Shown: in pieces, positions 1 through 54,507 of the stretch
How positions within the stretch are numbered: the first letter of the stretch is position 1
How the letters are laid out: each line of letters opens with the position of its first letter
IMG/VR virus record: IMGVR_UViG_3300042691_040273
Span: 1 to 54,507 of that record
Source of the DNA: a virus
DNA: 54,507 nucleotides
Direction: 5' to 3' (one strand)
Notes under the pieces: generated by a model
Database searches by the model: none
Told to the model about the DNA's origin: nothing
What the model saw: the letters and a program-made list of their open reading frames with translations, nothing else
Made by a program: the position numbers and the translations under genes

Positions 1-423
1 TGCTACCATTTGTCCCTGATGTACCACTCGTTCCTGATGTCCCTGATGTCCCCGTAGACCCACTTGTTCCACTGCTACCATTTGTCCCTGATGTACCACT
101 CGTTCCTGATGTCCCTGATGTCCCCGTAGACCCACTTGTTCCCGATGTTCCTGTACTACCACTTGTCCCCGATGTACCGCTTGAACCACTCGTCCCTGAT
201 GTTCCTGTACTACCACTTGTTCCTGATGTTCCTGAAGTCCCCGTAGACCCACTTGTTCCTGATGTCCCTGAAGTACCATTACTTCCGCTTGTTCCTGATG
301 TACCACTTGTTCCTGATGTCCCTGAAGTACCACTACTTCCGCTTGTTCCCGTACTACCACTTGTTCCCGATGTACCGCTTGTCCCACTACTACCCGATGT
401 TCCTGACGAACCGTCACCACCTG
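1..423 (-). repeat. Tandem repeat encoding Gly-Thr-Ser-Gly units
   Basis: Imperfect 9- to 12-base units (on the minus strand GGTACATCAGGGACA and variants) run from the window edge to about 423. Longer blocks are repeated too: bases 1-60 and about 73-132 are nearly identical copies. The frame stays open throughout, so the repeat is coding. Such DNA is prone to recombination and slippage, so repeat number may vary between relatives. Confidence 0.9.
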
Positions 424-1345
424 AAGCACCATTTAAGTTTGTGTCCCATAAACAATAAGTTCCACTACCAACAACCGTATCTACATCAATTATTAGTGTA
501 CCATTTGTACTATTATATGCAATAACTTGACCAATAAAATAATTATTTACATCATATGCGATTAATATTGATTGTGCTGTTGTATATCCTAATTGATTTG
601 ATGTAACTAATGTAATTGTTGAACCTGAAGTTAATCCACTTAATGCAATACAATCATCAGAAACACCATCAAATTTAGCACTTGCGCCACTCGAACCTGA
701 TGTACCCGATGTACCAACAGTAAAACCTGTAATTGCTATCGTTTGTCCCGAATTATTATACAAATCTAATGTTGTTGTACCTGTATTAAATGTACCACCA
801 GTAATTGTTATATCTAATGGAAAAATTCGCCAATTTGCATTATTTCTTGTAACACCACTTACGCCTTCAATAGTTGAACCTGTCCATGCTTCAATAAAGT
901 CTATCCCTGCTTGTGTTCTTGAATTTATTGTTGTTGTGTAATCACCAATAGTTATACCTGATGTACCTGTTAATCCTGTAACATTTGCCCAAAGTGTATC
1001 ATAATCAGGTATATAAAATTGATATACAGTATCAGTTTCATAAACATAAGCAAGCATACCCAACCTTCTTCTACCTGATGATAAATTATCTGAATTTAAT
1101 GTAAGAACATGTGGAGACCAAGGTTGTCCACTACCAATAATAATTTGAATTGGTATTGTATTTCCTGATAATTGTTGTAATCCAGTACCTGAAAAAGTTA
1201 ATTGTAAATCAGATAAATTATATACTTCCATGTAACCACCCACATTAAGAACAGAAAAATTAGTTCCTTGAACTAATGTTCTTACCGCAGTTTCTGGTGT
1301 TGATATTTGTTGAGAAGATATTGGGTTTTTATATTGAAACGACAT
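1..1345 (-). CDS. Collagen-like Gly-Thr-Ser-Gly repeat structural protein, 3' end outside window
   Basis: The reading frame opens at the ATG at 1345 and stays open for 448 codons to the window edge, so the C-terminus is missing. The first ~210 residues look like a globular beta-rich phage structural domain beginning MSFQYKNPISSQQ. A short Gly-Thr-Ser-Gly run follows near residue 213, then another non-repetitive stretch. From about residue 308 onward the protein is almost purely Gly-(Thr/Ser)-(Ser/Gly) repeats such as GTSGTSGSSG. Low-complexity repeats of this kind are common in phage fibre and adhesin proteins, where they make extended stalks. The start lies 2 bases after the stop of the 1872-aa gene upstream, so it is the distal member of the baseplate/fibre operon. 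A tail fibre or baseplate-attached adhesin is the best guess. No enzymatic motif is seen. Confidence 0.85.
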   Translation of the reverse strand, partial: MSFQYKNPISSQQISTPETAVRTLVQGTNFSVLNVGGYMEVYNLSDLQLTFSGTGLQQLSGNTIPIQIIIGSGQPWSPHVLTLNSDNLSSGRRRLGMLAYVYETDTVYQFYIPDYDTLWANVTGLTGTSGITIGDYTTTINSRTQAGIDFIEAWTGSTIEGVSGVTRNNANWRIFPLDITITGGTFNTGTTTLDLYNNSGQTIAITGFTVGTSGTSGSSGASAKFDGVSDDCIALSGLTSGSTITLVTSNQLGYTTAQSILIAYDVNNYFIGQVIAYNSTNGTLIIDVDTVVGSGTYCLWDTNLNGASGGDGSSGTSGSSGTSGTSGTSGSTGTSGSSGTSGTSGTSGTSGTSGSNGTSGTSGTSGSTGTSGTSGTSGSTGTSGTSGSSGTSGTSGSTGTSGTSGSTGTSGTSGTSGTSGTNGSSGTSGSTGTSGTSGTSGTSGTNGS

Positions 1346-1347
1346 TT

Positions 1348-4300
1348 TTAAGTTTTAGTATCACCTTTTATGTACAATGGACCAACAAACGGCACACCAC
1401 TTGGCTGTAATCCTCCTGTTGGCATCCACAACACTCTATAAATACCTGCAGGAATTGCTGCGCCACTTGGAATTGTAACATTTATTGCAGATAATTTTGG
1501 AGATGGAATATCATTATCAAAAACATTATTTGTGCACGGTGAACCCGTACCAAAATCAACCGTCATATTACTAAATGTTCCACCGACTCCCGCTAATGGT
1601 ATCCATATTGAATAGAAATATTGTATGTTTGTATTAACATCTGTATTTTCAACTACAATAGAACCAAACGTATATTGATTTTGTGGACAACCAAACGAAT
1701 CTGTACCTGTACCTGATAACTGCCTAATTAATGATTTCAAATCATTTGGTGTTTTATAGAAGAAATAATCACCATCACCATTTACAAAACCATTATATTG
1801 TGAATATACTATTAAATCATTTTCATAATTTGTTTCACTAGGAATACCACTATTTCCAAATCCATAGAAATTTGTTGCACCATTTGTATACATATAATCC
1901 CCTAATACCCCTAAAGCAGTTGCATCTTGTGGCTCAGCAAACACATACGCATAATAAGGTGTTGATGTTGGCGTAGGTGTAGGTGTCGGAGTTAATGATG
2001 GAGTCGGTGTGGGAGTTGGTGTTGGCGTAGGTGTAACTGCTACAGTAGTTGCACAGCCAACAATAAAATCAAAGGTTGTTTCTAAATTGTTTGCACTTAT
2101 AACAACTACCTTTACTAAATCTGTTTCACTTGAAACAAATATTTCTTGACTACCGTTACCCCCACTGAAAGTTTGTGGAACAGCAGCAGTAGATGGGGCA
2201 TAAACATTAAATGTATCTACTGTTGAATAACCACTATATGAGAATGTAAATTTACCATAATCAAAATTGTTATTAATTGATACATAAAATGTTTGTGGAT
2301 TAGCTGAATAAGAACCACTTATTACTTCATTACATAAATAGAAATCTTGTTCTTGTATACATGATACATTGAATCTATATGTTGTATCTGGACTTGCATT
2401 GCTTGTAACTCTTACTCTTATAATTTTTGTTGTACTTCCAACATATATTTCTGCTTGTCCTGTTCCACCTGTAAAACTATTGTCTGTCGAAAGTGAATTA
2501 AATGGTACGTATACATCAAATATATCTTCTGTTGTACCACCGCTGTATGAAAATGTAATTACGCCATTCACATTATTAATATTATTTATATCCACATAAT
2601 AATCAACAGGTGTTGCAGAATATACACCATTTATTACAGTATCACACAATATCGTTGGTAATGGTGTAACTGTAGGTGTTGGTGTTGGCGTTGGAGTACC
2701 TGTAGGTGTTGGCGTTGGAGTTCTTGTAGGTGTTTGTGTTGGTGTCCTCGATGGTGTAACCGTTGGTGTTAGCGTAGGCGTTGTTGTAGGTGTTGGCGTT
2801 GGTGTTGGAGTTGGTGTTGGAGTTGGTGTGAATTGTATTGGTAATTCTCCACAAAGTGTTGTATAATTTCTGAGAAGAGAATTAATACTTGGAATTGTGT
2901 TACAATTATCACTTTCAATATCATAATAGTATTGTTGCATATCCATCGCTAATGCAGTAAACTTATTATATGTATGTTGCATTAAAAGCTGATATGTACT
3001 ATTGCCATTGAATATAATTAAATTACCCAATCCTGCATCACCATTAATATTTATATGATAATAAATGTTAGCATCACAATAATTTAAATCAACACCAGTA
3101 ACTTCAAGCAATTCACCATTATGTGAAACTATATAATCACCATGCCTTGTAAAGTTCAAGGTCTCTCCCGTTACATTTAACTCAGGACAACAAGCATTAT
3201 TTATTGATTGTGTTTCTATTGTGTCATTTGTACTTATTTGTAAGAACTCAGGTAATCTATTAGTAAAATAATTATTTTTCTTATTTGTTATTGCACCTGT
3301 ACTTTCATTAACATCAAACTTTGTAAGTACTCTTAATTTTGATGTTGGAAGTACCTCAAATACTTCTGTTGTTGAAGCATTTGTCAAACCTGAAATGATA
3401 TTCTTTTTAACTGAACCTAAGCACTCTATATCATTAACTGTTACTGCAGTATATTGATAAGAAAATGAATAATCATTATTATTCTTGGCAGTTACAAAAT
3501 TTTGATTTGTAAATGTTGTTGGTTCTTTATATACTGCAGATAAAATAGTACTTCCTGAAACAATATTTTCTACGTTTGTAACTACTATTGTACCACCAGT
3601 GATGTAATTTATAATATCTTGTTTTGTTGTACCACTGTTTATTGTTGCACCACTTACAAGTAAAACCTTGCTATCTCCTTTTAAACCGTAATTAAAACTT
3701 GGTCTATATTCAACTATTGGTTCAATTGTATATCCTGTTGGTGAATTTATATTAAAAGATGTGCAGACAGCTTTAAGTTGTAAACCATCAATTTTTACTT
3801 TTACATCGCAGTTAGCACCATCCGTAAAAAGCAAATCAATTACATCTGTCTCAGTTACGCCCGAAAGTAATAATGTACAATTTTCATCTTCACCTGAAAT
3901 AACAACAGGATTCAATTGTGTATATCCACCAGGAAATGATGGTAGATTGTCATTATAACCTGAGTTACAATTAGCGTGTACATACACAGGCCAATAAGGT
4001 GTTGAACCTGTTGGTGGTATACCTATTGTATTTCCACTAAATGTTACATAAAGACCACCAACTAATTTACAATCTTCTGTACCACCCGAATATATTGTGT
4101 CACTATTAAATCTAAAGTTAACTTGCATACCACATAGTGGTCCTTCCTTGTTGTATTCAGTTATATAACTAAAATCAACATAATCTCTGACAGAACAATC
4201 ATTAGTACCATAATATATTGAAGTAAATTCAATTTTTTCTGAACCTGGTATTGACTCATCAATTTCATATTTTATTCTGTCAGTTGGATTGTTAATTATA

Positions 4301-6966
4301 TTGTCAATTAAACTTTCAACAGCTTCTTTCCATAATGTTTTTATTTTTACAATATCAGGATTTACATAATCCTTATATTCACATATTAATGGAAGCTTTG
4401 TGTCAGTTGTACCTGTAGTAATTGCGGTACAACCACCATTGTTCAAAAATGTTGTCAAGTCTTGAGTATAACCACTAAACAGTCTTGCTGTTGTAGTTGT
4501 ACTTGTTGTTCCACTTATTACTACTTTTGCGGTATCCGTGTAACCTGTATAAATTTCACCACTATATAATTCACCATCTATACTTATGACAGGGTAAAGT
4601 ATTATTGTTGTTAAATCAATTAAACCACGCAAATTACTTTCTTCTCCAAGTAATGTTTCTAAATCCTCTTCTATTGCTAATTCAAAATCAGGATATAGTG
4701 GTTGATTAAATGTTTTTACCGAACATCCTTTCCTATATGCAAATTTAGAACGACCGAATACGGAGTTTTCTATCAAATTACCACCTGTCCATAAGGTTGT
4801 TGCAGGGATAAATTGGTCAATTATTTTGGTCCAATATGGACTTATTCTATTAACAAATTCATTAATTGTGCCAATATCGTATGCTGTAAAACCACTATTT
4901 GTTATATAATCTTTATATATTTCCTCAAGAACAATATAGTTTTTTTCATACTTAATTAAATGAGATTTTTTTGTTTGATTACTTAAAACTGTATTTAAGA
5001 ATTGTGCAAACGTTACACCCGTTTGTGGTGTAAGTGAGGAGTTACCAAAACTAATTTCTAAATCTCTACTTTTTCTAAATATATCATAATCTAAACCTCT
5101 TGCTGAAGATAGATATACACTGATATTTTTTCTGTTTAATATAAGTGAGGAATCTTCATCAACAATATGTGCTTTCGTATTATCAATTAATGTTTCTAAT
5201 TCATAACCTGTATCTAAACCTGGTAGTGTTCTAAAAACATCAAAATATTCTTCACCATATGTGAACTCTTTTGATTTTGTAATAATCTTTTTGACCCTTC
5301 CTGTTAAAGATGATTCTCCCTCATCTATAACCATTCTTGACCTGTGTGATAATGTTTTTTCATACCAACCAGCACCTTTTTGAAAGAAAATATCATCTGT
5401 TGTATTAAATGCACGTCTTGGTAATGATGTTTCTTCATCAACAGGATATTCAGCCCTACTAAATGATGTTAAACCACTTAATATTGCATCGTAAATATCT
5501 CCTTGCAAATCGAATGATTTTGGCATTGATGTTACCTTATAAAGGTACTCATCAATTTTGATTAGAGGTTCAGGTGCACCTAAAAATTTTAGAAAGAATT
5601 CGATACATTTTCTTGTACCTTTCGATTTATATATGTATGATAAATTTATAAGTAATCTTCTATAGAATTCATTTTCCGCATCAACAAGATTATAACCCAA
5701 TGAAACACCATCATAATTAGAATTTGCTCTTGTATATAAAGATGATTCTAAACTTTTTTCATCAAATAAATTAAATGTCTCTAAACCAAGAGTATTTGCT
5801 AAATTTTTTAATAAAACATCAGGAACGTTATTTACACCATCATAAGATACGTTCCGCATATATGCAATATTGTCAATAAATTTTTTTACTCTATCAAAAT
5901 TTTGACCATATAATTGAAATACTGAAGCTGCTTTTTCATCTTCTGAATCAAATTCAAACAATTGTGGTGACGATAAAAATCTAATCATCAGATTAGATTT
6001 GTAATTATCTACTTCATCAGCAATACTACTCAATTCCTCAATATATTGGTCATAAATTAAACCTGATATTTGTGGATTCCATCCATCTTTAGTTGTTGGC
6101 CATGTGACCGATACCTTTGATAATACTGTTTTTGTATTATCAAAATTGTCTTTTGGTACTGAAAATGATGCGGTGTATATTGGATTTGTATCTCTATTTA
6201 ATAATATCGTTTCTAATTCATCAACAGTTTCATAATATTCTTCAATGACACCATTATTTGGCTTTATAAGAAAGTTTGATGAATATGTTGAACCGCTAAA
6301 AGGATTTCCATTTACAGTCAATGTCAATACAAAATCATTATCTGTAGTTGGTTCAATATAATCAATAATATTATATTGATTATTTTCTATTTCTATTATG
6401 TATTTTTTATATGAAGAATAAAAATCTCTTTGTGGATTTTCGGTATTGCTTAAAAGTGTATTGACTGGTGTTACGAACTTTATATCAAAAGGGTTAAATA
6501 TTTTAGCAAGTTCAATATCTAAATCTGTAGTATCAAAGTTTGTATTATACGTAATATTAGTTGCGCTATACAAATCAGAGGATATTGGACCATTAACATC
6601 AACATATGCTGCTGCAGGAAAATTTGTAATTATATTTTTTATTGATGCTAATATTCGATATTTTAGAGAACCAAATAAAGATTTATTACCATCATTTTTT
6701 GATGTTTTAAATCTTACTTCATCAGAACGTTTGTTATTCGTTGTACTGCTGTTAATTGTTTCTTGTCCCAAATCATCAAGAGTCAAAAAATTAGAAAACG
6801 CTGTTGTTGTAAAATTTTTTGAATCTTTTTGTGGTAATATAAAGTCAATTGCAAAATTTGTATTAGTCAATTGACTTGTCCCATCAGTTATTTGAAAACC
6901 AATTAAATTATCACTAAACGTATCTGCCCCACTTGCTGCTTGACTTGGTACTTTTCTTTTTGCCAT
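1348..6966 (-). CDS. Giant baseplate wedge/fibre protein with tail-protein-I-like region and Thr-Pro linkers
   Basis: This is a 1872-aa structural protein. Residues ~430-465 ([20 protein letters not shown] followed by a hydrophobic LKFLGAPEP segment) resemble the phage tail protein I / T4 gp7-type wedge region, and a motif around [18 protein letters not shown] fits baseplate proteins. The C-terminal third is modular: a Thr-Pro linker at ~1378-1437, two tandem ~100-aa beta-sandwich-like domains (1438-1540 and 1541-1642, both beginning C-(D/N)-x-VI-x-G-x-YSA), a second Thr-Pro linker at ~1644-1669, then a ~200-aa terminal domain. It overlaps the upstream 306-aa gene by one base (TAATG), implying coupled translation. 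The wedge assignment is inferred from position after gp6/gp25 and the short similarity. The C-terminal modules look like an added surface-exposed decoration. Confidence 0.8.
1958..2034 (-). repeat. Thr-Pro linker repeat (short)
   Basis: A run of ACN-CCN codons in the minus frame, seen on the plus strand as GGTGTTGGCGTAGGTGT-like hexamers, encodes a TPTPTPTP linker inside the 1872-aa protein, between the duplicated domains and the C-terminal domain. Confidence 0.85.
2655..2829 (-). repeat. Thr-Pro linker repeat (long)
   Basis: About 58 codons of near-perfect Thr-Pro dipeptide repeat with occasional Val, Leu, Ser, Arg, Gln and Gly. The period is 6 bases. It separates the body of the 1872-aa baseplate protein from its C-terminal modules. 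Thr-Pro linkers are stiff and extended. Confidence 0.9.
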
Positions 6967-7886
6967 TATATTTCAGTAATAGTATCAAAATTTAATGTTT
7001 CATCAATATCTGTTCTACCCTCTCTGATTTCATAGAGCGTCTCATTAAATTCATCTTTAACTTCGTAAAGATTGTATTGCTTATAGATATTGTTGTTATT
7101 ATCATAAATAGTGTAAATACCAGGAGCCACCGCCTTACTTTGATTGCCGTACAATGCATGTGCTAATGTACTTGCATCATGTTCTACCATTTCAATTTCA
7201 ATAGTTGTTGGATTGAAATATGTGTTAGTCAAAATAATTTTTTGTGAGGGTTGTCCAATGAATGGTATTGTATTTGGTTTTGTTGACGGTGCTGATGATG
7301 GTGTTACTGTCAAAAACATCAAATTAGTTGCTTGGTCACTGTATTGATACCTTAATGCCTTTTGCGTTGAGCTTGTCAAGTTAACTGTCACTGGTGTACA
7401 ATAAAAACTTGATGTTACAACCCTATAAAAATTTGGAATTTTTTTATTGTCTGATGGATTTATATATTCTATTCTGTAACCAACCAATCCTTGTGGTGTA
7501 AACTTATTCCTATCTGCTGTGGGAACATTACTTAAATCAATAATAATACCTCTAACCGATGGTAATGATGCTAAAACTCCACATTCTGTTATAGATGTTC
7601 GTATTTGTTTTGGTCTTATGTGTAAAGTATATATACCTAACTCTGTAAAATCAGTACTTGATATTTTTAAGTTATATAATCCACCTAATATTTCAACATT
7701 CGGTGCTTGCGTATCACTTGTTGTATTTAAATTATGATAAACAGGTGTTAAAACATCTACTGAATTTAATTTTTTCAATGTAACCTGTGATGTTGATAGT
7801 CTATTTTCAACATAATGAAAATAAATTTCGACATCTTCAGGAGATACATCCGCAGGTCTCTGTGTTCCGTAACTACCAACAGCCAT
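6966..7886 (-). CDS. Putative baseplate protein, 306 aa, unrecognised
   Basis: Begins MAVGSYGTQRPADVSPEDVE. The sequence is soluble, beta-rich and has no signal peptide or membrane segment. It has an N-terminal region mentioning repeated IYTLHIRP/YRVVTSS-like strands and a C-terminal region around APGIYTIYDNNNNIYKQYNL that looks like a small all-beta domain. No catalytic motif is visible. It lies in the run of baseplate genes after gp6, between a PKD-domain protein and the 1872-aa wedge/fibre protein, and its stop overlaps the next start by one base. A TATTTATA box lies 10 bases before the ATG, so this gene may head its own transcript. By position it could correspond to a gp8- to gp10-type wedge or fibre-attachment protein, but the sequence alone does not show this. 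Confidence 0.75.
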   Translation of the reverse strand: MAVGSYGTQRPADVSPEDVEIYFHYVENRLSTSQVTLKKLNSVDVLTPVYHNLNTTSDTQAPNVEILGGLYNLKISSTDFTELGIYTLHIRPKQIRTSITECGVLASLPSVRGIIIDLSNVPTADRNKFTPQGLVGYRIEYINPSDNKKIPNFYRVVTSSFYCTPVTVNLTSSTQKALRYQYSDQATNLMFLTVTPSSAPSTKPNTIPFIGQPSQKIILTNTYFNPTTIEIEMVEHDASTLAHALYGNQSKAVAPGIYTIYDNNNNIYKQYNLYEVKDEFNETLYEIREGRTDIDETLNFDTITEI

Positions 7887-7896
7887 ACTTTTTTAT

Positions 7897-7904
7897 TATA
7901 AATA
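7897..7904 (-). promoter_or_regulatory. TATTTATA box before the 306-aa baseplate gene
   Basis: Exact TATTTATA on the minus strand, 10 bases upstream of the ATG at 7886, in the short gap after the PKD-protein gene's promoter-less upstream neighbour. It is one of ten exact copies placed in sense orientation before genes of this window. Confidence 0.4.
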
Positions 7905-7909
7905 TAAAT

Positions 7910-9037
7910 TTATTGGTTTTTTATATTAAAATATTCATTTTGATATGATAATAATTCCCCAGTGCTATCTATTTCTCCTAAACGTAAGTTATTTTCCATA
8001 ACTGTTTGCTTTCCTCGTTCTACAAATATGTCAGAATATATTGATGGTTCATCAATAAAACCAAGGAAATGCTCGTTTCTTGTTATTAGTGTATTGAACA
8101 CTTCTTCTCTTGTATATCCTGATGTTGCACCTGTAATCATGGTGTAACCATCAGGATAATCTTTATATGCCAAATTGTCAATTGTATATGCTGTATATGT
8201 TCCAATATTATCGGACCCTATTGTTGTACCGCTATATTTATTTTCACCATATAATTTTTTTTCAGATATTCTACTTTTACCAATTGCTAAGTATGTAAAA
8301 ATTGTATCTGTTGAGCCTGTATTATTTGTGTAATCTAAATCATTTAAATAATTTTGTGTTTGTCCCGTTAAATTAGAATATGATGGAACAGTTATACCTG
8401 TAAATGTACCAAGTTCATCTTCTATTCTATTTTTTACAGGTACTGAAACAATTTTACTCAGTTTTTGATTTGACCAAGGACTATTCAGAGAAATTGTTAT
8501 TTTATAATCTGAATTTACTAAATATGTATGTGTAACAAATGGTAACTTTTTATTTTCAATTCCATCGTTTACATTAATCGATGAAGTATTTCCATCTCCC
8601 CATTGTATTGTGTATGTTTGTTCTACAATCTTTTTTAATTTGTTTGGATTTACCGTATTGTAAACAGTAACTGACTTACCTACTTGCGTGTATGAAAAAT
8701 TAACTATTTGTTCTATTTGTTCCATGTAGCCATCAAAAGCTACCATAACACCCATTTCATCAACACTATTCTCTAAATATAGAGGTATGTTGAAATCATC
8801 ATAAGCATTGTTTTTATTTATTTTATTCCATTCAGTACCATCCCATTTATAATAACCAATAGGCACACTTCCTGTTAAATTGTAATAAACATCTCCGATT
8901 GATGGACCATTATATATACTACCTGACCATGGGGTTAATGTTCTGTCCCAATCATACCATTTTTGTTCTGTTAATGAATATAATTCAACTGCAGGTATTG
9001 TTTTTCTAAGAATTTCATATTTGCTTATATCTAACAT
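7910..9037 (-). CDS. Putative baseplate protein with PKD-like domain
   Basis: A 375-aa structural protein. Residues ~115-188 have the hallmark of a PKD/Ig-like beta-sandwich: a core strand with WGDGNTSS (residues 146-152), then VTHTY (168-172) and an alternating YKITISL strand. The N-terminal ~70 residues contain GYYKWDGTEW-type aromatic repeats, as found in phage fibre-tip or neck-appendage proteins. PKD domains are common protein- or glycan-binding decorations on phage tails and on Bacteroidota surface proteins. The gene overlaps the upstream gene by 7 bases and ends 23 bases before the next start. A role as a baseplate or fibre component is inferred from the operon. No enzymatic residues are recognised. 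Confidence 0.75.
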   Translation of the reverse strand: MLDISKYEILRKTIPAVELYSLTEQKWYDWDRTLTPWSGSIYNGPSIGDVYYNLTGSVPIGYYKWDGTEWNKINKNNAYDDFNIPLYLENSVDEMGVMVAFDGYMEQIEQIVNFSYTQVGKSVTVYNTVNPNKLKKIVEQTYTIQWGDGNTSSINVNDGIENKKLPFVTHTYLVNSDYKITISLNSPWSNQKLSKIVSVPVKNRIEDELGTFTGITVPSYSNLTGQTQNYLNDLDYTNNTGSTDTIFTYLAIGKSRISEKKLYGENKYSGTTIGSDNIGTYTAYTIDNLAYKDYPDGYTMITGATSGYTREEVFNTLITRNEHFLGFIDEPSIYSDIFVERGKQTVMENNLRLGEIDSTGELLSYQNEYFNIKNQ

Positions 9038-9846
9038 GTTGCACCACCTTTTTCATAAAATTTTATTGGGATGGTTGTTAAACCTACACGATTTCCTTTT
9101 ACACCATCATATTCATATATTTGATACGAAAAATCAGTACGGTCTATCTCCATCATATAATACAAGTCTTCATTTTCATTAACTTCTGTTGTTACTGACA
9201 TACATTTATTTGTAAAATCTAATACCTCACCGTTCTTTGCATTAAAATATTTTGCTGTCATCCAAAATGTGTTTCCAGTATACAATGTTTCATCATATGC
9301 TGTTTCATCTTGAAACCAAAAAATATACATATTCTCTTTATTCTTATAGCTACTACCACAAAAGACAGGAACAAAAACTAAATCATTTAAATTATTTGCA
9401 GTGCAAAAATATTGTTCACCTGAAGGTAATGTTAAATTTTTTGCAAAAACTAATTTTCTGTTTGTTCTATCTGGTGATTCGTTATTTGGTGTTTTATAGA
9501 ATTCCAATCTGAAAAAACTTTTTGTTGTTTGTTTTAACATTAAGGTGTTTTCTTTATTTGATAAATCTGTCGCTTCATAATTTTGTACATATGTATTTCC
9601 GCTGATAAAATAAAAATAAAACCATATATCAGTTTTGAATAATTCAACATTTGAAGTCATTCCTGTATATGGTTTGTGTATATATCTTACTGTTTCATAA
9701 TTTTCAATCGGATTAATAATTTTTTCGAGTGATTGTTCTTCAAATTCAACAAAATTATCTGACCAACCTAAGTCCGTTTGAAACCTTATATTGTTATTTA
9801 ATATTATATTATTATCTTCAGATACTCTTAATATTTTCATTAGCAA
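9031..9846 (-). CDS. Putative baseplate protein, 271 aa, unrecognised
   Basis: A soluble, beta-strand-rich protein with many aromatic residues (for example IWFYFYFISGNTYV). It has no signal peptide and no clear family motif. It overlaps both neighbours by 7 bases (upstream 590-aa gene, downstream PKD protein), so it is surely translated as part of the same operon. The start at 9846 begins MLMKILRVSEDNN; the second Met at codon 3 (9840) is an alternative that would remove most of the overlap. A structural role in the baseplate is inferred purely from its position between gp6 and the fibre genes. Confidence 0.7.
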   Translation of the reverse strand: MLMKILRVSEDNNIILNNNIRFQTDLGWSDNFVEFEEQSLEKIINPIENYETVRYIHKPYTGMTSNVELFKTDIWFYFYFISGNTYVQNYEATDLSNKENTLMLKQTTKSFFRLEFYKTPNNESPDRTNRKLVFAKNLTLPSGEQYFCTANNLNDLVFVPVFCGSSYKNKENMYIFWFQDETAYDETLYTGNTFWMTAKYFNAKNGEVLDFTNKCMSVTTEVNENEDLYYMMEIDRTDFSYQIYEYDGVKGNRVGLTTIPIKFYEKGGATC

Positions 9847-11612
9847 TCTATTATACGTGTCAAGAAGTTTTTTATACCATCTTTCTTATTTATATAGTTT
9901 TTCTCATTACGTAAATAAAAATTAATATCTAATTTGACATAATGAATACCATTAATAAATGGGTAATCAGTACCAAAACCATCACTATCAATAAATCCGT
10001 GTTCATATAAATCTCTCCATGCCCATACACCTTCACTATCAATATATCTTGTATTCTCAGGTAAATTTAATATATCATTTGTTTTTGCTTTTTCGATGTA
10101 TGGAGAGAGTTGTCTTATTTTGACTCTGTAGTGCGGTTGATAATATAGACCAACTAAATTTGTTGCTGATGCTCCTGAGTAATATGTTGGGTCATCCTGA
10201 TTATGGTCAAATATATTTGGCGATATTGTCATTTTATGGAATGATTCACTTATGATTCGTTCTTTCATTTCCACCTCATTATATTCAACAAACGCACCAT
10301 TTAATATACTACCTTGTTCCAATGTTGCCCCACTTTTAAAATTATAAGTGACTGAATTTTGATTTTTATAAAAATTAGTAAATTCAAGTTCACTCTCATT
10401 TGATTTTGTCCCATCAAAGTGTTTATCAATCCACGTATCGTGAAAATTAAATTTATATCCAACTTTTAATGGATAATCAAAATATCCATTGCCATTTCTA
10501 AATATGATTGTTGTATATAATTCAGTCGGAGTATAACCTAAATTATTTGTTAATCCTGATAGATAAAATGGTGTTTTAAAATCATATAAACAACTTTCCA
10601 TTCTATTTTTTTCAACTATAACATCATTTTCTCCTGAATAATTTTCAAATATTAATTTTTTCTCATCTCTCCATATTGAGGATTCAAATCCAACTTTATC
10701 CAATATATAATCGTTGTTATCTGTTAATATTTTATGTTTGTGTACATAATATTCTGATGTTGTACCTGTAATATTTTTTATGTCCAAACATCTTTTACAT
10801 ATATAAACCGTACCTATATTAGGTATACCTGTTTTTTTAAATTGATTTTTTAAAATATTGACAACAAATTTTTCACTTCTACTAATTTCATTTCCTACAC
10901 TGTCAATTGTAAATATTCTATCTTTAACTGGTACGCTGCTATTTAATGTTTGACCACACAAAATTATGTATTCTCCTACATTCATTCCATGTTCAACAGG
11001 TGATGTCAACGTGTAGTAGTTTCCGTTTGATGTCAAAATAAATGGTATACCATCGCCTGAAACAAAATTATACTCTGTATTTCCTGATAACGTATATGCC
11101 ATAGGATACGATGTATCTCCCGAATAAATGTATGATAAATACACATTCCAATTTTGATATGGTGCACTTACATCTGTAATTGTTGTATGTCTTGTATTTT
11201 CACTTGTTAATTCAATATTTTGTTCAAAATTTATAATTGTATCGTCTATGCTTGGTATGTTTTTTTCTCTTAATATGTCATTTCTTAAAAACGCAAATTC
11301 ATTGTATGGAATGTGCCCTGTATAATCTGTTGTTGAGCCGTCACCAACTAAATATAACTTATCTTTTAATGGAAGATAGTCTGTATTTCCACTATAAAAA
11401 TTGTCAAATATCATTTTTATTTTACCATAAATCTTATATTTAATACTCGCATTTCTTTCTTTATTATTTTGTTCAGCGACATCCAAAACAATATTTTTTT
11501 CATTTTCCTTAATCGTATTTGATGTGTCTTTTAAATCTATGCGAATTGAAAGCTCCTCTTCAGGTGCTTTACTATATAATTTTGATGGTAATATAATTTG
11601 TTTTTTCTCCAT
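9840..11612 (-). CDS. Putative baseplate protein, 590 aa, unrecognised
   Basis: Begins MEKKQIILPSKLYSKAPEEE. The protein is long, hydrophilic and beta-rich, with clusters of Tyr, Asn and Thr and repeated short strands flanked by GTSG/SGNT-like turns. It lacks transmembrane segments, Cys-rich motifs and catalytic signatures. A CxxC-like ICKRCLDIKN segment occurs in the middle but without a second metal pair. The gene starts 2 bases after the stop of the 1239-aa baseplate gene and overlaps the next gene by 7 bases. By order after gp6 and a gp7-sized gene it occupies the place of T4 gp8 (334 aa), but no sequence similarity can be claimed. Confidence 0.7.
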   Translation of the reverse strand: MEKKQIILPSKLYSKAPEEELSIRIDLKDTSNTIKENEKNIVLDVAEQNNKERNASIKYKIYGKIKMIFDNFYSGNTDYLPLKDKLYLVGDGSTTDYTGHIPYNEFAFLRNDILREKNIPSIDDTIINFEQNIELTSENTRHTTITDVSAPYQNWNVYLSYIYSGDTSYPMAYTLSGNTEYNFVSGDGIPFILTSNGNYYTLTSPVEHGMNVGEYIILCGQTLNSSVPVKDRIFTIDSVGNEISRSEKFVVNILKNQFKKTGIPNIGTVYICKRCLDIKNITGTTSEYYVHKHKILTDNNDYILDKVGFESSIWRDEKKLIFENYSGENDVIVEKNRMESCLYDFKTPFYLSGLTNNLGYTPTELYTTIIFRNGNGYFDYPLKVGYKFNFHDTWIDKHFDGTKSNESELEFTNFYKNQNSVTYNFKSGATLEQGSILNGAFVEYNEVEMKERIISESFHKMTISPNIFDHNQDDPTYYSGASATNLVGLYYQPHYRVKIRQLSPYIEKAKTNDILNLPENTRYIDSEGVWAWRDLYEHGFIDSDGFGTDYPFINGIHYVKLDINFYLRNEKNYINKKDGIKNFLTRIIDC

Positions 11613-11614
11613 TT

Positions 11615-14600
11615 TTACTGTTTAAACGCTCCTAATGGTCCATATAATTTCATAAATTTATCTAACCCTGTTTTACCTGGTCTCAAACCAAAATAAAATA
11701 AAAACGGTGTCGATAAGATTTGTTTATTACCATTGTAATAATCTTCTGTTTTTTTGATTATAAAATCCATAGTATTATTCCAATTTTTTATATCCCAAGT
11801 ACCACCACTTCCATAACGGGTATATAAAATACCATTTATTGGAGTAATATCAGTTCCGCTTGTAACATACAAATATGTAAAACCAGGATACTCATCATCA
11901 TAAAATGTATGTCTATCTACACCACCATTATCTATAACGTCAAAATCATAACTTTCTGTCACATTTAAATTAGATATTGTTTTACCTGAATACGTATATG
12001 TCATCGGTAATAACAAATATTTGTCTGATGGATTATCATTCTGTCCATTAAACTTGTAAGCGAATGTCATTCCTTGTAATGGCATAACCTTAATCCCATT
12101 TCTAGTGTAATCCCAAGATTGGTCATCTGATATCGATGGTAAATACGAACCAAATCCTGTTCCTTTCTTATCCCATAAAAAGAAAGGTATATCTTGTGAT
12201 GTCTCAGTTAATCTTCCTGGTTCATTCAGACATAATCTAACTCTCTTTCCATCCTCATCTAAAGTTAATGTAATTGGTGTTGGACCGTATGCCTGATTGC
12301 CGTTTTTAAATACATCAGGATTCACTTCAGGGTCTAAATATTGGTATGAATATCCAATATAATTCGAGTCTTGCAAATCAAATTCTCTAATACCTGTTTC
12401 GTTATTGATTGATATTAATTGTAATAAATCACCATCTAATACTTTTTTGAACCCCATTTGGTCAAAACCATTATTATCAAAAAAATTATCAATATCAAAA
12501 GTATTATTACTTATATCCATTCTATAATTGATTCCAAATGCCATTAGTTCACCAAAAGACTGAAATGATGTTGGACCTATATTTCTTGCAACAGCGCAAT
12601 TTGGGTCTAATTGTGGGTCTATACATATTTGATTTATGAATTCATCTCTTGGTCCTAAGTCTACAAACGTTGTTGGATGTCTTAATCTATTATACATCGT
12701 TTGAGATGTTGTAAACAGACCTGTTGTTTTATATATTGGTGTACCAAATAAATTGGTTGTTGGATTATATTCTGCAGAACGATAATAAAATTTTTCTTGG
12801 TCATTTATATAACGAACTAAATCTTTACAATACTTTATTTTTATTTCATCTCTCTTATTTTTTTGCTTTGCCTTGAATTGAAAAAAGTATAAAGCACCTG
12901 ATAACCAATTATCAATAAATGAATAATTTACAATACCCCCACAAAACAAAGTACCTACTCTTTTTCTCCTTCTATATTCTCTTAATACATCAAATAATCT
13001 ATTATTTGTTTGTGTTCCTGGTACAATATAAAATATTCCATTTGAGAACTCTGTATAACCACTCAATGTTATTCTGTCATATGTTGATGGTATAAAATAT
13101 TTTGTGCTTGTTTCATTTGCCAACCTTGATGAAGATATATCCATACCAGGTTCGTAACTTGTTTTCACAATTGTTTTTCTACTTGCAGTAGTACCACTAT
13201 AATATTCATAAACAATATTTTCATCATATGGTGTATCATATAACTGACAACCCTCTTCTATTGCAGTTATTTGATTAGATTCTGTAACCTTTACTCTTTT
13301 ATCTCGTATAATTAGTTCATATGTAGATATATCATTAAAATATTTAAGACTATCATCATATGTGTTACTATTTGTAAATAAATTTGATGTAATATCAACT
13401 GTTAATTCTCCTATAGTTATAACGTAATTTGTTTGGTTAGAAACAAAATTAGAATATGATGTTGGAATCTCAGCATTAACACAATTACTATCTAATGCAT
13501 ATGGAGTACCATATGAATTATATGACTGAAAATTTGAAACATTTAATAATCTGTTGCTTTGATTATCACTACCAGTTATTGATATTTTACCAACTTCACA
13601 ATACTGTACAACATTATTTCCGACTACATTTCCATATTCATCATCATTACATTCTTCACATTCAGGAAAATTTATTAGATATAATTTTCTTTGTCCACTT
13701 TCTTGTAATTGATATGCCCAATTTCTAAACAAATTTGATAAAAATCTTATAGGCCATACATTTGTACTGTCTGCTATTGAATGAAATACTCTTGTAATTG
13801 TATTAAAGAAAGTAAGTATTAATAGATTAATTAACTGCTCAAAGAATAAAAGTATTTCAGTAATTAATATCTGAAATGTAAAATTTTTCACTGCAAAATT
13901 CACAGGCGGTGTCAATACATCACTCGAACAATCTTCTTCTTCTGAAGGAACAATTTCTTTTATTCCTAAAAATCTATCTCTTGAGAAACCAAATTGTTTA
14001 TAGTATGAACCTTGAAAAGATGAGACAGTATAAACTTTATTGTATGTAAATCTATAAAAATAATCTTTAGGAAAATATTGATTATCTACTTTATTTAAAA
14101 TGATTTCATTTATTGCACTTGCAGGATAATCATCAATAGTTGTTGAAAATGCGTATGATTTGTCAATATCGTTTGTATACTCTCGTATATTTGGTAATAA
14201 ATAATCTGCGTTAGCTCTGACTCTTGCCAAACCAGAATCATCAATACCTATTCTTAAACGATAACATGCCGATGTTGGTACACCTTTATTTGGGTCATTT
14301 GTATAATCATTTTCACCGAATTCGTTGGTGTAAATAAAATCCATATTCATTGGTAATGGCAAAACAAATGAACCATCTTCACCAATATCTTCATTTATTT
14401 CATACTCTTCTAAAATAGGTCTATTATTCTCGTCACGTTCATTTGTAAATCTTATTGCTTCTATTACCCCTTCTTTTGTTGTCAAATCACACTTTCTACC
14501 CATCTTGGGTCTAACTTGACAGTTTTTGTTGATTGAATTTTTACCTATATCTGTAAATGTACCACCAATAACATATGCCATTGGTTCTAATTTTACACCA

Positions 14601-15334
14601 ACTGATGATAAATCAAAATCTGTTCTTGTGATTCCTATCTCACATAATTCAGCATTACCCCAAAATGGATATACTTCTATTGTTTTATCAAATGAAATTA
14701 TTTGTGGTAAGCTATCTAAATCTTCCGATGATTTAAATGTGTATGTGTTTTCAAATGCATCTGGTCCAATACCTTGTCTTATGAAATCATATGGTCTAAA
14801 TGAAAAACATCCAATATCAGATAAATCAACATCTACATGAATTGTTTGTGTACCTAATGATACGCCCCATATCATGAAGTCACCTGCATCATTTGTTTTT
14901 ACAGTATACTTATAATATTTTTCATAAACTTCCAATACTTCTTCACGGGTTAATATTTCCGTTTGGTCAGGAAATGTTCCTGTTGGTACATGACCATCAT
15001 GCTGTTTAGTATTTGGTAATAAATTATATCTGTAATTAGATTCATTTTTTTCTGTTGATGCACGATATGGATACAATGCAGATATAACTGGGTCTTCAGC
15101 ATCTTCATCTGACAATGGAACAAAAATTGATATTCTCGCATTAGGTATTCCCAATCCGTTATTAATGGTAATTCTACCACAAACAACACCATAATCTGAA
15201 CATAATGATGCGTATACATCTTTTTGTGTAAACTTCAATGAGAGAAGTTCAAGTAAATCAAAGTCTTGCTTTAACTCAACCGTTAATTTTTGATTTACAC
15301 CAATATTTGTTGATATTCTATGTTTTTGTATCAT
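11615..15334 (-). CDS. Large baseplate protein (gp7-sized) with carboxypeptidase-regulatory-like domain
   Basis: A 1239-aa protein. Near the N-terminus, residues ~46-75 (VVCGRITINNGLGIPNARIS) and ~144-170 (YTVKTNDAGDFMIWGVSLG) together look like a carboxypeptidase-regulatory / transthyretin-like beta-sandwich that has been split by a ~70-residue insertion. Residues ~476-515 form an unusually hydrophobic helix-prone stretch (FQILITEILLFFEQLINLLI and onward), odd for a soluble virion protein. The remainder is beta-rich with no catalytic motif. In gene order it directly follows gp6, where T4 has gp7 (1032 aa), so a gp7-like wedge role is plausible. The start at 15334 is 54 bases after the gp6 stop and follows a near-match TATTTATT box. 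Confidence 0.8.
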   Translation of the reverse strand: MIQKHRISTNIGVNQKLTVELKQDFDLLELLSLKFTQKDVYASLCSDYGVVCGRITINNGLGIPNARISIFVPLSDEDAEDPVISALYPYRASTEKNESNYRYNLLPNTKQHDGHVPTGTFPDQTEILTREEVLEVYEKYYKYTVKTNDAGDFMIWGVSLGTQTIHVDVDLSDIGCFSFRPYDFIRQGIGPDAFENTYTFKSSEDLDSLPQIISFDKTIEVYPFWGNAELCEIGITRTDFDLSSVGVKLEPMAYVIGGTFTDIGKNSINKNCQVRPKMGRKCDLTTKEGVIEAIRFTNERDENNRPILEEYEINEDIGEDGSFVLPLPMNMDFIYTNEFGENDYTNDPNKGVPTSACYRLRIGIDDSGLARVRANADYLLPNIREYTNDIDKSYAFSTTIDDYPASAINEIILNKVDNQYFPKDYFYRFTYNKVYTVSSFQGSYYKQFGFSRDRFLGIKEIVPSEEEDCSSDVLTPPVNFAVKNFTFQILITEILLFFEQLINLLILTFFNTITRVFHSIADSTNVWPIRFLSNLFRNWAYQLQESGQRKLYLINFPECEECNDDEYGNVVGNNVVQYCEVGKISITGSDNQSNRLLNVSNFQSYNSYGTPYALDSNCVNAEIPTSYSNFVSNQTNYVITIGELTVDITSNLFTNSNTYDDSLKYFNDISTYELIIRDKRVKVTESNQITAIEEGCQLYDTPYDENIVYEYYSGTTASRKTIVKTSYEPGMDISSSRLANETSTKYFIPSTYDRITLSGYTEFSNGIFYIVPGTQTNNRLFDVLREYRRRKRVGTLFCGGIVNYSFIDNWLSGALYFFQFKAKQKNKRDEIKIKYCKDLVRYINDQEKFYYRSAEYNPTTNLFGTPIYKTTGLFTTSQTMYNRLRHPTTFVDLGPRDEFINQICIDPQLDPNCAVARNIGPTSFQSFGELMAFGINYRMDISNNTFDIDNFFDNNGFDQMGFKKVLDGDLLQLISINNETGIREFDLQDSNYIGYSYQYLDPEVNPDVFKNGNQAYGPTPITLTLDEDGKRVRLCLNEPGRLTETSQDIPFFLWDKKGTGFGSYLPSISDDQSWDYTRNGIKVMPLQGMTFAYKFNGQNDNPSDKYLLLPMTYTYSGKTISNLNVTESYDFDVIDNGGVDRHTFYDDEYPGFTYLYVTSGTDITPINGILYTRYGSGGTWDIKNWNNTMDFIIKKTEDYYNGNKQILSTPFLFYFGLRPGKTGLDKFMKLYGPLGAFKQ

Positions 15335-15388
15335 TACTATAATAAATAGAAAAAATTAAATTTTATATTATAATAATTAAAAAACATT

Positions 15389-17221
15389 TTAAAATGAAGT
15401 CGAACCTAACGTTTTTACTCGTATTTTAATATCTTTATTAGGAAATCTTATTTGAAAAATTTGATTTGATTTCATATATATTGTCATATCTGATTGTTGT
15501 ATTTCTTTTGTAATTGCATCCTTGTATGTTTGTGCAACTTCTGCTGATGAATATTCTCCACCAACCATGTTAAAAATTCTTATATCAACAACGTTAACAA
15601 TACCATTTATATTACCTATGATTCTATATAAATCACCAACAAATAATGGGTCACCCATTTTTCTTTTATCTATTGAGAAATATGTTGTAATATCAGTAAT
15701 TGCAGTTTTTAATACCTCTGTTTGATTAACATTTTTATCAATTACTGCATCTATTTCTAATTTAAAATCTATGACCTCACCACTTTCAATATCTACATAA
15801 TCATTCAACATTCTATACTCTGATAGATATGTTATAATATTATTTTTAAGTGTATTAGAAACTGTGTTTGTTAGATTACCTTTATCATCATAAGATAATA
15901 GTTTTACTCTAACTTTGTTATCTTCTTCAATAACATTAACTTTTGCTGCACCACCAAATGTTGATGGCATGTTTTCTATAACAGATTTATAATCGTTGAG
16001 TGTTACTGCTCTATTTTGTGCTGCAAAATTATATGCTATCATGTTGCGTATCTCTTCTATACTTGGTTGGTCCGCTCCACCAACTGCAGGAGTTACGTTT
16101 GTTACTCTTAATGACTGTCCAACTTGAGTGTTTATTGTTCCATTTGGACCAAGAACATTAAATTCTACATTATCCACACTTGTAATTACATTTACACCTA
16201 AGTTAGTATCTCTTCCTCCACCTATTCTATATTTCACAAATAATGTTGTATTTGGTTTTGGTATCATACCTAAAGACATATTGTTAAGATATGTACTAAA
16301 ACTAACTCGCATATTATTTGATATAAAATCATCCAAATTTTGTAACGGGTCAACATTACCTGACCCAAATGTCATAGAAAAATAACCTTCTGGTGTATAT
16401 TCAGTGACAAATTTATTTGTGACATCAATATAATTTCCTGCAGTTAAATTATCCCTATCTGATACTATCGTAGGGTCAGGTATGAAAACTTTATTTTCTG
16501 CTAATGATTTTACTTCATACCATTTATTTAAAGTAGAATCAAATTCTGATGACGTTGGATTTGCACCATAGTTCGTACCTTCTTTATGAATTACTGATGT
16601 TATACCCAATACATTTTGTTCAGGTAAAAACAATTTTAAAAATGGTCTTTGGTCTGTTTGATTTATTACTCTTCTATAAATTTTAGTGACACCATTTACA
16701 ACTGCCTCTCTTTTTGTTATTGTATATGAAATTAAACGATTGTTAGCATCAAAGTTTGGAATTTTTAATCTATTAGGTTCTCCTTTAGAATTGAATGGAC
16801 TTGAAAAGTCGATATCTTCTACTGTCTCAAATATCTGTCCTCCACCTGAAACTTGTGCACCACCTTTTAAAATACCCAAGTATCTTTCATCTTCTTTATC
16901 TCCTCTTACAGGAACGTTTACTGAAAAATCACATAATGCAACTGATGGTCTATTTCCTGGTATTTTTAATCCATATGTCTTGGCAATATGAAATAATGAT
17001 TGACGTTGCTGTGCAAAATCTAACATAGTCTCTTGCCATACTCTGTCAATATGAAAATGCAAGTTATCTGAAACAGCAGCATTCAAATCTAATAATACTG
17101 AAAATATTGAAGCATCATTTGTATTATTTATTAATTCAGGATAATACTGCTTAGTCAAATTCACAAGTTCTTGTCTCAAACTTGCAAAATCTCTAACTGC
17201 ATATGATATTTTTTTTGCCAT
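15389..17221 (-). CDS. Baseplate wedge protein gp6-like (baseplate J family)
   Basis: 610 aa, close to T4 gp6 (660 aa). The N-terminus (YAVRDFASLRQELVNLTKQY) and the segment DASIFSVLLDLNAAVSDNLHFHID are typical of phage baseplate J/gp6 proteins, as is the mid-region SLRVTNVTPAVGGADQPSIE followed by RNMIAYNFAAQNRAVTLNDY. The C-terminal part (YLSEYRMLNDYVDI, then MGDPLFVGDLYRIIGNINGI) carries the repeated alpha/beta domain of this family. gp6 dimers form the ring that ties wedges together around the hub and triggers sheath contraction. The gene starts 1 base after gp25 stops, the same adjacency of wedge genes seen across contractile systems. This assignment is secure at family level. Confidence 0.92.
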   Translation of the reverse strand: MAKKISYAVRDFASLRQELVNLTKQYYPELINNTNDASIFSVLLDLNAAVSDNLHFHIDRVWQETMLDFAQQRQSLFHIAKTYGLKIPGNRPSVALCDFSVNVPVRGDKEDERYLGILKGGAQVSGGGQIFETVEDIDFSSPFNSKGEPNRLKIPNFDANNRLISYTITKREAVVNGVTKIYRRVINQTDQRPFLKLFLPEQNVLGITSVIHKEGTNYGANPTSSEFDSTLNKWYEVKSLAENKVFIPDPTIVSDRDNLTAGNYIDVTNKFVTEYTPEGYFSMTFGSGNVDPLQNLDDFISNNMRVSFSTYLNNMSLGMIPKPNTTLFVKYRIGGGRDTNLGVNVITSVDNVEFNVLGPNGTINTQVGQSLRVTNVTPAVGGADQPSIEEIRNMIAYNFAAQNRAVTLNDYKSVIENMPSTFGGAAKVNVIEEDNKVRVKLLSYDDKGNLTNTVSNTLKNNIITYLSEYRMLNDYVDIESGEVIDFKLEIDAVIDKNVNQTEVLKTAITDITTYFSIDKRKMGDPLFVGDLYRIIGNINGIVNVVDIRIFNMVGGEYSSAEVAQTYKDAITKEIQQSDMTIYMKSNQIFQIRFPNKDIKIRVKTLGSTSF

Positions 17222-17222
17222 T

Positions 17223-17672
17223 TTATATGTTTATAATTATAAAATCTGATGTCGAAAATGCACCGTTATTAACTGTGTAATCTATTTTTACTTTTGCGGT
17301 ATATGGTTTGGTTGAAAAACTAGATACTCTGAAAAGTCTTTCATCTTCCTGTTCTGCTACACTTCTCTCATTTTCAGGGTCGTCTTCAGGTGATGTTACC
17401 GTTATTGAATTTATATCTAAATTAGGTATATATTTTTTTATACTTTCTCTAATCTCTTCTTCAATTAAATTCCATGACACCAAATCATTTTGGTCAAATA
17501 TATATTCATATATTCTTGTACCAAAATCTGGTAAATAATATCTACTTCCCTTACGAGTCAATATCAGATGTATTAAATTTGCTCTAACCTCCCTTTCAGG
17601 TGTTTCTGTCATATTTAAAAAATCACCCTTGAAACTATCTCTAAATGGAAAATCTATACCGTATGTTGCCAT
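17223..17672 (-). CDS. Baseplate wedge protein gp25-like (GPW/gp25 family)
   Basis: 149 aa, near the size of T4 gp25 (132 aa). The family signature is visible: ANLIHLILTRKGSRYYLPDF followed by GTRIYEYIFDQND, matching the R-x-P-x-(F/Y)-G-(T/S) core where gp25 binds the first sheath ring and gp6. The remainder is an amphipathic helix (IEEEIRESIKKYIP) and two beta strands. It is the first gene of the wedge operon. Upstream is a strong terminator (17711-17739) that ends the reductase/DUF5522 transcript, and a TATTTATA box lies 31 bases before the ATG, so gp25 probably heads an independent late transcript running through gp6 and the fibre genes. Confidence 0.92.
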   Translation of the reverse strand: MATYGIDFPFRDSFKGDFLNMTETPEREVRANLIHLILTRKGSRYYLPDFGTRIYEYIFDQNDLVSWNLIEEEIRESIKKYIPNLDINSITVTSPEDDPENERSVAEQEDERLFRVSSFSTKPYTAKVKIDYTVNNGAFSTSDFIIINI

Positions 17673-17703
17673 ATCAAATAAATATAATGATTGATGAAAT
17701 TTT

Positions 17704-17711
17704 TATAAATA
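17704..17711 (-). promoter_or_regulatory. TATTTATA box before gp25
   Basis: Exact TATTTATA on the minus strand 31 bases upstream of the gp25 ATG, immediately beyond the U-tract of the preceding terminator. Confidence 0.4.
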
Positions 17712-17739
17712 AAAAACTCGGATTATTCATCCGAGTTTT
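17711..17739 (-). terminator. Rho-independent terminator after DUF5522 gene
   Basis: On the minus strand an 11-bp stem (AAAACTCGGAT / ATCCGAGTTTT) with a 5-base loop is followed by a run of six T. The upstream arm lies inside the last codons of the DUF5522 gene (Asn-Ser-Asp-Glu-stop), so the terminator overlaps the stop codon. It separates the replication block from the baseplate operon. Confidence 0.85.
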
Positions 17740-17917
17740 TTTCTGTTTCCTTTATTTTGGTATTCCCTTTTATACCTTTCGGGTCGTAAGGACAATGTCT
17801 GCATCCACTCTTTGCTGAGCCACAACAATAACCTCTTTGTTTATGATATAACTCTGTGAATACGACTTTATTACCATCTAAATAATAATGAACACCTTCA
17901 ACAAATGTTTTACTCAT
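17723..17917 (-). CDS. DUF5522-like small cysteine-rich protein
   Basis: 64 aa. The core RGYCCGSAKSGCRHCPYDPK with four clustered Cys plus His matches the small DUF5522 family of Bacteroidota, whose members typically read EG-x-YY-x-x-(N/G)-x-x-VFTE-x-(Y/F)H-x-x-RGYCCG-x-GCRHCPY. Here the first half reads FVEGVHYYLDGNKVVFTELY. The cysteines could bind zinc or an Fe-S cluster; no function is known to me. It follows the ribonucleotide reductase by 15 bases and ends at a terminator, so the two are co-transcribed. The gene is probably host-derived and is the clearest single pointer to the host phylum. Confidence 0.85.
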   Translation of the reverse strand: MSKTFVEGVHYYLDGNKVVFTELYHKQRGYCCGSAKSGCRHCPYDPKGIKGNTKIKETEKNSDE

Positions 17918-17921
17918 ACCA

Positions 17922-17929
17922 TATAAATA
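17922..17929 (-). promoter_or_regulatory. TATTTATA box before DUF5522 gene
   Basis: Exact TATTTATA on the minus strand in the 15-base gap between the reductase stop and the DUF5522 ATG. With only 4 bases to the start codon it could serve as a promoter only for a leaderless or internal-start transcript, so this copy may be chance. Confidence 0.2.
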
Positions 17930-17932
17930 TGG

Positions 17933-20900
17933 TTAAATTCGAGTTATCTCACACGCCCCACCAGAGCAGCTCATTGCACCATAATCAGCAATATCTTTGA
18001 ACTGTGGTTTATCAAGAATTTGACCGAAATCAACTTCTTTGAATTGACGTGTGATAGTTTCCCATTTGTGGAACAGATGAATGTCTTTCAAACAATATAC
18101 CATTCTTCTGATATCCCCTTTGAAATAATTCTTTGAAAATTTCTTTGCTCTGTCCAACCAATACTTCTTGAGTAACACTTGCTCTCTTGTTCCCGTAACA
18201 GGTAATCCTTCTATCAATGTGTCACATGCCAACCAAAGGTTGTTATCAAAGTAATGAAGACCGTCTACAACTAATCCTGACGCTAATACAGCACCTTTAC
18301 CATATTCGCTGACAAGTTCCTCAAGATTCAATACTGAAGTGAATGGTGCTTGGTTAAAATCCTTATCACCATAGTCAGACATGAATGATACTGCTGTAAA
18401 ATCTTCTCTATTATTCCAAATGTAATCAATAATAGCGTCTTTATCATCGATGATAACAGTGCAACTTGTGTTGTGATTGATTGGGTTATAAACACATCTT
18501 TCAGGATTAGTACCTGCATTGACCCAATTCTGTTGAACAAGTTTAATCAATTCAAGATGTTTGATACCTTTCATGTCCTTCTTGAATAATCCTTTCTTTG
18601 GATTTTCCACAGGAACAAATACCACATAATCACTCTTGGTAGTTGACCAAACACTTTCTTCAAGCAAGAATGGCATATTGTCTGTCAACCATTTTGCTGT
18701 GTTACTTTCTTTGTTCAACTGCATGATTCTGAAATATTTCTCAGAATGCTCTGGGTGAATACCTGATGCTGTACCCAATACTACAGATGCATTACCTGAA
18801 GGTTTAACACATGTAGTTCTTGCTGCTTGATTAATTTCAATAATATCAGCAACTTCCTTATTTACTCTCTTGACAATTTCTGCACCCTCTTTCAACAAGT
18901 CAGCATCGAAGAGTGATGGGTTGTTCATCCAACCTGTGATACTAACACCCAAGAGAGCCTCTCTTTCAAAAATCTTTTGACTTACTTCACCCAAATATGG
19001 GAAGTTAGTGTAACCTGCTTGTAATGTACCAAGAACTGCAGCATCCTTACATGCTTTAAAGAATTTTTCTTTTGTTGTACATTTTTCAGCATTAATCTCA
19101 TTTAAGTTACATCCTTGAATACCAAACTTATGTTTGTTGTTACGAACATAATATTCAATATCTTCATAATGTATCTTTGAAAAATCAATGCTATCAAGGA
19201 TTGGTAATTTTGCAATTTCAAAACAGTTATGAACAACAAAACCATTACATTCGAATTTCTCAACACCTTCTTGTACAGAACAATCATAAACAGGTACTGC
19301 TTCAATATGATAAGTAATACTCTTAATTTTCTCTAAAAAGTCTGTTTTATTAAATTTTCTTTTATAAGAAGACAAAATGTTTTCAATTAAGTTTCTTTTA
19401 TTAACATTCAAAAAACCTAATTTATTGAAATTTTTTATTGATTCTTTAGTTACAACTAATTCATGTGAATCTTTTACATCATATTCTTTCACCCCTCCTT
19501 TACCATCAGGTAAAAGACTTTTCCCATTTGAAGTTCTATTTCTGTTGAAATATAATTTAGAATATACCCCAAGAGCATTTAATGCGATTTGAATATTTTC
19601 CAAATTACCAATTTGATTAGAAACTATTCTTACTGAATTTCCTTTCTCTTTGTTAAATGCAACAGAACCATCAGCATCAAAATAACCTGATACGACTCCA
19701 TTTATGTAATTAAAATTACCTGATAAAAGTTTTTTGGTTAATCTTTTATTTTCTACTACAGATGAGTCTTTACTAACTATAAAATCATATAATTCTTTTG
19801 AATTAATTAACGTATAGTTTTCCTTATCTTGTTCAAGTACTAAATTATCTTTTTTAGTTGAACCCCAATTTAAATCTTTTAAGAATTGTAAACAAGTGTT
19901 ATGGTACTCTGAATTTTTATCACCCCAAAATTTAATTTGTGCATAATTTCTTGAAAAATTACCATCACCTAATACTGAACCAATTAGATAACCCAATTTA
20001 AAATCGTCAGTTGTTTTATCTAACAGTATATCAATATCAGTATTGTTACTAACAACTAACTCATCACCAACCATTAATTGAGATGCTTGAACCATACCAT
20101 CTGACGTAAACATAATGTGTTCACCTGTTACTTTAACTTTTCTTCCATAAACAGTCTCAATTTCATATAGTGGTTTTATTCCTGTCTGTCTGAAACCTGT
20201 TGATTTTACCTTCTTGGAATCAACAATAATTGAATCGTTATCTTTCAAATCTTCTGGAAAATATAAACCATTTGGTGTGTTAATTAGTGAATCAAAAGAC
20301 ACACATGGATTGAACATATCAAACCAACTGTTTGCAAATACAAAACCAATATCATTTGCACCATCGTTCAATTTAACCAAATAGTCGAATTGCTCTTTGT
20401 TGACCTCACTTCTGAGTAGAATAACTGAGTTATTACTTCTCGCTCTATGTGGATTTTCAACTCTCCAATTACCTGTTTTTGCATGAATCATTTCATCGTC
20501 ATTAGGGTCAACAATCATATTAAGTGCTGACCTTCTAACACCACCTGACAATACCGCATCAGATGCATGACAAATGATATCAAATGCAAGGATTGGTCTG
20601 ATTTTATTACCTTCTTTCTCAATCCATTTTTCAAGGAGTTGTTCAATCTTTTCTAATGATTGCTTCAAACCTTCGTGACCTGGTGCTTTGAAACCACCAC
20701 TAATGTATGTTCCTTTTTCTCTGATTTGAGAATAATCGAATTTTACTTCATATCCTGCATATTCAGGAAACGGTTGCTCATCTACAAAATAGGATGACAA
20801 AAGAACACCAAGTGAATCTGCCCACCCTTCAATAGTATCAGGAATAACAAATGTTTTTGTTCCTTTGGTTCTTTTTTGAATTCTACTTAAATTGTTTACG

Positions 20901-21271
20901 AATGGAATTAAAAGACCACCGCCAACACCACAACCTGATAAACCAAGATAAAAAATTTCTTGAAAGACTCTATTTCTTGCAATGTGGGTACTGGTACAGT
21001 TAAACATTTTTGTGTTATGTTTCATGATTTCATTGTACCTATATTGAAGATTTCTTTGTGATGCCAATACAACTTGGTCTTTCATGCTTTCAACCACAGA
21101 TTGAAGATACGGTTCCAAATCACTATTGTGATTAGTGTATTTTTTTCTGTGTCCGTTCACAATGTCTTCACAAGCCTCTTCCCAATTTTCATACCTACCT
21201 AACTCTTCCTTCCACTTAAAGTAATCCGAATACAATTTTAAGTCACTCAAAAACTTTTTACCTTTTTGCAT
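17933..21271 (-). CDS. nrdJ: Class II (adenosylcobalamin) ribonucleoside-triphosphate reductase with intein
   Basis: 1112 aa as encoded; ~752 aa after removal of the 360-aa intein at residues 323-682. It makes deoxynucleotides for phage replication. Class II monomeric RTPR features: NNSV (280-283), GGVRRSA (243-249), active-site Asn-Pro-Cys-(Phe)-Glu whose Cys is residue 683 (323 after splicing), redox partners Cys92 (MFNC) and Cys721 (QGCNLNEIN), TCVKPSGN loop, and a C-terminal Cys-Ser-Gly-Gly-Ala-Cys pair (1102, 1107) equivalent to the shuttle cysteines of the Lactobacillus RTPR. There is no N-terminal ATP cone and no NrdB gene nearby, agreeing with class II. It lies 15 bases after gp41 in a replication operon. 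Cobalamin dependence is inferred from family. Confidence 0.93.
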   Translation of the reverse strand: MQKGKKFLSDLKLYSDYFKWKEELGRYENWEEACEDIVNGHRKKYTNHNSDLEPYLQSVVESMKDQVVLASQRNLQYRYNEIMKHNTKMFNCTSTHIARNRVFQEIFYLGLSGCGVGGGLLIPFVNNLSRIQKRTKGTKTFVIPDTIEGWADSLGVLLSSYFVDEQPFPEYAGYEVKFDYSQIREKGTYISGGFKAPGHEGLKQSLEKIEQLLEKWIEKEGNKIRPILAFDIICHASDAVLSGGVRRSALNMIVDPNDDEMIHAKTGNWRVENPHRARSNNSVILLRSEVNKEQFDYLVKLNDGANDIGFVFANSWFDMFNPCVSFDSLINTPNGLYFPEDLKDNDSIIVDSKKVKSTGFRQTGIKPLYEIETVYGRKVKVTGEHIMFTSDGMVQASQLMVGDELVVSNNTDIDILLDKTTDDFKLGYLIGSVLGDGNFSRNYAQIKFWGDKNSEYHNTCLQFLKDLNWGSTKKDNLVLEQDKENYTLINSKELYDFIVSKDSSVVENKRLTKKLLSGNFNYINGVVSGYFDADGSVAFNKEKGNSVRIVSNQIGNLENIQIALNALGVYSKLYFNRNRTSNGKSLLPDGKGGVKEYDVKDSHELVVTKESIKNFNKLGFLNVNKRNLIENILSSYKRKFNKTDFLEKIKSITYHIEAVPVYDCSVQEGVEKFECNGFVVHNCFEIAKLPILDSIDFSKIHYEDIEYYVRNNKHKFGIQGCNLNEINAEKCTTKEKFFKACKDAAVLGTLQAGYTNFPYLGEVSQKIFEREALLGVSITGWMNNPSLFDADLLKEGAEIVKRVNKEVADIIEINQAARTTCVKPSGNASVVLGTASGIHPEHSEKYFRIMQLNKESNTAKWLTDNMPFLLEESVWSTTKSDYVVFVPVENPKKGLFKKDMKGIKHLELIKLVQQNWVNAGTNPERCVYNPINHNTSCTVIIDDKDAIIDYIWNNREDFTAVSFMSDYGDKDFNQAPFTSVLNLEELVSEYGKGAVLASGLVVDGLHYFDNNLWLACDTLIEGLPVTGTREQVLLKKYWLDRAKKFSKNYFKGDIRRMVYCLKDIHLFHKWETITRQFKEVDFGQILDKPQFKDIADYGAMSCSGGACEITRI
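19226..20305 (-). mobile_element. Intein with LAGLIDADG homing endonuclease in nrdJ
   Basis: In-frame 360-residue insertion. It starts with Cys (CVSFDSLINTPNG) and ends VVHN, followed by the +1 Cys, the standard class 1 splice arrangement. The block-B-like GRKVKVTGEHIMFTSDG contains the conserved T-x-x-H equivalent (TGEH). Two dodecapeptide motifs, LGYLIGSVLGDG (~425-436) and INGVVSGYFDADG (~523-533), mark an endonuclease of the LAGLIDADG type with both acidic residues present, so it looks active. Removing it restores a perfect Asn-Pro-Cys-Phe-Glu. Hand counts of four 60-base lines inside it gave ~21% G+C versus ~39% in three flanking extein lines. Confidence 0.95.
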
Positions 21272-21286
21272 AGTTTCTATTTTATT

Positions 21287-22657
21287 TTAATTTTTATTGT
21301 TCGCCTCTTGAATTCTTTGAAATGCTTTTTTGACTAATTCTTGTTTGTTTTGTTCTTGTTGATTGTCGAAACCAAGTAACGTATTTTGACTTTCAGTGTC
21401 TATTTCCAAATATTCATTATTGAATTTACAATTTTGAAACACAATACCATCTCTACCGATTCTTGATTTTGCTAATGCAAGTGTCGCAAGATTAAGTTCT
21501 TTCTGTTCCATGGTTTTACCTAAAGTCAAAATAACGTGTGCAATTTGTGCTTTTTTGATTGACCCACCCATTTGGTCAGTACCAACAACTTCAGATGATA
21601 TTGAACCTCTATTACCTTGTGTTGCAGTCCATACAGCTATTTCAAATTCACCTGTCATTGCCTCTAACTTTCTCATGATTGTACCTTCACCTTTCCATTC
21701 TTCTCCATTTGGAGATTTTTCAGGTGATATACAATCTATGTAATCAATAACAAGCAAATCAATTTTGAAACCTTCGGACATCATTTTTTTAATCCTACTT
21801 TTGATGTCACTTATTGTTACATCACTACTTTGTAATTTCAATAATTTTAATTGACCGCCTGATTTTGCTTGTTTTTCAGAAACTATTCTTAATACTTCAT
21901 CTTTATTTTCTGATTGATTATCAGGGGCAATACCTGACCATATAGTATAATGTTTACGTTTGATATCAGCAGCATTATCTTCAAAAAATATCTGCAATAC
22001 ATTATAACCATTATTGTATGCTGTATTAGCTATTTTTGTTAAAAGGGTTGTTTTACCTGTACCTGTTGGTGCTAATACAATACCTAATTCACCATATCCT
22101 AATCCTCCTTTTAAAAGACTATCGATTCCTGATATACCTGTTGGAATAGGATGTCTGTAATTTTTTTCCAAAGCATCTTCAACATTTTCAAATATATCAG
22201 TAATTTGGTCTTCATCCATTCCAATCTGTAATGCTTCAGTAAAAAGATTCTCAAGTGTATTATATCTTTCAAAATCACCACCATCAATAATCTTTTCTGC
22301 AATTTTAATTACTCTCTTCAAATTCTGCTGTTTACAGAAATTGAGTGCAGTATCTTGTACGTAATCAGGATTTGGATTTTGATTCTTTAAAATTTCTAAT
22401 GTGTCAACATGTATTTTGGATGAATCTCCATTTTCATTTACAAGTTTCTGTGCTAATGTGACATAGTCTGGTATTCTTTCGTATTCAGAATAAAATTCTT
22501 TTATGTTCTCCATTATGAACCTAAAAGATGCATTATCAAAATACTTGCTCTCAATTAAGTCTATAATTTTCTCAGCATACTTTTTATCTTCAATAATTGT
22601 CTTTATTAACGTCTGCTGAAAGTCGAACCCTAAATAACCAAAATTCTTTTCTGTCAT
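21287..22657 (-). CDS. Replicative DNA helicase (DnaB/T4 gp41-like)
   Basis: 456 aa, the length of T4 gp41 (475 aa). A helical N-terminal domain (1-160) is followed by a RecA-fold motor. Walker A is APTGTGKTT (196-204), Walker B is IDLLVIDYID (299-308), and a DnaB-type segment AVWTATQGNR carries the sensor Gln. The C-terminal QMGGSIKKAQIAHVILTL matches the family's arginine-finger region. It would unwind DNA 5'-3' at the fork as a hexamer, together with the gp43 polymerase. The stop of the upstream 152-aa gene and this start are separated by one base (TAATATG), and the reductase follows after 15 bases. Confidence 0.93.
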   Translation of the reverse strand: MTEKNFGYLGFDFQQTLIKTIIEDKKYAEKIIDLIESKYFDNASFRFIMENIKEFYSEYERIPDYVTLAQKLVNENGDSSKIHVDTLEILKNQNPNPDYVQDTALNFCKQQNLKRVIKIAEKIIDGGDFERYNTLENLFTEALQIGMDEDQITDIFENVEDALEKNYRHPIPTGISGIDSLLKGGLGYGELGIVLAPTGTGKTTLLTKIANTAYNNGYNVLQIFFEDNAADIKRKHYTIWSGIAPDNQSENKDEVLRIVSEKQAKSGGQLKLLKLQSSDVTISDIKSRIKKMMSEGFKIDLLVIDYIDCISPEKSPNGEEWKGEGTIMRKLEAMTGEFEIAVWTATQGNRGSISSEVVGTDQMGGSIKKAQIAHVILTLGKTMEQKELNLATLALAKSRIGRDGIVFQNCKFNNEYLEIDTESQNTLLGFDNQQEQNKQELVKKAFQRIQEANNKN

Positions 22658-22658
22658 A

Positions 22659-23117
22659 TTAATATTTTACTTGTAAATCATACCCCAAATAAGTTGTTTC
22701 CAAAGATTTAGAAGACAAAATGTCAGTCAATGTTGACAAAATTTCTTTAATCATTGGACGAACATCCACCGTATATCTAATTTTTGGGTGAAAATAGTTT
22801 GCGGGGAATATTCTTTGAATAAATACATCGTCATCTTGCTTAATTTGTAATAAAAAATATTCTTCTTTATTGTCTGCATCACTTTCCACATTCTCAGAAT
22901 TTAAAATAAAACCGAGATTTTCACACAAATAATCAGAACTTTTTATTTTCAAATCTTCCGAAATTTGGTTAGAAATTTTTTTTACATAGTTATGCAAGTC
23001 CAAAGAGCATTTAGATTTTGGATTATGATTTTTAACATTAAAAAACCTTTGAATAATAATGTTATCTTCTAATGTTAGTAGAAATTCAAACTTTGTAACT
23101 TCTTGTTGATTACTCAT
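22659..23117 (-). CDS. Unknown protein with internal duplication, between RNase H and helicase
   Basis: 152 aa, no recognised family. The two halves repeat each other: residues ~9-70 read FEFLLTLEDNIIIQRFF, then an N-x-PK and a LDL-x-x-(Y)-(V)KKI helix; residues ~87-148 read YFLLQIKQDDDVFIQRIF, then N-(x)-HPK, a VDV strand and an IKEI helix. The shared pattern is (F)-x-LL-x-(I/L)-x-x-(D)-x-x-x-IQR-(F/I)-F. This suggests a tandem of two small alpha/beta units arising by duplication. It overlaps the RNase H gene by 8 bases and is one base from gp41, so it is made together with the replisome. A helicase-loading or accessory function is possible from position only. Confidence 0.8.
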   Translation of the reverse strand: MSNQQEVTKFEFLLTLEDNIIIQRFFNVKNHNPKSKCSLDLHNYVKKISNQISEDLKIKSSDYLCENLGFILNSENVESDADNKEEYFLLQIKQDDDVFIQRIFPANYFHPKIRYTVDVRPMIKEILSTLTDILSSKSLETTYLGYDLQVKY

Positions 23118-24129
23118 AATTTTTAATTTTTATTGTTTTTTTATTTTTTTCTTTTCTTGTTAATCTTAGAAATGGATTTAAAAAATTTATCCAAGCATCA
23201 TCGGATTTTGGAAGCACATTAAATAATCCGTCTTCCATCATCATTTTTATTGTATTCTTATACGACCTTCCGTCAGAATCTAATGTTTCGTTTATTAATA
23301 ACTTTATCTCATCTTCTGCCTCCTTTGTTAATATTGGGTTATGTAAATCAATTAACTTTTTTGCAATCACAAAATATTCTTCTCCATATACACCTTCTTT
23401 CGTAACCCCCGTTAATAGATTTGATAATTTTTTATTGCTTTTATCTTTTTCAAATAATAAATTACCTTTTTCTATTATTTGCTCAAGCGTTAACTTTTCG
23501 GTTTTTATCTCTGGAAATAATTGTATTAAACTTTTTATTCCGAGACTTCTTATACCATAAAAATTATCAGAGGGGTCACCACAAATCATTTTTGCCAAAA
23601 TCAGGTTATCAATTAGAATATCCTCTGTTTTATAATTTATTAGCTCTCCCTTATTAAGTAATCTTAATTTTGATGGATTATAAACTTGTATTGATTCTGA
23701 TATAAATTGAGTTAAATCACCATCAGAAGAATAAATTATTTTCTTTTCGTTATCTGAATTCAAACAATAAAAGGCAATGCAATCGTCTGTTTCACAAAAT
23801 TCATATTCTCCCTGCCTTACATAAACCTCTTCTAAATACTGTTTGACTCTGTTTCTTTGATAATTGTAAGAATCTATTTCTTCTTCTGTCTTTTCTCTTT
23901 TGTGACGATTTAATTTGTAATTAGCGTATATTTTTCTTCTGCTGAATGAAGCGTTTTCTCCATCCCAAAAGACGACAATCTTCTCTAAATTATAGCTTTC
24001 AAACGCTCTCCTAAGAGTATTAAGAAAATGGAATATTGCTCCAATATGTCTACCCTTATAGAAATGATTCTTGAGACCATAAAAACCAATAGTGAGAAGA
24101 TTGTCGCCATCAACTAATAATACTGACAT
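23110..24129 (-). CDS. RNase H / 5'-3' flap exonuclease (T4 Rnh-like)
   Basis: 339 aa (T4 RNase H is 305). It would remove RNA primers and flaps from lagging-strand fragments. FEN-family landmarks in order: LLVDGDNLL (metal Asp7), VVFWDGENASFSRRKIYANY (Asp56 plus the basic FRHEIYP-like segment), ETDDCIA (113-119, acidic cluster), SSDGDLTQF (134-142), and ICGDPSDNFYGIRSLGIKS (182-200) with the GDxSDN motif and helix-hairpin-helix. All expected acidic residues are present, so it should be active. The C-terminus is longer and lysine-rich. It lies 17 bases downstream of UvsX and overlaps the next gene by 8 bases (ATGAGTAA). Confidence 0.92.
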   Translation of the reverse strand: MSVLLVDGDNLLTIGFYGLKNHFYKGRHIGAIFHFLNTLRRAFESYNLEKIVVFWDGENASFSRRKIYANYKLNRHKREKTEEEIDSYNYQRNRVKQYLEEVYVRQGEYEFCETDDCIAFYCLNSDNEKKIIYSSDGDLTQFISESIQVYNPSKLRLLNKGELINYKTEDILIDNLILAKMICGDPSDNFYGIRSLGIKSLIQLFPEIKTEKLTLEQIIEKGNLLFEKDKSNKKLSNLLTGVTKEGVYGEEYFVIAKKLIDLHNPILTKEAEDEIKLLINETLDSDGRSYKNTIKMMMEDGLFNVLPKSDDAWINFLNPFLRLTRKEKNKKTIKIKNYE

Positions 24130-24146
24130 TAATTATATTATAATGA

Positions 24147-25160
24147 TTAATATTCATTTTCATCATCGTCACCAATAACTGTTGTTGATTCAGCAAGAGT
24201 GAAATCACCACCTAACTTTTCATTCCAAAAATTAGAGTATTCCTTCTTGTATTCATCTAACGCCTCTTTCGTATCAGGAATATAACCATTATGTACAACA
24301 ATAAGCTTACCGTCTCTATAACCCAATCCATTTACATGATTTTTAAGAATAGAAACTTTAGTTCTAACTGCATATGATACTTTTCTACCATTTTTTACTG
24401 CATCAATATGATTAATACCTGATTTCTTTTGATTACCAAATAAAAATACAAGTGCAGATGCTAACCAAATTGCTTCACCACCTTTTGCTTTGATTTCAGG
24501 TTGTCCGAAAGGATTATCAGGAAGGTCAACCCATGGTTGATTAACAATAATCATTGTGACATAATAAGGGGCATCTTTAGTAGGGTAATCTTCTTTTTTG
24601 GATTTTGTAATTCTTGCATGAATACCCATACCAATTTTATCTGCAAGTGTTGATGCGTTATGTTGTTTACCACCTTTACCTTCAAAGGTCATCTTACAGG
24701 GAATAGAACCTATAGAGTCCCAACAGATAAGAATGTTTCTTGGGATTTCACCTTTTTCATGAGCATCCAAGATTTCATTTACAAAATCGGTTGCTTGTTC
24801 AATGTAATCAAATGAATCATTAAATATAAAGTCTCCAACCCATTCACCATCTTCATTTTTTTCAGCCTGAAATCCAAGTTCAAGTGCGTGTTCCCACTTC
24901 CACTTACGTTCAGTAATAATAAGTATTGGTAAATCTCCTTTCCTTTGTGCGTCAACTGCAGACAATATCATCGCAGTTGTTTTTGATGAGTTGGTATGTC
25001 CAAGGTACATATTAATGTTTCCCATAACAGGGCCAGGAAGACCACAGGCATCATTGAATGCCTTACCGCAGTAATAAAAGTTTTCAGGTTTGTATTTAGT
25101 ACTACTTGAAAACTTAGATATATAATCAAATGTTTTTTTCTTAATAGCCATATATTTCAT
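24147..25160 (-). CDS. uvsX: UvsX RecA-like recombinase
   Basis: 337 aa. The RecA-fold core has a relaxed Walker A, GHTNSSKTT (54-62), as seen in other UvsX proteins, and Walker B NILICWDSI (142-150). The IIVNQPW (loop 2 region) and a GGEAIWLASALVFLF stretch match the family. The C-terminus is acidic (GDDDENEY). UvsX coats single-stranded DNA displaced of gp32 and drives strand exchange for recombination-dependent replication. Two in-frame starts exist, ATG at 25160 and ATG at 25151 (MAIKKK); the second resembles other UvsX starts, but no Shine-Dalgarno site decides between them. A hairpin (25183-25236) lies between gp32 and this gene. Confidence 0.92.
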   Translation of the reverse strand: MKYMAIKKKTFDYISKFSSSTKYKPENFYYCGKAFNDACGLPGPVMGNINMYLGHTNSSKTTAMILSAVDAQRKGDLPILIITERKWKWEHALELGFQAEKNEDGEWVGDFIFNDSFDYIEQATDFVNEILDAHEKGEIPRNILICWDSIGSIPCKMTFEGKGGKQHNASTLADKIGMGIHARITKSKKEDYPTKDAPYYVTMIIVNQPWVDLPDNPFGQPEIKAKGGEAIWLASALVFLFGNQKKSGINHIDAVKNGRKVSYAVRTKVSILKNHVNGLGYRDGKLIVVHNGYIPDTKEALDEYKKEYSNFWNEKLGGDFTLAESTTVIGDDDENEY

Positions 25161-25182
25161 TAATTATTAATGTAGACAAAAG

Positions 25183-25236
25183 GAACCCCCACCAACAAAC
25201 GGAAACAAAATTTTTAATTATTAAGGGTGGGGGTTC
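25183..25236 (-). terminator. Stem-loop between gp32 and uvsX, probable terminator or attenuator
   Basis: Perfect 11-bp inverted repeat GAACCCCCACC / GGTGGGGGTTC (25183-25193 and 25226-25236) with a 32-base A+T-rich loop. On the minus strand it is followed by the moderately T-rich CTTTTGTC. The stem is by far the most G+C-rich element nearby. The weak U-tract and long loop mean it may be a partial terminator, an mRNA-stabilising 3' end for gp32, or a control element. Confidence 0.65.
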
Positions 25237-25252
25237 ACTATCATTTATTCAA

Positions 25253-26089
25253 TTAGAACGGAATATCATCATCAGGTGCATATTCTGATTGCACATCTGC
25301 AATTACAGTTGACTTAGCCATTCCAATGGTTTCTTCAGAAACTGAATTTGATACCCATTTACCAGTTACAGAATCCCACCTTGGGCTTTCTCCTTTTGCA
25401 ATCATTTCAAGATATTCTTCACTTTTCTTAGAATATACATCTGACCAAACTAAGCTATCATCAACCCATCCTTTTGCAATCGTATTGTCATCATGTAGAG
25501 GACTTGGGTCTTCAGGCATAATAGAATTTATTGCGGTATATTCTTTTCCATTACCCGATTTTGTGAGAGTAAGAAAAAGGGTCAAATCTCTACCGTTAGT
25601 CACATCGGTTATGTCACCCTTCTTTTGAAAGATTGGGAAAATCTTATCTAAAACACCATCTTGTTTTGCGTTATGCTTGAATCTCCAAAATTTAACGCCA
25701 TCTTGCTCATTGTCTCTGTCAATTACTTTGACAATGTAAAATTTTCTTGCTCTGTATTGTTTCGCAAGTTCTTTACTTTGTTCGTCACCTTGCAACAAAC
25801 CTTCCCTTACCTCATTGAGAGGTGAACGTTTACCATCTTGTGCAGGGTCATAAAGCTTAACCCAATTACCGTCAACTTGAAGTTCATGAAAGTAAACTTC
25901 AACAAATGGTGAACTACCATCTTTTGTTGGTAAAATTCTAATTCTTCTTTCTTGATTTTTAACACCTTTAGGAAGAACAGTTGTGAAATATTTTTTCATT
26001 CTGTCTTCTTGAGAAACTCTGTTTGCGTTGCCGCTTGCGGCTTGTTTTGTTTTTTCCATCTGTGCTAACACAGAATTTAATGTACTCAT
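25253..26089 (-). CDS. 32: Single-stranded DNA-binding protein, gp32-like
   Basis: 278 aa (T4 gp32 is 301). The N-terminal basic segment and the core KNQERRIRILPTKDGSSPFV followed by FHELQVDGNWVKLYDPAQDG match T4-like gp32 OB-fold proteins. The C-terminus is acidic and ends DDDIPF, the SSB-type tail that recruits partner proteins. There is no cysteine at all, so the structural zinc site of T4 gp32 is absent; the expected place reads LYDPAQDGKRSPLNE. It would cover single-stranded DNA and organise gp41, gp43 and UvsX. A TATTTATA box lies 27 bases upstream and a stem-loop follows the stop, so it can be transcribed as a unit. Confidence 0.9.
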   Translation of the reverse strand: MSTLNSVLAQMEKTKQAASGNANRVSQEDRMKKYFTTVLPKGVKNQERRIRILPTKDGSSPFVEVYFHELQVDGNWVKLYDPAQDGKRSPLNEVREGLLQGDEQSKELAKQYRARKFYIVKVIDRDNEQDGVKFWRFKHNAKQDGVLDKIFPIFQKKGDITDVTNGRDLTLFLTLTKSGNGKEYTAINSIMPEDPSPLHDDNTIAKGWVDDSLVWSDVYSKKSEEYLEMIAKGESPRWDSVTGKWVSNSVSEETIGMAKSTVIADVQSEYAPDDDIPF

Positions 26090-26116
26090 GTTTTAAAATT
26101 TAAAATGTTTCGTATG

Positions 26117-26124
26117 TATAAATA
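26117..26124 (-). promoter_or_regulatory. TATTTATA box before gp32
   Basis: Exact TATTTATA on the minus strand, 27 bases upstream of the gp32 ATG and directly after the terminator of the Dps-like gene. Its placement just past a terminator supports promoter function. Confidence 0.5.
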
Positions 26125-26130
26125 ATAGAT

Positions 26131-26158
26131 AAAAAAAGTCGGATTAAAAAATCCGACT
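26131..26158 (-). terminator. Rho-independent terminator after Dps-like gene
   Basis: On the minus strand a 9-bp stem (AGTCGGATT / AATCCGACT) with a 4-base loop is followed by seven T. It sits 20 bases after the stop of the Dps-like gene and ends the small-gene transcript before gp32. Confidence 0.9.
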
Positions 26159-26178
26159 CTTATTTTTTTCTTTTTTTT

Positions 26179-26550
26179 TTAATCTTGTGTCAGTAAATAT
26201 TTCATTTTTTGAATCAATCCCAACATTTCATCCCTCAAATTAAGTAAGTTTGTATCCTGAGAATCAATCTGTTGTGTCAATTGTCTTAATGATTCACATA
26301 TAGTTTCAGCCAATTCGTTTGGTTTCAGTTCTGAAAGATTAGCAAGAGTAATTGTCTTTGTTTCATCTGTTAGTTGAAATCGTCCGTATTGCCCCATAGC
26401 TTGTTCAACGTATTCGTCCATTAAGTCTTCAAATGCATCTCTTACATCTGCAAATAATGTATGTCTAGCATGTCCTTTTGTTTGCCAATGAAATATTTTT
26501 AGTTGTGCATGTAATCCTAAAAATAAATTAATATTAGAATCTATATTCAT
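26179..26550 (-). CDS. Dps/ferritin-like small helical protein (DUF5856-like)
   Basis: 123 aa, all-helical by composition. The N-terminal segment LGLHAQLKIFHWQTKGHARH followed by TLFADVRDAFEDLMDEYVEQ resembles helices A and B of Dps-like four-helix-bundle proteins, where an FHW motif and a spaced acidic helix line the di-iron site. The classical His/His/Asp/Glu spacing of Dps ferroxidase centres is not clearly kept, so iron oxidation is doubtful. Similar short proteins occur in many T4-like phages (DUF5856 type), with unknown role. Its start lies inside the last 17 bases of the upstream gene and a strong terminator follows. Confidence 0.8.
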   Translation of the reverse strand: MNIDSNINLFLGLHAQLKIFHWQTKGHARHTLFADVRDAFEDLMDEYVEQAMGQYGRFQLTDETKTITLANLSELKPNELAETICESLRQLTQQIDSQDTNLLNLRDEMLGLIQKMKYLLTQD

Positions 26551-27184
26551 CTTCGTCTGATATTTCTGAATTAAATGTATCTTTTATGGTATCCTTAGAG
26601 TAATTTTCAATTTCATTTTTTGTTAACATATACTCATTTTTACCTGACTTTCTCATTTCGTCTTGTTTTGCTGCAAAAAATTGTTGTGGATTTTGATTAA
26701 ATGGATATGAATCTAATGACCTCATTTCTAATTTTTCCTCAGGTGATTTTGGTTTCATTAATTCTACTTTTGTTCCCAAATCATCTATTCTTGCCATGAT
26801 ATTATCCATCGCAGCTAACTTCTGTTCTAAATCAGATAATTTAGTAAAAACATCATCCATTTTATTAATAACACCAGAATTATCTTGTTTACTTGCATCT
26901 AATTCCTTCTTGATGCTTTTTGTCATATTCACCAAATCTGTGATATCAACTTCTTCAACTTCTTCTACAGGTGGTGTATCTGTCATTGGAGGCATTGCAC
27001 CCGCATCAGCAGGAGGTACACCCATATCACCCGCAGGTGGCGGAGGAACATCACCACCTGGTGGAGGTGGTATATCTCCCGCAGGAGCAGGAGGTGGTGG
27101 TATTTCTTGTTCTGATAATGTCCTAAATTTGTAATTGTAGATTTGATTAAACCTTGCTATTTCTTCATTAATGTTCTTTTTCAT
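26534..27184 (-). CDS. Unknown protein with proline-rich and coiled-coil regions
   Basis: 216 aa from the chosen start at 27184 (MKKNINEEIARFNQIYN), 4 bases after the upstream stop; an in-frame ATG at 27217 would overlap the upstream gene by 29 bases and is less likely. Residues ~28-72 are Pro-Gly-Asp-Ala rich (IPPPPAPAGDIPPPPGGDVP). A heptad-like coiled coil (~85-145, MDDVFTKLSDLEQKLAAMDN) follows, then a charged tail ending DEDEYRF. The unusual G+C-rich proline region stands out in this A+T-rich genome. No family is recognised. Its place between a giant tail protein and the Dps-like gene gives no functional clue; a scaffold or oligomeric adaptor is conceivable. Confidence 0.75.
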   Translation of the reverse strand: MKKNINEEIARFNQIYNYKFRTLSEQEIPPPPAPAGDIPPPPGGDVPPPPAGDMGVPPADAGAMPPMTDTPPVEEVEEVDITDLVNMTKSIKKELDASKQDNSGVINKMDDVFTKLSDLEQKLAAMDNIMARIDDLGTKVELMKPKSPEEKLEMRSLDSYPFNQNPQQFFAAKQDEMRKSGKNEYMLTKNEIENYSKDTIKDTFNSEISDEDEYRF

Positions 27185-27188
27185 ATTA

Positions 27189-27383
27189 TTAATCTTGTAA
27201 TAATTGCCTTCCGTCATTCGTGACGTATTTTTTATTTATTCTTTCAACTATACCGTCTTTCTCTCTTACAACATAACATTCACCTGTTTGCAAGTCACAT
27301 TCTTCTCTTTCTTTTCCATTTGTACTTACGACCTTTTTAGGGTTTAAAAAATGGTCTAAACTATCTTTAATATTATTATTCAT
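27189..27383 (-). CDS. Small unknown protein, 64 aa
   Basis: Hydrophilic, with a two-Cys segment EECDLQTGECYVVREKDG that looks like a small beta-hairpin, and a C-terminal ERINKKYVTNDGRQLLQD. No family is recognised and no membrane segment is seen. The stop is 4 bases before the start of the proline-rich gene, and a TATTTATA box lies 10 bases upstream of its ATG, so it probably heads the three-gene transcript that ends at the terminator at 26131-26158. Coding is supported by the tight spacing and by normal amino-acid composition. Confidence 0.7.
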   Translation of the reverse strand: MNNNIKDSLDHFLNPKKVVSTNGKEREECDLQTGECYVVREKDGIVERINKKYVTNDGRQLLQD

Positions 27384-27393
27384 AATCTTTTTA

Positions 27394-27401
27394 TATAAAT
27401 A
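27394..27401 (-). promoter_or_regulatory. TATTTATA box before small-gene operon
   Basis: Exact TATTTATA on the minus strand, 10 bases upstream of the ATG at 27383, in the 36-base gap after the 1927-aa gene. Confidence 0.45.
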
Positions 27402-27419
27402 TGTTATAAATTTAAATAA

Positions 27420-30400
27420 TTATGACATTTTAAAATAAACTATACTACCATTATTTAAACCCAACTTACGCATAATTGAATATGATAAACCTATACCAAA
27501 ATTGTCTGGTACTGTAATATCAACAATTCCTGTCACAACTCTATTATTTTCAGGTCCACTTATTGTTGATGGTACTGTACATTCTGCTTTTGTTTCAGGA
27601 TTAACAAATATTGTTGTTGCAGACCTTACTTTATTAATATCTGCCTCTTTTGATGGTAATACTGATGTACTAAAAAAATCATAATTTTTTCTTGTATTTT
27701 TTATTTCTGACCATAACATGGTTTTCTGTAATTTGCTGATTACTTCCATTTTTCTATCATCCTTAATTTGAAAATTATTGGTGTCAGAACCAAATTCAAA
27801 AACTCTTGCCCTTAACCATTCTGTTTCAGGTTGATTTCGATATGAGTATTTTACTAATTGTATTGTTTGTACATTAGCATATCCATTGTATGGTACAAAA
27901 AATTCTGTAATATTTGATTTATTAACTTTTATTTTTTCAAAATCTTCACCTATAGCTTCTTGTCCGATATTGATATTATATGTTTTTCCATCACTGTTTA
28001 TTGTCGATGTGACATTTATATTACCTGTTTGTGATAATGTTTGTTTTTGAATCAAGTTTGTTCTTAATCTATCAAACAATACTCTGTAACTTGATATAAA
28101 TGAATCTTTCGGGTCAGGTAATGATGCATATGGAATTCTATACCCTTTGAATTTTGTTGTAAAATTATTTCCTCTAATGTCATGTGATACTTCTGTTATC
28201 CAATATGAACCTCTAAACATTGGTATATTTTTAAGATAGAAGTACATAGTTGGTTGTATCATAACATTTCCCATAGATGTAACATCACATGTATATGATG
28301 CCTGTCGATAGTAATCGAATAAACTAATGTCAACATTGTAAGCACCTGCACCTGATTCTGAACGTGCTAAATTTTCCAATACAACCATAGATTCGGTTGT
28401 ATTTTTTAATGATGTTTGGTCTAATGTCACTCCTTTAAATATTGATTGGTTTTGGTCACCAAAACTCACTTCAAAACCAACTACTCTATTTGATTTAGAT
28501 AAATCGACATTATTGAACACTTCTGGTGTTGTAATAATTAACGGATTATTATTAACATTAGACAAGTTGAAACTATCATCAGCAAATTTATATTTCTTAT
28601 CATTTATCTCTAAATGTTTTGATGTTTGTCCAACTAATTGTAGAATAATTTTTGGTGATGATTCTTGATAATCAACATCCAAATACGTTCCAAATATATT
28701 TTTTGCAACTTTTTTCGATGGTGTTATTTTTGTTTTATTATTAAAATTTGTACCATAAAAATTTACATATGCAGGTAATGGACGCATGTCAATACCTGTA
28801 TCTCTTAATAAAACACTAATAACAGAATATAAATTACTTTTATCATAATCTTGTTTTTGTAACGCCAATACTCTATCAATATTCAAAAACAACACATCTC
28901 CAATATCTTTATTTGCTTTATCTAAAAATAAAAATTCTTCTAACAGTAATCTTTGTCCTATTGAGTTTCCGCCAATCCATTTATCATTAAACGATTTGAA
29001 GAAATTATATAATTCAACTTTCATTTTATCGTTTTCATGACCTAATACAATCTTTTTTTGACCAGGTGTTACTGCTGTTAAATTTAATTTTGAAAAGTTT
29101 CTTATTAATTGAGTTAAGAAATATTGTTTTCTTTGTATTGCACCAACTTTATTATTTGACCCATAATTAAAAATATTTTGTGATAAATAAGCCTTGAATG
29201 ATGTATTGGTATTTGTTCCACCATTTTTTACATACCCTGCGTATATTTGTATCAAAGGTCTAAATTGTAATATATTTGTTTCATTCAATGCAACATCATT
29301 AACAATAAAGAAATTCTCATAATGCGAATCCAAATCTTCACCTAAATATAGTTTAATAAGATTACGATTTTGATTTGTAAGTTGACCATTAAAAAAACCA
29401 TCGTATGAAAATTTATTAACATTATCTAAATCTGCAAAACCATGCCAAACATTATAATTTACTTCTTTTGGATTTCCTAAAGTAAATTTCAAAGTATTTT
29501 CTCTTGATGTTATTTTATTTGATATCTCTTTTATATTATCTTGCTGCCTTTTTTTAATGGTATTTATTAATTGATTTATTTCTAATGTATCGTCTGCTGT
29601 TTCTTTTTTAACTGTAACTAAATCTTTAAGTAAAAATTGAAACTTTGTATATTTTACATTCGGAAATTTTCTACTATTATCTGTTGATGAAAATACTTCA
29701 CTTGAAAAATCTAAAAATATATTTTCAAATTCTTCCAATATTACAGGACTGAATGTCGCAATTAAATCAATAACTTTCCTGTACTCTAAATCAACAGCAT
29801 ACAAACCATTATTCATTTGTGTTGTAGAATATGATTTGAAATAATCTGTTGGTTTGGGAAATTTTCTGTTCTCATAATTATCATTTACATATCCATCTTC
29901 CCAAAGTATTTTATAATAGTTTTGTATTTCCTCACTGAAAGGTTTTGCGCTTATAACAATTTGTTGACCTGTTACCAAATTTGGTATTGTTTTTGATATA
30001 CTGTTATTTGCGCCATCGCATGGCATTAATGTAAACCTTAAATCTGCTGCATCATATTTACTGTTATCAATTAATTGCGTCCAATAATCCATATTATTGG
30101 ATTGTTTTCTTTGTCTCAATATAATTGCACCTGCATCGACATTTTGTGAGAAAGATGTGTTACCTGAGAATATTTCATAATGATTATAATCATTAACTAT
30201 TTGATGATATATTGCATCATAATATGGATGAACACCAATATCCTTTGATTCAGAAAATGTTATTGTTTCACCACTTGCAGTAAAACCTGTGTATATACTA
30301 CCTGACTGATTGTCATTAAAAAATCTTGCAGAATCTATTGGTGTTGTTAATGAATTTACATTCAAAAATCCATCTAATATATCAACACCTTCAGTGATGA

Positions 30401-33203
30401 ATTTTTTATATCTATGATATATAGAACCCCACTTACAAATTAAATGATATGGTACAAAATGTGTTGCAGATACTTCTCTGAACAATGTTGACATTCTGAT
30501 TGGGTCATATATTCCTGTAAAATCTTCAAATATTACTTTATCTTCTAAATCTTTGAATGGTAATGAATTCAATAAAAGATATGCTGAACCTGAGTATCTA
30601 CCATATGATGATGTTTTTGTAAAATCTGCAAAAAGTTGTTTATGAAAATATGGTGTATTCAACACATGTGCTTGAGTATTATTAACTTTCAAGTTATTTG
30701 AAAATAAATTATTGTAACCATCCTTTAACCATGATAACGGAGAATTTGGTGATGCAATAAATGAAACAGAATTATCAACAGATAAAACACCATTATTTTT
30801 CAATTCTTCTTTTGTAAATTCGGTTACCCCTAAATAATTCAAATAGGTTGTTGAATTAAATGGATATATAGATACTCTATGATTTTCAGGAGTATAATTC
30901 AGAAGATTTTCAGTTAATTTAGTCAAATCCTCATCACCCGTTGTCTTATTGTTTACATTATATTCTGTAATCTCAAAAGGTAATTCTAAATTAGATTTTA
31001 AATAGGGTATTGTTGGTAATTGGTCTTCATAATATGGATATCTCTCAAAAGGTGAAAAAGATAATAACATTTCTTCTAACTTCGGATAACTAGTGATAAG
31101 ATTTTTTAATATGGTTATTAAACTATTATCACCTTCTACTGATTTTTTAATATTTTCAAATTCAATATTTGCTAATTCATTTAATGTAGAATTATCAAAT
31201 GAATCAATAATCGTAAATTGATTTGCTCTTTCATATATTTCATACAAGAAGGATGATGGTGCTAAATCAATATATGGAATGACATTATTTATATATCCTA
31301 ATGTACTTATTAATTTAGTGTTATTGTTATTTTCATCGTTTTCAAATTCCTTGTTTGATTCGCTAATACTATTTTCTTTTTCTGTATTTGAATCAACTTT
31401 GTTGGTTGAAACCTCAATAAAATTTTCGATAAATTCTACTTCAGGCCAAAGATTTGCATCGTCAGATTGTAATTTAGAAATTAAATTACGTTCACCAGGA
31501 TATGCAATAACTCTTGTTTTTTGATTGTCAACATCCTTTTTGATTTCAGGCCAAGGATAAATTGCAGGTTCTCCTTTAGTTTCTTTTGAATAATTGACTA
31601 ATAATTTTTTTCTTGTTTCTGATTGTTCAAATGCTCTTTGATGTACATCTTTCATTAATCTAATATACACATCTGCATTTGCTAATATCACTGCAAATAT
31701 ATTTCTTATTGTTGGTTCAAATCCAAAACCCTTAGTTTTGTCTTTGACAATAACGTTCATTTGTTCTTCTATGTTTTGTTCTAATTTATCTCTCTGTTGA
31801 ACAAAAACATTTCTTATTTCATCAATATCTTCAACTAATAAATCTATTTTGACCTGGTACTTATTTTCGAATGGTCTGTAATATTTATCTATTTTGTCAG
31901 CCAATTTTGCTAAAATTTTACTTTTTGTAAAATTAGCATTACCTGTTTTACCGTCCGATGCTGCTTTAGTTAGTTCATCCGTAAATAATTTACTTGCTTT
32001 TAATCTTTCATTATTTTGAATTATTAAATATTCTAATGTACCTTCTTTATTTGCTCCAACAATTTTTTCATTTGTTGATTTCGTTAAATCTTTTAAATCA
32101 TAACAATTTATTGATTTACCTTCTTTTTGTTCTATATCAAAATTATTTAATAGATTAGTTGTTGCCCATGCTTTTGCTTGTGTGTAAAATGTATTTATAT
32201 TATTTTCAAAATCTTGTAAACCAACAAAAATATCTGGATGTAATTTTTCATACAATATTTCCCTCTCTAAAATTTTATCAAGTGATTGTGCTTTGACAAT
32301 TAATTCACGCAAAGTAACTACAGGAAAATCAGGTTTTACTAAACCTTTTCTTATATATTCTGAATAAATTGTTTTTAATATAGAATAGCCTTTTGATAAT
32401 CTTGTTGTTTCTAATGTTTTTGTATCCTTTTGTGGGTTCTGTGTTGTTTCTTTTTTATTTTCTAAAGGATACATGTACGGGCAATTCATTATTGCCTTTA
32501 ATGGAATATCGGATAAATATGCAAATGTTGAACCAACAAACTTTGTACTAACTTCAAAATTACCATTAGCATCATTGTATCTTGTTGAAAATTTTATCAG
32601 ATGTAATCTATAACGTATTGCCTTTCCATAATACCCTTTTAATGTTAAATAAAATATAGGCCAAGGTATATGAAAGAATGCATGATATGGAGAGTTCTCA
32701 GCATTTTCAAATAATGTTTTACCTCTGACATCAATAAATGTTATATTAACTTCAGGAATAGCGTTTGCACCTTTTATTAAAACTGAAATATTATCAATAC
32801 CAAATGATTGTCCTGATGAATCATAATTTTTCAATGATTCTACGGGTATATCATTACTGCCATTTAAATTATTTTTTAATTGTTGTTTATTATCTTTTGT
32901 ATTATTTGTAAATGCATCTGTCCATGATGTATCAAAATCTTTACCATTTTGATTTGATAAAAAATTAAGTGTTCCTTTTGCTATTGATGTTAATGTATTT
33001 TGGTCATTAGTTGATGTTAATATTGAACGTGGTACAATATCTGCTTCTAAGTTTGCATATATTACCAAATTTTCAGGTTTTACGTCCCTTGGACGAATAT
33101 TACCATCATTATCGACAACACTATTCGGGTCGATATAAATAAGATTATTTTGGTCTACTTTTACTAAGATGTTTTCGCTATCCAAAGGATTATTGTTCGC
33201 CAT
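27420..33203 (-). CDS. Giant tail/baseplate hub-like protein, 1927 aa
   Basis: One of two giant structural proteins in the tail region. Residues ~1633-1692, from ASYTCDVTSMGNVMIQPTMY through ITEVSHDIRGNNFTTKFKGY, resemble the end of the gp27/gpD-type hub domain, where a value-setting beta barrel closes with a Gly-x-Tyr-x-Ile-x-x-(V)-x-H-x-(I) strand pattern. The middle contains long lysine/glutamate helices (~400-560), while the rest is beta-rich and Asn-rich. No lysozyme or peptidase motif is seen. It overlaps the gp53-like gene by 14 bases and follows the 1582-aa protein, i.e. it lies where contractile phages encode hub proteins after the tape measure. The size is far above T4 gp27 (391 aa). 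Hub assignment is moderate. Confidence 0.8.
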   Translation of the reverse strand: MANNNPLDSENILVKVDQNNLIYIDPNSVVDNDGNIRPRDVKPENLVIYANLEADIVPRSILTSTNDQNTLTSIAKGTLNFLSNQNGKDFDTSWTDAFTNNTKDNKQQLKNNLNGSNDIPVESLKNYDSSGQSFGIDNISVLIKGANAIPEVNITFIDVRGKTLFENAENSPYHAFFHIPWPIFYLTLKGYYGKAIRYRLHLIKFSTRYNDANGNFEVSTKFVGSTFAYLSDIPLKAIMNCPYMYPLENKKETTQNPQKDTKTLETTRLSKGYSILKTIYSEYIRKGLVKPDFPVVTLRELIVKAQSLDKILEREILYEKLHPDIFVGLQDFENNINTFYTQAKAWATTNLLNNFDIEQKEGKSINCYDLKDLTKSTNEKIVGANKEGTLEYLIIQNNERLKASKLFTDELTKAASDGKTGNANFTKSKILAKLADKIDKYYRPFENKYQVKIDLLVEDIDEIRNVFVQQRDKLEQNIEEQMNVIVKDKTKGFGFEPTIRNIFAVILANADVYIRLMKDVHQRAFEQSETRKKLLVNYSKETKGEPAIYPWPEIKKDVDNQKTRVIAYPGERNLISKLQSDDANLWPEVEFIENFIEVSTNKVDSNTEKENSISESNKEFENDENNNNTKLISTLGYINNVIPYIDLAPSSFLYEIYERANQFTIIDSFDNSTLNELANIEFENIKKSVEGDNSLITILKNLITSYPKLEEMLLSFSPFERYPYYEDQLPTIPYLKSNLELPFEITEYNVNNKTTGDEDLTKLTENLLNYTPENHRVSIYPFNSTTYLNYLGVTEFTKEELKNNGVLSVDNSVSFIASPNSPLSWLKDGYNNLFSNNLKVNNTQAHVLNTPYFHKQLFADFTKTSSYGRYSGSAYLLLNSLPFKDLEDKVIFEDFTGIYDPIRMSTLFREVSATHFVPYHLICKWGSIYHRYKKFITEGVDILDGFLNVNSLTTPIDSARFFNDNQSGSIYTGFTASGETITFSESKDIGVHPYYDAIYHQIVNDYNHYEIFSGNTSFSQNVDAGAIILRQRKQSNNMDYWTQLIDNSKYDAADLRFTLMPCDGANNSISKTIPNLVTGQQIVISAKPFSEEIQNYYKILWEDGYVNDNYENRKFPKPTDYFKSYSTTQMNNGLYAVDLEYRKVIDLIATFSPVILEEFENIFLDFSSEVFSSTDNSRKFPNVKYTKFQFLLKDLVTVKKETADDTLEINQLINTIKKRQQDNIKEISNKITSRENTLKFTLGNPKEVNYNVWHGFADLDNVNKFSYDGFFNGQLTNQNRNLIKLYLGEDLDSHYENFFIVNDVALNETNILQFRPLIQIYAGYVKNGGTNTNTSFKAYLSQNIFNYGSNNKVGAIQRKQYFLTQLIRNFSKLNLTAVTPGQKKIVLGHENDKMKVELYNFFKSFNDKWIGGNSIGQRLLLEEFLFLDKANKDIGDVLFLNIDRVLALQKQDYDKSNLYSVISVLLRDTGIDMRPLPAYVNFYGTNFNNKTKITPSKKVAKNIFGTYLDVDYQESSPKIILQLVGQTSKHLEINDKKYKFADDSFNLSNVNNNPLIITTPEVFNNVDLSKSNRVVGFEVSFGDQNQSIFKGVTLDQTSLKNTTESMVVLENLARSESGAGAYNVDISLFDYYRQASYTCDVTSMGNVMIQPTMYFYLKNIPMFRGSYWITEVSHDIRGNNFTTKFKGYRIPYASLPDPKDSFISSYRVLFDRLRTNLIQKQTLSQTGNINVTSTINSDGKTYNINIGQEAIGEDFEKIKVNKSNITEFFVPYNGYANVQTIQLVKYSYRNQPETEWLRARVFEFGSDTNNFQIKDDRKMEVISKLQKTMLWSEIKNTRKNYDFFSTSVLPSKEADINKVRSATTIFVNPETKAECTVPSTISGPENNRVVTGIVDITVPDNFGIGLSYSIMRKLGLNNGSIVYFKMS

Positions 33204-33513
33204 AATATAAATTATATAAATCTACACCTCTTTTATAATCTTGTAAAGTGGTTATCAATGGAAATGGTATTCTTAATAAGAAATTATCAGGTATTTCAAA
33301 CTCTAATCCACCAACAGATGGATTTGCCAATAATATTAACCATCCAAATGTCGGTGTGTTATAATAATCTTGTGATACTTTATCTAATCTTGTTCTACCT
33401 CTTTTATAAAAAAGATATTTATCAGTGGTTTTTATTGGAATTTCAATACCAGGAACAATCCTAAAATTACCATCTTGTTCAAAAAATTGATACCTATCAA
33501 AATACTCTCTCAT
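33190..33513 (-). CDS. Baseplate wedge protein gp53-like (LysM-type)
   Basis: 107 aa. The pattern TTDKYLFYKRGRTRLDKVSQ, then DYYNTPTFGWLILLANP and a final (I)P-DNFLLRIPFP, matches LysM-like phage proteins of the gp53 / P2 gpX type, in which a Tyr-Gly/Asn-x-Pro-x-x-x-W-x-I-x-x-x-N core is diagnostic. T4 gp53 (196 aa) joins the wedge to the hub; here only the LysM part is present. The start overlaps the stop of the 1582-aa gene by one base (TAATG) and the end overlaps the 1927-aa gene by 14 bases, so it sits between the two giant hub-like genes. Confidence 0.8.
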   Translation of the reverse strand: MREYFDRYQFFEQDGNFRIVPGIEIPIKTTDKYLFYKRGRTRLDKVSQDYYNTPTFGWLILLANPSVGGLEFEIPDNFLLRIPFPLITTLQDYKRGVDLYNLYYGEQ

Positions 33514-36500
33514 TATATTATTTTAGTCTTATAATAATTTAATTTATTTGTTACAGACACAACAGAAGAATTTAATTTTTTTCCTTCGTCTATCATTGCA
33601 GCATTTGATGTTTCTGTTTCTGTTGCAATTCCATATTCTAATTTATTTCCATTTGCTCTATCTTTGAATTTATCAAATGTAAATGGTTTAGCTCTTGGAA
33701 TATTTATAAAGTTGTCAAATCTTTTTAACATTTTAGATTGTGTCTTATCATCATAAATTGTTTTATCTACATTAAATAAATTTATTATATTATTATTTTC
33801 TTTTTGTAATAATACAGATAATATATCTGACAAATTTTGATTTGTAATCACAGGACTTTTAAAATTTATTGTGACATCCAAATCAGTATATAATGTTGTG
33901 TTTTTTGCATTTATATAATCTATACAATAAGAATATTCTTTATATAATAAATTTCTTGTAAATCCTGACAATTCAACTTCGTATGTTTTGCCGCTAAAAA
34001 TTTTAAAATCCCTTTCGTATTTAACAACAAAATTTACCTTATCCAAAGATGTTATTAAATTGTTTCTTGTATTTTCAAAATCTTTTATTTGTTTTACTTC
34101 AATTAATTCTGTTAATTTATCTGAAACAAATTTTTTAACATATGGTCTAAGTATTCTATTTGTTTTATCTATTTTTTGTGTTGACAATACATTATCAAAC
34201 CCAAACATAGTACATAAGTCTGCTGTTTCTATTTGTTGTGATATAATTTCTTTTGTTCTATTAACTAATGAACCTAATTCAATTCCCTTTTTATAATTAC
34301 CAAAAATATCAATATTAATGTTTGAATTATCTCCTTTAGTTATTTCATATGTTTTTATCTCTCTATAGTTTGGTGATAAAACCATACTTGATAAAATAGG
34401 TCCATAATTTGTATTTACATTATTATATAGTTCTTTATACTGTAAAAAATAATTTTTTGTTGCACTAAAAACTTCATTTACTTTTGATGTGTAATCTAAT
34501 TTATTATCGCCAAGTATACCGACATATTGTCCTTCTCTTAATACATTACCACTATCTTCATTTGTAGGTTCAGGTGTTTTATTATTATTTATTGGAAATT
34601 TTTCTAAAAATTCTTTGGTAAATTTATTTGCATCCATACCATCAATTCTTTTGTTTGTTGACTCGGCTCTTTCATCATATATTTCCGTATTTGCATAAAA
34701 ATTTGATGATAAAGCATTTTGTAATTGAGATACAGGTTCTTCTAAACCATGTCCACCAATAAATGATACTGCTAATGTTACAGATGCAATCATAGGTTGC
34801 ATCCCAATTCCTTCAGGATTCATGTCCCATGGAGAGTCTTCATATGAAAAATTTACATCTCTTATAATAACTTTAGAGTGATAGAAATCACCAATTCTTA
34901 AAACACAAATAGGTGGTGGACCAAAACTCGTATTTCTTGCATTAATATCTGTGTCATCGGATAGACCTTTTATTGGTATTGTATCACCAGGTCTAATACA
35001 TTGTTGTAAAAATGTTAATCGTGAATTCAACCCTTCAGGTGTCGTAGAATGAAAACCAGGATGAAAATATCTCAACTTTTCCCTCAATGAACTAAATACC
35101 ATCGGTGAATCTTGTTCCAATATTTTAAAATAATAACATTCAGATAATGTTTTCATTATTATCCGTTTCATTACATCTATTGGTGGTTTCTTCACTTTAG
35201 ACGGTATCGTTACTTGACCATTGGGTTCTATTCTTGATTTAGGTACTACTTTAGGTTGTTCAGGATTATTTGATTTCTGTTGTGTAGATTCTAAATCATA
35301 ATAAAAATCTACACTTGCTTTTCTACAGAAGAATGATATTGGGGCATATACATTTAATTCTCTATTCTTTTTGAAATCCTTATTGAAACAATCATTATCG
35401 TTTGTTATAGTTGTTGATAACCATGATTCTCCATAATTTTTTATATTGATAATAACTTCACCATCCCATTGCCAACCTAAATCTTTTAATGTATATTTAA
35501 AATCTTTGCTTATTGTACCTTGTTGATTATTTATTTCTGTTGTACTTTCAAACCATTTTACGGTAGAAGGCTCTTTGTTATCCTTACTTATCTTGATTAA
35601 AAAATCCTTCATAATACTGTAACTTCTACGCATAGATAACCTTTTGTTATAATCTACAGCACCTAAAGCAGATGTACTTGAAAATATATTAATGTATATA
35701 TTTTTTACTTTACCCGATTCAATATTAGCACGGAGAGTTTGAGTTTTACCTGTAAAGGATTCGTATGAAGTTCTTAGTGTTTCAAAATAACTATCTAACT
35801 TTGTTACTTGGTCAGTTACAATTGTTGTACCTGTTTTTATTGCACCGTAAATTATTTTTCTATCATTGTTTGCCAATTCATCATTTAATGAAATTGTATT
35901 ATATGATGTTAGTATTGATGATAATTTTGAATTATAAACTGATTTTTTATTGTAATATGAATCATAAAGTTCATTATAACTTGATGATGTTTTGATATCT
36001 GTTTTTGTACCTGGTACATCATTATCAAAATGAAGAGTGATTGTATTTAATTTTTCTACCGTTGAATTAGGTGAATCTGATGCATTAGGTGTAGTTGTCT
36101 CTGGCGATGATGTTGTTACTTCCTCTACTACTGCTTTGTACTTTTGTATGGTGATTGGGTCACCTCCTTTGTTTAAATATGATTGTATGTTTTGTACATC
36201 TGATGCATCTAATGTTGTATATTTTCTAATTAATTCATAAAATTCCAAATCTTTACAACCTGCAAATACTGCATTTATATAGTTATCAGCTTCCTCATCA
36301 GACATATTTTTGAACTCTTCTCTTACAAGTAAATTTAAAATACTTGGATGGTCAACAACAACTTTGAAATTTATTTGACCTGTTCTTTCTGTATTTGAAT
36401 AAGTATATACAGGTTCAGGTCTACCCAAAAATTTATTTGTTTCCCATTGTGCTGAATTATTTTCTGACACTTTTAAATCATACGGTGGAAACCACATTAC

Positions 36501-38261
36501 TCTACCACCATTAGGACCTCTCTCACAAAATGGCAAATCAAGAACTGTAAATCCTTGTCTATTAGATGTTTTCCATGCAAGATTCTCTATTGATAACATA
36601 TATTTTTTTGCATAAAAACTTTTACCGTCAGAATCAGGACCATAGTCATAACCTGAAAATATATTAGTTGAACCTTCAAATCCTTTTCTACCGTTTGACA
36701 TTGGCGCAATATTTAAATTCCAAGGATTTGAAACAACTGTACCTTCGAATTTTCTAATATTTCCACCTTTTTTCATTGTATCTGAATATGAAATATAAGG
36801 TCTATCTTTTGTCCATGTCCTACAATATTCAACACCATTTTCTTCGCCAAATTTATCAACATATTTTATAGCCGAACCTCTTGACATTAATATTGTACCT
36901 TCTCTAAATATTCTTGTTGTTTGGTCAATAACATTTGCAACATGTGAACGAGCCTCACCACCATTTGTTGGCATACTGTCAAGTATGTCTTGTGTATAAC
37001 CTAACAAAGAATCATCTCTAAAATCAAATTTTGTTGATAATGAATCTTCAAATTGTGACCTTTGAGAATCATACTGTGAATTATTAGCACCAAGTTTATT
37101 TTTTGTATTTATGCTTATCCACGTTAACTTACCACTAAGTTGACCACCTTCAGTATAATTTCTTTCCTTTTGAAATAATTCTGCTTGTACTGGGTCAAAT
37201 AATAAACTTAAATAATATGGACTACGAACAGGTCTTCCATTGAAATCATACATTGCATATTTCGCATCATTACCTCTATCATCACCAATATATGAAACAC
37301 CAACAGGTGCTTCAAAACCCAAAGCATCTTTGACACCTTGTGCTGCCTTATCTATGAAATTAAATATTTTAGATGTGTTCTGTGACCTTGCAGTTGTTGT
37401 ATAGTTTGGTGCGTACTTTGAATATGATAGCAAATCAAACAATGTTTGTTTTTGACCACTACCCATGTAATCAATAAGTAAATCTGACGGGTTTCTTGAT
37501 AATGTTGGTCTTCTTTGAATTCCCAATAAAGAGCCAAGTACACCTGTTGTATCTTGAAATATTTTACCATATTCACTATTTGGTACAGGTCTGACATTAA
37601 TCGGGTTATTTGGATTTGATAAATAATCACCAGGTATTTCTACCCACGGAAATTCAACACCTGCAACTGTTTGTAAAAAATCTATCCCCTTTCCTATTGG
37701 GGATTTTGCAACTGTTATTTGATAATTTGCTTCTATTAAAGGAACTTTGCCTGTAACGATACCAACTGCTGCAGAAATATTTCCTTGCAGCGCATCAATC
37801 AATCTTACTCTTCCAACTGTTGCTTTGTATAAATTTTGTTGAATTCTTGAATATACAGGACCTTTTTGATTTCTATCTCTAATATATGATGCAGCAAATT
37901 TAAATAACTCAGATTCATTTTCATAATTAGAATTGCTAATAATACCAACCAAATTATGTTTTTCAGCAACAAAGTATGGTGTCCCATTATAATATAAAGA
38001 TAAATTTGCCCTTCTTGGTATAACATTTAGTTCTTCTACTACATTATATTTTAATGGTTTGAAAATATTAGCATTTTGTGATACCAATAAATCTGCCGTT
38101 CTATTTGTATCAACAGCACCTGGGTCTACATTTGCAAACTCATTTTGTGATTTATATCTGTAGTTTGCTGCTGTAAATGTTTGTGGTCCATTTGGTACTT
38201 GTAATGTTTTTGCTAATATTCTGTCTCTAAATACTTTTGTTGTATCAAAATCTAAAGGCAT
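33513..38261 (-). CDS. Giant tail protein with OmpA-like segment, 1582 aa
   Basis: Virion protein encoded right after the tape measure. The N-terminal half is beta-rich and has no recognised family. Residues ~735-750 (LNTITLHFDNDVP) and ~865-890 (AVDYNKRLSMRRSYSIMKDF) match the first strand and the Asn-x-x-LS-x-x-Arg-(S/A)-x-x-V helix of OmpA-type peptidoglycan-binding domains, with a ~110-residue insertion between them. Residues ~1120-1170 (FGPPPICVLRIGDFYHSKVI, then VNFSYEDSPWDMNPEGIGMQ) look like a phage tail/hub beta domain. It could form part of the baseplate hub or cell-puncturing complex acting in the periplasm. A TATTTATA box lies 13 bases before the ATG. Function is inferred from position and the OmpA-like segment. 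Confidence 0.8.
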   Translation of the reverse strand: MPLDFDTTKVFRDRILAKTLQVPNGPQTFTAANYRYKSQNEFANVDPGAVDTNRTADLLVSQNANIFKPLKYNVVEELNVIPRRANLSLYYNGTPYFVAEKHNLVGIISNSNYENESELFKFAASYIRDRNQKGPVYSRIQQNLYKATVGRVRLIDALQGNISAAVGIVTGKVPLIEANYQITVAKSPIGKGIDFLQTVAGVEFPWVEIPGDYLSNPNNPINVRPVPNSEYGKIFQDTTGVLGSLLGIQRRPTLSRNPSDLLIDYMGSGQKQTLFDLLSYSKYAPNYTTTARSQNTSKIFNFIDKAAQGVKDALGFEAPVGVSYIGDDRGNDAKYAMYDFNGRPVRSPYYLSLLFDPVQAELFQKERNYTEGGQLSGKLTWISINTKNKLGANNSQYDSQRSQFEDSLSTKFDFRDDSLLGYTQDILDSMPTNGGEARSHVANVIDQTTRIFREGTILMSRGSAIKYVDKFGEENGVEYCRTWTKDRPYISYSDTMKKGGNIRKFEGTVVSNPWNLNIAPMSNGRKGFEGSTNIFSGYDYGPDSDGKSFYAKKYMLSIENLAWKTSNRQGFTVLDLPFCERGPNGGRVMWFPPYDLKVSENNSAQWETNKFLGRPEPVYTYSNTERTGQINFKVVVDHPSILNLLVREEFKNMSDEEADNYINAVFAGCKDLEFYELIRKYTTLDASDVQNIQSYLNKGGDPITIQKYKAVVEEVTTSSPETTTPNASDSPNSTVEKLNTITLHFDNDVPGTKTDIKTSSSYNELYDSYYNKKSVYNSKLSSILTSYNTISLNDELANNDRKIIYGAIKTGTTIVTDQVTKLDSYFETLRTSYESFTGKTQTLRANIESGKVKNIYINIFSSTSALGAVDYNKRLSMRRSYSIMKDFLIKISKDNKEPSTVKWFESTTEINNQQGTISKDFKYTLKDLGWQWDGEVIINIKNYGESWLSTTITNDNDCFNKDFKKNRELNVYAPISFFCRKASVDFYYDLESTQQKSNNPEQPKVVPKSRIEPNGQVTIPSKVKKPPIDVMKRIIMKTLSECYYFKILEQDSPMVFSSLREKLRYFHPGFHSTTPEGLNSRLTFLQQCIRPGDTIPIKGLSDDTDINARNTSFGPPPICVLRIGDFYHSKVIIRDVNFSYEDSPWDMNPEGIGMQPMIASVTLAVSFIGGHGLEEPVSQLQNALSSNFYANTEIYDERAESTNKRIDGMDANKFTKEFLEKFPINNNKTPEPTNEDSGNVLREGQYVGILGDNKLDYTSKVNEVFSATKNYFLQYKELYNNVNTNYGPILSSMVLSPNYREIKTYEITKGDNSNINIDIFGNYKKGIELGSLVNRTKEIISQQIETADLCTMFGFDNVLSTQKIDKTNRILRPYVKKFVSDKLTELIEVKQIKDFENTRNNLITSLDKVNFVVKYERDFKIFSGKTYEVELSGFTRNLLYKEYSYCIDYINAKNTTLYTDLDVTINFKSPVITNQNLSDILSVLLQKENNNIINLFNVDKTIYDDKTQSKMLKRFDNFINIPRAKPFTFDKFKDRANGNKLEYGIATETETSNAAMIDEGKKLNSSVVSVTNKLNYYKTKII

Positions 38262-38274
38262 TTGTTTCTTTTAC

Positions 38275-38282
38275 TATAAATA
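38275..38282 (-). promoter_or_regulatory. TATTTATA box before the 1582-aa tail gene
   Basis: Exact TATTTATA on the minus strand, followed by GTA and 13 bases in total before the ATG at 38261. It lies in the 39-base gap downstream of the tape measure gene. Confidence 0.5.
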
Positions 38283-38300
38283 GATGTTTATAAAAATTCT

Positions 38301-40577
38301 TTATAAAACATATAAATAATCTCTCTTTTCAACGAACAATTTTGCAATTTCAGGACTTTCTCTAAAATTTCTCATAATTGGGTCAACAAAACCATCTTGA
38401 GCCTTAAACGACAGATTAACATTCACATCTTTTTTGGTACTTTCCCCCTTTTCAAGAGATGTTAACAGTTTTTCAAATTGACTTTGAAACATATCCATAT
38501 TTGGACTTTTATTGATAAATTCACTTGCTCTATTTTTTGCAATTGTATTTTGTTCTATACCTGTGACGTTTTTAACTAAAGTATCCTTATTTATTTGTGA
38601 ACTTAAATCTGTTGTTATAGTTTTTATATTATTTTGAGCTACTCCAAAATTTTGTAAATTTTTATTAATTGCATCCAATAATTTATTCGACTCACTTGTA
38701 TTTGTTGCAATATCAGAATTTATTTTTATTGTACTGTCTTGTTTAGTGTTATAAATATTTAACACATCATTAAATGCCATTAATGGGGCAGATTCAATAT
38801 TTTTTTGTGGTTCTGGTTTTTGTATACCTGCCGTTGGTTGATTTGGTGTAACATTTGGTGTAGTTGTATTTGATTGTTGTGTTGGTTTTGCTTCCGTTGT
38901 TGTTTTTTGTCCACCCGCTTCGTTACGTTTACCTAAATTTTTGAAAGCTTCAGTAATTTTTGTTTCACTACCTTCAATATATTTACCAACACCCTTCGAC
39001 ATTTCTAAAGTCGCTTTTGCTAAATCACCCTCTTTATAACCAAATTGTTCTGATACCATTTTAAACAATTCATCCGCTGTTTTACCACCTGTTTTTCTAA
39101 TCATAGCTGTCATAAATCTTACATCTCTGCTAATATTTTGTACAGATGTTGCTTGATTTCTAATTATTTCTTCAGGTGATGCTTTTTTAAATTGTTCCTG
39201 ATATGATAATAAGGTACTTAATTGGTTTTGTGTTAATTCATCTATAGCTACTTCAGATTTTCCAAATACTTTTATTAATTCAGGTGATGTACCCAATTCA
39301 ACTACCATTCTACCGCCTTTCATTTGCGCTATATTAGTAATAAATTCTTTTTGTTCATCATTTATTTGTAAACCTCTTGCCATCAAATCTGTACTTACTT
39401 TAGTTCTTTCTGCAGCCGCAATTGCACCTTTAGTTAACTCACTAAATTCGACACCCAATTGTGCTGCCATTTCTTTTGCTCTTCTTAAGTTTAAACCAGT
39501 AATTTCAAATCTACCTTGTTCTGAATTATACGTTGCCAATGTACTTGCAGCACCAATAAGAGCATCTTGTAGTCCCTCAACATTATTTGTTGCCATATAC
39601 ATCAACTTCAACGGGTCATTAAAATCTCCTATAGCACCACCTAATACTTGTAGATTTGCCGATAATTCTAAAGCACCTTCAGGATTCATAACCTTTTCTG
39701 CAATTTTAAATGCTTCATTCATACTCATTCTAAACTCAATGGACTTTTGAACCATTCTTGTCAGACCTTCAACACCATTTTTAAAACCGTATTCATTTAT
39801 TTTTCCTAAAGTAGTTTTTAATTCATTTGCAACTTTTCTTGATTCTAAACCTAATGCTGTAGATTTTGCACCTGCATCTGCAATTCTTTCTGCAGCATCC
39901 GCAGCACCTAAACCAATTTGTGCAAAAATAGGATACATACCAACTAAATCCGCTAATGTTCCAAGGTATGCTTTAGAAACTTCACCTGCTCTTTCCCATG
40001 TTTGTTGATTTGTAATTGCAAACTTTCCTGAATCATTTACTAATGTTTTTGCCGAACTTGCTAATTCATCAAAACTAATACCTAATTGTTCTAATCTTGG
40101 ATTTGCATCTGTTAATGCACTTCTAAAGTCTTTTGAATATTGTGATGTTAAACTAGTGCCTTCATTAATTGTGTTTAGAAGTGACGTTTGCTGATTTGTG
40201 TATATTAATATTTGGTCAAATGCTTTTTCCATGACATTTGCACCAAATTGTTGTAAAGTAACAATTTTATTATTTTTATCAATTAATAAATCAAAACCTT
40301 CATTTAATGCTGTTACATCATCAATACTTGGCATTCTGCTTTCAGTAGATGATGTAAGTAGTTTTCTTGAAAATTCTAATATATCGAATTTTTTTTCATT
40401 ATTGTTGTCTAATCCTAAATTACTTGTCGCAGTTGAAGTTTTATTACCATACTTCATGTCCCAAAAATTACCTAAAATTTCTCTTGTATCTGTTGAGCCT
40501 TCTTTTTGTGCTTCACGTATAAAATCAGTTTTATTTTTAAATTTATCTCGTAATTCATTTAATCTTTCTATATTCAT
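38301..40577 (-). CDS. Tail tape measure protein (gp29-like role)
   Basis: 758 aa, almost entirely helical. The central part (~200-480) is rich in Ala, Lys, Glu and Leu with amphipathic helices such as LGAADAAERIADAGAKSTAL and MAAQLGVEFSELTKGAIAAA, typical of tape measure proteins that fill the tail tube and set its length. A Thr/Pro/Gln-rich flexible stretch (~555-600) separates it from a helical C-terminal region. No lytic transglycosylase motif is seen. It lies directly downstream of the gp26-like chaperone and its overlapping +1-frame extension, the arrangement found upstream of tape measure genes in most tailed phages. T4 gp29 is 590 aa, so a somewhat longer tail is expected. Confidence 0.85.
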   Translation of the reverse strand: MNIERLNELRDKFKNKTDFIREAQKEGSTDTREILGNFWDMKYGNKTSTATSNLGLDNNNEKKFDILEFSRKLLTSSTESRMPSIDDVTALNEGFDLLIDKNNKIVTLQQFGANVMEKAFDQILIYTNQQTSLLNTINEGTSLTSQYSKDFRSALTDANPRLEQLGISFDELASSAKTLVNDSGKFAITNQQTWERAGEVSKAYLGTLADLVGMYPIFAQIGLGAADAAERIADAGAKSTALGLESRKVANELKTTLGKINEYGFKNGVEGLTRMVQKSIEFRMSMNEAFKIAEKVMNPEGALELSANLQVLGGAIGDFNDPLKLMYMATNNVEGLQDALIGAASTLATYNSEQGRFEITGLNLRRAKEMAAQLGVEFSELTKGAIAAAERTKVSTDLMARGLQINDEQKEFITNIAQMKGGRMVVELGTSPELIKVFGKSEVAIDELTQNQLSTLLSYQEQFKKASPEEIIRNQATSVQNISRDVRFMTAMIRKTGGKTADELFKMVSEQFGYKEGDLAKATLEMSKGVGKYIEGSETKITEAFKNLGKRNEAGGQKTTTEAKPTQQSNTTTPNVTPNQPTAGIQKPEPQKNIESAPLMAFNDVLNIYNTKQDSTIKINSDIATNTSESNKLLDAINKNLQNFGVAQNNIKTITTDLSSQINKDTLVKNVTGIEQNTIAKNRASEFINKSPNMDMFQSQFEKLLTSLEKGESTKKDVNVNLSFKAQDGFVDPIMRNFRESPEIAKLFVEKRDYLYVL

Positions 40578-40597
40578 AATTTACTATTTCTATTATC

Positions 40598-40605
40598 TAT
40601 AAATA
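40598..40605 (-). promoter_or_regulatory. TATTTATA box before tape measure gene
   Basis: Exact TATTTATA on the minus strand in the 33-base gap, 20 bases upstream of the tape measure ATG; the following bases GATAAT also look A+T-rich and unpaired. Confidence 0.5.
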
Positions 40606-40610
40606 GCATA

Positions 40611-40814
40611 TCATGAACTTTCCAATTCAATCATATATTCAATATAATATGTTCTAACATAGATTGGCATATTCATAATATCACTATATGAAAACCCTCT
40701 TTTAACCAAAAACAATATTTCCGTAAGTTGATTTTTCTTATAATCCCCAGAAAGGGCGAAAAAATTCGACCCCAAATCCAAGTTTGAATTGGATTTCTTC
40801 TCCTGATGGGGCAA
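40611..40814 (-). CDS. Overlapping small reading frame, probable frameshift extension of the gp26-like protein
   Basis: 67 codons from the first in-frame ATG, but its first 25 codons overlap the end of the gp26-like gene in the +1 frame, and that part looks like frame shadow. The convincing portion is the last ~48 residues: ALSGDYKKNQLTEILFLVKR followed by GFSYSDIMNMPIYVRTYYIE, a compact helical segment with the (Y)-x-(D/E)-(I/V)-x-x-MP-x-x-x-R-x-(Y/W) pattern seen in C-terminal parts of phage tail assembly chaperones. It could be reached by a +1 shift at 40756-40764 (giving a ~291-aa fusion) or by internal initiation at 40814. It ends 33 bases before the tape measure start. Confidence 0.6.
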   Translation of the reverse strand: MPHQEKKSNSNLDLGSNFFALSGDYKKNQLTEILFLVKRGFSYSDIMNMPIYVRTYYIEYMIELESS

Positions 40815-41487
40815 TTACTTTTTGATTTAAATCTAATCCTGGTTTATGTTCTTCAACATATTTTCTGAAATCTTGTGAATCCTTAATAGGAAGATTATCA
40901 ATAAAATGTCTAATGTTGATACCATCTCTGTTACCTGCAACAGATTTAATCATAAATTCTAATTCCTTAGTTTTAATTGGAGCAATTCCAATTCCATTCC
41001 AACTTTTACCAATCTCAATAATTTCATTTTCTTGTCTTTGATTCATGAATTTGAAAGTAATATCCACATTACTTTTTGGCATTGTAAATGGATATTCACC
41101 GTTTGAATCATGAATTAATGTAAATGGTTTGAAACTTAAACTAGAAATATCAATTTTAGTTTCAAATTCTTCATTTGTTTTTGGGTCTACAAGTCTAACA
41201 TTATATTCACTACCAAATGCAGTATTTCTTAAAAATATCAAAATTGCTTGCTTATCCTCTTCAACTAAATCATTAACATCAATATCTCTATCTAAAACTT
41301 TCCTTTTTAACAACTCTGATACAACGGTATTTGATTGTATTAAGTTAGGTGATGATAAAATATTTTCATCTGATGCTGTCAAATATGCCACCCTTAAAGA
41401 TTTCTTACCATTTTTATAATGTATACCTCTACTTGGTAATTCTACTACATCATAAGCAATTGATGGGTCTATTCTAAATTCTTCCAT
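40738..41487 (-). CDS. Tail/baseplate-hub assembly protein, gp26-like
   Basis: 249 aa beginning MEEFRIDPSIAYDVVELPSR, which with the following NGKKSLRVAYLTASDENILS resembles gp26-type hub/tail assembly proteins of T4-like phages (T4 gp26 is 208 aa). The fold looks like a small beta domain (20-130) plus helical C-terminal half; EFMIKSVAGNRDGINIRHFI (~180-200) is typical of tail chaperones that recognise the tape measure. It lies between the tube-like gene (6-base gap) and the tape measure. Its last codons are F-F-R-P-F-W-G-L, and the +1 frame at that point continues for another 48 sense codons, see the frameshift candidate. It acts in the cytoplasm during tail assembly and is probably not abundant in virions. 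Confidence 0.75.
   Translation of the reverse strand: MEEFRIDPSIAYDVVELPSRGIHYKNGKKSLRVAYLTASDENILSSPNLIQSNTVVSELLKRKVLDRDIDVNDLVEEDKQAILIFLRNTAFGSEYNVRLVDPKTNEEFETKIDISSLSFKPFTLIHDSNGEYPFTMPKSNVDITFKFMNQRQENEIIEIGKSWNGIGIAPIKTKELEFMIKSVAGNRDGINIRHFIDNLPIKDSQDFRKYVEEHKPGLDLNQKVIAPSGEEIQFKLGFGVEFFRPFWGL
40756..40764 (-). other. Candidate programmed +1 frameshift site (TTT TTT CGC)
   Basis: In the gp26-like frame the minus strand reads TTT TTT CGC. A Phe-tRNA on the second TTT can re-pair perfectly with TTC one base downstream, and the next zero-frame codon CGC is a rare Arg codon in this A+T-rich genome, a classic +1 context. The +1 frame then gives Ala-Leu-Ser-Gly-Asp-Tyr and continues 48 codons. 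The zero frame stops 6 codons after the site. Confidence 0.5.
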
Positions 41488-41493
41488 AATATT

Positions 41494-41913
41494 TTATTTT
41501 TTAATTGTTTTTTCTACTTCTTTTTTGATTTCACTATATAATGTCATAGATTCTGCATCAACAATAATTTTTATATCATTCATTTGTAACTCACTATTAG
41601 CATAAGACTGTTTTCTGCTAAAATTAATCCCTTTGATTTTGAATCTTAAACCACTTATCGCATCACCAACAGGGTCTAAATATTTTATAATAACATCTGT
41701 GATATCAAAAATACTTTTAGGATTGAATGTATAATTGCATGTTTCATAGAATCTTGTCATAAAAATAAAATCAGTACCTTCATTATGTAATGAATATTCC
41801 TTAAATGAGTACGAAGGTATGTCACTACCTATTAATTCAATAATATACCTGTTTTCCATTAATGGTTCAATTAATATACCAGAACGCATTATATCAATCT
41901 CTTTATTTTCCAT
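41494..41913 (-). CDS. Tail-tube-fold paralogue
   Basis: 139 aa. The order of elements is that of a gp19-type tube protein: an ENRYIIEL first strand (NRF-I-V-x-F equivalent), a variable loop, strand pair around FIFMTRFYETCNYTFNP, a helix with DVIIKYLDPVGDAISG, then FKIKGINFSRKQSYANSELQ and a final strand pair. It is shorter than the true tube protein (162 aa) and divergent. It starts 68 bases after the tube gene, past a terminator, and ends 6 bases before the gp26-like start. In T4 the tube-fold proteins gp48 and gp54 cap the baseplate end of the tube; a similar tube-initiator role is inferred here. Confidence 0.65.
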   Translation of the reverse strand: MENKEIDIMRSGILIEPLMENRYIIELIGSDIPSYSFKEYSLHNEGTDFIFMTRFYETCNYTFNPKSIFDITDVIIKYLDPVGDAISGLRFKIKGINFSRKQSYANSELQMNDIKIIVDAESMTLYSEIKKEVEKTIKK

Positions 41914-41925
41914 AATATTTTATTT

Positions 41926-41957
41926 AAAAAAAATCCCATATATAATATATGGGATTT
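41926..41957 (-). terminator. Rho-independent terminator after tail tube gene
   Basis: A 12-bp stem (AAATCCCATATA / TATATGGGATTT, arms 41931-41942 and 41946-41957) with a 3-base loop, followed on the minus strand by five more T. It lies 24 bases after the tail tube stop and would end a strong monocistronic tube transcript. Confidence 0.88.
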
Positions 41958-41981
41958 AATATTAATTGTAAAGAGATAATT

Positions 41982-42470
41982 CTAATACACCTGTATACAA
42001 CGGTCCATACGAAGAGTACAATCTATTGTTGCTAATTCATCTTGAGAATAGTTCAAATCACCGAAGTTTAAATCTGTGATGAAACATCCTTCCAATATCC
42101 ATTTTTCAACAACAACACCTGTTGGGTCAAGCATCTCAAGAATAACATTCTTTTTATAACCTGCTGCATAACCCATTCTACCTGTTACTGATTCAGCATG
42201 TAAACGGAACCATTCCATTAACGCTTGTGATGCAGAAGGACCAATTGGGTCTTTAAATTGAACTTTAATTGCATCCCAAGTGAACCTACCTGCAACATAT
42301 GTTGAAGTATTTAAAAATGGAATTTCAACATCTTTAATTTTAGCTGATGGTCTTGATGTTGATGTAACATACCACTCATTAATGCCCAACGATGAATCAA
42401 ATCTAACAATGAATCTGTTTTTCCTTTTTGGTTCATATGGTGTGGGCATTTTCATTAGTAAATCTGCCAT
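41982..42470 (-). CDS. 19: Tail tube protein, gp19-like
   Basis: 162 aa, essentially the size of T4 gp19 (163 aa). Family features: KRKNRFIVRFDSSLGINEWY at the N-terminus, a RPSAKIKDVEIPFLNTSTYV loop, the WDAIKVQFKDPIGPSASQAL strand-turn, EWFRLHAESVTGRMGYAAGY helix, and the C-terminal LEGCFITDLNFGDLNYSQDE strand pair. Hexameric rings of this protein stack to make the DNA conduit inside the sheath. It is flanked by its own long upstream region and a strong terminator, consistent with very high, separate expression. Codon use is visibly more G+C-rich than in the giant tail genes. Confidence 0.95.
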   Translation of the reverse strand: MADLLMKMPTPYEPKRKNRFIVRFDSSLGINEWYVTSTSRPSAKIKDVEIPFLNTSTYVAGRFTWDAIKVQFKDPIGPSASQALMEWFRLHAESVTGRMGYAAGYKKNVILEMLDPTGVVVEKWILEGCFITDLNFGDLNYSQDELATIDCTLRMDRCIQVY

Positions 42471-42511
42471 AATGTGAATTTTTAGTTTTAATTAAATTTT
42501 TATTTGTTTAT

Positions 42512-42519
42512 TATAAATA
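42512..42519 (-). promoter_or_regulatory. TATTTATA box before tail tube gene
   Basis: Exact TATTTATA on the minus strand, 41 bases upstream of the tube ATG. The long leader suggests an untranslated region for this highly expressed gene. Confidence 0.45.
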
Positions 42520-42582
42520 CTTTGATAATAAAAATTATTTTCAAAAGACTTGATAATGTCAACTTTTTTTTGTATTTTTAAA

Positions 42583-42690
42583 TACCCAGTATGTATTGAA
42601 CTATTATATAAATTAATAATATTAAATACTTAATTAATAATTAATAAAAGAATAAATAATAGTAATAAAGTACTAGTATAATACTGGGTA
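42583..42690. repeat. Inverted repeat TACCCAGTAT / ATACTGGGTA with A+T-rich core
   Basis: Perfect 10-bp arms at 42583-42592 and 42681-42690 enclose 88 bases that are nearly all A and T (for example TTAATTAATAATTAATAA). The arms contain the only G+C-rich triplets in the segment. It could extrude as a cruciform, act as a paired protein-binding site, or form the leader of the tube transcript. Confidence 0.7.
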
Positions 42691-42708
42691 AAAAAGTAAA
42701 TTGGTTAT

Positions 42709-42724
42709 TGTTCCATGTGGAACA
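42709..42724. promoter_or_regulatory. parS-like 16-bp palindrome
   Basis: TGTTCCATGTGGAACA: 7-bp arms around a TG centre. It differs by one base (T for C at position 8) from the TGTTCCACGTGGAACA variant of the bacterial chromosome-partition site parS, and by three from TGTTTCACGTGAAACA. It lies just outside the sheath terminator. Confidence 0.4.
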
Positions 42725-42725
42725 T

Positions 42726-42753
42726 AAAAAAAGGGAGGATAAACCTCCCTTTT
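42726..42753 (-). terminator. Rho-independent terminator after tail sheath gene
   Basis: 10-bp stem AAAAGGGAGG / CCTCCCTTTT (42729-42738 and 42744-42753) with a 5-base loop, followed on the minus strand by three more T to make a run of seven. It lies 18 bases after the sheath stop. Confidence 0.9.
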
Positions 42754-42771
42754 CTATTTTCTAACAAAAGA

Positions 42772-45642
42772 TTAGATATTTTCAAATGAAGCACCTGTTG
42801 GAGTAATAATAAACTCAACATCGATAAATTCTAATGCTCTTGTTGGTTTGATATATATCTTACCTCTCAAAGTATTTGAATCGATATCTTCAGGGTCATT
42901 TGATACTGTTACTCTGAAATCTGTAAGACCTCTTTCTTTCTTAATTGATTCCAATATTGGATTCACTAAGTTCAAGAATTCATTTCTTACTTGTTCATCA
43001 TTTTGTTCAAACAACAATCTTATTGCTACCGCTGATATAAGTTTTCTTGCTCTCAACAACAATCTTCTTACATTAATTCTATCAAGTGCTGATTCTTTTA
43101 CTTGAAGTGTCTTATTACCCCATATAATTGTACCAGTATCGGAGAATGTTGCAATTGGATTAATTCTTGCTTGATACAAATCATCTCTTTCATCCAATGT
43201 AAGTTTTTTAAACGCTTTTATTGAATTTACAAGACCTCTGCTATAACCTGCAACAGCAAACCAAGGATATGATACGTTGTCAGTCAATGCGATGTTTCTA
43301 ACAACTTCTGCGGTTGGTGGAATATACAAGTTTGTTCCACTGTCAGTATCTCTAACTTGAATCCAAGGCCAATATGTTGCAGAATAGTTTGAATCAATAT
43401 CAGATAGTTCCAAGTCTGAAATAACTTCGTCAGATGTTTCTCTATTTTTTGATGAAATTATATAGAGAGAATCCGCTCTATCTGTTTCTACCATATCAAT
43501 TGCTTGTTGTGTTAATGATAAGTGGTCTGTGAAATTTATACCAGGAGTTGAAAATACATTAATATCAACTGCTTCAGGATTTGCAAATGTTTGAATACCC
43601 TGTAAGTATGAATAGTAATCAGAATTTCCTGAAGTAGTACTGAACACACCACCTGATGCTCCACTTGAAATATGATTTGCAGTATATGTTGTTTTACCAA
43701 AGATGTATCTATCATCTAAAGTTCTTACATCTCTGTAAATATCCCAACCATCAAAACCACCACCAACTGCAAATGTGAACTTCCTATAAACTATGTTTGA
43801 TAATAGCCCTTTAGAAGTGCCTTCCAAGTCATATGGAGTTGTTTCGAACTCGTACCCTGTTGGAGTATTTCCTGTGAATCCTGAGGCGTTTACGGACAAA
43901 TGGAAACCATGTGTAACACCTGTTGCTGAAGTACCTTTAAAATCAAAAAGATTTTGGTCATATCCGTACCCTGTTTGAGTTGAAAGACCCAATGATACCT
44001 TTTTAACTTTATCACCATTTGATATTACAGGTGTACCATCAGCTTCATATCTAACAACATCACCTGCACTGAAATATTGCTTTTTATAAACAACAGAACC
44101 CAAAGTTTTAGAACCAAATGTGTCTGATACTGTAAATCCTTTAAAACCTGCAGGAATTGCATCTGTTGGGTGATTAGCTGCCATGTCCACCATAATGTAT
44201 TTTGATGTTAATGGATAATCACCATTTGCAGTACCAATCCTTTTAGCAATGTAGCCTGGTACATCAGGGTTTAAGGAACATCTTGTAAATCTTTCCAATA
44301 CTACCATGTTTTCATCGGTATCATTGAAATCTCTTACGATTAAATCAAACTCTAATTTTTCCAAGTCAATGTTTAAAATCATGACTTTTACTTCTTTGTT
44401 TGAAGAATTGCCATCAGAAATGGTAACTATTCTGAAGAGGTCATTAACTTTATTACCTCTAACCTCAGAAACAACATAAGGCGATTGTGCTGTTTGCCAC
44501 TCAGAAACAAATTCATTGTTATCTAAATTGGTGGTTACTGTTGTGCTTAAACCTCTAATAAGACCTTGGTCAAAAAGATTTTTAATTAAATTTGGATATA
44601 CCTCATGAACATAAATTGGGAAATCAGAATATGCTCTATCAAACACATCACTACCAAGTACTTTGGTTATGTACTTGCTTGATGATGTATCCAAGGAACA
44701 ATTATATGTTTTTGCTCCGCCTGTGTAGCCTGTAACAGCGATTGTAAATTCTCCAAGTGGGCTATAATCTAAATCATCAACCCCTGTAATTGTCATAGTT
44801 GCACCCGTTACTTCTCTAATAAGTGTTTGTGAATCATAATGACCTCTTGACCTTAGAGTTGCAACAATCAAATCTTCATAATCAGTATTTACAGTTGCAT
44901 CGTATTCATATCTTGTTACATCAAACGTAGAGCCACTGTTATAAACAAACAGATAAGCATAAACACTTGTCAAACCACTTGAATACAGTACATTATACCA
45001 TTCTTTACCATTTGTATTTTCTTCATCAAATAAACCTGTTAAAGGAGACACAACCTCATCACCTGTTAAACCAGATGTTGCAGAAGAAGGAACATTTCCT
45101 AATACAAACCACTTGTCTGCATCAGTTGTACCTGTAAACCCACTAAAGTTTTCAACGATATATTCAGTTATGGTATTACCATCAACAGATGGTTTATCAG
45201 ACAATTCAGTATAAAAAGTACTACCTGAAATTGTTGAATCAGTAGATGGGTTTAATGTACCACTTGTAGTTGAAGTTGGTGTTGTACCTGAAACAACTAA
45301 TCCACCTAAAGGTGATAAACCATATGTTCTATAAGGTTTGTAACCTGTTAATCCAAGAATTCTTGTAACAAATAATTGATTAGATTCTTGTAAGTATGAT
45401 TTTGCAATATATGCTAATTCATGCTTTGGATTACCTGCACCATCTTTTAATACTGAAGTTCCACCAAAATAAGTTCTAAACTCATCGAAATCTCTTATTA
45501 ATACAGGTTCAAAAGCTGGTCCTTTTAAGGTTTCACCAACTAAACCCAATGTTGTGACACCTACACTCTGTGCCACAAAAGTCAAATCCTTTTCCGATGT
45601 ATACACACCTGGAGAAACGAATACTCTGTTTGAAGTTGCCAT
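42772..45642 (-). CDS. 18: Tail sheath protein, gp18-like
   Basis: 956 aa. The N-terminus NRVFVSPGVYTSEKDLTFVA and VGVTTLGLVGETLKGPAFEP are diagnostic of contractile tail sheath proteins, as is the C-terminal domain with PWFAVAGYSRGLVNSIKAFK, LDRINVRRLLLRARKLISAV and a final LRGKIYIKPTRALEFIDVEF. It is about 300 residues longer than T4 gp18 (659 aa), with the extra length in the middle, where Gly/Thr/Ser-rich beta-domain sequence (for example TSGTLNPSTDSTISGSTF near residue 125-145) suggests added surface domains. Sheath hexamers contract to drive the tube through the cell envelope. It is followed by its own terminator and preceded by a divergent intergenic region. Confidence 0.95.
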   Translation of the reverse strand: MATSNRVFVSPGVYTSEKDLTFVAQSVGVTTLGLVGETLKGPAFEPVLIRDFDEFRTYFGGTSVLKDGAGNPKHELAYIAKSYLQESNQLFVTRILGLTGYKPYRTYGLSPLGGLVVSGTTPTSTTSGTLNPSTDSTISGSTFYTELSDKPSVDGNTITEYIVENFSGFTGTTDADKWFVLGNVPSSATSGLTGDEVVSPLTGLFDEENTNGKEWYNVLYSSGLTSVYAYLFVYNSGSTFDVTRYEYDATVNTDYEDLIVATLRSRGHYDSQTLIREVTGATMTITGVDDLDYSPLGEFTIAVTGYTGGAKTYNCSLDTSSSKYITKVLGSDVFDRAYSDFPIYVHEVYPNLIKNLFDQGLIRGLSTTVTTNLDNNEFVSEWQTAQSPYVVSEVRGNKVNDLFRIVTISDGNSSNKEVKVMILNIDLEKLEFDLIVRDFNDTDENMVVLERFTRCSLNPDVPGYIAKRIGTANGDYPLTSKYIMVDMAANHPTDAIPAGFKGFTVSDTFGSKTLGSVVYKKQYFSAGDVVRYEADGTPVISNGDKVKKVSLGLSTQTGYGYDQNLFDFKGTSATGVTHGFHLSVNASGFTGNTPTGYEFETTPYDLEGTSKGLLSNIVYRKFTFAVGGGFDGWDIYRDVRTLDDRYIFGKTTYTANHISSGASGGVFSTTSGNSDYYSYLQGIQTFANPEAVDINVFSTPGINFTDHLSLTQQAIDMVETDRADSLYIISSKNRETSDEVISDLELSDIDSNYSATYWPWIQVRDTDSGTNLYIPPTAEVVRNIALTDNVSYPWFAVAGYSRGLVNSIKAFKKLTLDERDDLYQARINPIATFSDTGTIIWGNKTLQVKESALDRINVRRLLLRARKLISAVAIRLLFEQNDEQVRNEFLNLVNPILESIKKERGLTDFRVTVSNDPEDIDSNTLRGKIYIKPTRALEFIDVEFIITPTGASFENI

Positions 45643-45754
45643 TGATTTTATTTGTTAAATATTTTTATTATTTAATTAATAAATATCTTTATTTTCTACA
45701 AAGATTTTATTATTATTATATTAGAGGATAGAAAATTATCTTTTTTTATTTTAT
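45643..45754. promoter_or_regulatory. Divergent intergenic region: sheath (minus) and small RHH-like gene (plus)
   Basis: 112 bases, almost pure A+T. On the minus strand a one-mismatch box TATTTATT (45678-45685) lies 35 bases before the sheath ATG. On the plus strand AGAGGATAG (45723-45731) is purine-rich but 24 bases or more before the small gene's ATG. Promoters for both directions must lie here or beyond; none can be fixed from sequence alone. Confidence 0.4.
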
Positions 45755-45925
45755 ATGGAAAAAAGTCAAAAAATAATTTATAAAAATGTAAAAATCAGTC
45801 AAAAGCATCACAAAATATTAAAAGACTATTGTGACGCTAATGGATTAAAAATTCATAAAGTAATTGAAAAGTGGATAGACGGGTTCAATAAACCCAAGAA
45901 ACGAGATATATATGGGGAAGATTAA
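45755..45925 (+). CDS. Small ribbon-helix-helix-like protein, 56 aa
   Basis: Short plus-strand gene between the sheath and a gp15-like gene. The product starts MEKSQKIIYKNVKISQKHHK and continues ILKDYCDANGLKIHKVIEKW; a beta-strand (NVKIS) followed by two helices with the pattern His-x-x-(L)-K-x-(Y)-C-x-x-x-G-(L)-x-(I)-x-x-(V)-(I/V)-E-x-(W/L)-I is that of ribbon-helix-helix (Arc/MetJ-type) DNA-binding proteins. The tail is basic then acidic. Its stop codon shares the palindromic TTAA with the stop of the convergent minus-strand gene. It lies on the strand opposite to the late genes and faces the sheath promoter region, so a regulatory role is possible but unproven. Confidence 0.7.
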   Translation: MEKSQKIIYKNVKISQKHHKILKDYCDANGLKIHKVIEKWIDGFNKPKKRDIYGED

Positions 45926-47172
45926 TATAAGTATGTTATGCCGATTATTGACCCAATAACGGGGTTGTAATTCAATTCTACAGTGTAATCGCCTGTAACA
46001 TCAAAACCATCAGCCTCATCCTCAACAAGACCATTTACATCCAAAGAAACAATATCCTTTATAACATTATTTACGGTAAACGTAGTATCACCACTATATG
46101 TAAAATATTCACTTGACAAGAATAATGGTTTTCCATAATTGTCTATGAATGTTGCATTTTTATTTTTATAATATTTTATTGTAACAACGCTACCTTCAAC
46201 AGGAGGTTCCTCAAATGTTATTTTAGATGTACCTGCAATATGATAATAATCATCACCTTTTACTTGTAATAAACCGTTTATTGCAACACTAAATAAAACA
46301 GAAATTGTTTCTCCAACACTATATTGTGTCTGCATACCATCTGCAGTGAACGATGCAATTTTTATATCAATTGTTTTATTGATAAATTTCTTTTCAATAT
46401 TAGATGTTGTAATAAATTCATTTAATAATAAAAATCTACTAATTGCAGGTTTAATTTCAAATTCTTCACTATCAATTAAAAACCCTATCAAAGTGAATTT
46501 ATAGTTTTGAATATAAAAACGTCTACCGTCAATAGTATCCATAGGTGTACTGTCTTCAATAGTTTCTAAAATTATTGGTATATAATGACCTTTGACCGTA
46601 GTATACGCTTGTCTTGAAGAAAACTTTTGAAGAACAATTTTATTAAACCTATTTAAATCTCTAAACTTATTACATACAATTGTTACTTCATATGTAATAT
46701 CGACAGCAACAGGTTGTGGTATTTTATATATGTCAGCACCCGCCTGTGTACCGTTCCAAGTAGGAACAGAAGCATAATAAAAGTTTTTTCTATCGGGTAT
46801 TGTTCTTTGTGTTACAGGATGTGTTCCTGGTTGTACATCAGGTTTTCTAATAATTGCAATGAAAGGTAATTTCATATTACCGTCTTCATCAGAAAAACTC
46901 CAATTATTGGAAAATTCTGACCATCTTTGTATTGTCAATATTTTATTAATTATTGGAATATTTTCACCATCAGAAACAACAATAAAATTTTGTTTAACAA
47001 AATCTAACATACCTAAATCTAAATCATCATGTAAAATAGAATCAGGTAAAAATGTATCGGATTTAGTAATTCTATCTAAAAGTTGTTGTCTTCTATTTTG
47101 AATATCTTCACCTAAATAATATGGTTTATTACCATACACTTCTATATTATTTTTTCTTTTTGGCATTCCCAT
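45922..47172 (-). CDS. Putative tail sheath stabiliser / neck protein, gp15-like
   Basis: 416 aa from the ATG at 47172, which follows the upstream stop by one base (TAATATG); an earlier in-frame ATG at 47211 would overlap the upstream gene by 38 bases and is rejected. The central region (VDITYEVTIVCNKFRDLNRF, then PMDTIDGRRFYIQNYKFTLI) has the length and strand/helix order of gp15, the hexamer that caps the distal end of sheath and tube in T4 (272 aa). The C-terminal ~150 residues (SVLFSVAINGLLQVKGDDYY and VSLDVNGLVEDEADGFDVTG) are two similar beta modules not found in T4 gp15. Genes of this kind sit next to the sheath gene. Assignment is moderate. Confidence 0.7.
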   Translation of the reverse strand: MGMPKRKNNIEVYGNKPYYLGEDIQNRRQQLLDRITKSDTFLPDSILHDDLDLGMLDFVKQNFIVVSDGENIPIINKILTIQRWSEFSNNWSFSDEDGNMKLPFIAIIRKPDVQPGTHPVTQRTIPDRKNFYYASVPTWNGTQAGADIYKIPQPVAVDITYEVTIVCNKFRDLNRFNKIVLQKFSSRQAYTTVKGHYIPIILETIEDSTPMDTIDGRRFYIQNYKFTLIGFLIDSEEFEIKPAISRFLLLNEFITTSNIEKKFINKTIDIKIASFTADGMQTQYSVGETISVLFSVAINGLLQVKGDDYYHIAGTSKITFEEPPVEGSVVTIKYYKNKNATFIDNYGKPLFLSSEYFTYSGDTTFTVNNVIKDIVSLDVNGLVEDEADGFDVTGDYTVELNYNPVIGSIIGITYLY

Positions 47173-47173
47173 A

Positions 47174-47692
47174 TTAAATGGCTCTAAATTCTGTGTCCTG
47201 TGTATATGCACAGGTTATGGTTGTGTAATGTGGTTTATAACCAAACATTTTGTGTTTATTGTCAGCAATAACTCGTCCGTCATTTGTTACAACATAAAAT
47301 CTAATTCTATCATCAGATTCAGGATAACCAATATAATCACCGTATCTAATTTCAACACCAAGGTCTTCTAAATGACTCAAATAAATATTAACAGTAAGAT
47401 TTCCTGGTTCATTGTATCTTAATAATCCATTTTTATATGTCGCATTTTTTGGTTCTTCAATTTTTACCAAACCATTGAATTCAACAGGAGGTAAAAATTT
47501 AATTTCATCTTTACCAACCTCACCATAAACATTGTCAATATCTGTTTTTTCTCTATCAACACGATATAATACAAGTTTCATATTCAAATCACCGTGTAAA
47601 TATTCTTTACCTAATTCTACTTGTAAATCAAAGTCAGATTGAGAAAAAAATTTGTTTAATCTCGTTATAGGGAGTCTATTATTCATAATCAT
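47174..47692 (-). CDS. Putative neck protein, gp14-like
   Basis: 172 aa (MIMNNRLPITRLNKFFSQSD), with a second possible ATG at 47686. The C-terminal half, HLEDLGVEIRYGDYIGYPES followed by RIRFYVVTNDGRVIADN, resembles the compact beta barrel of head-tail neck proteins of the gp14/gp15 group; DLQVELGKEYLHGDLNMKLV near the N-terminus also fits. It precedes the gp15-like gene by one base, an arrangement like gp14-gp15 in T4-type genomes, although T4 gp14 is longer (256 aa). It is transcribed divergently from the SNF2-type helicase across a 52-base gap. No catalytic residue is seen. Confidence 0.6.
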   Translation of the reverse strand: MIMNNRLPITRLNKFFSQSDFDLQVELGKEYLHGDLNMKLVLYRVDREKTDIDNVYGEVGKDEIKFLPPVEFNGLVKIEEPKNATYKNGLLRYNEPGNLTVNIYLSHLEDLGVEIRYGDYIGYPESDDRIRFYVVTNDGRVIADNKHKMFGYKPHYTTITCAYTQDTEFRAI

Positions 47693-47713
47693 AAATAGTT
47701 TGTTATGTGTAAC

Positions 47714-47721
47714 TATTTATA
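47714..47721 (+). promoter_or_regulatory. TATTTATA box before SNF2-type helicase (plus strand)
   Basis: Exact TATTTATA on the plus strand (preceded by AAC), 23 bases before the ATG at 47745. It shows that the box follows the direction of the gene, not of the genome strand. Confidence 0.5.
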
Positions 47722-47744
47722 TATATTTTATAATAGATTAATAT

Positions 47745-49487
47745 ATGATTCCTGAAATTGAAGCCAAAAATATTTTAGAAAGTTATGAAGGGTTTAATAA
47801 CCAATTATTAGAATGGAAAAGAAAATTATCATACATAAAAAATTATGCGCTTACAAGAACACAAGCAGAATATGTAATAAAATACAATAACATTGTTCCT
47901 AAAGTTGCAAAAAAATATGTGTCAATTGTTTCATCATTTGGCGAAACATTAATGAAACAAAAATTATTAACAAAACCACCTGAAAAAATTTGGGTTGAAA
48001 AGTTATTATGTGAATCAGAAAAAGCATATCATATTTGGGGTAGAATTATTGAAACTGAAAGTAACTATGCATTTTGGATGCCCAAAACATCGATAATACA
48101 AGAAGAAAAAAAATTGAATAGAGAAATAGATTATTCCAAGTATTCTAATAGACCCTTATTATCACATCAAAAAGTTGCAGTTGAAAAACTATTGGCAAAT
48201 GACAGATTTATTTTGGCTGATGACCAAGGATTGGGTAAAACTACAAGTGCGGTTATTGCATCATTAGAAAGTGATGCAAAGAAAATACTGATTATATGTC
48301 CTGCATCATTAAAAATAAATTGGAAAAGAGAAATTGAAAATTATACTGACAGAAGGATATTAATTGTGGAAGGAAGAAAATGGGGGTCTACATTTGATTT
48401 TTATATTATAAATTATGATATAATTAAAAATTACCACTCTACTGATAATTCTGAAGATAGTGATGATTATAAACTATTAGTTAATGCTAGATTTGATTTA
48501 GCAATTGTGGATGAAGCGCATTATCTTTCAAACCCACAAGCAAACAGAACTAAACTTCTTAATGATGTATTATCTAAGATACCGAAAGTATGGTTGTTGT
48601 CAGGTACTCCTATGACATCAAGACCAATAAACTATTATAACTTACTTAAAATAGTTAATTCTCCCTTAACACTTAATTGGCAAACATATGTAAAAAGATA
48701 TTGTAAAGGATATCAATTCAAGGTTGGAAATAGAAAAATATGGAATACAAGTGGTGCATCTAACTTAGATGAATTAAGGGAGTTAACTAAAAATATTGTA
48801 CTTAGAAGATTAAAAACAGATGTATTAGATTTACCTGAAAAAATAATTGCACCATTATTCTTAGAACTAAAAAGCACTTTCTATGATGAAGAGTTAGAGG
48901 AGTTTATGAGAATAAGTAATGATAATAAAAATAAAGAAAGTATTACTGTTACATTGAATAGATTGATGAAAATAAGACAATTAATTGCAATGGAAAAAAT
49001 TCCATATACATGTGAATTAATTGATAAAGTTTTAGAACAAGATAAAAAAATAATAGTATTTACAAATTTTACAAATACTTTAGATGTTCTTCATGAAAAA
49101 TATAAAAAAATATCTGTGACCCTTGATGGTAGAATGTCAAAAGATAAAAGACAAGAAAGTATTGATAAATTTCAAAATAATGATAAAATAAAAATATTCA
49201 TTGGTAATATAATTGCAGCAGGTGTTGGTATCACATTGACAGCAGCTGAAACGGTAATAATGAATGATTTATCTTTTGTACCTGCACATCACTCACAAGC
49301 AGAAGACAGAGCATATAGATATGGACAAAAAAATTCTGTTCTTGTATACTATCCAATATTTGATAATACAATTGAAAGAATAGTATATAATATGTTACAA
49401 AAGAAGAAAAATATTATTGACCAAGTTATGGGTGATGGTGATTATTCTGAATCATTTACGAGAGACCTCTTGAATGAAATTTTTTAA
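47745..49487 (+). CDS. SNF2-family helicase (SMARCAL1/UvsW-like role)
   Basis: 580 aa. An N-terminal ~130-residue accessory region is followed by a complete SF2/SNF2 ATPase: motif I ADDQGLGKT (158-166), II DEAH (256-259), III LSGTPMTSRP (285-294), a RRLKTDVLDLPEK bridge, and motif VI QAEDRAYRYGQ (518-528), the SNF2 form of the arginine-finger motif. The short form without large insertions resembles SMARCAL1/ZRANB3-type annealing helicases that remodel forks. T4's UvsW, also an SF2 enzyme, acts at forks and origin R-loops, so a similar role is likely. The gene is on the plus strand amid minus-strand late genes. Its 3' end overlaps a convergent small gene by 36 bases. Confidence 0.9.
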   Translation: MIPEIEAKNILESYEGFNNQLLEWKRKLSYIKNYALTRTQAEYVIKYNNIVPKVAKKYVSIVSSFGETLMKQKLLTKPPEKIWVEKLLCESEKAYHIWGRIIETESNYAFWMPKTSIIQEEKKLNREIDYSKYSNRPLLSHQKVAVEKLLANDRFILADDQGLGKTTSAVIASLESDAKKILIICPASLKINWKREIENYTDRRILIVEGRKWGSTFDFYIINYDIIKNYHSTDNSEDSDDYKLLVNARFDLAIVDEAHYLSNPQANRTKLLNDVLSKIPKVWLLSGTPMTSRPINYYNLLKIVNSPLTLNWQTYVKRYCKGYQFKVGNRKIWNTSGASNLDELRELTKNIVLRRLKTDVLDLPEKIIAPLFLELKSTFYDEELEEFMRISNDNKNKESITVTLNRLMKIRQLIAMEKIPYTCELIDKVLEQDKKIIVFTNFTNTLDVLHEKYKKISVTLDGRMSKDKRQESIDKFQNNDKIKIFIGNIIAAGVGITLTAAETVIMNDLSFVPAHHSQAEDRAYRYGQKNSVLVYYPIFDNTIERIVYNMLQKKKNIIDQVMGDGDYSESFTRDLLNEIF

Positions 49488-49697
49488 ATTATCTAAACCA
49501 TTATTAACTATATGAGGAAGGTTTTTATCTTCTTCGTTACATACGCTAATTATAAATTTTGGTTTATCGTTTTCAACTTCATAATGTGCAGAATTAATTT
49601 CTGCTTCTAAACGCAATATAAAAGGAATTCTGTTTTTGTAACAATATTCAAAAGCATCCATAAACAACTTTTCTGTGTCCATATCTAAAATATACAA
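49452..49697 (-). CDS. Small unknown protein, 81 aa, convergent with SNF2 gene
   Basis: Acidic protein; first ATG at 49697 gives MYILDMDTEKLFMDAFEYCY, while the second ATG at 49682 (MDTEKLF) may be the true start. A helix (KLFMDAFEYCYKNRIPF) is followed by strands (FILRLEAEINSAHYEV and KPKFIISVC) and a C-terminal helix, so it has a plausible small alpha/beta fold. It ends inside the last 12 codons of the convergent SNF2 gene, a short, tolerable overlap. Upstream it abuts the divergent neck gene by 23 bases. No family is recognised; confidence rests on composition and spacing. Confidence 0.6.
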   Translation of the reverse strand: MYILDMDTEKLFMDAFEYCYKNRIPFILRLEAEINSAHYEVENDKPKFIISVCNEEDKNLPHIVNNGLDNLKNFIQEVSRK

Positions 49698-49705
49698 TAT
49701 TTATA
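49698..49705 (+). promoter_or_regulatory. TATTTATA box before gp13-like neck gene (plus strand)
   Basis: Exact TATTTATA followed by GTAATAAC on the plus strand, 15 bases before the ATG at 49721. Second plus-strand copy of the box, again in sense orientation. Confidence 0.5.
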
Positions 49706-49720
49706 GTAATAACTAAAGAT

Positions 49721-50848
49721 ATGGCAACAGTAATTACACAAACAGAAAAAGAAAAATTATATACACAAATATTTCATTTGTTAGGAATGCCTGTAAGGGG
49801 CATAGAATTAACAGAAGAACAAATGGATTCTTTTTTGGAATTAAGTATTAGTGATTATGAGCAATATGTTGGTAATTGGTTGATTGAGTCACAATGGTCA
49901 TCTTTAGTTAATATTGATTTAGATACAACATCTTTAACAAGAGCATTTACCACAAGAAGTCTTGATTATGAAACACAATACTCTTATGCTTATTCAAAAA
50001 TAGTTGGTTTACAAGCAGGTGGTCATTGGGAATTGAAAAAAGATTTCATAACACTTTCTGCAAATACTCAAAATTATGTGATACCTGCAGGAAGAGAAAT
50101 AAATGAATTATTATGGTTCACAAGAGCAGAATTAACAGACTCCATCGTAGACCCTTTCTTAGGAGGTTTTGGCGGTCTTGGTGGTGTTGGCTTTGGTGGT
50201 GTTGGCGGTTTTGCGCAGGTTGGTACATCAGGTTCATACTTTATGTTACCCGCATTCGATTTATTATTAAGAATGCAAGACAGAGCAATGAAAAATAAAT
50301 TAATTGGTGGTGAATTAACATACAGAATTACTGCAGGACCAAACGGAACCAAAATCGTTCATTTACACAATACTCCTGGTGGTAAGTTTGATTTTGGTAA
50401 TATTCAAAATAACAATTACCAAGTATGGTATTGGTATTATGAAACTACAGATAATAGAGACGAATGCTTAGAAGCAAATAAGGATATTGTTAAATTACCT
50501 TCTGATGTTCAAACAGAACAAATTACATGGTCTGATTTGAATAAACCTGCCCAAAACTGGGTTAGACGTTATTTAATGACATATTCTAAAGAAGCATTGG
50601 CAAGAATTTGGGGTAAATTTTCAGGTGATATACAAGTACCTGACAGCACAGTTAAATTAGATTACCAATCTTTACTTACAGAGGTAAAAGATGATAGAAG
50701 TAAACTAATAGAAGAATTAATTGGTACTGAAGGTATGTTGTCAAGGTTAAGACCTGAAAAATTAATGGAAAGAAGAAAAATTGAAGCAGAATATCTTAAT
50801 GCTGCTATGAAATATAGAGCAATGCCTGTACCAATACAAATAATTTAA
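49721..50848 (+). CDS. Neck protein, gp13-like
   Basis: 375 aa. The N-terminal LYTQIFHLLGMPVRGIELTE followed by EQMDSFLELSISDYEQYVGN and the C-terminal RDECLEANKDIVKLPSDVQT, NWVRRYLMTYSKEALARIWG, KFSGDIQVPDS match gp13-type head completion/neck proteins of T4-like phages (T4 gp13 is 309 aa). In the middle (~145-168) lies a Gly/Phe/Val-rich insertion (FGGLGGVGFGGVGGF), a flexible loop not needed for the fold. Neck proteins seal the portal after DNA packaging and receive the tail. Unusually it is on the plus strand while the gp14/gp15-like genes are on minus. Its stop overlaps the convergent DNA polymerase stop by 4 bases. Confidence 0.75.
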   Translation: MATVITQTEKEKLYTQIFHLLGMPVRGIELTEEQMDSFLELSISDYEQYVGNWLIESQWSSLVNIDLDTTSLTRAFTTRSLDYETQYSYAYSKIVGLQAGGHWELKKDFITLSANTQNYVIPAGREINELLWFTRAELTDSIVDPFLGGFGGLGGVGFGGVGGFAQVGTSGSYFMLPAFDLLLRMQDRAMKNKLIGGELTYRITAGPNGTKIVHLHNTPGGKFDFGNIQNNNYQVWYWYYETTDNRDECLEANKDIVKLPSDVQTEQITWSDLNKPAQNWVRRYLMTYSKEALARIWGKFSGDIQVPDSTVKLDYQSLLTEVKDDRSKLIEELIGTEGMLSRLRPEKLMERRKIEAEYLNAAMKYRAMPVPIQII

Positions 50849-53742
50849 GAGTGTATTGCATGGAGTATTTCATCACCATCATTTAATCCAAAAACTTCAT
50901 CTTCGTTGTTCATTACTGCAATTGCTTTGTTGGAAAGTACTAATCTGTTATGCTCAACCCATGTTTGGTCAATTTCATTTATGCTGTCATCAACATACAT
51001 AAAATATGGGTCAATGTTCATTCGGTTCCAAAATTCAACTTCACTACTTGATAATGTCATGACTTCATCAAATTTGTCTTGACCACTATCTTTAAGTGGA
51101 TGTCCATTAACTAATTCACATTGTTTTTTAGTAAAGTATTGTCTATCCTTAATGTCTTCAATTAATATATCTTCACGAATATCAGGATTAAAAACAACAA
51201 GTAGTGGTTCAATCCTTTTATTAAAAATACTGATATACCTTGCAACATTATAATCTCCTGTCATTTCAGGATTATTCATAATGTCTTTTTCAGGTATCAT
51301 ATAACAATTGATTTCAATAAAATCTTTTGGAAACGCAACACCATGTTTGTCAAAATATTCTTTCTGTTGTTTTTTTGTTGGTTTCGATATTTTCTGCACA
51401 TCACCAGAATTCTTTTTACTTCCGTTATTTACGTAATATATTGTTTCACCAAGATTCGCAGGATACTGACTTTGCATAACAAGTTCCATATGCGCTTGTC
51501 TTGACATTAAAGTACCTGCTTTTGTTACTTTTGTAATATGTTTTTTATAATCCTCTATAGATTGTTTCATCCTACTTTTATTCGCAATTTTTGCTAATGG
51601 TATTTGTTTATTGTAGATTTTATCTATTGTTTCATAATACAATTCGATAAATGAATGACCATCACCATCCAAAAGATATTTTAAACCTAAATCTAAAAAG
51701 TCCGAAATATATTGTTGAAGTTTCTTTGACTTAATTGTATTACCAGTTAATTTGATTTTTTCTTTTCCTTTCTTAATTAATTTGATGATATAATTTTTTC
51801 TTGAAATGTTAATAGTAGAAGGTGAGAAATAATCTAAATCTAAACCCATTTCATTTCTCATGAATAAATCATTGAATTCTGCAGTATCAGCTTCAACACC
51901 TGTATATGTTTTACCCTTCTCAACTAATTCATTATTACCAATTCCAATATATGTATGTGATTCAACATCTGCAGGTGTTTCAAAGTTTACACCATCAGTA
52001 TCCATAACCAATGGTTTATAACCCTTTTTCATGTAAAACATAATCATCATACGGAGACACTGTCTTCCAATACATGTAATTGACTCCGCTTTATCCATCT
52101 CAGCCCATGGAAATACTTGTGGTGCAGATAATGAACCAAAATAACCGTTAATAAAAATTTTAATTGGTAATTGTTTCCTATCATACATTTCAGAAAGAGC
52201 AGGATTGGTGTCTTTTAATTCACCCGTAAGTCTTTTGTATTGAATACGAATGTTTCTGAAATACTTCAGTAAAGACTTTTGTACACCCATGACATCACAT
52301 TTAGGAAAAATGTCATAGACAAGTTGAATAGATGGATACAGTGATGCAAAGTCAAATTTTACAACATTCTTTGAGTAACCAACATTTAACAAACGAGATA
52401 ATCCACCTGTAAACTTCCTTTTTTCTACTTTGCTCGGTATTGCTAAATTATTTTCATATGACCATGCCAACATGATAAGTTTCCATAGAGTTGCTGTACC
52501 CATGGTTGCAACTCTTTCATATGTTGTCGGTACTAACTTCGAAAGCAAAAATGTTGATTGACTAAAAGAATCGTCAACAATCATGGTTTCATAAAGGTCA
52601 TCGTCAAGATATTGTTCGACAATCCTTTGACCATTCCATATTTGATACACTTTTGGAAATCTCTCTAAAAGATTTTCTGTTCCTGTTTCGCCAATTTTCT
52701 TGTATTTACCAGTCTTTGGGTTTACATAATAACTTTCGTTTTCCAAATAAATTTTGGAAATCTTAGACCCTTCAACATATACACGATTTGCTTTTTCTTT
52801 TTCAACAAACTTTGTTATGTATTTAAGACCCCAAGACTTAATTTCCGAATTGATTGCCTGTGCTCTTCTAACTGCATGTGCAATATCAATAATATTAAAA
52901 CCAAACATCACATGTTGAGTATATGCTTCAACTTCGTTTGCCAATTTTAAAACACCTTCTTTCTCCTTTATTGATTTATCACCAAAAATACTTGTCAAAT
53001 TTTTAATATCAATTTTGAGAACCTCAGCTCTTTTTAAAATAAAAGGAAAATCAAAAGCAGCAGAGTTATAACCACCAATAATTGTCGGTTTTAATTTTCT
53101 TATAATATCAAAAAAATCGATAATTGCACTAATTTCACCATCCTCACCAAATGCTGAAATTGTTTTATTAAACCCTCTATTATCTTTTATACCAATTAGA
53201 ATGATTTTATCTTCCAAAGGGTTTAAACCCGTAGTTTCTATGTCAAATACCAAACGATGTACATCATCGTAATTTTCAATACCTTTAAATAATCTTTTCT
53301 TTTTTTGAACAAGATATTGTTCTACAGGTGTTAATATCGTAAAATGTTTTTTAAACTTATCATTCCATATGTCAATACCACCTCTTTTAAAAAAACCAAC
53401 TAATGATTGGTAACCTTTTAAACTTTTAACCAAAAACTTATGACCATTTTCAAGTCTATCGTTATTTTCAGTATTTAATTTTTCAGTAATAATACCATAT
53501 TCTGTCATCATTTGTCTCTGTAATGATTTAGAACCATTAAAGAAATTCAATTTTGACAAATCGCTACACCATAAAAAAGCGGTAAATGTATCGGTTTTTA
53601 ATAATTTCCCATGAACGGGGTCTTGTATAACCTTGTATATTATGTTGGTTTTATAATCAAATTCAACACCAACAATAAATTCTTCAGAATCAGAGCCATG
53701 CAAGAAATTCTCAATAACTTCTTGAGATATTATTTTTTCCAT
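50845..53742 (-). CDS. 43: DNA polymerase, family B (gp43-like)
   Basis: 965 aa (T4 gp43 is 898). Exonuclease domain: Exo I VFDIETTGL (Asp167, Glu169), Exo II GYNSAAFDF (224-232), Exo III around YLDDD (378-382), all acidic residues present, so proofreading is expected. Polymerase domain: motif A FDFASLYPSI (463-472), motif B KIFINGYFGSL (528-538), motif C VMDTDGVNF (579-587). Motif B has Asn-Gly where most family members have Asn-Ser, and motif C ends Asp-Gly instead of Asp-Ser. The N-terminal ~150 residues match the gp43 NTD. It replicates the phage genome with clamp proteins not encoded in this window. Stop overlaps the convergent neck gene by 4 bases. Confidence 0.95.
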   Translation of the reverse strand: MEKIISQEVIENFLHGSDSEEFIVGVEFDYKTNIIYKVIQDPVHGKLLKTDTFTAFLWCSDLSKLNFFNGSKSLQRQMMTEYGIITEKLNTENNDRLENGHKFLVKSLKGYQSLVGFFKRGGIDIWNDKFKKHFTILTPVEQYLVQKKKRLFKGIENYDDVHRLVFDIETTGLNPLEDKIILIGIKDNRGFNKTISAFGEDGEISAIIDFFDIIRKLKPTIIGGYNSAAFDFPFILKRAEVLKIDIKNLTSIFGDKSIKEKEGVLKLANEVEAYTQHVMFGFNIIDIAHAVRRAQAINSEIKSWGLKYITKFVEKEKANRVYVEGSKISKIYLENESYYVNPKTGKYKKIGETGTENLLERFPKVYQIWNGQRIVEQYLDDDLYETMIVDDSFSQSTFLLSKLVPTTYERVATMGTATLWKLIMLAWSYENNLAIPSKVEKRKFTGGLSRLLNVGYSKNVVKFDFASLYPSIQLVYDIFPKCDVMGVQKSLLKYFRNIRIQYKRLTGELKDTNPALSEMYDRKQLPIKIFINGYFGSLSAPQVFPWAEMDKAESITCIGRQCLRMMIMFYMKKGYKPLVMDTDGVNFETPADVESHTYIGIGNNELVEKGKTYTGVEADTAEFNDLFMRNEMGLDLDYFSPSTINISRKNYIIKLIKKGKEKIKLTGNTIKSKKLQQYISDFLDLGLKYLLDGDGHSFIELYYETIDKIYNKQIPLAKIANKSRMKQSIEDYKKHITKVTKAGTLMSRQAHMELVMQSQYPANLGETIYYVNNGSKKNSGDVQKISKPTKKQQKEYFDKHGVAFPKDFIEINCYMIPEKDIMNNPEMTGDYNVARYISIFNKRIEPLLVVFNPDIREDILIEDIKDRQYFTKKQCELVNGHPLKDSGQDKFDEVMTLSSSEVEFWNRMNIDPYFMYVDDSINEIDQTWVEHNRLVLSNKAIAVMNNEDEVFGLNDGDEILHAIHS

Positions 53743-53831
53743 AAATATATTTTTGTGACGTATTAGCTTATGGGCGAACCAACAATTTGTCTTGTATGAA
53801 TAATAATAAGAAATTTCAGGGAAAAAAAAAA

Positions 53832-53963
53832 TTATACTTCAACAAGTATATGTATAACAGGATTACCATTTTTTATTAACCATTCAATGGCCTCATCGTA
53901 TGATAAATGTTCCGTTGTCGGTTTGTTTTCCTCAGAATCTAATATGTAGTATAACTTTTCCAT
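53832..53963 (-). CDS. Small unknown protein, 43 aa
   Basis: Product MEKLYYILDSEENKPTTEHL continues SYDEAIEWLIKNGNPVIHIL and ends VEV: a strand, a helix and a second strand. The ATG overlaps the stop of the upstream fibre-like gene in TAATG, so translation is probably coupled, and this decides the start over a longer in-frame opening at 54086 whose first 41 codons lie inside the upstream gene. It ends 89 bases before the polymerase start, a gap in which no reading frame or clear hairpin is seen. Function unknown; the size and coupling resemble small chaperone or assembly genes that follow fibre genes, but that is speculation. Confidence 0.65.
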   Translation of the reverse strand: MEKLYYILDSEENKPTTEHLSYDEAIEWLIKNGNPVIHILVEV

Positions 53964-54507
53964 TAACTGAATGTTATTGTTATAGTTTGTGTCGCAGCAC
54001 CGCAAGTACTTTGATTGGTTCCACCCCAGTTCGCGTTTCGTATCCAAGGTCTTAATGTGTATTTTCCTGCACCACCACAAGAGCAAATACTATCATTTGT
54101 GAATTCAATTGCATTTGCTGGTGTTGGAGTAGTGTTACTACAATTCCAAACGACTCTCCATCTATTTGCGCCTATGAAAACCGAAACATTCGTACCAGTT
54201 GTTCCTGTTCTTAATGCATTGGCAATTAGTTGCACATTTACAGAATCTGAAACAGTTATACTTGAACCATTAGTACTTGACCACACAAATTGTGTATATG
54301 TGCCTGTTAATGATTGTCTGAATGTTGTCCAAGCATTTTCTAAAGTGGAACCAGGTGAAGCCCCACCAATGAATGTTTGGGAAAAAGATGTGATTGGAGA
54401 AGCCAAATCTGCGATAGTTAAATCCCCTGTCTGTACCCATAAATCGGTTCTACCACTTGACCAACTTAACACTTCATTGATTGTGTTTCCTGTTGCACCA
54501 AAAGATT
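53963..54507 (-). CDS. Fibre- or virion-associated protein, 5' end outside window
   Basis: Open from the window edge (first complete codons SFGATGNTINEVLSWSSGRT) to the TAA at 53963-53965, at least 181 residues. The visible part is Thr/Ser/Gly/Asn-rich with alternating strands (TQFVWSSTNGSSITVSDSVN, NRWRVVWNCSNTTPTPANAI) and four to five cysteines in the last 60 residues (CSCGG, then STCG), which could form a small disulfide- or metal-stabilised knob. Composition is like that of the fibre/adhesin proteins at the other end of the window. A GTG inside (54472) is not needed as a start because the frame is open further upstream. Confidence 0.75.
   Translation of the reverse strand, partial: SFGATGNTINEVLSWSSGRTDLWVQTGDLTIADLASPITSFSQTFIGGASPGSTLENAWTTFRQSLTGTYTQFVWSSTNGSSITVSDSVNVQLIANALRTGTTGTNVSVFIGANRWRVVWNCSNTTPTPANAIEFTNDSICSCGGAGKYTLRPWIRNANWGGTNQSTCGAATQTITITFS

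Follow-up and report, generated by a model that had tools for sequence, protein, structure and literature searches.

The reading frame for a ribonucleotide reductase in an uncultured tailed phage contains an insert of 360 amino acids that ends immediately before a presumed catalytic cysteine of the enzyme, which raises the question of whether this insert is an intein and, if so, whether it is likely to splice and to move between reductase genes. The sequence comes from a 54.5-kb virus record, which was analyzed over its whole length of 54,507 nucleotides (hereafter, the window) and encodes a tail sheath protein, tail tube protein, baseplate wedge, DnaB-like helicase, DNA polymerase and UvsX-like recombinase. 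The phage is a distant T4-like myovirus, with the closest match of its tail sheath protein (33%) found in Microcystis phage Mel-JY01. Three very large proteins of 1872, 1927 and 1582 amino acids (1348-6966, 27420-33203 and 33513-38261) have no Pfam matches and are probably structural.

The interrupted reductase

The reductase gene (17933-21271, minus strand, as are all the features described below unless a contig is named) lies between helicase and baseplate genes and encodes 1112 amino acids, of which residues 323-682 are the insert. We interpret it as a monomeric class II ribonucleotide reductase (RTPR, NrdJm) interrupted by an intein. The N-extein (20306-21271, residues 1-322, ending in FDMFNP) matches RTPR, including the protein of known structure 1l1l, and the C-extein (17933-19225) comprises 430 amino acids and the stop codon. 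Removal of the insert yields a protein of 752 amino acids with the junction FDMFNP-CFEIAK and a computed mass of 86.0 kDa, in good agreement with the spliced product of about 85 kDa predicted from the sequence-only reading. The exteins match the NCBIfam profile TIGR02505 (4e-37, under the full-length cut-off of that model) and, in a profile search, 1l1l (2e-20). The stretches that can be aligned with 1l1l omit the NPC motif, and the assignment of the thiyl-radical cysteine therefore rests on the N-x-C-x-E motif and on knowledge of the family.

By this motif, the residue that follows the insert (codon 19223-19225, C323 of the spliced protein, in NPCFE) is presumably the cysteine that forms the thiyl radical, and its proposed place at the +1 position is borne out. 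In an alignment with eight relatives, N321, P322, C323 and E325 are invariant, and so are C92 (20996-20998), which we take to be redox-active, the second redox-active cysteine C361 (19109-19111, in G|CNLNEI, itself an intein site in some relatives), and the C-terminal pair C742 and C747 in CSGGAC (17951-17968). Homology, the N-x-C-x-E motif, the C92/C361 pair and the C-terminal cysteine pair together are those expected of an RTPR, and adenosylcobalamin-dependent activity can be predicted from family membership.

Anatomy and predicted action of the intein

The insert occupies 19226-20305 (1080 nucleotides), exactly to the base as originally proposed, begins with CVSFDSL and ends with GFVVHN, so that the flanks join as NP-CFEI. 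Matches to the Pfam families Intein_splicing (7e-13) and LAGLIDADG_3 (PF14528; 1.8e-13), both above the cut-off, together with a seamless empty site in a close relative, confirm that it is an intein. We assessed residue conservation among 24 sequences that are 30-65% identical to the window intein. The N-terminal splicing nucleophile Cys1 (20303-20305), T60 and H63 of block B (T60-G-E-H63, 20117-20128), G109, D114 and G115 of the first LAGLIDADG motif (LIGSVLGDG, 19961-19987) and F209, D210, A211 and G213 of the second (VSGYFDADG, 19667-19693) are present in all 24, which agrees with the earlier description of both motifs as intact. In blocks F and G (VYDCSVQEGVEKFECNGFVVHN, 19226-19291), V339, D341, F351 and N360 are invariant and H359 is conserved in at least 90% of the sequences.

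The N-terminal cysteine nucleophile, the TxxH of block B and H359-N360 followed by the +1 cysteine are those of a class 1 intein; the class 3 mechanism is ruled out by the presence of Cys1 and the invariant Asp341 of block F. The Hint fold is indicated by the Intein_splicing match and by an AlphaFold2 model (pLDDT 92.4) that superimposes on the NpuDnaB intein (Z 19.7, 2.0 Å, 129 residues), and the two motifs with their acidic residues are those of a LAGLIDADG homing endonuclease. The PDB matches are endonuclease-bearing inteins that align end to end, PI-PfuI ranking first.

We consider it very likely that the insert is a mobile class 1 intein and belongs to an allelic family with its insertion point directly ahead of the thiyl-radical cysteine (NP|CxE) in class II reductases. 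The reductase would be translated as the 1112-residue precursor, expected to be inactive until spliced; Cys1 would attack the Pro322-Cys1 peptide bond in an N-S shift, the ester would be passed on to the +1 cysteine, and cyclization of Asn360 would join the exteins and restore NPCFE in the 752-residue RTPR. In a mixed infection, reductase genes that lack the intein would be cleaved at the thiyl codon by its endonuclease domain, and repair would copy the intein in. The proline that precedes the window intein counts against splicing; a proline at this position reportedly slows the first splicing step of the Mth RIR1 intein in Escherichia coli.

Empty sites, constraint and history

Alignment with reductases that have and lack inteins, as the sequence-only reading had suggested, brought up a perfect empty site. 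The reductase of contig L010 is 97% identical to the window protein and lacks the insert, with zero bases lost or gained at the junction, and codons 314-333 around the junction are the same in both. About 65 close relatives have an empty site, and most of the nearest reductases from viral contigs are uninterrupted. The window and L010 group as sisters in the extein phylogeny, on branches of almost the same length (0.027 for the intein-bearing and 0.023 for the empty gene), and this type of intein shows at least four gains or losses. Mobility is thus supported by the pattern of presence and absence, not by G+C content.

Between the window and L010, the exteins show a dN of 0.016 and a dS of 0.41. 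Such constraint on an extein with a branch nearly equal to that of L010 is what would be expected if the spliced enzyme works and, next to an empty-site sister, represents the best indirect evidence for protein splicing. For the whole intein, dN/dS lies at 0.11-0.23 in comparisons with its nearest relatives and at 0.05-0.11 in more similar pairs within the family, and for the endonuclease region it is 0.05-0.20 in pairs with unsaturated synonymous sites. Given that these values are well below 1, both splicing and endonuclease functions look maintained; extein constraint equal to that of the empty-site sister and the low dN/dS of the endonuclease region support splicing and homing, respectively.

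An alternative is that the intein is retained because its splicing is conditional, for instance redox-gated through Cys342 and Cys353, and thereby times reductase activity. All five nearest-clade inteins have these two cysteines, which are adjacent to the splicing centre. Conditional splicing has been described for other inteins, such as the mycobacterial DnaB intein, an oxidative stress sensor (PMC6195587), and the Aquifex aeolicus R2 intein raises iron loading (PMC8772380). We nevertheless regard this explanation as improbable: the close relatives with empty sites do without an intein, Cys353 is missing outside the nearest clade, and the sporadic distribution fits a parasite. The specific version, in which disulfides of Cys342 and Cys353 would hold back splicing as long as the infected cell is not yet reducing and so tie reductase activation to the redox state of the host, is a similarly long shot. 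That the intein has decayed, with splicing lost and the phage reductase dead, is very unlikely. Degenerate-looking alleles do occur at the same site, such as the insert of contig L080 that ends in NGITAAR|C, without the terminal asparagine, but the window intein keeps every splicing residue and the window extein is constrained as strongly as its empty-site sister. Finally, we found no support for the insert being a native part of the reductase or a product of chimeric assembly, and both are ruled out: it is missing from L010-L013 and from the majority of other relatives, the independent contigs L014, L068, L081 and L097 have orthologous inserts bounded by identical junctions, and the sequence matches intein families. 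The outcome that the sequence-only reading had named as fatal to its own proposal, namely that the insert is shared, conserved reductase sequence, likewise did not hold, with empty sites found.

The inference of a separate history of the mobile intein from base composition did not survive. The G+C content is 27.3% in the intein, 35.1% in the reductase and 30.0% in the window, rather than about 21% and 39% for intein and reductase as estimated by hand. At third codon positions it is 15% in the intein, 28% in the extein and mostly 14-22% in other phage genes; by this measure it is the reductase, not the intein, that departs from the rest of the phage. Of the related inteins, 41 of the 42 viral and 64 of the 80 cellular ones also have a lower G+C content than their flanks; such a contrast thus characterizes intein and host gene in general and does not point to recent import. 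As far as they can be resolved, the intein and extein trees share one topology (window/L014/L068 versus L081/L097), and the synonymous divergences of the two, similar and near saturation, could not separate vertical from horizontal history. The nearest inteins are just 60-65% identical to that of the window, and recent homing into this phage is therefore not demonstrated; no co-conversion tract was found in the comparison of L010 with the window, nor any from a sequenced donor. The reductase exteins of the window and L010 are 92.5% identical in nucleotides, compared with 81-84% overall in the aligned blocks of the region, possibly due to a recent exchange of the reductase gene between phages or just to stronger constraint.

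The thiyl codon as a target and known systems

In a comparison of 71 reductases, the 24-bp segment with the insertion point at its centre takes rank 21 of 2206 in conservation. Several other top-ranked segments include the peptides by which the sequences had been retrieved, so that the insertion site is probably the best-conserved stretch free of this bias, leaving aside the N-terminus. The description of the target as some of the most conserved DNA in nature is right in that the site is conserved, but overstated: it applies to the protein motif, and the DNA varies at third positions.

Within the same reductase family, a variety of other elements was detected. The insert of L080 (4801-6000) is a different, larger intein at the thiyl site that is either dead or has a non-canonical splicing end. 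A natural mini-intein of about 142 amino acids, without an endonuclease and ending in VVHN, occupies the thiyl site in L084 (4447-4872), and a mini-intein is also present in L085. An intein of about 335 amino acids with a C-terminal glutamine, unrelated to the thiyl-site intein, is located before the redox cysteine (G|CNL) in L068 (4996-6000), L069, L084 (4993-6000), L085 and L087 (4996-6000); L068, L069, L084 and L085 thus carry inteins at both catalytic cysteines simultaneously.

In L072, a small intron of about 223 nucleotides (5776-5998) lies within the thiyl codon itself (T^GC), offset by a single base from the point of intein insertion. Homologues at T^GY were identified in L002 (1146-1375; Pseudaeromonas phage KLEP7, RTPR), L090 (1775-2004; NPCGEQ) and L092 (4669-4858, minus strand; NPCAEQ), so that four divergent phage reductases contain homologous introns of 190-230 nucleotides without an endonuclease. 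A P1 pairing (exon CCGU with GCGG), P4- and P7-like pairings and covariation, with two-sided changes at 21 of 52 predicted pairs, led us to denote these introns group I-like. At the gathering threshold, Rfam detected no RNA in the window, L072, L002, L080 or L001, and RF00028 gave no match at all in the small introns. Another insertion in L072 (4648-5540), at reductase codon 245, contains a LAGLIDADG-like reading frame and looks like a group I intron (RF00028, E 0.018, below the cut-off). In Rhizobium phage RHph_I1_18 (L001), the RTPR is uninterrupted and a free-standing annotated homing endonuclease gene (5201-5953) overlaps its 3' end on the other strand.

With its 97% identical empty-site sister, the window gene offers a clean example of a very widespread intein family whose target is a single catalytic codon, in different classes of reductase and in viruses, bacteria and archaea alike. 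The related reductases amount to a natural experiment: a single codon has been invaded by inteins of unrelated types, by a mini-intein and by group I-like introns, and a second intein site precedes the other active-site cysteine. They allow a direct test of the idea that such elements persist at positions where their imprecise deletion would be too costly for the host.

The search for intein alleles at the same insertion point, which the sequence-only reading had also recommended, was productive. A single-sequence search of the viral contigs with the window intein gave no match; a profile of four intein sequences was required, and none of the search patterns reached into the flanks. The profile retrieved over 40 full-length relatives from viral contigs, with all 42 tested located at NP|CxE in several reductase lineages, and in cellular genomes 79 of the best 80 matches are at the same point, in archaea, cyanobacteria, Chloroflexi, Omnitrophota, Proteobacteria and others. 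The window intein is accordingly a further member of a known, widespread allelic family of phages, bacteria and archaea.

The inteins of cellular class II reductases are class 1 with LAGLIDADG motifs and align with that of the window over residues 1-360; they are 26-34% identical to it, and many of the host genes are of the NrdJ type, unlike the RTPR of the window. We take Mth RIR1, which is also preceded by proline, and Pfu RIR1/PI-PfuII, with a target coding for TNPCGEEPL, to be characterized members of this group of thiyl-cysteine-site inteins. The best-aligned solved structure, PI-PfuI of Pyrococcus furiosus (1dq3; Z 25.8, rmsd 5.7, 319 residues), presumably also a ribonucleotide reductase intein, differs in its length of 454 amino acids and is 22% identical. 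The SPbeta-type bnrdE intein of Bacillus and Staphylococcus phages (NC_001884, MT955612) precedes the same thiyl cysteine, which serves as its +1 residue, and aligns over the whole length of the window intein (26-28%), but resides in a class Ib NrdE (NL|CSE or NL|CTE), has glycine instead of histidine as the penultimate residue and comprises about 385 amino acids.

Inteins and introns are well known to interrupt phage reductases (PMC3653736), and RNRdb curates about 80 inteins and more than 100 group I introns (PMC2795772). The Aquifex R2 intein likewise separates catalytic residues of a reductase and splices in E. coli (PMC8772380). The insert in NrdJm of Thermus phage G20c, noted as a likely intein (PMC6459318), interrupts an enzyme of the same class, an RTPR, at the same NP|CAE site but is distant (27%), ends in GN and is G+C-rich.

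Follow-up and report, generated by a model that had tools for sequence, protein, structure and literature searches.

The viral DNA analysed here, 54,507 nucleotides from an IMG/VR record and referred to below as the window, carries tail genes on its minus strand in the order sheath, tail tube (gp19 family), a 139-aa gene, a gp26-family gene and a 758-aa gene. A programmed +1 frameshift at TTT TTT CGC, close to the end of the gp26-family gene, had been proposed earlier from the letters of this stretch (the original prediction). Its coordinates were right, with the features on the minus strand: the gene runs from 41487 to 40738, TTT TTT CGC from 40764 to 40756, and the +1-frame stop ends at 40611. 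The features are as follows:

38301..40577, minus strand: next gene, 758 aa, in the tape-measure position (open reading frame; position after the tube and the gp26-like gene)
40611..40758, minus strand: +1-frame extension, 48 codons from GCC plus a stop, which would be joined to the slipped Phe (open frame; pN/pS; phrog_150)
40611..41487, minus strand: predicted 291-aa fusion, the putative long tail assembly chaperone, frame 0 then +1 (translation with a +1 step at TTTC)
40738..41487, minus strand: gp26-family gene, short tail assembly chaperone, frame-0 product of 249 aa (open reading frame; PF12322, 1e-06; phrog_150, 2.4e-09)
40756..40764, minus strand: predicted shift site TTT TTT CGC (sequence; UUU_CGN in 51/51 clade members)
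40770..40773, minus strand: GGGG run upstream of the site, a possible stimulator (GGG invariant in the window clade)
41982..42470, minus strand: tail tube gene (gp19 family), upstream (PF06841, 2.4e-07; phrog_4542, 5.7e-31)

The gp26-like gene matches PF12322 (T4_baseplate) with 29.1 bits against a curated cut-off of 24.5, and its relatives in SP-15, GXN1 and RM378 score higher than the window gene. It also matches phrog_150, which is annotated as baseplate hub. We folded the window short form and a T4-like gp51. The AlphaFold model of the short form has a pLDDT of 87.8, and a baseplate hub subunit of SP-15 was among its best viral matches. No solved structure resembling the short form or the T4-like gp51 was found by sequence, and none resembling the short form was found by fold. 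A search of bacterial genomes turned up no relative. The gene is placed between the tail tube gene and the gene in the tape-measure position, as in G/GT-type chaperone pairs. The 758-aa gene was assigned as the tape measure by position only, with no family match at the curated cut-off; in isolate relatives a tape measure is annotated at the corresponding place. The 139-aa gene between tail tube and chaperone (41494-41913, minus strand) has no Pfam or PHROG match, and the immuto and SP-15 annotations show no such gene at the corresponding position.

In frame 0, the 3′ end of the chaperone gene reads GGG GTC GAA TTT TTT CGC CCT TTC TGG GGA TTA TAA. The +1 frame, read through TTT TTC GCC, runs without a stop until 40611 and adds 48 residues after Phe-Phe (ALSGDYKK...IELESS). 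Computing the open frame thus reproduced the predicted continuation of 48 codons and the fusion of 291 aa, and alignments of this fusion to its relatives run through the extension. The three features of a UUU_CGN +1 site are present, namely UUU in the P site, a rare CGN codon in the A site and an open +1 frame. CGC accounts for 3 of 16,304 codons in the larger ORFs of the window (0.18 per 1000 codons), and an in-frame TTT followed by CGN occurs once in the 17,157 codons of window ORFs of at least 100 aa, at the shift site itself. Three codons before Phe-Phe, the Gly codon is GGG in 51/51 window-clade loci, while 5% of the window's Gly codons are GGG; across the window clade, the block GGGGTnGAnTTTTTTCGnCCTTTCTACGGA hardly varies. 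The distance from GGGG to the slipping codon is 8 nt. No stable RNA structure was found downstream of the shift site, and a small predicted hairpin, in which GGGG pairs with CCCU, comes without covariation to judge it by. Sites of +1 frameshifting often have no downstream RNA structure. A Shine-Dalgarno-like stretch within 20 nt was absent from 24 of the 25 larger window genes and no tRNA genes were found in the window, which suggests a host of Bacteroidota type.

We gathered relatives from IMG/VR and phage isolates by clade-wise searches. The window clade comprised 51 distinct loci, the set around Flavobacterium phage immuto and Microcystis Mel-JY01 (immuto clade) 81, and a group made up of Bacillus SP-15, Listeria LIS04, Streptococcus GXN1 and Rhodothermus RM378 (SP-15 group) seven loci. 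In each of the 139 distinct loci the extension is in the +1 frame and begins at the same Phe-Phe or Phe-Leu codons, and each shows a conserved 3′ overlap with an extension ORF in another frame, as in G/GT-type pairs; since the loci have common ancestry and were retrieved by their similarity, these counts are not independent and show conservation, not independent events. Finding the same +1 extension at the same place in all of them is far above chance. Conservation of site and overlap among relatives had been put forward as the check on the original prediction, and it was borne out. In the window clade all sites are UUU_CGN: 39 have CGC and 10 CGU, one is UUC_UUU_CGC, and one has CGA (TTT TTT CGA in locus L079). 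The immuto clade has UUU_UUU_UGG in 57 loci, UUU_CUU_UGG in 17 and other sites in seven (CUU_UAC, UUU_UUC and CUA variants), and the sites of the SP-15 group are UUU_CGU, UUC_UUU_CGU and UUC_UUU_CAU. In each site, one codon of the pair or both could re-pair as UUU_Y or CUU_U once shifted by +1. The frame break is present in the isolate genomes of immuto, SP-15, LIS04, Mel-JY01 and RM378.

Two further observations concern individual records. In L003, a 251-kb contig, Phe-Phe reads straight into the extension, with five T's and a single frame there; the contig has several other indels inside its gp26-like gene, and sequencing errors are probable. Isolate annotations near the +1 extension list small hypothetical proteins instead of the fusion (L005, 3827-3937; L008, 3797-3916; L004, 3728-3964).

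Beyond the frame-0 stop, the extension in the window clade has a pN/pS of 0.24 in the +1 frame versus 1.3 in each other frame; the body of the frame-0 gene has 0.32. Synonymous diversity in the last nine scorable codons of the gene is 0.24 of that expected, compared with 0.75 for the body, and the last 9-codon segment has the lowest synonymous variability among the 136 segments scored in this clade. Judged by pN/pS, purifying selection maintains the extension as a protein sequence in the +1 frame and in no other.

T4 gp26 and gp51 are paralogous and match PF12322 with 8.8e-64 and 3.9e-52, respectively. On phrog_150, which has 282 positions, T4 gp26 covers 14-235 and T4 gp51 13-280, while the window short form covers 17-233 (38.0 bits) and the fusion 17-272 (49.2 bits). 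The fusion thus matches further and better than the frame-0 product alone, and by reaching position 272 of 282 it has the gp51-type C-terminal extension of a long form. Fusion profiles aligned end to end between the window clade and the immuto clade (E 8e-45), the window clade and the SP-15 group (4e-18), and the immuto clade and the SP-15 group (1e-27). The SP-15 group profile in turn aligned with the cyanophage −1 fusion (1.5e-7), and the cyanophage fusion with T4 gp51 (2.9e-13). Because direct profile comparison of the window-clade fusion with T4 gp51 was not significant (E 0.36), the link from the window to gp51 runs through these intermediate groups and phrog_150. In the predicted structures, the T4-like gp51 has three C-terminal helices (208-248), and the window short form ends where one such helix starts (240-243).

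As judged from these sequence comparisons, the window extension corresponds to the C-terminal extension of T4 gp51, with gp51 being the long and gp26 the short form of one chaperone, made from two paralogous genes. This reading agrees with published T4-like chaperone work as cited in PMC10885494 and PMC12846349. Those two papers refer to Vladimirov, Gautam and Davidson 2022 for gp26/gp51 as T4-like tail assembly chaperones, and credit them with the two-gene form and the polyT −1 signals; going by these citations, both the chaperone identity of gp26/gp51 and −1 shifts in T4-like phages are already published. The original prediction had set the separate gp26 and gp51 of T4 apart from two-product chaperones made by frameshift. 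The genes are indeed separate, but they are paralogous and encode the short and the long form. PF12322 is present in two copies in T4 and Klebsiella RCIP0020 and in one copy in phages with the frameshift. We found one copy in the 54.5-kb window fragment and in two clade contigs, and thus not the two-gene arrangement of the T4 type. That Mel-JY01 and immuto have no PF12322 match reflects profile sensitivity, not absence of the gene.

The frame relation in the window is +1 (or −2), and the classical −1 form of the G/GT pair was not found there. In T4-like cyanophages, the short form ends with TTT TTC Gnn TAG and continues in −1 via T_TTT_TTC in all distinct loci examined; the heptamer and a conserved −1 extension were found in Synechococcus phage ACG-2014g (L180, 1971-2872) and in L186-L224. 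The annotated 31-aa 'gp51' of ACG-2014g is only the tail of its −1 extension. Vibrio Va3 and Stenotrophomonas Moby have the same T_TTT_TTC heptamer together with an ATG that overlaps the stop, and the jumbo phages Agrobacterium Atu_ph07 (L013) and LR756511 (L012) are also −1. Klebsiella phage 0507-KN2-1 (L181), from 2744 onward, has an extension resembling gp51 in the −1 frame that overlaps the end of the gene, but no clear slippery heptamer accompanies it. When the tree is rooted at its midpoint, the +1 rows group together; Atu_ph07 falls next to this cluster and LR756511 within it. The long branches of this tree make the number of direction switches uncertain. It is likely that a mostly uncultured, large T4-type lineage makes its long chaperone by +1 shifting at sites that vary by group (UUU_CGN, UUU_UGG, CUU_UGG), with sister lineages using −1 at the same Phe-Phe or two genes.

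Alternatively, the extension could be a small gene in its own right, with translation beginning at a start codon such as the TTG at 40814 or re-initiating once the frame-0 stop is passed. This TTG is the only start codon before the site in the window +1 frame. It lies well upstream and its position is not conserved, in keeping with the original view that the extension has no convincing start of its own, although a TTG upstream in the +1 frame is found in the window and in 32 of the 51 clade members. Missing Shine-Dalgarno pairing proves nothing here, as nearly all window genes lack it. Relatives in which a separate gene has its own start had been named in advance as evidence against a frameshift. 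Those that were found belong to other lineages only: T4 and RCIP0020 each carry two complete genes, and in Va3 and Moby the ATG overlaps the stop. The window clade yielded none. About 41 of the 139 loci have no ATG, GTG or TTG from the previous +1 stop up to the site; that stop lies 1-3 codons before Phe-Phe in many of them, and directly before it in some. Where a start is present, its position varies (−4, −6, −8, −12, −14 codons and others). The start-less loci and the varying positions argue against a separately initiated gene, as does the homology to the long chaperone, which runs across the junction, and we consider such a gene very unlikely.

Transcriptional slippage at the T run would fuse the frames through mRNAs one base shorter or two longer, and the six T's at the window site, seven in many relatives, would suit it. 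However, the T run is broken while the frame relation is kept in TTT CTT TGG (17 loci), TTT CTT TAC, TTC TTT CGC/CGT and TTC TTT CAT, and slippage would not need the strong constraint seen on the A-site codon (CGN, UGG), which makes it highly improbable. A −2 ribosomal shift would reach the same frame with one more residue. The frame alone cannot separate it from +1, and some apparent +1 cases are −2 (such cases are discussed in PMC10885494). Re-pairing after a −2 move is possible on TTTTTT but poor in the TTC TTT CGN and TTC TTT CAT variants, and UUU_CGN with a rare A-site codon is a known +1 context (PMC5009743, PMC7230728); we regard a −2 shift as very unlikely. The break might also come from faulty assembly or sequencing, or from a recent mutation, in an otherwise single-frame gene. 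L003 is single-frame at this point, but the break occurs in all 139 distinct loci, from many metagenomes as well as isolate genomes, and the chance of such an origin is negligible.

A programmed +1 frameshift at TTT_TTT_CGC, as originally proposed, is the best explanation for the conserved site, overlap and extension, and we put the probability that it yields a 249-aa short and a 291-aa long chaperone at about 90%. We judge the frameshift to be real, conserved and almost certainly programmed, and its direction is most likely +1. The site, the overlap, their conservation, the coding constraint on the extension and the match to the long-form profile were observed directly; from sequence we infer that shifting takes place in cells and that it is +1 instead of −2. 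Most ribosomes would read to TAA and produce the 249-aa short chaperone, like T4 gp26. In some ribosomes, peptidyl-tRNA-Phe would be on the second UUU in the P site with the rare CGC waiting in the A site, and the P-site tRNA would slip one base forward, from UUU to UUC. GCC would then be next in the +1 frame, giving the 291-aa long chaperone, whose extra C-terminal domain would correspond to that of T4 gp51. The upstream GGGG may stimulate shifting, and the long form may, like lambda gpGT, connect the tape measure with the tail tube.

Most frameshifts described in tail chaperones to date are −1. The lambda G/GT −1 frameshift and its conserved version in long-tailed phages are attributed to Xu, Hendrix and Duda 2004 in PMC5009743, which describes the frameshift as conserved in long-tailed phages 'except T4' and HSTV-2 as likely using +1. 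The window resembles lambda G/GT in the gene just upstream of the tape measure, the 3′ overlap, and a short product with a C-terminally extended longer one, but the predicted shift is +1, not −1, there is no in-phase X_XXY_YYZ heptamer, and the protein belongs to the T4 gp26 family (PF12322). With T4 it shares this family, the frame-0 product corresponding to gp26 and the long form to gp51, whereas T4 has two paralogous genes and the window one gene with a predicted frameshift. The overlap of T4-like cyanophages involves the same gene, the same Phe-Phe position and the same extension domain; it differs in being −1 on T_TTT_TTC, with the 31-aa 'gp51' listed in the ACG-2014g record.

For HF1 haloviruses, a +1 shift at TTT-CGC was proposed for the tail chaperone (PMC7230728). 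The HF1 group and HSTV-2 share with the window a proposed +1 site, UUU_CGC, located where the chaperone gene ends ahead of the tape measure (PMC7230728, PMC5009743). They are, however, archaeal viruses with a proposed shift, and their protein matches phrog_14268/12163; no similarity of the HF1-group chaperone to phrog_150 was detected. UUU_CGN is also the known +1 motif of influenza A PA-X and amalgavirus (PMC5009743, PMC7230728), with the same slip codon and a CGN A-site codon, but on eukaryotic ribosomes and in unrelated genes. In Flavobacterium, a prfB CUU_UGA +1 frameshift site with a Shine-Dalgarno-like stretch is known (PMC8710568). There, CUU slips +1 onto UUU, the immuto-clade CUU_UGG is similar, and a G-rich stretch likewise lies upstream, but the window has no A-site stop codon, and 8 nt separate its G run from the slip codon, compared with 3 nt in prfB. 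In 0305phi8-36, chaperones encoded by two paralogous genes have been noted (PMC2147016).

Shifting by +1 in gp26-family chaperones appears to be new: no report of it was found in the literature searched, an absence that is not proof. Current annotations miss or shorten long-form chaperones, as in immuto, SP-15 and ACG-2014g. The window and its relatives would provide a bacterial system for the UUU_CGN motif of eukaryotic viruses, in hosts that probably barely use Shine-Dalgarno pairing. This one homologous family, in which +1 and −1 shifting as well as two-gene arrangements occur at one and the same codon position, would allow the study of how the direction of a programmed frameshift changes while the protein pair stays constant. 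If the lineage-wide +1 reading is true, a single site in one homologous gene has changed its shift direction in situ, and selection would keep the pair of products and not a particular mechanism for making them.
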